A stretch of 28,024 bases of DNA from a virus, in the IMG/VR virus record IMGVR_UViG_3300015263_000690, positions 1-28,024 of that record. One strand, 5' to 3'. The notes beneath the pieces are model-generated. The model was given only the letters and a program-made list of their open reading frames with translations. It did not search any database and was not told the DNA's origin. The position numbers and the translations under genes were made by a program. How positions within the stretch are numbered: the first letter of the stretch is position 1; each line of letters begins with the position of its first letter. Below are positions 1 to 28,024 of this stretch, piece by piece.

Positions 1-2
1 CC

Positions 3-107
3 TGCTCTAGCCGGCTGCAATCCGACAAGTCCGGGTTCGAATCGAACGTCTCGGCGGCACGCAATAACGTCGGCCAGGCACAGGGCTGGGCCTGCGGAAC
101 CAAGTGA
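3..107 (+). CDS. C-terminal end of an unidentified late phage protein (5' truncated)
   Basis: This frame is open from the left edge and ends at a TGA at 105-107. The 34 visible residues end in AQGWACGTK and have GC-rich third positions. Its stop overlaps the GTG of the next small frame in the four bases GTGA, a junction used repeatedly elsewhere in this genome, which suggests it is a real gene end. Its position directly before the spanins makes an endolysin, holin or tail-end protein plausible, but no motif is visible, so no function is assigned. Confidence 0.5.
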   Translation, partial: CSSRLQSDKSGFESNVSAARNNVGQAQGWACGTK

Positions 108-238
108 AATGGCTGCGGCGACTGCTGGCGCGTTGGTGGGCGCAGGAGCTCGCCATGTACGAGGCCGCGATCCGCAACTGGGATATCAACACCGGCCACG
201 CCGAGAAACCGAAACCGAAGAAACGATGGGCGGCCTGA
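104..238 (+). CDS. Small hypothetical protein, 44 aa, GTG start
   Basis: A 44-residue frame starts at GTG 104 in a GTGA overlap with the preceding gene and stops one base before the ATG of the i-spanin gene. The protein is rich in tryptophan and arginine at its N-terminus (VKWLRRLLARWW) and lysine/proline-rich at its C-terminus (EKPKPKKRWAA). This could be an amphipathic, membrane-binding helix with a basic tail. The tight packing between two late genes is the main evidence. I do not recognise a family. A lysis-accessory role is only a guess from position. Confidence 0.45.
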   Translation: MKWLRRLLARWWAQELAMYEAAIRNWDINTGHAEKPKPKKRWAA

Positions 239-239
239 C

Positions 240-527
240 ATGAATCCCTATTTGCTACTCGGCGTTGCCGTTGCCTGGTCGCTTAGCCTCGCCGCCGCTG
301 GCTGGAAGGGTTACGACTACGGCCAGCTGACCGAGCGCGATAAGACCTCCGCCGCCACCCTCAAATACCAGCAGGCAGAGGCCCGGCGCATCCTGCAGCT
401 CGAGGAACTCAAGAAGGAGCGTGACCGTGACACCCAGAACGCCCTGCGCATTATCCGCAACGCGAAAGGTCCTTGCCTTGATCAGCGTATCGAGCCTGCT
501 GATCTTCTCAAGCGGCTGCGTCACTAG
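240..527 (+). CDS. Rz-like i-spanin (inner-membrane spanin subunit)
   Basis: The 95-residue protein has one N-terminal membrane segment (about residues 3-22) followed by a charged, helical periplasmic part (about 30-70, rich in Glu, Lys and Arg) typical of Rz-type spanins. These link the inner membrane to the outer-membrane lipoprotein Rz1 and disrupt the outer membrane in the last step of lysis. The strongest evidence is architectural: a lipoprotein gene starts inside it in another frame at 427 and extends past its stop, the classic Rz/Rz1 arrangement. It is slightly shorter than lambda Rz. Sequence similarity alone would not be enough. Confidence 0.8.
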   Translation: MNPYLLLGVAVAWSLSLAAAGWKGYDYGQLTERDKTSAATLKYQQAEARRILQLEELKKERDRDTQNALRIIRNAKGPCLDQRIEPADLLKRLRH

Positions 528-681
528 GCCGGTGGCAGTCCCGCCCAATCCCGCGCTCACCCGCGACTGCGATTACCCGGTGCTGGAAGGCGAGAACTGG
601 CGCAATCTCGCCGAGGCCTACGAGATGCGCGGCCAGTCGCTGAAGGACTGCACCGAACGCATGCGCGCCATCCGCCAATAG
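427..681 (+). CDS. Rz1-like o-spanin lipoprotein, overlapping the i-spanin gene
   Basis: This 84-residue frame starts inside the i-spanin gene. I chose GTG 427 because AAGGAG at 414-419 is correctly spaced from it; the upstream in-frame GTG at 421 lies too close. A signal sequence with hydrophobic core (about residues 14-28) ends in a lipobox, LIFSSGC, followed by a proline-containing stretch (RPVAVPPNP), as in Rz1 proteins. The mature lipoprotein would sit in the outer membrane and pair with the i-spanin across the periplasm. The mature part is longer than lambda Rz1, resembling extended o-spanins. Confidence 0.82.
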   Translation: MTPRTPCALSATRKVLALISVSSLLIFSSGCVTRPVAVPPNPALTRDCDYPVLEGENWRNLAEAYEMRGQSLKDCTERMRAIRQ

Positions 682-686
682 GGACC

Positions 687-1016
687 ATGGCGCCGCTCGC
701 CCTCATGCTGGCCACCTTGCTGGCAGTCCTGCCCGCGCCCGCGCCGCAGGATCCGATTACGCCCCGGCAACAGTGCCTGATTGTCTCGGCCAATGCCGAA
801 GGCCTCGCGCGTGGCCGCGACGAAGGCCTCACCGCCGAGCAGGCGGTGCGCTGGGTATATGGCCTATATCAGCGCGGCCTCGCCGACCAGGACGACGTCA
901 AGGCGATGCTGTGGATCGCTGCCTTTGTTTTCAATCACCCGGACCGGTCGCCAACCGATGTCGGCGCCGACATCAATGAGCTGTGCCTGCGAATGATGGG
1001 AGAACTGCAAACGTGA
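687..1016 (+). CDS. Small secreted protein of unknown function
   Basis: The 109-residue protein begins with a hydrophobic signal-like segment (residues 2-18) followed by APAPQ, a plausible signal peptidase I site, so the mature part should be periplasmic. The rest is helical and carries two cysteines (in QQC and ELC) that could form a disulfide in that compartment. It starts 5 bases after the o-spanin stop and overlaps the next gene in GTGA. Placement next to the spanins suggests the same late transcript and perhaps a lysis-related role. I recognise no family. Confidence 0.65.
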   Translation: MAPLALMLATLLAVLPAPAPQDPITPRQQCLIVSANAEGLARGRDEGLTAEQAVRWVYGLYQRGLADQDDVKAMLWIAAFVFNHPDRSPTDVGADINELCLRMMGELQT

Positions 1017-1324
1017 ATGACATCATCGTTGCCTTCAACCTGGTGCTGGCGGTCGGACTGGGCCTCGATGCGCTCGACACCGAGCGCTATCTTCCGGGTC
1101 CGCCGGAGATGTCGCTCTTTCTCGATAAGGGTAACAACAATGATCTCTTTTGCTACGGCAGCGGGCCGAGCGCCGAGATCAGCATCGCGCAGCCGCTCTA
1201 TCGAACCAGCCATTTCTCCCTCGAGGCCCACGCCACTCATCGATCCTGCGCATTCGAAGACAAGGATGCCGGCACCTATAACCTCTATGGCATCGGCATT
1301 CGCGTGCCGCTGAATTTCTACTGA
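1013..1324 (+). CDS. Small hypothetical protein with envelope-like features
   Basis: I chose GTG 1013, which overlaps the previous TGA as GTGA and is preceded by GGGAG at 998-1002, over an upstream ATG at 983 lying inside the previous gene. The 103-residue product has a hydrophobic N-terminus (VNDIIVAFNLVLAVGLGL). Its C-terminus alternates polar and hydrophobic residues and ends IRVPLNFY, similar to the terminal strand of outer-membrane beta-barrels. A whole barrel would not fit in this length, so the resemblance may be superficial. It overlaps the next gene in TGATG. Function unknown. Confidence 0.6.
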   Translation: MNDIIVAFNLVLAVGLGLDALDTERYLPGPPEMSLFLDKGNNNDLFCYGSGPSAEISIAQPLYRTSHFSLEAHATHRSCAFEDKDAGTYNLYGIGIRVPLNFY

Positions 1325-1665
1325 TGACACACGACCCAAATGGCGTCACGAGCGGAATCATTCCGCATCAAAGCACTCTGCTCGAAGCAGAACGGCTGGT
1401 CCATGGCGACCGCAACGCCAGCTACGGGCATCCGCTCGACGACTTCACCCGGACCGCCAAGATGTGGAGCGCCATTCTGGGCATCGAAGTGCGGCCCGAA
1501 CAGATTGGCCTTTGCATGATCGCGGTCAAACTTTCCCGGGAGTGCCATGCGCCGAAACGCGACAACCTGGTGGATATTGCTGGCTATGCCGAAACGGTGG
1601 AGTGGCTCAAGCACGAGGCCTGGCGACGCTCGGTTCAGGCAGAAACTTTCGGCCCTGCTGGATAG
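1324..1665 (+). CDS. DUF6378-family phage protein
   Basis: The 113-residue protein contains the conserved core I associate with the DUF6378 phage family: HGDRNASYGHPLDDF at about residues 27-41, then RTAKMWSAILG, PEQIGLCMIAVKLSRE and a C-terminal RDNLVDIAGYAETVEWL. The family is common in temperate phages and resembles nucleotide-pyrophosphatase-like helical proteins, but its activity is not established to my knowledge. The ATG overlaps the previous stop (TGATG), placing it in the same transcript. The family call is firm, the function is not. Confidence 0.82.
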   Translation: MTHDPNGVTSGIIPHQSTLLEAERLVHGDRNASYGHPLDDFTRTAKMWSAILGIEVRPEQIGLCMIAVKLSRECHAPKRDNLVDIAGYAETVEWLKHEAWRRSVQAETFGPAG

Positions 1666-1714
1666 CGAGCTCGCCGCCTTCATTTTGTGGATCACGTTTC
1701 TGCTGCTGCTCTGA
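1586..1714 (+). CDS. Possible 42-aa tail-anchored peptide nested in the DUF6378 gene
   Basis: In the +1 frame of the preceding gene an ATG at 1586 opens a frame ending at TGA 1712-1714, four bases before the SPFH start. The last residues (LAAFILWITFLLLL) form a strongly hydrophobic C-terminal segment after a basic N-terminus, as in tail-anchored micro-proteins. Only the last 49 bases lie outside the DUF6378 gene, and no convincing ribosome site precedes the ATG. It may be an artefact of a short spacer, but the spacer is otherwise unexplained. Confidence 0.22.
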   Translation: MPKRWSGSSTRPGDARFRQKLSALLDSELAAFILWITFLLLL

Positions 1715-1717
1715 GCC

Positions 1718-2254
1718 ATGTTCGAGAAGCTGATCGACGTCCTGCTCGATCTCAGCAAGTGGCTGACGCCGGTGGTATGGATCAACGCATGGGAAGATGG
1801 CGTGCGCTTCACCAGTTTCGGGTTCGGAATGCGCACTCACAAGCTCGGCCCCGGCCTGCATTTCAAGTTGCCGATCTTCCAGACGATCGAGCATACCGAA
1901 ACGGCCATGACCACGTGCAACCTGCCACCGCAGTCTCTCACGACCCGGGATGGCAAATCGGTCGGGGCGAGTGGTGTGATCACTTACTCGATCAAAGACG
2001 TGGTGCCGCTCTTTACCAAAATAGTTCACCGCGAGGATGCACTGCGCGACGTCGGGCTTGGGGCTTTGGCCAAGGCAGTGCGCAAGCGCACCTGGCCAGA
2101 GATTATCGATGGAATGGACGGGATCGAAACCGAAGTCCGCAAGGCCATCGTCGACAAGGTGCGCGGGCGCGGTTACGCGATCGAGGATTTTACCTGCAGC
2201 GATCTCGCGACCGGCCGGACCATTCGGCTGATGCAGGAATTGCCAGATAAGTGA
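1718..2254 (+). CDS. SPFH/band-7 (prohibitin-stomatin-like) domain protein
   Basis: The 178-residue protein carries the hallmarks of an SPFH domain: an N-terminal hydrophobic segment (residues 1-22) that could be membrane-associated, then GPGLHFKLPIFQTIE at about 44-58, the usual PGLHF-LP signature. It continues through strands such as QSLTTRDGKSVGASGVITYS and a helix EVRKAIVDKVRGRGYAIED. Cellular homologues (HflK, HflC, stomatins) are much longer and add an oligomerising coiled coil, absent here. It therefore looks like a minimal phage version that could enter or perturb host SPFH assemblies. That role is inference; the domain call is strong. Confidence 0.78.
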   Translation: MFEKLIDVLLDLSKWLTPVVWINAWEDGVRFTSFGFGMRTHKLGPGLHFKLPIFQTIEHTETAMTTCNLPPQSLTTRDGKSVGASGVITYSIKDVVPLFTKIVHREDALRDVGLGALAKAVRKRTWPEIIDGMDGIETEVRKAIVDKVRGRGYAIEDFTCSDLATGRTIRLMQELPDK

Positions 2255-2287
2255 AGCATCCAATCTTCACGGAAACCAGGAGGCCGC

Positions 2288-3484
2288 TTGCCAGGACCGC
2301 AAAGCGATAGCGTCAGCAAGGCGGTAATAGACGCCTATGTCGCCGCCAATCATTCCAAGGCCGGCGCCGCCAAATTGCTCGGGCTTGGCCTCACGACGTT
2401 CTGCTCCCGTTTTGACATTGCCCGCCGGCGCGGCTTCAAGATTCCCGCCAAGTCCGCACCCAATCCACAGATTTCCCGCATCCGCCAGCTCTCCGCCGCC
2501 CTGGAGGAAGCAGAAGAACACAATAAAAAGCTCGCCAAGGAGGCCATGACGGCCGAGAAGGTGAAGCGCCTAATCCACGGCTGCGATATCAAGTTCAAAC
2601 CACCCACCTGGCTCAGCAAGAAAGCGGTCGCCAATACCCGCGGTGTGCCGACCTTCTTTGCCTCCGATTGGCATCTGGACGAAGTCGTCCAACCCTCGCA
2701 GGTGAACTACGTCAACGCCTTTAATCGCCAGATCGCCACCACTCGCGCACGGCATTTCATCGACACCGGCATTGATCTCGTCACCCAGCATCTGGCGCGC
2801 GCCAAGTATGACTACTGCGTCTTCGCGCTGGGCGGCGACATGCTATCCGGGAATATCCACGAGGAACTGCGCGAGACCAACGAACACCCGATCCACAAGA
2901 GCCTGCTGTACGCGGCCGATTTGCTGATTGCGGCTATCACCAAGCTGCATGATACCTTCGGGCAGGTGTATGTTCCGGTGGTGGTCGGCAACCATGGGCG
3001 GCTGAGCCGCAAGCCAATTTACAAAAATCGTGCCTTTGAGAATTACGACTGGCTGCTGGCGCAAATCGTGGCCCGGCACTTCGCCGGCGAGCCCGCCATT
3101 CGCTTCGAGGTTGGTGATGGCTCCGAGCTGTTCTATCGCGTGCACGGCACCCGCTACTTCCTGCAGCATGGCGACGATTTTATCGGCGGCTCCGGTATCT
3201 CCGGGCCGTTCACGCCGTGGATGCTTGGGGATCTGCGCAAGCGCCGACGGCAGGATGCCATCAATCAGCCCTATGACGTGCTGATTATGGGCCATTGGCA
3301 CCAGTACACCCCGCTGCGGCGCCTGATCGTCAACGGCACCCTCAAGGGGTTCGACGAATACGCCAAGCACAAGGGCTATGAGTTCGAGTTACCCACCCAG
3401 GCGGTCTGGGTCACTCACCCCGAACACGGCATCACCGTCCACTGGCCGGTGTTCCTCGAACCGCCGGGGAAGACGTTTCACTGA
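2288..3484 (+). CDS. Calcineurin-like metallophosphoesterase with N-terminal HTH
   Basis: The start is TTG 2288, chosen because AGGAGG at 2278-2283 lies just upstream and no suitable ATG is available. Residues about 8-45 look like a Fis-type helix-turn-helix (NHSKAGAAKLLGLGLTTF), followed by a short helical linker (70-90). A calcineurin-type phosphoesterase domain fills the rest: SDWH (motif I), GGDMLSG (motif II), VVVGNHGR (motif III) and IMGHWHQY (the late GHxH motif). Metal ligands are therefore present. Phage members are often labelled DNA-repair-exonuclease-like, but the substrate is unknown. It ends 16 bases from the convergent integrase gene. Confidence 0.85.
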   Translation: MPGPQSDSVSKAVIDAYVAANHSKAGAAKLLGLGLTTFCSRFDIARRRGFKIPAKSAPNPQISRIRQLSAALEEAEEHNKKLAKEAMTAEKVKRLIHGCDIKFKPPTWLSKKAVANTRGVPTFFASDWHLDEVVQPSQVNYVNAFNRQIATTRARHFIDTGIDLVTQHLARAKYDYCVFALGGDMLSGNIHEELRETNEHPIHKSLLYAADLLIAAITKLHDTFGQVYVPVVVGNHGRLSRKPIYKNRAFENYDWLLAQIVARHFAGEPAIRFEVGDGSELFYRVHGTRYFLQHGDDFIGGSGISGPFTPWMLGDLRKRRRQDAINQPYDVLIMGHWHQYTPLRRLIVNGTLKGFDEYAKHKGYEFELPTQAVWVTHPEHGITVHWPVFLEPPGKTFH

Positions 3485-3500
3485 TTCCTAATATATAGAC

Positions 3501-5045
3501 TCACGCCACTCGGTACCGCTTCTTATTACCAAACCCCGCCCCCGCTACCATAATTAGAGGTTGTTGAAAACGCTGGATTTCTGCCCATAGGCCAGCATCA
3601 TCTTCAACCAGGCGAATGTCGCCCAGCACTTCGCGGAGTGCGGTGCGGGTGGCTTCTGGGTCGCGCCTGAGCTGCTCCGGCAGCGTGCGCACGAGCTCGG
3701 CATAGCGGTCGATCAGGCGGGTGATGATTTCCGGCGGCTGGACTTGCGGCGCAGCCAGCGCCGTCAGTTCAGTTTCGGCAGCCCACAGGCGCTCGCGTAG
3801 CGCCTCAGACCAGCCAGCTTGGACTACGGCATCGGTCAGGTGCCTGATCTCTCGGCTCAGAGCCTCTCGCTTCGCACGATATGCTCGGGTGGCGTCCTCG
3901 CTTTCCTTCCTACCGTTTGCCTGCATGGCTGCCACTTCCCGGCGCATGGCCTCGATGGCCGCTTCCGACAGCAGGTCCTCGCGCAGTATCTCCAGCACTT
4001 TTCCCTCGATCACCTGGCGCTTGACCGCCACGCCCTCGCATACCGTTTTGCCGCGATCCCTTGCTACGGCACAGCCGTATAGTCGTGCGTCGATCGCTGT
4101 CACCGGACCGCCGCAGTGCCCGCAGCGTAGGATGCCGCCGAGCAGCGTGCGTGCCGGCCGACCCGGGTGATTGTTCCTGCGATTGCCAAGCCGGGCCCGC
4201 ACCGCCACCCATAGTTCCGGCATGATGATGGCGAGCTCCGGGCATTCCCGGCGCATGATCTCGCCCGCCTCCCGCTCCCGGCGCTTACGCCTGCCGGTGT
4301 CCGGATCCTTCTCCCAGCGCGAGCGGTTCCATGTGCGCACGCCACGGTACAGTTCATTGCGCAGTATCCCGGTGCCGTATTTCTTCTGGCCGTAGAGCGC
4401 CGAGATTGCCCAGGTGCCGCCTCGAGGGGAGATGACGCCCCGTGCATTCAATTCATGGGCGATGCGCCGCGGCGCATGGCCTTCGGCGTAACGCGTGAAT
4501 ATCCAACGCACCACTTCTGCCTGTTCCTCGTTTATCTCGAGGCGGTGACCGCCTTCCGCCGGCACCGAGCGGTAGCCATATGCCAGGCCGCCAGCCGAGA
4601 GTCCGCGCCCCATGCGCCCGCGCAGCGCCTCATGGGTCTTGTCGCGGATCATCTCGCGGAATGATTCGCCCATCACTCCCTCGACGCCGGCCTGCAGCTT
4701 GTGGCCCTTGCGGCTGCTGTCATAGCCGTTCTGCACGCCGATGATACGAATGCCGCGAAAGGTGAACCGATCGATGGTCTTGTTCAGATCGCCAGCCGAA
4801 CGCGAGAGACGCGAGAGGTCTGCCAGCAGCAGAACGCTGAACTCGCGTCGCTCGGCAGCAATCATCATGGCGCGGAATCCGGGGCGATTGCCGATTGCCG
4901 CGCCACTGATGCCTTCGTCCGCGAACGTCGCCGAAATGACCAGATCGTGGCGGCCGGCATATTCTCGGCAGGCCCGCAGCTGGTCGTCGATCGACGATTC
5001 CGACTGGCGGTCGGTGGAATAGCGGGCGTAGATGGCGGCTGTCAT
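3501..5045 (-). CDS. int: Large serine recombinase (phage integrase)
   Basis: The 514-residue protein is a full-length large serine integrase. The resolvase-type catalytic domain begins AAIYARYSTDRQSESS with the nucleophilic serine at residue 10 and continues through FADEGISG and LLADLSRLSRS. A recombinase domain follows (about 150-260, with YGYRSV and ELYRG), then a zinc ribbon (CGHC, later C-x8-C, about 310-340) and a coiled-coil region (about 380-430). Such enzymes join attP and attB without host factors and need a phage directionality factor to excise. It lies 12 bases after the early-left operon but has no recognisable Shine-Dalgarno, so translation may be low. Confidence 0.95.
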   Translation of the reverse strand: MTAAIYARYSTDRQSESSIDDQLRACREYAGRHDLVISATFADEGISGAAIGNRPGFRAMMIAAERREFSVLLLADLSRLSRSAGDLNKTIDRFTFRGIRIIGVQNGYDSSRKGHKLQAGVEGVMGESFREMIRDKTHEALRGRMGRGLSAGGLAYGYRSVPAEGGHRLEINEEQAEVVRWIFTRYAEGHAPRRIAHELNARGVISPRGGTWAISALYGQKKYGTGILRNELYRGVRTWNRSRWEKDPDTGRRKRREREAGEIMRRECPELAIIMPELWVAVRARLGNRRNNHPGRPARTLLGGILRCGHCGGPVTAIDARLYGCAVARDRGKTVCEGVAVKRQVIEGKVLEILREDLLSEAAIEAMRREVAAMQANGRKESEDATRAYRAKREALSREIRHLTDAVVQAGWSEALRERLWAAETELTALAAPQVQPPEIITRLIDRYAELVRTLPEQLRRDPEATRTALREVLGDIRLVEDDAGLWAEIQRFQQPLIMVAGAGFGNKKRYRVA

Positions 5046-5057
5046 CGACGGGTTAGA

Positions 5058-5264
5058 TTATTCCGATGTCTCCGGCGCTTCCAGCAGTATTTCGACAACC
5101 GAGCATATTCCATAGCTGCTGTGGCCTTCCGGTTTATATCTCACCGACGCATTAAGCTGCGCCCCTCCTTTGGCAAGCGCGCCGAGAAGCTTTTTCTCCC
5201 ACCCATCTGACGGTGTCAGATATACCAAGCATCGTCCGCTTTGGAATTCTGCTCTTACATCCAT
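5058..5264 (-). CDS. Small hypothetical protein, 68 aa, next to int
   Basis: I chose the ATG at 5264, which is preceded by GAGGAAA at good spacing, over a longer frame starting at 5318. The 68-residue product is mixed alpha/beta (CLVYLTPSDGWEKKLLGAL, then GICSVVEILLE) with no known motif. It is the last gene before the integrase in the same direction, 12 bases away. Recombination directionality factors are often small proteins encoded beside int, so that is a testable possibility, but nothing in the sequence shows it. Confidence 0.6.
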   Translation of the reverse strand: MDVRAEFQSGRCLVYLTPSDGWEKKLLGALAKGGAQLNASVRYKPEGHSSYGICSVVEILLEAPETSE

Positions 5265-5286
5265 AATTGTTTCCTCATTCGCGTCG

Positions 5287-5493
5287 TTATCCCCACGCCT
5301 TGCGCAGCTCGGCGTCATATGCTTCCAGTGCCTGGCGCTCCCGCTCTGCGACAGTGGCGCAGGTCATGCATTCATTGGCTTGACAGCCCTGACGGTGAAG
5401 GTGATTGGCATTCATGCTGCGCAGGACGTGATCGAACAGGCCGTCCAGGATGCGGGCGGTTTCGCTGGAGATCGGTTTTGGCGGAGAGATCAT
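5287..5493 (-). CDS. Small cysteine-containing hypothetical protein, 68 aa
   Basis: The ATG at 5493 lies in an ATGA overlap with the upstream frame and is preceded by AGGGGAAA. The 68-residue product is helical with a central histidine/cysteine cluster (HLHRQGCQANECMTC) that could bind a metal. It is followed by a charged helix (VAERERQALEAYDAELRKAWG). This short-helix plus Cys cluster layout is common among small early phage proteins, but I cannot name a family. Confidence 0.6.
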   Translation of the reverse strand: MISPPKPISSETARILDGLFDHVLRSMNANHLHRQGCQANECMTCATVAERERQALEAYDAELRKAWG

Positions 5494-5690
5494 GTTATTT
5501 CCCCTGCACGATAGCCGCCGGGGCAGCGGCGCCGGCGCCCGCCGGCCACGCGACCTTCGCCGGGGTCACGCCCTCCGGTCGCGCACGTTGACTGCGCGCC
5601 GATCGCTGCGGGCGCGCCTCGCGTTTGTTTGGCATCCTCGACGATGAATCGCGCCAGCAATCGGACCAGAGGCAGCGCGCGGGATATCAC
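5490..5690 (-). CDS. Small hypothetical protein, 66 aa, GTG start, frame uncertain
   Basis: The frame starts at GTG 5690, overlapping the upstream TGA as GTGA with AAAGG about seven bases before it, and ends in ATGA with the downstream gene. Both junctions match this operon's style. The first third (VISRALPLVRLLARFIVEDAKQ) looks like protein. The rest is Gly/Arg-rich and reads like an out-of-frame GC-rich stretch, while the +1 frame from 5635 to 5495 looks better there (AWPAGAGAAAPAAIVQGK). Either two genes overlap or one frame is misread. Function unknown. Confidence 0.45.
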   Translation of the reverse strand: MISRALPLVRLLARFIVEDAKQTRGAPAAIGAQSTCATGGRDPGEGRVAGGRRRRCPGGYRAGEIT

Positions 5691-5902
5691 AACAGACCTT
5701 TATCCTTCGCAAGCCATTCCGGCAGCAGGATTTCTACGGCCTGGCCAAGGTGCTCGCGCGTGAGGTCGACCGGGTCCTCGATCTGCGATTTCGGCAGCCA
5801 GGCCGCGCGGGCGCCATCGTGTACCAGCACGGCGCGCTCACTAATAGCCCTAATCTCGCAGGCGATGTGGCAATAGCCCTTCGTTTCCAGCTTACGCGCC
5901 AC
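5687..5902 (-). CDS. Small hypothetical protein, 71 aa, GTG start
   Basis: I chose GTG 5902, preceded by AGGAAGG about 10 bases upstream, because the longer frame to 5944 lies wholly inside the upstream gene. The 71-residue product has a compact beta-rich N-terminal part (ETKGYCHIACEIRAISERAV) followed by LVHDGARAAWLPKSQIED and a helical end (EILLPEWLAKDKGLL). The LPKSQIE segment resembles small phage proteins with an SH3-like or OB-like fold, but this is only an impression. It overlaps its upstream neighbour by 11 bases and its downstream neighbour in GTGA. Confidence 0.68.
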   Translation of the reverse strand: MARKLETKGYCHIACEIRAISERAVLVHDGARAAWLPKSQIEDPVDLTREHLGQAVEILLPEWLAKDKGLL

Positions 5903-6095
5903 GGTAACCCATCCTTCCTGCGATCTTGTAGAGCCGGTCGACAACCCGCTTCCATTCCTCGTATGTCGCTTGTGCGTCTTCTTCTCCGCCCCAGTCGGTG
6001 TGATCCGGTTCTTTGGTGCAGCTCATGCGCAGGCATAGCGCTTCCTCGTCGATGATCTGCGCGGCCTGGGCGATGAGCTCGGCGTCTTTGTTCAT
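5892..6095 (-). CDS. Small helical hypothetical protein, 67 aa
   Basis: The ATG at 6095 sits in an ATGA overlap with the upstream gene and is preceded by GAGGC about 5 bases away, so it is preferred over a longer frame to 6155. The 67-residue product is acidic and helical (MNKDAELIAQAAQIIDEEAL at the start, EEWKRVVDRLYKIAGRMGY near the end) with two cysteines in the middle. It looks like a soluble early protein. No family was recognised. Confidence 0.65.
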   Translation of the reverse strand: MNKDAELIAQAAQIIDEEALCLRMSCTKEPDHTDWGGEEDAQATYEEWKRVVDRLYKIAGRMGYRGA

Positions 6096-6301
6096 GCTGC
6101 CTCGGGCGGATCGCTGTCGATCGGTTGTTGTTGCGCTGGCTTGTATAGACCACAATTGCCGCTGAGATCAGCCAAAGCGGTTGGCAAGCATTCCAGCGTT
6201 TTGAGCCTCTCCCGGTCGGCATCGTGCTGCTTTCTGTTGCGAAAACAGGTGAAGGTCTCGCAATCGGCCGAGCAATACGTCATGTCGCGGAAGCAGATCA
6301 T
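6092..6301 (-). CDS. Small cysteine-rich, probably zinc-binding protein, 69 aa
   Basis: The ATG at 6301 overlaps the upstream stop in ATGA, which fixes the start. The N-terminal half carries cysteines in the pattern C-x6-C-x3-C-x4-C (ICFRDMTYCSADCETFTC, residues 2-20) followed by basic residues (FRNRKQH), a plausible small zinc-binding unit. Two more cysteines follow in the C-terminal half. Short proteins beginning MTYC-x3-C are common in early regions of temperate phages. Their role is not known to me, though nucleic-acid binding is likely. Confidence 0.66.
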   Translation of the reverse strand: MICFRDMTYCSADCETFTCFRNRKQHDADRERLKTLECLPTALADLSGNCGLYKPAQQQPIDSDPPEAA

Positions 6302-6390
6302 GTCAGCCCCACCGCGCCAGGAATCCAGAACGGACCGAGCGGCACCATGAGGATCCAGGCAAGCAGCAGGAAGCCATCGAGAAATTTCAT
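6298..6390 (-). CDS. Tiny single-span membrane peptide, 30 aa
   Basis: The ATG at 6390 overlaps the upstream TGA in ATGA, has GGAG about 6 bases before it, and its stop overlaps the next ATG in ATGA. These three signals make a gene this short credible. The 30-residue product is almost entirely hydrophobic (FLLLAWILMVPLGPFW) and should form one membrane helix. It is one of several tiny membrane proteins in this operon. Function unknown; such peptides in phages can modulate host membrane proteins or exclude other phages. Confidence 0.62.
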   Translation of the reverse strand: MKFLDGFLLLAWILMVPLGPFWIPGAVGLT

Positions 6391-6683
6391 GTTGTCTCCA
6401 AGCTGCGGGCCGGCTGCCATGGGCATTGGTCCCAGGTGGTCTTTTCCCATCCATGCGGGATGATCTTTTCCAGACTCGATTCGATAATCATCCACTCACC
6501 GCTCGGTGTTAGGCTGGGAAGGCCCGGCACGTCGACGTAATATGCTTGCTCGCCGTGGCGATTGAAGCCGGGCGGCCAATCTTTATCCGGCGCCGGTCCC
6601 TTCACGACGCATTCCTTGCCGACGGCCTCCGGAATATTTTGGGCCCGGACAATCCGCGCGCGTTCGCCTGGTTTGAATTTCAT
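6387..6683 (-). CDS. Hypothetical protein, 98 aa, SH3-like N-terminus
   Basis: The ATG at 6683 has GGAGG nine bases upstream and overlaps the previous stop in ATGA, so the much longer frame to 7046 is rejected. The N-terminus (MKFKPGERARIVRAQ, then IPEAVGKECVVKG) reads like a small beta-barrel of the SH3/KOW type. The centre, HGEQAYYVDVPGLP and GEWMIIESSLEKI, continues the beta pattern. Proteins like this are common in phage early regions without known activity. Binding to nucleic acid or protein is possible but not shown. Confidence 0.7.
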   Translation of the reverse strand: MKFKPGERARIVRAQNIPEAVGKECVVKGPAPDKDWPPGFNRHGEQAYYVDVPGLPSLTPSGEWMIIESSLEKIIPHGWEKTTWDQCPWQPARSLETT

Positions 6684-7153
6684 TTCGCGAACCTCCGAAT
6701 CTGCCAGCCGCGCAACGCGAAGCGATGCCATTGCGGATCGTGGCCGCCCTCCCAGCGTTCGTATTTGCCGGCGCGCAGGAAACCCCATTCCTTGACCCGT
6801 GGGCCATGGATAAAGAGCGTCCAGGCGACCTGCCCGTGATCGATGAGAATGCGGTGGAAGGTCTCGCCGCGGATGACGTTGATGCGCCCCGGATGGTAGT
6901 AGCGCATGCCATCCTCGCGGATCTCGCGGTACTGGCCGCAGAGGATGAGCGATGCCGACCAGCCCCATGGATGATCGTGTAGGCCGCGATCCGGGTCGCT
7001 TGCCACGAAGCGATGCAGGTAGGCGCGCCACTGGCCGAAGCCGCAAATGTAGTAGCGCTCGAGGTAGGGTTCACCGTGCTGACCGCTGATGACGCGCACC
7101 GGCAGGCGGTCGGTCAGCCACCACAGACAGCGGGAGAGGGGGGATGGTTTCAT
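6680..7153 (-). CDS. Cupin-like phage protein, 157 aa
   Basis: The 157-residue protein has the spacing of a single-domain cupin: a strand pair ending ERYYICGF, then HRFVASDPDRGLHDHPWGW (H47, H59, D60, H61), then YYHPGRINVIRGETFHRI (H100) and H116. The HDHPW element with later histidines fits a metal-binding cupin pocket. It starts and ends in ATGA overlaps in the early operon. Cupins range from enzymes to sugar-binding proteins, so the reaction cannot be inferred. A role in modifying nucleotides or host components is conceivable. Confidence 0.68.
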   Translation of the reverse strand: MKPSPLSRCLWWLTDRLPVRVISGQHGEPYLERYYICGFGQWRAYLHRFVASDPDRGLHDHPWGWSASLILCGQYREIREDGMRYYHPGRINVIRGETFHRILIDHGQVAWTLFIHGPRVKEWGFLRAGKYERWEGGHDPQWHRFALRGWQIRRFAK

Positions 7154-8220
7154 AGTGCCAGTCCTTGCTGTGCGGTGCGATGTTTTTGGAGTTCGGCATA
7201 GGCCGGATTAAGTTCGCATCCAATCCAGTGACGACCGAGGGATTGAGCAACCTGTCCGGTAGTCCCGCTGCCGAAGAAGGGGTCAAAAACGATGTCGTCA
7301 GGACGCGAACCGGCGAGTACGCACGGCTCGATCAGGGATGGAGGAAAGGTGGCGAAATGGGCGCCATCGTAGGGTTCGGTGGCGACTGTCCAGACGGAGC
7401 GCCTATTGCGGCGCTCCGTGAAGCAACGAAATGCCTCGCGACCTTTTAATGCATTCGTCTTGCCATTGAATTCGCCGCGCTTTCTGTTTGCCGGAGCACG
7501 CAGCTTTCCTGCACCCTGCTCATTGCGCGGATCGAGTGAATTGGCGCCCGGCGAGCCGTAAGGGCGGCGCGGGTCGTTTGTGACCGAGATCTCTGCAATC
7601 GCGTCGGCGTCGTAGTAATAGCGCTCTGTTTTCGCCAGTAGGAATAGATACTCGTGCGATTTGGTTGGCCGATCAGTGACCGATTCCGGCATCGGATTTG
7701 GTTTATGCCAGATAATGTCGCTACGCAGATACCATCCATCGGTCTGCAAGGCGAAGGCTACGCGCCATGGGATGCCGACCAGGTCTTTTTGCTTCAGTCC
7801 AGCCGGCGGTGGAACCCAAGCGCGCCCAATGGCACCAGCCGCAGCAGCAGCAGCATGAAATCCCGGCGCTAGTTGTGACCCCCTGGCTTTCCGGCACTCC
7901 TGCTCATGTTCAATGCTGCCCTGAAGCGTCGATGTATTGCTCACATGGCCGCCCCTTCCACTGCCTGCATAGCTATCGCCAAGATTCAGCCAGAGCGTGC
8001 CATCGTCAGTAAGCAGATCGCGCACCAGGCTGAAGACCTCGACCATGTTGGCGACGTAGTCCGCCGGCGATGCCTCAAGACCTAATTGCCCCTCGACGCC
8101 ATAATCGCGTAACCCCCAATAAGGCGGGCTTGTGACGCAGGTCTGCACCTTCACGTCGTCAGCGATGAGTTGGCGCATGATGTCGCGACAATCTCCGAAA
8201 ATGCAGGTATCAAGCGCCAT
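7150..8220 (-). CDS. Site-specific DNA methyltransferase (N6-adenine or N4-cytosine, beta-type)
   Basis: The 356-residue protein carries the catalytic motif IV as TSPPYWGLRDYG at residues 30-41 and the SAM-binding motif I as FDPFFGSGTTGQVA near 317-330, with a target-recognition region between them. This order (IV before I) is that of beta-class amino-methyltransferases. SPPY occurs in both N4-cytosine and N6-adenine enzymes, so the base is undecided. There is no restriction endonuclease beside it: it is an orphan that would protect phage DNA from host restriction or mark DNA for regulation. It overlaps the upstream micro-gene by 11 bases. Confidence 0.92.
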   Translation of the reverse strand: MALDTCIFGDCRDIMRQLIADDVKVQTCVTSPPYWGLRDYGVEGQLGLEASPADYVANMVEVFSLVRDLLTDDGTLWLNLGDSYAGSGRGGHVSNTSTLQGSIEHEQECRKARGSQLAPGFHAAAAAAGAIGRAWVPPPAGLKQKDLVGIPWRVAFALQTDGWYLRSDIIWHKPNPMPESVTDRPTKSHEYLFLLAKTERYYYDADAIAEISVTNDPRRPYGSPGANSLDPRNEQGAGKLRAPANRKRGEFNGKTNALKGREAFRCFTERRNRRSVWTVATEPYDGAHFATFPPSLIEPCVLAGSRPDDIVFDPFFGSGTTGQVAQSLGRHWIGCELNPAYAELQKHRTAQQGLAL

Positions 8221-8311
8221 GGAGTTTTAGGAAAATGGTCCAAAGTGATCCGGCCAAAAAGCAGCAGGAGCCGACTGCATAGAGGACAAAAATCCATATT
8301 TCATTGCTCAT
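8210..8311 (-). CDS. Tiny single-span membrane peptide, 33 aa
   Basis: The ATG at 8311 overlaps the upstream stop in ATGA, and the frame ends 11 bases inside the methyltransferase start. The product (start MSNEIWIFVLYAVGSCCF) is a single membrane helix with a short acidic N-terminus and a KLHGA tail. Its position upstream of the methyltransferase, whose own start lacks a clear ribosome site, suggests that its translation delivers ribosomes to that gene. Function otherwise unknown. Confidence 0.58.
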   Translation of the reverse strand: MSNEIWIFVLYAVGSCCFLAGSLWTIFLKLHGA

Positions 8312-8628
8312 GCGGCACCTGGTTTGGTTTGTGCGCGGGGTGCGCTGTATATCCAGTTGGGGATTTGCACGGCGAAGGTCGGATCGGCGCGCATGGTAGT
8401 CATCACCAATTCCGGACGCTCGTAGTAGCGGCTCAGCAGGATGCGCAGGAACAGGCCCAGCACCGGCTTGCGCTGGCCCGTCCGCCGGTCGATGGCGTCG
8501 AAAAAAAAGCGACTGTTGTCGCTCACGATTTCGGATGGATGTAGCATCTCTCGCCCGGAGAGGTGCGGCACGATGCGGGCGCAGACCTTGCGGCCGGGAA
8601 AGCGCATCACGTCGCGGCCGGGTTTCAT
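8308..8628 (-). CDS. Hypothetical protein, 106 aa
   Basis: The ATG at 8628 lies in an ATGA overlap, as does the stop. The 106-residue protein is basic and mixed alpha/beta: MRFPGRKVCARIVPHLSG, then SRFFFDAIDRRTGQR, then LGLFLRILLSRYYERPELV and a strand-like end (FAVQIPNWIYSAP). No catalytic motif or Cys/His cluster is visible. The position inside the early operon and good codon use support it as a real gene. No family recognised. Confidence 0.66.
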   Translation of the reverse strand: MKPGRDVMRFPGRKVCARIVPHLSGREMLHPSEIVSDNSRFFFDAIDRRTGQRKPVLGLFLRILLSRYYERPELVMTTMRADPTFAVQIPNWIYSAPRAQTKPGAA

Positions 8629-8873
8629 TCGCCGATCCTCTCATCGGCCGTGACGCGATCGCGCCGCGCCTTTTGCTCGCACTCGCGGCGCCATTTGGTG
8701 AGCTCGCGTTCCTGCCATGCCGGCAGTTGGTTGCCGCCGCGCCATGCCTTCCATGCACGGTGGATCTCGACCGCGAAGATGATGATGAGCAGTGCGCCGA
8801 AGAAAAGCAGCCAGAGCAGGTACAGCGATTCACCGGCCGTGAGTTCGCGGGTGAATACCGAGTAGTAGCTCAT
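8625..8873 (-). CDS. Membrane protein, 82 aa, one span plus basic cytoplasmic tail
   Basis: I chose the ATG at 8873, in an ATGA overlap with the upstream gene, over a TTG at 8891. One long hydrophobic segment (about residues 17-36, LYLLWLLFFGALLIIIFAVE) is followed by a strongly basic, helical tail (HRAWKAWRGG, later WRRECEQKARRDR). By the positive-inside rule the C-terminus should face the cytoplasm. It is the largest of the small membrane proteins in this operon. Function unknown. Confidence 0.68.
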   Translation of the reverse strand: MSYYSVFTRELTAGESLYLLWLLFFGALLIIIFAVEIHRAWKAWRGGNQLPAWQERELTKWRRECEQKARRDRVTADERIGE

Positions 8874-9109
8874 TGCAGTTTCCCGTACCAAACCGCGGCG
8901 TCGACGTAGCTTCCGCGTTGGCCATGATGGTGCTTGTAAGCGCGGCGCAGCAGTTTCGATCCAGCCTGGTTTGCGATCCTGCGCCTGCTCATGTGCGGGC
9001 GGACGAAGCTTGCCCGCGGCGGCGGCAAGGCGCCGGCTGCCATGGCAAGGATCATGGCCCGGAGAAAGCCTGGCTTTCGCTTGCGACCAACGATGCCTGA
9101 TTCCTTCAT
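8870..9109 (-). CDS. Small very basic protein, 79 aa
   Basis: The ATG at 9109 overlaps the stop of the upstream micro-gene in ATGA and has GAGG about 9 bases upstream. The 79-residue product is very basic (MKESGIVGRKRKPGFLRAM, then MSRRRIANQAGSKLLRRAYK) and ends QRGSYVDAAVWYGKLQ. A nucleic-acid-binding role would fit the charge but is not shown by any motif. Both ends overlap neighbours, so it is part of one coupled transcript. Confidence 0.64.
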   Translation of the reverse strand: MKESGIVGRKRKPGFLRAMILAMAAGALPPPRASFVRPHMSRRRIANQAGSKLLRRAYKHHHGQRGSYVDAAVWYGKLQ

Positions 9110-9201
9110 GCTGGCCGCCTCATCTTCCAGCAGCCGACGATGGCCCATAGTGCCGTTCCGCAACACATCAGCGTGGCACCGATCAATGCGATTTCAGTCA
9201 T
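9106..9201 (-). CDS. Tiny single-span membrane peptide, 31 aa
   Basis: This short frame starts at the ATG 9201-9199, overlapping the upstream TGA in ATGA, and its own stop overlaps the ATG at 9109 in the same way. The 31 residues (start MTEIALIGATLMCCGTALWA) form one hydrophobic helix with two adjacent cysteines and a basic end (KMRRPA). Without it there would be a 90-base gap in an otherwise gap-free gene chain, which supports it. Function unknown. Confidence 0.58.
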   Translation of the reverse strand: MTEIALIGATLMCCGTALWAIVGCWKMRRPA

Positions 9202-9497
9202 TGCGGTCCTCCATGCATGTGGCCGGCGAAATGCTCGGCGCTGCATCGTGTGAAGCCGTAGCGATAGGGGTCGATGACGAATGCCAGGAATGGCACCCGC
9301 CGTGCGTATTCAGAGCGCTCGTAGAAGCGGCCGAGTTGCTCGAGCAGTGCATCGTCCATCGGGATGAGCGGCGCCAGTTCGGTGACGCTGAGCGTGGCGG
9401 TGGCCAGCTGCTCAATGGATTCCATGATGAATGCCATCTGCGCCTCGCGGGCCATGGCCTGGTAGTGGGCGACTCTCTGCTGCTTGTCGGTTTGCAT
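9198..9497 (-). CDS. Hypothetical protein, 99 aa, first gene after the GCCNN array
   Basis: The ATG at 9497 has a strong AGGAG seven bases upstream, so I reject the longer frame that reads into the repeat array as far as 9782. The 99-residue product is helical in its first half (AHYQAMAREAQMAFIMESIE, then LATATLSVTELAPLIPMDDA) and ends with FLAFVIDPYRYGFTRC and a His-rich tail (HFAGHMHGGPQ). It heads the coupled block of genes running to the integrase. No family recognised. Confidence 0.7.
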   Translation of the reverse strand: MQTDKQQRVAHYQAMAREAQMAFIMESIEQLATATLSVTELAPLIPMDDALLEQLGRFYERSEYARRVPFLAFVIDPYRYGFTRCSAEHFAGHMHGGPQ

Positions 9498-9542
9498 AGG
9501 ATTTCTCCTGATGAATCGGTCACTAATCACAATTCCGTTCCT

Positions 9543-9787
9543 GCCTTGCCATGCCCAGCCCAGCCCAGCCGCGCCATGCCTTGCCTCGCCATGCCTCGCC
9601 TGCCATGCCTGCCTTGCCGCGCCCCGCCCGGCCCGGCCATGCCAGGCCACGCCTGCCTTGCCTTGCCGCGCCCGGCCCGGCCTCGCCGTGCCACGCCGCG
9701 CCTGCCTTGCCTCGCCGGGCCTCGCCGCGCCCTGCCTTGCCCTGCCTGCCTTGCCTCGCCGCGCCGGGCCTGGCCGCGCCATGCCAC
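9543..9787. repeat. Degenerate pentanucleotide array, (GCCNN) about 50 copies
   Basis: From 9543 to 9787 the plus strand reads almost without a break as GCC followed by two variable bases: GCCTT, GCCAT, GCCCA, GCCGC, GCCCG and so on. I count about 50 units, five of them shortened to GCCT. The GCC is invariant and only the two following bases vary, so this is not simple slippage of one unit. All six frames are open across it. In the mRNA of the minus-strand operon it would read as repeated GGC, giving pairs of G every five bases. It lies between two early genes, 46 bases upstream of a strong ribosome site. Confidence 0.92.
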
Positions 9788-9812
9788 ACCAGCACCGCCT
9801 AGCGCCGCCCAG

Positions 9813-10262
9813 TTAGGCAATGTCGAACACCTTGCGCACCCGGTCCGCTTCCGCGAACAGGTTTCGAAGCTCCGGCATGTCTACATATGCAGACTGCAAT
9901 GGCGAGAAGATTTCGAAAAACCTCTCCAGTCTGCAGTCATGCTCCTGTTTGGCCACCGGCGCCACCCGGTGCGTTACCTGCCGCAACGGAGGTGCAGCCG
10001 GCATGCTCGGCTTGACCTGCACCTCGATCCGTTTCGGTGGCGACTGGTCGATGATGACAACGATCTGGATGAGGCGGCGCACGTACTCGATGACAACGCG
10101 CTCGCCGTATTCGGCGAGATGCTTTGCCCAAGCCGAGGCCGGATGATCCTTGGCCCAAGCGACCACGGCCTCCGGCTCAGCGGACGGAATCAAGGCCAGC
10201 TCGCCCTTCATGTCGCGCAGATCGTTATAGCCACGCAGGGAGACATCGAACGCGACCTGCAT
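9813..10262 (-). CDS. Hypothetical protein, 149 aa, partner of the RAMP-like gene
   Basis: The ATG at 10262 lies one base after the stop of the upstream RAMP-like gene, so the two are translated together; the longer frame to 10457 is inside that gene. The protein starts MQVAFDVSLRGYNDLRDMKG and has a hydrophobic core segment (RLIQIVVIIDQS, about residues 63-74). A proline-rich linker (VKPSMPAAPPLRQ) and a helical C-terminal domain (RLERFFEIFSPLQS, later LRNLFAEADRVRKVFDIA) follow. It ends 26 bases before the GCCNN array. No family recognised. Coupling suggests it acts with the upstream protein. Confidence 0.7.
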   Translation of the reverse strand: MQVAFDVSLRGYNDLRDMKGELALIPSAEPEAVVAWAKDHPASAWAKHLAEYGERVVIEYVRRLIQIVVIIDQSPPKRIEVQVKPSMPAAPPLRQVTHRVAPVAKQEHDCRLERFFEIFSPLQSAYVDMPELRNLFAEADRVRKVFDIA

Positions 10263-10263
10263 C

Positions 10264-10893
10264 TCAGCGCTCCAATGCGAACAGGCCCCAACCCATGCCT
10301 GCGCTGTTCTTGCTATCCGGGCGGCCCTCGCCGATGCCAACCTGCAGGCCAACGCGGGCGAGCAGATTGGAAACGTCCTGCGTTGAGAACTGATCGGCAT
10401 CGAAGCGGATGCGCAGTACAGCGGCCCAGTCGTGATAGGCGGCACGCACCGTGACATACGGCTGGCCGGTCTCGACGCGGGCCATGTCCTCCTGCTTGAT
10501 CGGTTCGCCCATGATGCGGATCAGCGGGATCTGCGGTTCGAGCTTGTCGCGACCATCGGCCTCGATGAAAAGCGAGAGTTTGGCTAGCACCATCTTGAAG
10601 CCGACCAGACGGCAGGCGCTGATGAGGGCGGCACGAATGGCGGAAGCGTTGAATCCGTCCCAGCCTTCCTCGGAGATATATCTGGCCTCCTCATAAAGAG
10701 AGTCCGTCGATTTGGCCTCGCGATTTTTCTTTGAACTCGCGCTCTTGCCGGTTTCCATTTTTTGCTTCATCTGCTCTTTGGTCTTGGCGCTGAAGCGATG
10801 AATGACAAGCGGCGAAAGGCCGCGAATCTTGAAAAGCGCCGTCTGGAAATTCGGTTCCTTGATGATTACCGGTGCTGCTTTTGCGATTGCCAT
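10264..10893 (-). CDS. Putative RAMP-like (Cas7-superfamily-like) phage protein, 209 aa
   Basis: The ATG at 10893 has AGGAG six bases upstream and is preferred to a TTG at 10899. The layout resembles RAMP-fold proteins: a first strand ending FKIRGLSPLVIHR (about 20-32), a conserved-looking GFNASAIRAALISACR near 80-95 in the place where RAMPs have their PGSS-[IL]-[KR]-G-[AV]-[LM]-R helix, and a glycine-rich C-terminal loop VGIGEGRPDSKNSAGMGWG. There are no CRISPR genes around it. In phages such a protein could coat or anneal single-stranded nucleic acid. This is a fold-level inference from pattern only. The gene itself is certain, the function is not. Confidence 0.6.
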   Translation of the reverse strand: MAIAKAAPVIIKEPNFQTALFKIRGLSPLVIHRFSAKTKEQMKQKMETGKSASSKKNREAKSTDSLYEEARYISEEGWDGFNASAIRAALISACRLVGFKMVLAKLSLFIEADGRDKLEPQIPLIRIMGEPIKQEDMARVETGQPYVTVRAAYHDWAAVLRIRFDADQFSTQDVSNLLARVGLQVGIGEGRPDSKNSAGMGWGLFALER

Positions 10894-10955
10894 TGACAAC
10901 TCCTGTTTCCTGATGCGCTCTGTTGGGACGGTCGGGCGCGGTCACCGTTTGTAAC

Positions 10956-11255
10956 TCAAAGAAACCCGTTGAACTGCCGCGCTCCGCAGGCGGCGAGTGT
11001 CTGTCGCGTGCAGCGGTAGAGCATCTTCATGGCATCCACCACGAAGCTAATTGGGCGAAGTTTTGGCTCCAGAGATTCCACGCGCGCCAGCCAATCCTCA
11101 GCCCATCCGAGCAGCAATTTCAGTTCTGCCACTCCGCACTCGGTGAGCGCGCGCAGCATGGCCAAATCGGACTCTCCGGCGTCGATGTCGATGGCGTCGG
11201 CAAGCAACATCGCATCGCGTTGATCGTAGGCGGCACGTAGCTTTGCTATGTCCAT
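10956..11255 (-). CDS. First gene of the early-left operon, 99 aa, unknown function
   Basis: The ATG at 11255 abuts operator OL-a and lies about 8 bases after the proposed -10 box, so the mRNA probably begins at or near the start codon. There is no Shine-Dalgarno. The longer frame to 11294 would begin upstream of the promoter and is rejected. The 99-residue protein is helical (MDIAKLRAAYDQRDAMLLAD, then ALTECGVAELKLLLGWAEDW). As the first gene under PL it occupies the place of lambda N, but it lacks an arginine-rich N-terminus, so an antiterminator role is not supported. Confidence 0.72.
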   Translation of the reverse strand: MDIAKLRAAYDQRDAMLLADAIDIDAGESDLAMLRALTECGVAELKLLLGWAEDWLARVESLEPKLRPISFVVDAMKMLYRCTRQTLAACGARQFNGFL

Positions 11256-11270
11256 GTAAGCAAGCTTACA
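11255..11270. promoter_or_regulatory. Operator OL-a, overlapping the PL -10 box and a start codon
   Basis: TGTAAGCAAGCTTACA is a near-perfect palindrome with arms TGTAAGC and GCTTACA. It nearly matches the site next to the repressor start (12248-12261): one base differs. It contains the proposed PL -10 box, and its first base is the A-complement of the early gene's ATG, so bound repressor would cover both promoter and start codon. Confidence 0.78.
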
Positions 11271-11290
11271 CACGGCGGCGGCCGTGTCAA
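11263..11290 (-). promoter_or_regulatory. PL-like early leftward promoter
   Basis: On the minus strand a consensus TTGACA (11290-11285) is followed after 16 bases by TAAGCT (11268-11263). Seven further bases lead to the ATG at 11255, so transcription should start at or beside the A of the start codon. Both boxes are covered by operators. Confidence 0.7.
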
Positions 11291-11300
11291 GCATGCTAAT
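11287..11300. promoter_or_regulatory. Operator OL-b, overlapping the PL -35 box
   Basis: TCAAGCATGCTAAT (reverse complement ATTAGCATGCTTGA) shares the AGCATGCTTGA core with the site at 12273-12286 and overlaps the TTGACA -35 box of PL. Its centre is 31 bases from that of OL-a. Confidence 0.68.
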
Positions 11301-11310
11301 GGCGCGGGCA

Positions 11311-11336
11311 AAACAAAAGGGGCCATTCGGCCCCTT
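11311..11336 (-). terminator. Terminator of the repressor-lipoprotein transcript
   Basis: On the minus strand AAGGGGCC, loop GAAT, GGCCCCTT is followed by TTTTGTTTT, a strong intrinsic terminator. It ends the repressor operon just before the PL promoter and so isolates it from the early-left genes. Confidence 0.88.
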
Positions 11337-11381
11337 GGGGTGTCAGAAGATCGGCGCCGTCAGAAGCGCCTCAGCGAGAAT

Positions 11382-11741
11382 TCATGGGGAGTCGACGTGG
11401 ACAATGCGCCCGTCGCGGAACAGAAAACGGTGCACCTGAAAACCGGTGTAACCGCCCATGCGGTTCTTGGCATTGACGACGGCGTCGACCCGGTAGCCAT
11501 AGGTGGTGGTGTAGCCATACCAGGTGTTGGGCGTGACGACGTAGTCCCGCATTGGTTGCGAGATGCTGCGGTACTGGGCCGAGGCCGGATCAAGCAGGGT
11601 GGAGGAAAAATACACCTCAATCAGCTGGCGGTAGTTGGCCGGCGGCGGCGCACCATAGTCCGCGCTGGCTAGTTCCTGGACGGTTGGCTGCGTGGCGCAG
11701 GCGGCCAGCAACGCGACAGCAATGATGGCGAAATGTTTCAT
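11382..11741 (-). CDS. Lipoprotein co-translated with the phage repressor
   Basis: The ATG at 11741 overlaps the repressor stop in ATGA, so it should be made in the lysogen whenever the repressor is made. The 119-residue product has a signal peptide ending in the lipobox LLAAC (Cys at residue 15). The mature part has features of a widespread small secreted family: a helix then STLLDPASAQYRSI, aromatic strands TWYGYTTTYGYRVDAVVNAK, and NRMGGYTGFQVHRFLFRDG. The residue after Cys is Ala, consistent with outer-membrane sorting. Lysogen-expressed lipoproteins can block receptors against superinfection; that role is inference here. Confidence 0.82.
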   Translation of the reverse strand: MKHFAIIAVALLAACATQPTVQELASADYGAPPPANYRQLIEVYFSSTLLDPASAQYRSISQPMRDYVVTPNTWYGYTTTYGYRVDAVVNAKNRMGGYTGFQVHRFLFRDGRIVHVDSP

Positions 11742-12247
11742 TTGGCTTTCCTCATGATTCTGGCGCGCATATCAGAGACCACGCGTTGCTCGAAGTCAAC
11801 GTAGGAGGAACCGGCGGGGCGGGCGGCGAGGCGCGGATCGACATCGGCAAGCAGGGTTTGCAGATAGATGAACTGGCGCACCATCTCACGGGTGGGCGAG
11901 GGCAGAGACGCCCACAGGCGGGCGACCTCCAGCGCGTCATCGCCGACATAGGCTGGCGCCTCGGGTTCGGCGGCGACCAGGGCCGCGCTATCGGAACTGA
12001 CGACGCGCGGCAGGCGGCCGGTGGCGAGCCACTCCATGCGGTGTCCGGTGACATGCGAGATGGCGGCGAGGTTTTCCGGGCGGACGCTTTTGGTGTCGCC
12101 CGACTCCCATTGGGCGCAGGCCGCGCGCGTGACGCCGTGAAAACCCCAACGCTTTAGAAGTTTATCGAGCGCGGCGGCGAAGGCGGTGAGCGTTGAGAAT
12201 TTGGCGGCCTTGCGGGCCTGGGTAATGCGGCTGGCGAGTGTGCTCAT
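11738..12247 (-). CDS. CI-like phage repressor without an S24 autoprotease domain
   Basis: The ATG at 12247 abuts operator OR3 and no Shine-Dalgarno is present, as in a leaderless lambda cI message; the longer frame to 12364 would run into cro. The 169-residue protein has an N-terminal HTH region (about residues 3-75: SRITQARKAAKF, AACAQWESGDTKSVRPENLA, HRMEWLATGRLP). A short helical C-terminal part follows (LWASLPSPTREMVRQFIYLQ). The C-terminus has no serine-lysine peptidase motifs of the LexA/CI S24 type and is too short for that domain. SOS-driven self-cleavage is therefore unlikely, and induction may need an antirepressor. It faces cro across three operators. Confidence 0.82.
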   Translation of the reverse strand: MSTLASRITQARKAAKFSTLTAFAAALDKLLKRWGFHGVTRAACAQWESGDTKSVRPENLAAISHVTGHRMEWLATGRLPRVVSSDSAALVAAEPEAPAYVGDDALEVARLWASLPSPTREMVRQFIYLQTLLADVDPRLAARPAGSSYVDFEQRVVSDMRARIMRKAK

Positions 12248-12261
12248 GTAAGAAAGCTTAC
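12248..12261. promoter_or_regulatory. Operator OR3 next to the repressor start
   Basis: GTAAGAAAGCTTAC directly abuts the repressor ATG and differs from OL-a by one base. On the minus strand it contains TAAGCT seven bases from the ATG, a possible -10 of the repressor-maintenance promoter. No good -35 precedes it, as expected for a promoter that needs activation by bound repressor. Confidence 0.75.
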
Positions 12262-12272
12262 GCTCGGGTAGT

Positions 12273-12286
12273 GCCAGCATGCTTGA
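12273..12286. promoter_or_regulatory. Operator OR2 overlapping the PR -35 box
   Basis: GCCAGCATGCTTGA shares the AGCATGCTTGA core with OL-b. Its centre is 25 bases from OR3, and it overlaps the TTGACG -35 box of PR. Confidence 0.68.
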
Positions 12287-12312
12287 CGCGGGGGTGTTAG
12301 CATGCTTACATT
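12283..12312 (+). promoter_or_regulatory. PR-like early rightward promoter
   Basis: TTGACG (12283-12288) and TACATT (12307-12312) are separated by 18 bases and overlap OR2 and OR1. Seven bases separate the -10 box from the ATG of cro at 12320, so the message is probably leaderless. Confidence 0.72.
12296..12309. promoter_or_regulatory. Operator OR1 overlapping the PR -10 box
   Basis: GTTAGCATGCTTAC is a near-perfect palindrome, extended to TGT...ACA by its flanks. Its centre lies 23 bases from OR2, a spacing close to two helical turns as in lambda OR. Confidence 0.78.
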
Positions 12313-12319
12313 CTCGCGT

Positions 12320-12511
12320 ATGACGAAAACGAAAGCCGTGCAGTTGTTCGGTTCGGTCAAGCACCTAGCTGAGGCCCTCGAGGTGACGCCGTGGCGCATC
12401 TACCAGTGGCCGGAAAAGCTTGGCCACAAGGACACGGACCGGGTGTTGGGCGCCGCCATTCGCACCGGTCGCATTCGCGCCTGCAAGGCTTGTGAAAAGG
12501 CGGCGGCATGA
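12320..12511 (+). CDS. cro: Cro-like DNA-binding protein, 63 aa
   Basis: I chose ATG 12320 because an upstream in-frame ATG at 12302 lies inside the promoter and could not be on the transcript. The 63-residue protein matches small Cro proteins in size and form: FGSVKHLAEALEVTPWRIYQWP is a helix-turn-helix (about residues 10-31). RIRACKACEKAAA is its C-terminal tail. It is divergent from the repressor and the first gene of the rightward transcript. It should bind the same operators and end repressor synthesis. No Shine-Dalgarno is present, in keeping with a leaderless mRNA. Confidence 0.85.
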   Translation: MTKTKAVQLFGSVKHLAEALEVTPWRIYQWPEKLGHKDTDRVLGAAIRTGRIRACKACEKAAA

Positions 12512-12537
12512 TGACTTCCTCCTAGTGGTAAGGGATT

Positions 12538-12568
12538 GGCGGCTGGCACCCCGGCCGCCTTTTTTATT
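12538..12568 (+). terminator. Intrinsic terminator after cro
   Basis: GGCGGC (12538-12543) pairs with GCCGCC (12554-12559), followed by TTTTTTATT. It lies between cro and the CII-like gene, the position of lambda tR1, and would limit expression of the replication genes unless read through. Confidence 0.82.
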
Positions 12569-12624
12569 CTCCCGGCAAGGGCTTCCAAACCCTTCCGAAA
12601 CGGCGAGCGAGGTTTTGCAAGCGC

Positions 12625-13023
12625 ATGGAACAGACCAATATCGACAGCATTCCGGATGATCTCACCGAGGCCCTGCGGGCGACGGTGATGCGTCTTGGCG
12701 GCGCCAAACGCATTGGCCAGTTGTTGTGGCCGGAGAAGGAAATCCACCGCGCGGCGATCGATCTCGACAACGCGCTGAACCGCGACCGGGCGGAAAAACT
12801 CTCGCTCGAACAGGTCGATCTCATCATCGCCGAGGGCCGCAAGGCTGGCTGCCATGCAGTGATGCAATACCTGGGGTCGCGCCACAGTTACGAGGTTCGA
12901 CCGATCGAACCGGAAGACGAGCGGGCCCGCTTGCAGCGGGAGTTCATCGATCACGCCAAGCAGCTCGAGCAGATCGCGGCCCAGCTCGGCCATGTATTGC
13001 CGGCGCTGAAGGCGGTCGGCTAA
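12625..13023 (+). CDS. CII-like phage regulatory protein (CP76/PF06892-type)
   Basis: The 132-residue protein resembles the phage regulatory CII family: an N-terminal helical DNA-binding region (LTEALRATVMRLGGAKRIGQ, LLWPEKEIHRAAIDLDNALN, then KLSLEQVDLIIAEGRKAGCH, about residues 13-78). A C-terminal helix suited to multimerisation follows (RLQREFIDHAKQLEQIAAQL). Such proteins are encoded just after cro and influence the lysis-lysogeny choice or early transcription. GAGG lies 12 bases before the ATG, a little far. The stop overlaps the next start in TAATG. The family call is from pattern; the regulated promoter is unknown. Confidence 0.72.
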   Translation: MEQTNIDSIPDDLTEALRATVMRLGGAKRIGQLLWPEKEIHRAAIDLDNALNRDRAEKLSLEQVDLIIAEGRKAGCHAVMQYLGSRHSYEVRPIEPEDERARLQREFIDHAKQLEQIAAQLGHVLPALKAVG

Positions 13024-13199
13024 TGGCCTCGATGCCGCTCTCCGAGCGCATCGAGGATGCCTGCGAAGGGCTGGTCGTGATTGCGCTCATGGCGGCAGCG
13101 GTCATCATCGGTTGCGCGGGATTGTTATTGCAATGGTTCCTGGCCACGCCGGTGCGCGCATATGAGCGGTTCCGGCGACGGTCGCATCGCCACTTGTGA
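13023..13199 (+). CDS. Small membrane protein, 58 aa
   Basis: The ATG at 13023 overlaps the CII-like stop in TAATG, so I start it there and not in the longer frame from 12726. One strong membrane segment (about residues 18-41, LVVIALMAAAVIIGCAGLLL) is flanked by an acidic N-terminus and a basic tail (YERFRRRSHRHL), predicting a cytoplasmic C-terminus. No family was recognised. It is part of the early-right transcript. Confidence 0.66.
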   Translation: MASMPLSERIEDACEGLVVIALMAAAVIIGCAGLLLQWFLATPVRAYERFRRRSHRHL

Positions 13200-13211
13200 A
13201 GGGAGGGAAAA

Positions 13212-13451
13212 ATGTCCGCATACAGACTCGACATCGTGATGGAACGGATCGAGGCCGCGCCGGCAAGCAGTCCGGTGGCGGTTTTCAAGTCCGCCGACCC
13301 GCAATACCTCAATGCCGTGTTCGCATCGACCTATCACACGCAGAAGCTGATTCGCGAAGGAGATGAGAACTACATCGGCACCTTTCACCGGCGCATGAAC
13401 ATGGATGCGGTGCGCCAGGAGCTCACGCGCTACCTGCGGCCAGCCGCCTGA
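13212..13451 (+). CDS. Hypothetical protein, 79 aa
   Basis: A strong GGGAGGG stands just upstream of the ATG, and the stop overlaps the next ATG in TGATG. The 79-residue product starts MSAYRLDIVMERIEAAPASS and continues with AVFKSADPQYLNAVFAS and a basic helical end (MDAVRQELTRYLRPAA). It looks like a small soluble alpha/beta protein of the early-right region. No motif gives a function. Confidence 0.7.
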   Translation: MSAYRLDIVMERIEAAPASSPVAVFKSADPQYLNAVFASTYHTQKLIREGDENYIGTFHRRMNMDAVRQELTRYLRPAA

Positions 13452-13777
13452 TGTTGCCGAAGGATCCGGCGCGGCACGCCGCCTACGTCAAGGCGGCTTC
13501 CGAGCGCAAGCGCATTTACTGGGAGCGCTACAGAAAGAAAAAGGCCGACATCAAGGCCCGGACGGAGCAGGCGAAGCGCGATTCCTATGCTCGCCGGGTC
13601 GCCAAATCCAAGGCGACCATCTCCGCCAAGCGCGAGGCCAAAGGCCAGCAATACCGGCCATGCATGTGCTGTCATCGTGATTTCTTTTCTGACGGACCGC
13701 ACAACCGGTTGTGCGCGAATTGCCGCGGCGGTTCGGTCATCGAATACGGCACTATCCGGCTCGACAACTTCGCGTGA
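13451..13777 (+). CDS. Small basic zinc-ribbon protein, 108 aa
   Basis: The first 65 residues are a very basic helix (ERKRIYWERYRKKKADIKAR and onward). They are followed by a compact zinc-ribbon-like unit CMCCHRDFFSDGPHNRLCANC (about residues 71-91; CxxC repeated twice). A charged helix joined to a zinc ribbon suggests nucleic-acid binding, fitting its place before the replication ATPase. Start and stop overlap the neighbours (TGATG and GTGA). Exact role unknown. Confidence 0.74.
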   Translation: MLPKDPARHAAYVKAASERKRIYWERYRKKKADIKARTEQAKRDSYARRVAKSKATISAKREAKGQQYRPCMCCHRDFFSDGPHNRLCANCRGGSVIEYGTIRLDNFA

Positions 13778-14013
13778 TCGGCTGGCTGAAGCGCGGAGCG
13801 CATTGCTGGATGAATCAGCAGGGTTATCACATCAGCGAGGCCATGGTCGGTGGCGTCGCGCTATTCAGCGCGTGGACGCCGAATCTTGGCAAAGACGAAC
13901 ATGCGGCCTTGCTGCGCGAGCGCTATGCCATCGGCGAATCGGTGCCGCAGGCGCGGCAATTGATCGGCGTATTCGCGAGCATCGAGGCGGCGGCCGAGGC
14001 CTGCGCGACATGA
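13774..14013 (+). CDS. Hypothetical protein, 79 aa, GTG start
   Basis: I chose GTG 13774, which overlaps the previous stop in GTGA, over an ATG at 13711 inside the upstream gene. The 79-residue product begins VIGWLKRGAHCWMNQQGYHI and contains SEAMVGGVALFSAWTP and a helical end (QLIGVFASIEAAAEACAT). The N-terminal beta pattern resembles small DUF-type proteins that follow a single substrate-like strand pair, but I recognise no family. It overlaps the next gene in ATGA. Confidence 0.66.
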   Translation: MIGWLKRGAHCWMNQQGYHISEAMVGGVALFSAWTPNLGKDEHAALLRERYAIGESVPQARQLIGVFASIEAAAEACAT

Positions 14014-14510
14014 GCGAAAGATTGAAATTGCCGCCGTTCGGCAAGGCAGTGCACGCGACGCGGGATGCGATGGCGGCCCAAGGCAAGGCGCCGGACTTCG
14101 TGACCGTGCTCTATGGCGACAACTGCTGGGACCTCGCCAAGCAACTCGATCCGGTAATACTGGTCCCTGCGGGAGAATTTGAAACTGGCAAATATGACTG
14201 GTCGCCGGTCACCGACGTCGCGATCGAGCTCTGGTGGCTTGGTGGAGAAGATGCCATTGCCCTGGCGATCGAGCTCGCACGCATTAGCGCCCCGATTCAT
14301 GTGACCCTCGGCGATCCCGCCCGGCGTCATCGGCGTGAACTGACCGACTTTCTCTGGACACCGGATTGCCAGCCCCGCCATGAGGGTTGGTCGCATGAAT
14401 TGGGGGCAGATTATGAGCGGCGTTTCTGGCTTTACCAGCGCTGCCGCGCCGCCGATCTCGGTTTATGGAAATTGAGCGATGACGACCGAAGACAAGCCGC
14501 CGGAGGATAG
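14010..14510 (+). CDS. Hypothetical protein, 166 aa
   Basis: I start this gene at ATG 14010, in an ATGA overlap with the previous gene; the frame continues upstream to 13587 only as a shadow. The 166-residue protein has a central alpha/beta part (FVTVLYGDNCWDLAKQLD, VILVPAGEFETG, VTDVAIELWWLGGEDAIALA) and an acidic, aromatic C-terminal part (ADYERRFWLYQRCRAADLGL). It overlaps the replication ATPase by 32 bases. The regular hydrophobic strands suggest a folded enzyme-like or structural domain, but no catalytic motif is clear. Confidence 0.7.
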   Translation: MSERLKLPPFGKAVHATRDAMAAQGKAPDFVTVLYGDNCWDLAKQLDPVILVPAGEFETGKYDWSPVTDVAIELWWLGGEDAIALAIELARISAPIHVTLGDPARRHRRELTDFLWTPDCQPRHEGWSHELGADYERRFWLYQRCRAADLGLWKLSDDDRRQAAGG

Positions 14511-16176
14511 TCCTGGCGGCAGCAATGTCACGCTGCTTGCCGAATCACGGCGCAAAAAGGCGCGCAAGAAAGGCCATGCCTCTGGTGGGCCGTCAAGCAG
14601 TGATGGCAGGCCGGAGATAAAGATCACGAAGGGCGATCTGCCGAACATCCTCGATTCGGCGGATAAGGCATTGGGCGAGGGTGACCCGACGATTTATGCC
14701 CAGCATGCGCGACTGGTGCGCGTCGTGGCATTCGGTTGCGATGACGAACAGGACAATCGCATCCGCCGGCGATCCGGCGCCATCGTCGTCCAACAGGTGA
14801 CGGCCGCGCACTTGCGCGATCGACTGGCGCATGTGGCGGCCTGGTGGCGTTTTGACGGGCGCGCCGGAGACTGGTTTCCGGCCGACGTGCCGAATGCCGT
14901 TGCGGAAAGCTTCATTGCCCGGGCCGGCACCTGGCGCCATGTGCGTCCCCTTACTGGTGTGGTTGAGGCGCCTACGCTGCGCGAGGACGGTTCCGTGCTC
15001 GATCAGCCGGGATACGATTCGCAAAGCGGTATTTTCTTTGCCGGCAAGCTGCCGGATGGCTACACGCCACCATCCGAAAAGCCGAGCCGGGATGAGGCCC
15101 TCAAGGCGCTGGATCTGTTGTGGGATGCAATTCGGGATTTTCCCACGGTGGGACCGGAGGATCGCGCCTCGATCATCGCCGCGATGCTGACGGCGCTGGT
15201 TCGCCGGTCACTTCCTTCTGCGCCAATGATTGGGATTTCGGCGCCCATGCCCGGTACGGGCAAAAGCAAGCTCGCCGACATGATCGCCATTCTGGTGACC
15301 GGTCGGCAGGCGCCAGTGCTCAGTATTGGCGACGACCAAGCCGAGGGCGAGAAGCGATTGGCTGCGGCGCTGCTCTCCGGCGATGCCATCGTGAACCTGG
15401 ACAACATCGAGCGGCCGCTGTTCGGTGATCTGCTATGCCAGGTGCTGTCACAGCCTTCTGTGCATCTGCGGCCGTTGGGTGGATCGGTGCAGGTCACGGT
15501 CGTGACGAATATCGCGTTTCTCGCCACCGGCAACAATCTCGATATCCGCGGCGACCTGAAACGGCGCATCGTACTCGCCAGGCTGGATGCCAAGATGGAG
15601 CGACCAGAACAGCGCAAATTCGAGCGCGACATCATCGATATCGCCATCGAGCGGCGCGGCGAATGGATCCGCGCCTGCCTGACGATCATCAGGGCCTATT
15701 TGGCGGCTGGGCGGCCAAGTGTAGACGCTGCGCCATACGGCGGATTCGAGGCATGGGATGCATGGTGCCGACGGCCCCTGCTTTGGTTGGATGTCCCGGA
15801 CCCATTATTGGCAAGTGAAGAAGTGCGCGCAGAAGACCCGGATATTGCGTTGCAGCGCATGTTGTTCACGGCGTGGGACAAGGCATTCGGGCAGGAAAGC
15901 GTCACCGCCGCCGAAGTGGCCCAGCGCGCCGTTGAAACCGACCGCATAGAGGCGGGCAAAGGCAACCACCTTCACCCCGACCTGCATGAGGCGGTGCTTG
16001 CTGCGTGCGGGGAAAAGATCACTTCCAAGCGGTTCGGTTATTGGCTGCGGCGCCACAAGATGCGTGTCTGCGACGGTTACCGATTGGAGATGGCCGGGTT
16101 CGATACGCATTCGAAAATCGCCAAGTGGCGACTGGCGACAATCAGGGCTGCGGGTAATGCTGGTAATAGCGGGTAG
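14479..16176 (+). CDS. Phage replication P-loop ATPase (primase-helicase/initiator-like)
   Basis: The 565-residue protein has an unstructured basic N-terminus (residues 1-45) and a middle domain. An AAA-type helicase core follows with Walker A SAPMPGTGKSKLADM (about 254-268), Walker B IVNLDNIE (about 305-312) and a sensor-like FLATGNNLDIRGDLKRRI (about 347-364, including an arginine-finger-like RR). The C-terminal region ends in a basic winged-helix-like part. This is the pattern of phage D5/RepA-type replication helicases. It should unwind the phage origin, which may lie at its own 3' end. A separate DnaC- or primase-like gene was not seen. Confidence 0.82.
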   Translation: MTTEDKPPEDSPGGSNVTLLAESRRKKARKKGHASGGPSSSDGRPEIKITKGDLPNILDSADKALGEGDPTIYAQHARLVRVVAFGCDDEQDNRIRRRSGAIVVQQVTAAHLRDRLAHVAAWWRFDGRAGDWFPADVPNAVAESFIARAGTWRHVRPLTGVVEAPTLREDGSVLDQPGYDSQSGIFFAGKLPDGYTPPSEKPSRDEALKALDLLWDAIRDFPTVGPEDRASIIAAMLTALVRRSLPSAPMIGISAPMPGTGKSKLADMIAILVTGRQAPVLSIGDDQAEGEKRLAAALLSGDAIVNLDNIERPLFGDLLCQVLSQPSVHLRPLGGSVQVTVVTNIAFLATGNNLDIRGDLKRRIVLARLDAKMERPEQRKFERDIIDIAIERRGEWIRACLTIIRAYLAAGRPSVDAAPYGGFEAWDAWCRRPLLWLDVPDPLLASEEVRAEDPDIALQRMLFTAWDKAFGQESVTAAEVAQRAVETDRIEAGKGNHLHPDLHEAVLAACGEKITSKRFGYWLRRHKMRVCDGYRLEMAGFDTHSKIAKWRLATIRAAGNAGNSG

Positions 16177-16263
16177 TGTTTCCTCCCTCGTGCGAGAACT
16201 GTCAGAGTGACAAATAATATATATGGGCCAGAACATCACCCTCTATTGCCGCATTACCCGCAG
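16148..16263. other. Possible replication origin: iteron-like repeats, AT-rich core and 13-bp inverted repeat
   Basis: CTGCGGGTAATGC at 16148-16160 is repeated exactly in inverted form as GCATTACCCGCAG at 16251-16263. The left copy is followed by two variants of GGGTAAT at about ten-base intervals (16161 and 16171). Between the copies is the only AT-rich stretch nearby (CAAATAATATATAT). This is the composition of a small iteron origin at the end of the replication gene. The left repeats also encode AGNAGNSG, so coding could partly explain them. The 124 bases between genes hold nothing else except an 18-codon frame with no ribosome site. Confidence 0.4.
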
Positions 16264-16300
16264 GTTGGGTTTCACGTGAATCTGAACCGATGGAGGGACG

Positions 16301-16975
16301 ATGGCTGAGTTTGGCTCAAATCGCGATATTCGGGAATTGATGGAACGCTGGGCCCGCTGGCGGCATGGTGCCAGGCGTTCTGGCGGCATGGGAAAGACAA
16401 TACTGCATCGGGCCATGGATGGCATGCCTGGCACGAACTGCCCACGGTGCCATGGCCGCGGATACCGACTGGATGAGCCGGTCTGCAAGCAGTGCGGCGG
16501 AGCAGGTCGGATTGATCTCGAGCCGCAGGCCGTGCGTTCCACTACCCGGGAATGCAAAAACTGCGATGGAGAAGGGGAGGTCAAAGGCCGGACGTGTATC
16601 CCATGCCGTGGAACCGGCCAACTTCACCTGCAAATGTTGCAGGTAAACCCGGCGTTTATTCGATCAACCTATATTGCCCCAGATGACCCGGTGAGTGAGC
16701 GGATAGATCGGCTAGTCTGCGAGCTCCGGCAGCGCGATGAGCTGCTCGGATACTACTTCGTGGTTTACATGGAATATTGCGATGGGCGTGGTGGCACCAA
16801 GGCAATGAAGGCAGAACGCTTGGGCATTACCTGCGCCAGCTTCGAGAAACGACTGCAGCGGGCCATTGAGTGGTTTGGCCAGAGCCTCGCTGATAGCCGA
16901 ACGCCACGGCAGATCCCTTTTCCGTATCGCGACGGCCAATCGGTGGGCTTGACGGCTTGTCAGGAAAGCGTATGA
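16301..16975 (+). CDS. Putative late antiterminator (Q-like) with DnaJ-type zinc fingers
   Basis: GGAGG precedes the ATG. The 224-residue protein holds four CxxCxGxG motifs, as in the DnaJ zinc-finger domain: CPRCHGRGY (47-55), CKQCGGAGR (62-70), CKNCDGEGE (85-93) and CIPCRGTGQ (99-107). A helical C-terminal domain follows (ERIDRLVCELRQRDELLGYY, then MKAERLGITCASFEKRLQRA, about 140-200) resembling a sigma-like HTH. This combination occurs in Q-type antitermination proteins. It is the last gene before the packaging genes and is followed at once by a strong terminator, exactly where Q acts. No J domain is present, so it is not a chaperone. Confidence 0.62.
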   Translation: MAEFGSNRDIRELMERWARWRHGARRSGGMGKTILHRAMDGMPGTNCPRCHGRGYRLDEPVCKQCGGAGRIDLEPQAVRSTTRECKNCDGEGEVKGRTCIPCRGTGQLHLQMLQVNPAFIRSTYIAPDDPVSERIDRLVCELRQRDELLGYYFVVYMEYCDGRGGTKAMKAERLGITCASFEKRLQRAIEWFGQSLADSRTPRQIPFPYRDGQSVGLTACQESV

Positions 16976-17008
16976 TTCTTCCCATCGTGGGGTAGTACCC
17001 CTGAAAGA

Positions 17009-17036
17009 AAAGCCCGGCCGAAAAGCCGGGCTTTTT
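17009..17036. terminator. Strong, bidirectional intrinsic terminator
   Basis: AAAGCCCGGC (17009-17018), loop CGAAAA, GCCGGGCTTT (17025-17034) is followed by TT on the plus strand and TTTCTTTC on the minus strand. It ends the rightward early transcript after the Q-like gene and also the minus-strand gene at 17053. A smaller palindrome, GGGGTAGTACCCC, lies just before it at 16989-17001. Confidence 0.88.
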
Positions 17037-17052
17037 GTTTGCTGCTTTGTTG

Positions 17053-17349
17053 TTATTGCTTGGCGAGCATCTGCTTGGCGACCGGCGATGTCATCGGGAT
17101 GATCTGTTCCGAGCCGCAATGCCGGCATACCTTGCGCTTGGTGGTCATTCGCCATACCGAGTAGATGATGCCCGGGATGATGAGTAGCGCCCAGCACAGC
17201 AATTCCATCCCCATCGAACCCCTAGCGCGCACCACCGGCTTTCCGGTTTCACCACACTGCTTGCATAGCATCGGTTTGGTAGGCAGGAACTGCACGGCGA
17301 TAATGGCCACGATCACCGCAATGACGATGAAAGAAAATAACGATTCCAT
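17053..17349 (-). CDS. Membrane-embedded double zinc-ribbon (LITAF-like) moron protein, 98 aa
   Basis: The ATG at 17349 has GGGAG eight bases upstream, so the longer frame to 17550 is rejected. The protein has a membrane segment (about 4-22), a CKQCG half-ribbon (31-35), a hydrophobic segment with LLIIPGIIYSVWRM (about 51-68), and a second half-ribbon CRHCG (about 75-79). A CxxC-hydrophobic-CxxC layout like this occurs in LITAF-type monotopic membrane domains. It is a single gene read against its neighbours, with its own terminator and probable promoter. This is the profile of a moron expressed in the lysogen, perhaps affecting the host envelope or superinfection. Confidence 0.7.
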   Translation of the reverse strand: MESLFSFIVIAVIVAIIAVQFLPTKPMLCKQCGETGKPVVRARGSMGMELLCWALLIIPGIIYSVWRMTTKRKVCRHCGSEQIIPMTSPVAKQMLAKQ

Positions 17350-17362
17350 TGTTGTGCTCCCT

Positions 17363-17374
17363 GTGGTTAACCAC
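17363..17374. promoter_or_regulatory. Perfect 12-bp palindrome upstream of the moron
   Basis: GTGGTTAACCAC lies 14 bases before the moron ATG, between it and the possible start of its transcript, and within 16 bases of the divergent HNH gene. Its position suits an operator. It does not resemble the immunity operators. Confidence 0.45.
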
Positions 17375-17389
17375 TGCTCAGTGTAATGC

Positions 17390-17734
17390 ATGCCACAGTC
17401 CCCGCCCAGACCATGCAATTGGCCTGGCTGTGGTGTGCTCAGCAGAACTGGATACTGCGCGAAACATTCTGCGCAGAAAGAATCTGACAGACGGCAGCGC
17501 CGAGGCCCACGCCCGTACGACAGGCGTGTATGGCGTGATGGCATTCGCATGACGCAGCTGGCTCAAGAGCCACTATGCCGTGAATGCCAACGCCTTGGCC
17601 TAGTGACTGCTGCCACAGAGGTCGACCACATCGATGGCGACCCAACCAACAACGAATCCTCTAACCTACAGAGCCTTTGCAAGCGTTGTCACAGTATCAA
17701 GACCGCTCGCTGCGACGGTTCGTTCGGAAGGTAG
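17390..17734 (+). CDS. HNH endonuclease of the packaging module
   Basis: The 114-residue protein has an N-terminal Cys/His cluster (C9, C14, C23, H26), a basic linker, and an HNH core: EPLCRECQRLG (C63, C66), EVDHIDGDPTNN (77-88) and NLQSLCKRCHSIKT with the closing CxxCH. In HK97-type phages an HNH protein encoded beside the terminase genes is needed for cos cleavage and packaging, which fits its place directly before TerS. No clear Shine-Dalgarno precedes the ATG. A homing endonuclease is less likely given this position. Confidence 0.9.
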   Translation: MPQSPPRPCNWPGCGVLSRTGYCAKHSAQKESDRRQRRGPRPYDRRVWRDGIRMTQLAQEPLCRECQRLGLVTAATEVDHIDGDPTNNESSNLQSLCKRCHSIKTARCDGSFGR

Positions 17735-17880
17735 GGGGGGGGGCGGTCAAATCTTTCGACCGGCCAGCCCGGCGACCGGTGGCCCCCCGTTTCTGTGCAG
17801 CCGGGAGATAGGCGAGGGGGGTATAGCAAGGGTGGGTATTGCCCCAGCATCTGGGCGCTGCCGGCCGGGAGTGACGAATC
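17735..17880. other. Gap between HNH and TerS: candidate cos/packaging region
   Basis: These 146 bases carry no credible gene. They start with a run of ten G (17734-17743) and then a short hairpin (CGGTC ... GACCG). A C-run (GGCCCCCC) and a G-run (GAGGGGGG) follow. The cos sites of P27-type terminase phages often lie here or just upstream of HNH and are GC-rich, but I cannot see a cut site. Confidence 0.35.
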
Positions 17881-18396
17881 ATGAAACCAGGACCGAAGCC
17901 GCTGCCGACCAATGTGCACTTGCTGCGCGGCAATGCCAGCAAGAAACCGCTGGCCTCGTTGCTGGATGATGTCGTCCGCCCGGAAGTCGAAATTCCTGAG
18001 CCGCCCGCGCATCTCGAGGGAGAAGCGCTCTCCGAATGGAAGCGCATCACCCCATTCCTGCAGCAGCTCGGCCTAATCTCGCAGATCGATCGCGCGGCGC
18101 TCGCCGGGTACTGCGACACCTGGGGCGAGTACGTATGGGCATGCGAGCAGATCAAGAGCCAGAACGCGCAGGACCAAAGCGGGCAACGCGGGCGGGTGTG
18201 GGACACGCCGTCGGGCTACAAACAGATATCGGTGCTGCAGCAGATTCGAAACCGGGCGCTGGATCAGATGAAGTCGTTCCTGGCGATGTTCGGCATGAGC
18301 CCAGCGGATCGCTCGCGAGTGACACAGTCGGATCCGCAGATGGGGCTGCCGGGAGTGGAGCAACCGCAGACGGCGGGTTGGGGAAAGTTCAACTAA
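17881..18396 (+). CDS. terS: P27-family terminase small subunit
   Basis: The 171-residue protein opens with the typical P27 signature (GPKPLPTNVHLLRGNASKKPL) and continues with PEPPAHLEGEALSEWKRITP, LGLISQIDRAALAGYCDTWG and a helical C-terminal part. A glutamine-rich tail follows. TerS recognises the packaging site and passes the DNA to the large subunit. It follows the HNH gene, and its 3' end overlaps the TerL start. The plain ATG at 17881 has GGGAG upstream. Length and order are normal for the family. Confidence 0.92.
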   Translation: MKPGPKPLPTNVHLLRGNASKKPLASLLDDVVRPEVEIPEPPAHLEGEALSEWKRITPFLQQLGLISQIDRAALAGYCDTWGEYVWACEQIKSQNAQDQSGQRGRVWDTPSGYKQISVLQQIRNRALDQMKSFLAMFGMSPADRSRVTQSDPQMGLPGVEQPQTAGWGKFN

Positions 18397-20165
18397 ACCA
18401 CGTCGAGCGTGGGCATGCCTACGCGCGCGCCATCGTTACAGGAGAAATCCAGGCCTGCAAATGGGTAAAGGCCGCCTGCCAGCGTCAACTCGATGACCTG
18501 GAGCGCGAGGCCGGTGATCCAGACTGGCCGTTCTATTTCGACGCCGACGCCGCCGAGCGGGTCTGCATCTTCATCAGCCTGCTGCGGCACGTCAAGGGCA
18601 AGTGGGCTGGCGACCGCATCGAGTTGCACGAGTCGCAGGCCTTCGGACTGGCATGCGTATTCGGATGGAAACGCAAGGCCGACGGCCTGCGACGATTCCG
18701 CACGGTCTACGAGGAAGTCCCTCGCAAGAACGCGAAGACCACCAAGCTTGCCGGCATCGGTCTTTACATGCTGGTGGCCGATGGCGAGTGGGGTGGCGAG
18801 ATTTACTCCGCCGCCACGACCCGCGACCAGGCCAAGATCGTTTTCGATATCGCGCAGCAGATGGCGCGCATGGATGGCGAGTTCCGCGCGCGCTTTGCTG
18901 TCGAGGCGCTCACGCACTCGATCATTGTGCGTGACACCGCCTCGAAGTTCGTGCCGCTGTCGGCGGAAGGCTCGAGCCTCGACGGGTTGAATGTCCTATG
19001 CGCGCTCATCGACGAACTGCACGCACACAAAACGCGCACGGTGCACGATGTGCTCGATTCAGGCACCGGCGCGCGCGCTCAACCACTGCTCTGGAAAATA
19101 ACGACCGCCGGCTCGAACCGCGCCGGCATCTGCTACGACGAGCGCATTTACCTAACAAAGCTGCTGAACGGCGTGCTCAAGCGCCACGGCGGCATGGGCT
19201 ACAAGGTGAGCGGCAGCGATGCCGTCGACGAAACATTCTGGGGAATCATCTACACCATCGACGAGGGTGACGACCCACTTGATGAGTCGACCTGGCGAAA
19301 GGCCAACCCGCTCTACGGCGTCTCGGTGGATCCCGATGATCTTCGGCGCATGGCAAAGAAGGCAGAGGAACAAGCCGCCGCGCTGAATGAATTCCTTACC
19401 AAGCGCCTGAATGTCTGGGTCAACGCCGACAGCGCATGGATGAACATGCTGAAGTGGGACGCCTGCGCCGACCACGATCTGAAAGAAGAAGATTTCAAAG
19501 GCCAGCCGTGTATCGCAGCACTCGATGCGGCCTTCAAGAAGGACCTGTTTGCAAAGGTCAAGGTATTTCGCCGCGGCGATGAATATTTCGCCTTTGGCCG
19601 CTACTACATGCCGAGCGCATTGCTCGAGCAAACCGGTTTCGAGCAGGTGGCTGGCTGGGCGCGCGATGGCTGGATTCGCACGACGCCAGGCGACGTCCTC
19701 GACATCGAGGCGGTGCGAGAGGAAATCATTGGCTCGGAGGCGTGCCGCAAGCGTGGCGTCGGCGATGATCGCCTGAGTGGAGACGTTGCCGGTGACCTCT
19801 CGACCTTCGAGGTCCAGGAGGTCGCCTATGATCCGGCGCAGCTCACGCAGTTCTCAGGCGAGCTCGCCGAGGACGGCGCGTTGGTAGTGGAGATGCGCCC
19901 GCTGGTGCTGAATTTCTCACCAGCCATGAAGGAACTCGAGGCGCTCGTCTTCGCTCGCCGCTTTCACCATAACGGCGACCCGGTGCTCACCTGGGCGATC
20001 GCGAACGTGGTCTGTCATCGCGACGCCAAGGACAACATCTATCCGCGCAAGGAGCGGGAGAATGACAAAATCGACCCGGCCATCGCCCTTATCATGGCCC
20101 TCGGCAGGGCGATGCACCTCGATGCCGGCGACGGCTATATCAGCGGCAGCGTGATCGCGCTGTGA
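18378..20165 (+). CDS. terL: Terminase large subunit (packaging ATPase and nuclease)
   Basis: I chose TTG 18378 because homologues begin close to the segment LNHVERGHAYARAI; the frame is open far upstream but only inside TerS. About 595 residues. The ATPase part has a Walker A-like VPRKNAKTT (about 112-120), Walker B ALIDELHAHK (about 212-221) and a coupling motif KITTAG. The nuclease part has CIAALDAAFKKDLFA and, near the end, KIDPAIALIMALGRAM. This is the Terminase_1 type that goes with P27 small subunits. No strong ribosome site precedes the TTG, so translation is probably coupled to TerS. Confidence 0.93.
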   Translation: MGKVQLNHVERGHAYARAIVTGEIQACKWVKAACQRQLDDLEREAGDPDWPFYFDADAAERVCIFISLLRHVKGKWAGDRIELHESQAFGLACVFGWKRKADGLRRFRTVYEEVPRKNAKTTKLAGIGLYMLVADGEWGGEIYSAATTRDQAKIVFDIAQQMARMDGEFRARFAVEALTHSIIVRDTASKFVPLSAEGSSLDGLNVLCALIDELHAHKTRTVHDVLDSGTGARAQPLLWKITTAGSNRAGICYDERIYLTKLLNGVLKRHGGMGYKVSGSDAVDETFWGIIYTIDEGDDPLDESTWRKANPLYGVSVDPDDLRRMAKKAEEQAAALNEFLTKRLNVWVNADSAWMNMLKWDACADHDLKEEDFKGQPCIAALDAAFKKDLFAKVKVFRRGDEYFAFGRYYMPSALLEQTGFEQVAGWARDGWIRTTPGDVLDIEAVREEIIGSEACRKRGVGDDRLSGDVAGDLSTFEVQEVAYDPAQLTQFSGELAEDGALVVEMRPLVLNFSPAMKELEALVFARRFHHNGDPVLTWAIANVVCHRDAKDNIYPRKERENDKIDPAIALIMALGRAMHLDAGDGYISGSVIAL

Positions 20166-21430
20166 ACCTGTTCCGCTTCTTTCGCAAGCCGCAGACCAAG
20201 GACGCGAGTTTCGAAACGGTCCTGCGCCTGCTGGCCGCTCAGATGGGTGTCTCCGGCAATGTCACGCCGGACAACTGCATGCGCTCACCGACCGTGCATG
20301 CCATTGTCACTGCTATTTCCCGGCGCCTGGCATCGACTCCCGTGCATGTCTACGAGACCAGCACGAGAAAAGGCCGAGAGGTAAAGGAGAAACTGCCGAA
20401 GCACCCGATAGCGCAACTGCTGCAACAGCCGAACGAATGGCAAAGCCGATACGACTACTGGCAGGATGCCGCCAGCGCCTATGTGCGCCATGGCCGCTTC
20501 ATTGCCATGATCGGGCGCGGTGTCACCGGTCCGATTCGCCGTCTCTACCCAGTTAATCCGTCGAGCGTTGAGATTCACCAGGACCCGGACACACTGGCGG
20601 TCAGCTTCAAGCGCGGCGGACAGGAATGGCCATTCAGCAAGGTTCACTACGCACGCTGGCCGGCGCGCGATTTCATTTCCGGCGACTCGCCGGTGAAGGA
20701 TGTCGCCACCACGATCTCGCTTGAGATCGCGGCCGAGGAATTCGGTTCGTCGTTCTTTGAAAACGGGGCGGTGCCATTGATCATCATGCGCTATGCGCAG
20801 GGGTCGAAAGGCTTCAAGACGCCGGAAGAAGAAAAGAAGTTCATCGAGGATTTTCAGAACGCGTTTTCTGGCAACAAGCGCCACCGCGCCTTGTTGCTAC
20901 CGCCCGGCATCGAACACAGCGACCCGGTCAAAATCGAGAACGACAAGGCGCAGTTCCTGCAGACGCGCCAGCATCAGCGCACGGTCATTGCCGGCGCCTT
21001 TGGCGTGCCGCCGTACCATGTCGGCGATCTGACTTCCGGCAAGTACAACAACGTCGAGCAGCAGTCCGAGGACTTCACGCTCAACGTCGTCATGCCGGTG
21101 GCGCAATCCTTCGAGTCGGCGATGGAGCGCGATTTCCTGACGCCAGCCGACCGCAACGCCGGCCTCAAGATCCGCTTCAACCTGGACGCTGAGCTGCGCG
21201 CGGCCTTCATCGACCGGCAGAACGGACTCAAAATCCAGTACGAAAATGGCGTCATCAACGCCAACGACTGGCGCGAAATCGAGGGGCGCCCGCCACGGAC
21301 AGACCCCGGCGGCGACGAGTACATGCGCTCCGTCCAGACTCAGTCGCCAGGGAACAAGCCGAACAAACCAGCGTCGCCCGGAGACAATCCGAATGAACCC
21401 AATCCGCCTGACAACCCGCCTGCAAATTAA
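20162..21430 (+). CDS. HK97-type portal protein
   Basis: The GTG at 20162 overlaps the TerL stop in GTGA. The 422-residue protein shows the portal core: NCMRSPTVHAIVTAISRRLA near residues 39-58, YPVNPSSVEIHQDPD, WPARDFISGDSPVKDV, and the conserved FGVPPYHVGDLTSGKYNNVE (about 281-300). A C-terminal NANDWREIEGRPP precedes a low-complexity Pro/Asn tail. Twelve copies should form the vertex ring for DNA entry. Its 3' end overlaps the protease gene by 38 bases. Confidence 0.95.
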   Translation: MNLFRFFRKPQTKDASFETVLRLLAAQMGVSGNVTPDNCMRSPTVHAIVTAISRRLASTPVHVYETSTRKGREVKEKLPKHPIAQLLQQPNEWQSRYDYWQDAASAYVRHGRFIAMIGRGVTGPIRRLYPVNPSSVEIHQDPDTLAVSFKRGGQEWPFSKVHYARWPARDFISGDSPVKDVATTISLEIAAEEFGSSFFENGAVPLIIMRYAQGSKGFKTPEEEKKFIEDFQNAFSGNKRHRALLLPPGIEHSDPVKIENDKAQFLQTRQHQRTVIAGAFGVPPYHVGDLTSGKYNNVEQQSEDFTLNVVMPVAQSFESAMERDFLTPADRNAGLKIRFNLDAELRAAFIDRQNGLKIQYENGVINANDWREIEGRPPRTDPGGDEYMRSVQTQSPGNKPNKPASPGDNPNEPNPPDNPPAN

Positions 21431-22160
21431 GTCGCTCTCGGCCATGCAGTTCGAGGGCCACGGCGCGATCTTCGGAAACGTCGATCTGGGCGGGGATGTC
21501 ATCCTGCCGGGCGCCTTCAAGCGCACGCTGGCCGAGCACCGTTCGGAAGACTCGCTGCCGGCCATGTTCTGGATGCACGACATGACGCGCGTCCCCGGCA
21601 AGTGGCTGGACATGAATGAGGACGACAAGGGTCTCGCCGTCAAGGGCGAGCTCGCACCGACCGACCTCGGCAAGGAAATTCATACCCTGCTGAAAATGGA
21701 TGCGGTCAGCGGGCTTTCCGTCGGCTACATCCCGAAGGAAGTCGACTACAACCAGGATGGGGTGCGCCTCATCAAGGATGTCGACCTGCTCGAGGTATCG
21801 ATCGTATCGATTCCCATGAATCCGAAGGCGCAGATCGCGCACGTCAAATCTCGGCTGTCCGCAGTCGGCGAGTACGTGCCGCGCGACGATGAGCTGGCCG
21901 AACTGAAGCGCGAGTGCGAGCATTTCCTGCGCGCCAAGGGGTTCAGCAAGAAAATGGCGCGCCAGTATGCCACCAACCTTTTCAATGGCTCCGGTGTGAC
22001 GCCGGATCCCGAGAACGACCCCGGTGCGACGCCGGCGGTCAAGCACGAACTGCCCGGTGAGACGCCGGACGAGATCGAGCTCAATGCAGGACTAAGCGGA
22101 TTCCGCGAGCGCCAGTTGTTATACGATCTGGACAAACGGCTGCAGCAGATTATCCGCTGA
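21393..22160 (+). CDS. HK97-family prohead protease
   Basis: I chose ATG 21393, with GGAG nine bases upstream; it starts inside the end of the portal gene. The 255-residue protein has the S78-type protease core: QFEGHGAIFGNVDLGGDVIL, MFWMHDM with the likely catalytic His62, then DAVSGLSVGYIPKE containing the candidate serine (106 or 109), and LLEVSIVSIPMNPKA. After about residue 150 comes a helical scaffold-like C-terminal region. It should cut the capsid delta domain and itself during head maturation. Confidence 0.93.
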   Translation: MNPIRLTTRLQIKSLSAMQFEGHGAIFGNVDLGGDVILPGAFKRTLAEHRSEDSLPAMFWMHDMTRVPGKWLDMNEDDKGLAVKGELAPTDLGKEIHTLLKMDAVSGLSVGYIPKEVDYNQDGVRLIKDVDLLEVSIVSIPMNPKAQIAHVKSRLSAVGEYVPRDDELAELKRECEHFLRAKGFSKKMARQYATNLFNGSGVTPDPENDPGATPAVKHELPGETPDEIELNAGLSGFRERQLLYDLDKRLQQIIR

Positions 22161-22187
22161 TCACCCGCCGCAAGGCGACGAATCCAC

Positions 22188-22212
22188 AAGGTCCCGCATG
22201 GGGCCTTTTTAT
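22188..22212 (+). terminator. Terminator between protease and capsid genes
   Basis: AAGGTCCC (22188-22195), loop GCAT, GGGGCCTT (22200-22207), then TTTATT forms an intrinsic terminator inside the head operon. It ends 15 bases before the capsid start, and the capsid ribosome site AAGGAG lies just after it. Confidence 0.75.
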
Positions 22213-22226
22213 TGAAGGAGCAGAAA

Positions 22227-23522
22227 GTGAAAAATCCGATTCTGGAAAAAATCGACGAGTTCGGTCAGGCCGTCGAAGCGATGCGCAAGGCAAACGACGA
22301 GAGCCTCGCCGAGATGAAGAAGGGCAACGAGGCCCGCGCCAAGGAACTGGAAATCCAGTCCGACCGCTGGAACAAGAAGATCGACGAGGCCATGAAGGCC
22401 ATCAATACCCTCATGCAGGAAAACGAGTCCTACAAGACCCGCGTCGAGGTCCTGGAAGCGCTGGCCGACCGCCCCAAGGGCACGCCCGCGGAGCAGCTCG
22501 AGCAGAAGCACGCGCAGGCCTGGGTCAAGTACCTGCGCAGCGGCATGAACAATCAGGCACTCGAGGCCGAGATCAAGCAGCTGCACAAGCAGATGGTCGA
22601 GACAAAGGTCGACAGCGTGCTGTCTGGCACCGCGCTGCAGGGCGGCAACGCGGTTCCCAAGATCGTCTCGTCCGCCATCGAGAAACTGGAGCTGGCGCAG
22701 TCCGAGGTCCTGCAGCAGGTCAATCTGGTGACGCCCGGCAGCCCGGACTACAACGAGCTGGTCACGATCTCCGGCGCCAATGGCGGCTGGTCGGCGGAAG
22801 CCGGCTCGCGCAGCCAGAGCAACGCGCCCAACCTGCGCAAGGTCACGATCACCCACGGCGAGCTGTATGCCTTCCCGCGGGCATCGAACTGGTCGCTCGA
22901 GGACCTGTTCTTCAACGTCCTTGGCTGGCTCACGCAGGACGTGGCCGATACCTTCGCCGTCAGCGTCTCGACCGCGATCCATTCCGGCAACGGTTCATCC
23001 AAGCCGACCGGCATGACCAACTCGGCGCCAACCAATGCCGATGACTATGCGTCTCCGATGCGCGCGGCAGCGGTGTATGAGTACATCGCGACCGGCGCCT
23101 CGCCGGTGACCACGGCACCGACCTTCGACAACCTCATCTCCCTGCAGGTGGCGCTGCGCCGTCCCTACCAGCCCAACGCCAAGTGGACGATGAACTCCAC
23201 GACCATGGGCCAGCTGCGCAAGCTCAAGGACAGCAACAACCAGTACCTGTGGCAGCCGAGCACCCAGATGGGCACGCCGGACCTGCTGCTCGGCAAGCCG
23301 GTGTTCATCTGGGAGGACATGGCCAACTACGGCGCCAATGCGCTGCCGATCGCTTACGGCGACTTCCGCCGCGCCTACACCTACGCCAAGATCGGTGCCA
23401 TGACCATGATCCGCGACAATGTCACGGTGCCTGGTTTCACCAACTTCCTGGTGGCCCAGCGTGCTGGCGGCATCCCGCGCAACAACGATGCGGTGAAGTT
23501 CCTGAAGCAGGTCGCGAGCTAA
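22227..23522 (+). CDS. HK97-like major capsid protein with delta domain
   Basis: The GTG at 22227 has AAGGAG six bases upstream, so I do not use the TTG at 22212. The 431-residue protein has an N-terminal coiled-coil delta domain (about residues 1-105, rich in Glu, Lys and Ala) of the kind removed by the protease. The capsid fold follows: LSGTALQGGNAVPKIVS, YNELVTISGANGGWSAEAGS, then NWSLEDLFFNVLGWLTQDVA, GNGSSKPTGMTNS, and a C-terminal DNVTVPGFTNFLVAQRAGG. It is flanked by terminators on both sides, suggesting separately tuned expression. Confidence 0.95.
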   Translation: MKNPILEKIDEFGQAVEAMRKANDESLAEMKKGNEARAKELEIQSDRWNKKIDEAMKAINTLMQENESYKTRVEVLEALADRPKGTPAEQLEQKHAQAWVKYLRSGMNNQALEAEIKQLHKQMVETKVDSVLSGTALQGGNAVPKIVSSAIEKLELAQSEVLQQVNLVTPGSPDYNELVTISGANGGWSAEAGSRSQSNAPNLRKVTITHGELYAFPRASNWSLEDLFFNVLGWLTQDVADTFAVSVSTAIHSGNGSSKPTGMTNSAPTNADDYASPMRAAAVYEYIATGASPVTTAPTFDNLISLQVALRRPYQPNAKWTMNSTTMGQLRKLKDSNNQYLWQPSTQMGTPDLLLGKPVFIWEDMANYGANALPIAYGDFRRAYTYAKIGAMTMIRDNVTVPGFTNFLVAQRAGGIPRNNDAVKFLKQVAS

Positions 23523-23550
23523 GGCTGAGTCGGCCATAGCAAGCATGGGA

Positions 23551-23578
23551 GGGGGCCGGCAACGGCCCCCTTTCTTTT
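23551..23578 (+). terminator. Terminator after the major capsid gene
   Basis: GGGGGCC (23551-23557), loop GGCAAC, GGCCCCC (23564-23570), followed by TTTCTTTT, is a strong intrinsic terminator. It separates the capsid gene from the glycosylation-type cassette. Confidence 0.88.
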
Positions 23579-23616
23579 CATGTTCACGCATTACCAGAAC
23601 AAGCTGCGGACCGGAT

Positions 23617-24216
23617 ATGCCAACAAGCAGCTGGTTCATTATCGCTTCTGGCCCATCCTTAACGATCGAGGACGTCGCGATCCTCAAGGGCCAACGTGTC
23701 CTATGCATAAACGACAACTACCTGCGCGCCCCGTGGGCTGATGTCCTTTATGCATGTGACGGCATCTGGTGGGACCGCCACCATCACCGGGAAGAACTGA
23801 AGGCCTTCAAGGGCCGCAAGATCACCCAGGACAAAGAATCGGCGGACAAATACCGCCTCGAATACATCAAGGGCGTGGATGCGCTGGGACTGTCGCGCGA
23901 CCCCGCCTGCATTCACCTCGGCGCCAACTCCGGCATCCAGGCGATCAACCTCGCCTATCATTTCGGTGCGCGTCGCATCGTGCTGCTTGGCTACGACATG
24001 CAGGCCACCGGCGGCAGGTCTCATTGGTTCGGCGAGCATGCCTGGCTCGACGGCGGCCGGGTTCGCGATCATTGGCACCGCTGGCTGTGGCGCTATGAAA
24101 CGGTAGCCGAGGACGCCAAGGAAATGGGAGTCGAGATCATCAATGCCACGCGCGAGACCGCGCTGACATGTTTCCCAAGAAAACCGCTGTCATCCTTGCT
24201 ACCGGCCCGTCTTTGA
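23617..24216 (+). CDS. DUF115/GT42-like Rossmann protein, first of a tandem pair
   Basis: I start at ATG 23617, downstream of the capsid terminator; the longer frame to 23545 would run through that hairpin. The 199-residue protein opens with WFIIASGPSLTIEDV, the glycine-serine loop of DUF115/MptE-like and sialyltransferase-like proteins. It continues with VLCINDNYLRAPWADVLYAC, a segment CIHLGANSGIQAINLAYHFG and RIVLLGYDMQ, ending EIINATRETALTCFP. These features recur in the next gene, so the two are paralogues. The family uses nucleotide-sugar or similar donors; the donor and acceptor here are unknown. Confidence 0.66.
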   Translation: MPTSSWFIIASGPSLTIEDVAILKGQRVLCINDNYLRAPWADVLYACDGIWWDRHHHREELKAFKGRKITQDKESADKYRLEYIKGVDALGLSRDPACIHLGANSGIQAINLAYHFGARRIVLLGYDMQATGGRSHWFGEHAWLDGGRVRDHWHRWLWRYETVAEDAKEMGVEIINATRETALTCFPRKPLSSLLPARL

Positions 24217-24818
24217 CGCCGGCTGTTCTGGACGCCGCGCGCCGCGGCCAGGCGCAGGGCCAGTGGTCGGTATATGGCATGAACCGCCTGTGGCGGGACT
24301 TCCCGACGCTCGATGTATTCCTGTCGTGCAATCCGGAATTCTACGATTGCGAATGGGAACGCGGCCTCAAGGATATACCCGCCGAGAAGTGGACTTGGGA
24401 CGCGAACACCGCGAGCAAGTATGGCATCCGCCATATTCGTGGCAAGTGGGCCGACGGTTTCAGTCACGATCCGCGCTTCATCCATTACGGGCACAGCTCC
24501 GGCTTTCAATTGCCGCAGCTCGCCTATCATGCTGGGTTCCGTCGGCTGCTGCTGTGCGGCTATGACATGCATTTCGCCGCCGACTACGACGGCAAAAACG
24601 AACGCATCGGGTCACGGCCTCGGCACTACTTCGGCGAATACGAGGACGAGCAGCTGCAACACTGGCCCTCGGTGAAAGTAAAGGACGGTGTGTTCGTGGA
24701 GCTCATCGAGCAGTTCGAAAAGGTCAAGCGCCTGAACCCGGACGTCGAGATCATCAACTGCTCACCTGGCAGCGCCATGCAGTGCTTCCCGTTCGCTGAT
24801 TTGGAGTCTTATGTCTGA
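24168..24818 (+). CDS. DUF115/GT42-like Rossmann protein, second of a tandem pair
   Basis: The 216-residue product repeats the plan of the preceding gene: VILATGPSLTPAVL at the N-terminus, YGMNRLWRDFPTLDVFLSCN, then IHYGHSSGFQLPQLAYHAG, LLLCGYDMHFA, and EIINCSPGSAMQCFPF at the end. The paralogues share order and motifs but differ widely in sequence, so the duplication is old or they were acquired separately. The genes overlap by 49 bases. A transferase that modifies a glycan or protein is plausible; the exact reaction cannot be read from sequence. Confidence 0.66.
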   Translation: MFPKKTAVILATGPSLTPAVLDAARRGQAQGQWSVYGMNRLWRDFPTLDVFLSCNPEFYDCEWERGLKDIPAEKWTWDANTASKYGIRHIRGKWADGFSHDPRFIHYGHSSGFQLPQLAYHAGFRRLLLCGYDMHFAADYDGKNERIGSRPRHYFGEYEDEQLQHWPSVKVKDGVFVELIEQFEKVKRLNPDVEIINCSPGSAMQCFPFADLESYV

Positions 24819-25320
24819 CATCGTGACCGACATCGAGAAATTCAAGAAGGGATGGCGTGGCGGCCTGCCGGAGACCCCGTGCGGCTATGGCTCTACGCTA
24901 GAGGCCACCAAGGCCCAGCGCGAGTGGATTCCGAAGATCATCAAGAAGTACCACATCAAGACCATCGTGGACGTCGGTGCTGGCGACCTGCATTGGTTCC
25001 CGCAGATGAAACTGCCGCGCAGCGTGCGGGTGCTGCATTGCGACGTCTACCCGCGCACGCCGGAGGTCGTCGAGTTCGACCTGCTCAAGGAAGCGCCGCC
25101 GCCGGCCGATATGATCCTGTGCCTGTGGGTGCTGAACCATTTCGACATCGAGTCATGCCGGCTGGCGCTCGCGAACCTCAAGGCGAGCGGCTCGAAGTAC
25201 CTTATGATGACAGACCGGCCGGTGTGGCATCACGAGCAGCCGCCGGAAATCGTCATGGAGCACGTCGAGGAACTGAAGCTGAACCAGAAGGGCGACCGGA
25301 TCATTCTGTGCCCGCTTTAA
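24811..25320 (+). CDS. SAM-dependent methyltransferase (class I)
   Basis: GGAG precedes the ATG. The 169-residue protein has the class I fold in brief form: motif I TIVDVGAGDLHWFP (about residues 51-64), an acidic end of strand 2 in VLHCDVYPR (about 75-83), FDLLKEAPPPADMILCLWVL with motif IV, and a late NLKASGSKYLMMTDRP. It lacks DNA methyltransferase motifs (no PPY or PC), so the target is more likely a sugar, protein or small molecule. Its place inside a glycosyltransferase-like cassette suggests methylation of a glycan. It overlaps its neighbours by 8 and 13 bases. Confidence 0.8.
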   Translation: MSDIVTDIEKFKKGWRGGLPETPCGYGSTLEATKAQREWIPKIIKKYHIKTIVDVGAGDLHWFPQMKLPRSVRVLHCDVYPRTPEVVEFDLLKEAPPPADMILCLWVLNHFDIESCRLALANLKASGSKYLMMTDRPVWHHEQPPEIVMEHVEELKLNQKGDRIILCPL

Positions 25321-26018
25321 CGGTCTGGGCAGTCTGCGTCGGACCAAAATATCACCCTGCTTACGTGTTCGCCCTGCGCGACGCAGTCGCCGAGCACCTG
25401 ACGGTCCCGCACGAGTTCAAGTGCATCACGGATCGGCAGCTACCAGGAGTCAACACCGTCGCCCCGGTGCTGGATTACCCCGGCTGGTGGTCGAAGCTGA
25501 ACCTGTTCGCGCTCGCGACCGGCCCGAGCCTGTATTTCGACCTCGATGTGGCCATCGTCGGCAACCTCGATTATCTGGCCGACTACGCGGCGCATGAGTT
25601 CGCGGCGCCCCCCAACTGGGCGCGCTCCGGCCACGGAGGTATTCAATCGTCGGTGATGGCGTGGCGCGGCAACTGGACCGCGCCGATTGACAGGATTCGC
25701 CACGAGTGGCCGCAGCGGGAGACCGACAGCGACGGTTATACGATGCTCGGCGGCAAGAAGTTCTGGGGCGATCAGGAATATCTCTGGGACCTGCTCGGTG
25801 ACCGGTGGGTGCGGATCCCGCGTGTGTGCAGCTACAAGTACCATGTCGCGCCGCAGCAGAAAATTCCAGACGACGCCAGCGTGGTGGTGTTTCACGGGGA
25901 ACCGAAAAACCTGGACGTGAAGGACGAATGCATATTGCCTTTCACTGCAACCCTGCGCAGGCACATCAGCGCGAGCACGCCGAATGGCTTGCCGCTGGAC
26001 TCAAACGCCACGGCCTGA
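25308..26018 (+). CDS. GT-A-type glycosyltransferase
   Basis: The GTG at 25308 overlaps the end of the methyltransferase gene; the longer frame to 24852 is a shadow. The 236-residue protein looks like a GT-A fold enzyme: VCVGPKYHPAYVFALRDAV at the start, then PGWWSKLNLFALATGPSLYF and YFDLDVAIVGNLDYL with a DxD motif (D-L-D, about residues 77-79) for metal and nucleotide-sugar binding. A late WGDQEYLWDLL and FHGEPKN follow, as in GT8-like enzymes. Substrate unknown. It overlaps the next gene by 91 bases. Confidence 0.8.
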   Translation: MPALTVWAVCVGPKYHPAYVFALRDAVAEHLTVPHEFKCITDRQLPGVNTVAPVLDYPGWWSKLNLFALATGPSLYFDLDVAIVGNLDYLADYAAHEFAAPPNWARSGHGGIQSSVMAWRGNWTAPIDRIRHEWPQRETDSDGYTMLGGKKFWGDQEYLWDLLGDRWVRIPRVCSYKYHVAPQQKIPDDASVVVFHGEPKNLDVKDECILPFTATLRRHISASTPNGLPLDSNATA

Positions 26019-26578
26019 CGCTAACGGTCACCCCGGACCGGCACGCCGCAGCTGATCTGCATATCATTTCTGGCCCGCACTACGCGAAGTCGATTTGGCT
26101 GAATCATCCGCGGGTGATATGGCTTGATCGCGCCTATTACCACGAGGAAAAATCCGGGCGCTGGAAAAGCATGGACTGGGTCAGCCTCGGCTGGCTGCGC
26201 GCCGACGGCGGCCGGGATTTCCGCACCGGCGCCGGACGTTCCGCGCCGCAGATCGAAGACAAGCCGGAAACCGGCGGGAGCATCTTCCTCGCCGACTACG
26301 GCGGGCCGATCGAGCCGGCCGACACCGTGCGCCGCCATCCGGCCGAAGAAGCACCACAGGAGACCTTGCGCGAGGCATTGCGCCGGCATCGTTTGGCCAT
26401 CGGTTACCAGACCACGGCGCTGGTCACTGCTGCGCTGGCTGGTCTCGATTTCATCTGCAAGGACCCGCGCAACATCCTTTGGGAAGAAAACTGGATCGAG
26501 CTGTTGCCTTACGCCGACTGGCACTGGTCGGAAATCGAATCTGGCGAGGCCTGGGAGCACCTGAATGCTGCATCATGA
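25928..26578 (+). CDS. Putative GT-B-like glycosylation-associated protein, 216 aa
   Basis: I start at ATG 25928, with AAGGA just upstream; the frame further upstream overlaps the GT-A gene. The protein starts MHIAFHCNPAQAHQREHAEW and has HIISGPHYAKSIW and PRVIWLDRAYY. It ends with a donor-domain-like segment LAIGYQTTALVTAALAGLDF, similar to the helix-loop after the sugar-binding Ser/Thr in GT-B enzymes. It lacks a clear N-terminal catalytic base and is short for a GT-B enzyme. An accessory or degenerate glycosyltransferase, possibly for capsid or cell-surface glycans, is the best guess. Confidence 0.55.
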   Translation: MHIAFHCNPAQAHQREHAEWLAAGLKRHGLTLTVTPDRHAAADLHIISGPHYAKSIWLNHPRVIWLDRAYYHEEKSGRWKSMDWVSLGWLRADGGRDFRTGAGRSAPQIEDKPETGGSIFLADYGGPIEPADTVRRHPAEEAPQETLREALRRHRLAIGYQTTALVTAALAGLDFICKDPRNILWEENWIELLPYADWHWSEIESGEAWEHLNAAS

Positions 26579-27146
26579 CCACAGCCAGGTAACGGTGGCG
26601 CCGGCGAGCGAGCCGGTCACGCTGGCCGAGGCCAAGGCGCATCTGCGTGTCAACCACGCCAATGATGATGCGTCGATCGACGGCCTTATTGTCGCAGCCA
26701 GGGAATGGGTGGAAGCTTTCACCGGTCGATCGCTCGTCACCCAGACGCGCACCTACGTGCTGGATGGGTTTCCGGTAGAAGATGATTTCATCGCATTGCC
26801 GGGATCTCCGATCCAGTCTGTCACCTTGGTAAGTTACGTCGACGCCGCCGGTGCCACCCAGACCTGGGGCGCCGCCAACTATGTGGTGGATAGCACGGCA
26901 GACCCGGGCGGCATCTTCCTGGCCTATGGCGCCAGCTGGCCGGATACCCGCGACCAGCGCCATGCCGTGACGATTACCTACGTGGCCGGCTACACGATCG
27001 TTCCGCAGCGCATCAAGCAGGCGATGTTGCTCATCATCGGCGAGCTATACGCCCGCCGCGAGCTCGCCATCGTCGGCGCCGCCATCAACGAGGTGCCGTT
27101 CGCGGTACAGGCGCTACTGACACCATTCCGACTGGTCTATCTCTGA
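26565..27146 (+). CDS. Head-tail connector protein (gp6-like)
   Basis: GGGAG stands seven bases before the ATG. The 193-residue protein matches the gp6-like connector family: EPVTLAEAKAHLRVNHANDD, DGLIVAAREWVEAFTGRSLV, the strand PGSPIQSVTLVSYVDA and a C-terminal IKQAMLLIIGELYARRELA. Copies form a ring that joins the portal to the tail. It resumes the standard head order after the glycosylation-type cassette and overlaps the next gene in TGATG. Confidence 0.9.
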   Translation: MLHHDHSQVTVAPASEPVTLAEAKAHLRVNHANDDASIDGLIVAAREWVEAFTGRSLVTQTRTYVLDGFPVEDDFIALPGSPIQSVTLVSYVDAAGATQTWGAANYVVDSTADPGGIFLAYGASWPDTRDQRHAVTITYVAGYTIVPQRIKQAMLLIIGELYARRELAIVGAAINEVPFAVQALLTPFRLVYL

Positions 27147-27466
27147 TGCGTGCCGGTGAAATGGACCGGCTGGTGATCATCGAGACGCCAACCGAAGGCA
27201 TAGACGACTATGGCGGCGCTACCCTCACCTGGGCGACGTTCGCCGAAGTATGGGCATCGAAGCGTCCGGCACGGGCCGGCGAGGGTTTATCGGCTGAGCG
27301 CATCGCCGCGCAGGACGAGAATGTCTGGCGCCTTCACTGGATCGACGGCGTGACCTACAAGATGCGCATCAACGAGGATGGCACCTATCACGACATCGTC
27401 GGCAAGATCGAGATCGGCCGGCGCGAAGGCATTGAATTGACCACCCGACTGCATCAGGCGACTTGA
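27146..27466 (+). CDS. Head closure / head-tail joining protein
   Basis: The 106-residue protein starts MRAGEMDRLVIIETPTEGID and goes on DDYGGATLTWATFAEVWASK, the standard beginning of phage head-tail joining proteins (PF05521). The rest, RPARAGEGLSAERIAAQDE and a beta pattern up to REGIELTTRL, fits this small beta-barrel family. It should form the stopper below the connector ring. Order and length are typical. Confidence 0.9.
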   Translation: MRAGEMDRLVIIETPTEGIDDYGGATLTWATFAEVWASKRPARAGEGLSAERIAAQDENVWRLHWIDGVTYKMRINEDGTYHDIVGKIEIGRREGIELTTRLHQAT

Positions 27467-27468
27467 CC

Positions 27469-27960
27469 ATGCCGGAACAGGTCCATATCCGGGGCGCCCG
27501 CGAGATGGAACAGGTGCTCCAGCAGTTGCCGGACTACATCGCCAAGCGCGTCGTCAATGGTGCATTGCGCAAAGGTGCGGCGGTGGTCTTGGATGCCGCC
27601 CGGGCCCGGGCGCCGGTGGGACAGGAATCCAAAGGCCGGGTGCGTTTGCGCGTCACCAAGAAAGGCAAGGTCAGCGTCAGCAATTACGGCAAGCTGAAGC
27701 TCAACCTGCGCATCGTTAATATCCCGCCGAGCAAGACCAGCCACAGTGCGGCGGTGGCGGTCAGCGTCGGCAAGGCATTCTGGGGGCTGTTCGTTGAGTT
27801 TGGCACGCGCTTCATGCGCGCGCGCCCATTCATGCGCCCGGCCTTCGAGTCCACCAAATACCAGGCGCTCGATGTAATTGGCAAAGCCCTCGGCGAGGGA
27901 ATCGAAAAAGCGGCGGTGAAGCTGGCCGGGCCGTTGGCCAAAAGTGGACTGAAGCGATGA
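27469..27960 (+). CDS. HK97 gp10-like neck/tail protein
   Basis: The ATG at 27469 is preferred to a TTG at 27463. The 163-residue protein has the gp10 family plan: HIRGAREMEQVLQQLPDYIA, a helix NGALRKGAAVVLDAARARAP, a basic strand region, and the conserved GLFVEFGTRFMRARPFMRPA near residues 103-122. It is the next component at the head-tail junction. It overlaps the next gene in ATGA. Confidence 0.9.
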   Translation: MPEQVHIRGAREMEQVLQQLPDYIAKRVVNGALRKGAAVVLDAARARAPVGQESKGRVRLRVTKKGKVSVSNYGKLKLNLRIVNIPPSKTSHSAAVAVSVGKAFWGLFVEFGTRFMRARPFMRPAFESTKYQALDVIGKALGEGIEKAAVKLAGPLAKSGLKR

Positions 27961-28024
27961 GAATTTCCGTGCTGGATGGCGATCCTGGTTTCAATCCAGA
28001 GCTCGCGCGGCGCGTGCGCGTGCT
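27957..28024 (+). CDS. Start of the next structural gene (3' truncated)
   Basis: The ATG at 27957 overlaps the previous stop in ATGA, and the frame runs to the end of the window. The 22 visible residues (MRISVLDGDPGFNPELARRV and on) are too few for a family call. By position it should be a tail-completion or tail-associated protein. Confidence 0.6.
   Translation, partial: MRISVLDGDPGFNPELARRVRV

Follow-up and report, generated by a model that had tools for sequence, protein, structure and literature searches.

What is a run of some 50 five-base units, constant at three positions and variable at two, doing in the middle of a phage operon? The run occupies positions 9543–9787 (245 bp) of the window, by which is meant the whole stretch of 28,024 nucleotides analysed (IMG/VR virus record IMGVR_UViG_3300015263_000690). 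A preliminary description, made from the letters alone, knew of no named element that matched it and left several roles open, from regulation of the operon to recombination. We describe here the array, the genes beside it, the order within it and the possible targets of the RNA that it encodes.

The array and its sequence

The count of about 50 GCCNN units given in the preliminary description was accurate. There are 50 GCC starts, with 44 spacings of exactly five bases and five of 4 bases (at 9598, 9607, 9651, 9700 and 9744), and the minus strand, from which the operon is transcribed, reads the array as (NNGGC)n. Runs of five consecutive GCCNN units occur 28 times within the array and never in the rest of the window, against an expectation of 0.01 from 100 dinucleotide shuffles. 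The NN pairs draw on 13 of the 16 possible dinucleotides (3.35 bits), and adjacent pairs are identical in 5 of 39 cases compared with 11% expected. As neighbouring pairs are no more alike than chance would make them, the array carries no signature of slippage, and the earlier view that simple slippage is unlikely and that GGC is selected every five bases with NN left free is supported. All six reading frames are open across the stretch, as had been noticed, and a non-coding RNA is the supported reading.

Searches with the array itself recovered nothing: BLAST against phages gave no match, and neither the window nor eight relatives matched an Rfam family, hammerhead ribozymes included, at gathering score. 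The identical direct repeats of 20–50 nt with unique spacers that mark a CRISPR array are not present in the window array, which has a period of 5 with varying NN; the best longer periods, 44–49, reach a 73–74% match. An assembly error, one of the earlier concerns, is unlikely because a separate contig (L132) carries an identical copy. That copy lies inside an 11,484-bp stretch 99.99% identical to the window, and the sole difference across it, a one-base gap, falls outside the array. The two genomes part at a mosaic junction just downstream of the array (window 9411–9446): to its right, through the array and vipr as far as 20894, they are 99.99% identical, and to its left 86–95%, with gaps.

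The vipr gene and its neighbours

The identity of the array follows its company. On the minus strand at 10264–10893 lies a gene for a 209-aa RAMP-family protein, with an ATG at 10893 and an alternative start, TTG, at 10899. The product belongs to phrog_4652, a family of unknown function. A profile built from the window protein and 80 homologues matches PDB entry 36pp_D, ‘SUSP1 Vipr protein’, with E=5.9e-41, far ahead of all else, and the same entry is the only match up to E=10 when the window sequence is searched singly (E=0.0057). The AlphaFold model (pLDDT 94.3) finds its best structural matches among the Csm3/Cas7 RAMPs, with Z 11.4 and 3.3 A over 148 residues, so the label ‘RAMP-like’ in the preliminary description was apt. 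In the homologue alignment, the glycine-rich loop AGxxxGxGxxRP...GxF is nearly invariant; G186 and G203 are invariant, and G182, G188 and R191 are conserved in at least 90%. The gene product is a Vipr protein with the Cas7/Csm3 RAMP fold, and its 209 aa agree with the minimal RAMP homologue (~20 kD) by which VIPR systems are recognised.

VIPR is a phage RNA-guided DNA-recognition system known since 2026 from a bioRxiv preprint, version 2 (PMC13142463), and a literature search found VIPR terms in no other paper. According to the preprint, the system has three parts: Vipr, which is a small RAMP protein, an accessory gene named vap, and vrRNAs built from repeated YNNGG units. Vipr is further characterised by a glycine-rich loop and a thumb domain that touches the guide RNA, and the vrRNA by an invariable structured 3' tail. 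Vipr binds the vrRNA, whose NN pairs recognise DNA with one skipped base after each pair, and the complex binds DNA and silences transcription; the targets are rival phages and satellites. The preprint gives 9–16 repeats for each vrRNA, mentions staggered arrays with overlapping vrRNAs and describes experiments centred on Escherichia and Pseudomonas phages.

The accessory gene of the window is probably the one at 9813–10262 (minus strand, 149 aa), whose ATG comes just after the vipr stop codon. In 50 of 62 relatives, the gene after vipr, whether adjoining it or with an array in between, encodes a ~150-aa protein of one family (phrog_15946 in the two members scanned), and the window product shows a weak, full-length collinear match to this family (E 5e-4 in a two-protein search). 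The profile of this family did not match SUSP1 vap1. The model of the accessory protein is confident in its helical parts only, and a fold search with this poor model gave no match, so that the protein may still have a known fold. Beyond the array, the next gene of the operon (9198–9497, minus strand) encodes 99 aa with no family match and has AGGAG before its start.

Other genes of the window deserve brief mention. The same leftward run includes an intact N6/N4 DNA methyltransferase at 7150–8220 (PF01555, E 8.6e-50). The product of 6680–7153 matches phrog_4786 (E 3.5e-34), which bears the name cysteine dioxygenase and is unusual at such a place, and a glycosyltransferase-like gene (phrog_1962) lies downstream of the head genes at 24852–26018. 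The nearest relatives of the terminase, at ~45%, are those of Marinobacter and Burkholderia phages.

The partnership of array and vipr was examined from both sides. Of the 120 contigs listed by a DNA scan for ten consecutive GCCNN units, regardless of their proteins, 88 encode a Vipr according to an iterated profile search. Conversely, when 62 contigs were chosen by the Vipr protein alone, 44 had an array within 1.5 kb of vipr; 85 arrays lie in the 211 kb around vipr, whereas the other 579 kb contain none, and chains on the opposite strand were seen only twice. Some relatives have arrays upstream of vipr or on both sides of it. The proposed link to the RAMP-like gene pair therefore holds in scores of other phage contigs. 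In the remaining 18 of the 62 contigs chosen by protein, the detector used here found no array.

Like the Escherichia phage SUSP1, which has a type II system (PMC13142463), the window has a Vipr RAMP homologue with a probable accessory gene right after it and a non-coding tandem GGY/NN tract beside these genes on the same strand, the counterpart of the YNNGG tracts compared in L193. It differs in having a single, continuous array based on GGC and divided by AGGC steps, whereas SUSP1 has separate, mostly GGT, vrRNAs each with a structured 3' tail, and in having an accessory family that does not match vap1. The backbone proteins of class 1 CRISPR-Cas systems (Cas7/Csm3) share with Vipr the RAMP fold and glycine-rich loop, but there is no direct-repeat/spacer array in the window, where guide code is interleaved with scaffold every five bases. 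The earlier statement that no named element matches must be withdrawn, as the array matches the vrRNA arrays of VIPR that the preprint describes. The locus is a new member of this kind, and we are highly confident that it is the VIPR system of a temperate tailed phage with guide modules arranged head to tail.

Guide modules and their turnover

The five short spacings had been taken as breaks in the register. The count was right, but the breaks are not random: all five read GGC-A-GGC in the RNA sense, and four of the five recur at 44–49 bp. They are delimiters, a second ordered feature that cuts the array into modules. Read along the minus strand, the guide array of 50 NNGGC units opens with module 1 (9751–9790; NN in RNA order GT AT GC CA CC GC GA AA), which is followed by the delimiter GGCAGGC at 9744–9750 with its 4-base step and single A. 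Module 2 (9707–9743; AG AA AG GC GA CC GA AA) and a delimiter at 9700–9706 come next, and then module 3 (9658–9699; GC GT AC GA CG CG GC AA AA), a delimiter at 9651–9657 and module 4 (9614–9650; GT CT AT CG CG GG GC AA). Two delimiters sharing a GGC then flank a one-unit remnant (9598–9613; GGCAGGC AT GGCAGGC), and module 5 (9551–9597; GA AT GA AA AT GC TG TG TG AT AA) precedes the 3' end of the array at 9540–9550, where GGCAAGGCAGG is the last delimiter, after which comes the leader of the next gene. The total is five modules, of 8, 8, 9, 8 and 11 units between delimiters, and one single-unit remnant.

Relatives follow the same plan of a constant leader, modules separated by GGCAGGC and a constant or hairpin trailer. 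The single base of the 4-base step is A in 163 of their 176 steps, the distance from step to step is most often 7–11 units, and one-unit remnants are seen again. Some (L060, L021 and L085) have a longer step, GGCATCGCAGGC or GGCACCGCAGGC. The unit before the step is AA in every window module, mostly AT in mycobacteriophages and more variable in other relatives; this last unit may belong to the delimiter. As for the 3' tail, the window has the constant GGCAGGC delimiter and no convincing conserved structured tail, and one relative, L116, ends its array in the same way; hairpin tails are found in the mycobacteriophages and in the L178 clade. Downstream of both arrays in L178–L191 are trailers ending in hairpins, with stems GTGAT/ATCAC in one and GACCT/AGGTC in the other, followed by TATAAAAGG.

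The closest parallel among isolated phages is provided by the Cheoctovirus mycobacteriophages Saal, Donkeykong and Quico, which have a Vipr homologue (33% identity) and AGGC-delimited modules of 8–11 units. Their loci differ from that of the window in placing the array just upstream of vipr, in their constant leader and strong terminal hairpin, and in having a known host. The Vipr homologues of this group (Saal gp51 and kin) are annotated ‘hypothetical protein’, with the guide array in the preceding gap, and gp52, which comes after, may be an accessory gene. Mycobacterium phages with such loci (L125 and L196–L203) are Saal, Donkeykong, Brocalys, Clifton, Mattes, BobaPhett, Quico, ByChance and Zizzle. 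Unannotated Vipr loci with AGGC-delimited arrays are also present in Cyanophage Cy-LDV1 (L123, 4653–5571), in a Rhodoplanes serenus plasmid carrying phage genes (L124, 5105–5367) and in the actinophage Ecliptus of Gordonia (L126, 3605–3794).

Comparison of the variable bases between copies, which the preliminary description had recommended, found that NN pairs differ by whole modules. In the L178–L192 clade, the flanks are conserved but the guides are not. The vipr gene is identical in L178, L180 and L181, which have four to six modules in common; array 1 of L189 has module 1 of L186 (bar one base in the last unit) and module 2 of L183, and L184 and L188, with vipr genes 98.7% identical, have no module in common. 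Phages whose vipr is identical or 94–99% identical may thus have all, some or none of their modules in common, with whole-module exchange between constant flanks, and turnover of guide modules is evident in the mycobacteriophages as well. Since guides differ module-wise between the constant flanks of near-identical phages, the modules are the units of exchange.

How such an array is divided into guides can be read in more than one way. The AGGC-delimited arrays are either what the preprint (PMC13142463) calls ‘staggered arrays with overlapping vrRNAs’ or a form not yet reported. The more novel possibility, to which we give slightly less than even odds, is that they are an architecture distinct within VIPR. 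Guides of ~7–10 units each would form a compact, CRISPR-like string in which one 4-base step would act both as the 3' handle of the guide and as a cutting or phasing site, and guides would be gained, lost and swapped as whole modules. Cleavage would then occur at the delimiter, the AGGC step ending one guide and starting the next. A weaker contender, for which the chances seem rather low, is the same VIPR system with overlapping guides, each vrRNA spanning one module and running on into the next so that the 4-base step lies inside the guide. The preprint speaks for overlap, as it reports staggered arrays and 9–16 repeats per vrRNA, more than in most window modules, which with about 7–11 units fall at the low end of that range (PMC13142463). 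Overlap is, however, hard to reconcile with the gain, loss and exchange of whole modules at the delimiter, or with the Quico target described below, which covers exactly nine units of one module and has its mismatch next to the delimiter.

Possible targets and activity of the system

If the window copy works as the preprint describes for VIPR, the leftward operon would give rise to Vipr and its accessory protein, and also to an RNA in which some five guide modules follow one another head to tail. The GGC triplets would form the scaffold gripped by Vipr subunits and the NN pairs the code, a picture in line with the protein-binding platform suggested earlier, and the fixed GGC-A-GGC step, standing in for the structured tail of SUSP1, would be the boundary at which one guide finishes with its 3' end and another begins. 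Loaded Vipr would find double-stranded DNA that reads NNxNNxNNx, with x mostly on codon wobble bases, and its binding would block transcription of a competing phage or prophage. By analogy with the preprint (PMC13142463), the window system is expected to bind RNA and DNA and to repress, and it is presumably active against phages or prophages of the host that it occupies.

When IMG/VR was scanned for exact NNx matches, no convincing target was found for the window modules covered (2–5): modules 2 and 5 had no site, and modules 3 and 4 only chance-like ones. The candidates for module 3 were two distinct sites, one of them in frame (L130), and that for module 4 was a single site in a phage whose structural proteins are long; all were judged to be chance. 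Scans with a module from the L183 clade, and with another from Quico, gave none, and no self-targeting of the window was found beyond that in shuffles. In a bulk test of the skip rule (389 modules against 1.9 Mb of fetched loci), a skip of 1 was enriched about twofold; guides shuffled in order did equally well, and the signal was rejected as codon periodicity. As the window modules gave no target and the bulk test no signal, targets were sought in isolated phages of the same plan, with 15 guides scanned against 13 mycobacteriophage genomes (0.72 Mb).

One of the 15 guides, the Quico guide AA TT AT TT TT AT GC CC TC, has an exact 18/18 site with a one-base skip in phage Che8, and no exact site in the 13 genomes at skips of 0, 2 or 3. 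When the guides were shuffled in order, 2 of 3298 sets gave any exact site, a frequency of about 6e-4. The target falls within Che8 gp14, a gene annotated in close relatives as the tape measure; the strand that reads as the guide is the non-coding one, and the skipped bases all fall on third positions of codons. Four compared alleles of the target stretch, that of Che8 and three others, differ at skipped bases only, and the site is absent from Quico itself and from the other 11 genomes. The match covers nine units of one module exactly, with a mismatch on the unit adjoining the delimiter. A target obeying the one-base-skip rule is therefore seen in a relative of the window system, where this match, to be read as a single hit, fits the published rule in every respect.

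Could the window locus be a decayed one, in which vipr and the array are hitch-hiking remnants and targeting has been lost? This is improbable. The diverged accessory protein, the one-unit remnant and the failure to find targets for modules 2–5 in IMG/VR would suit decay, but vipr is intact and keeps its near-invariant residues, all 50 units keep the GGC scaffold, in contrast to relatives such as L142 and L158 with their many broken units, and IMG/VR is a poor sample of the rivals of the host. A cis-acting RNA element, whether G-quadruplex or protein platform, tuning expression of the operon is far less probable still. In its favour, the array is flanked within the operon by the accessory gene on one side and the following gene on the other, paired G at five-base intervals might in theory fold into two-tier quadruplexes, and the predicted folding of the strand is a little better than that of shuffled sequences (z -2.2); however, the arrays of relatives also lie upstream of vipr or on both sides, and a cis element has no need of whole-module NN change between near-identical phages. 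Nothing found points to the quadruplexes, the control of the operon's own genes or the role in recombination that had been floated earlier. A neutral microsatellite or recombination hot spot is scarcely credible in spite of the nearby junction with L132 (about 9411–9446), given that identical neighbouring units are not in excess, dozens of contigs have the array close to vipr and on a single strand, and the scaffold is kept while NN diverges.

Read as a VIPR system, the locus has consequences beyond this phage. VIPR rests on one preprint a few months old, and it was met here independently, from raw sequence and in a different phage. The simple anatomy of guide modules marked by AGGC makes the guides readable from DNA by anyone, and their module-wise turnover raises the question of how new guides are acquired without a known adaptation protein. 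As isolated mycobacteriophages whose host is known share the plan, and a target is predicted in the tape-measure gene of a rival, natural targeting can be tested directly in Mycobacterium smegmatis.
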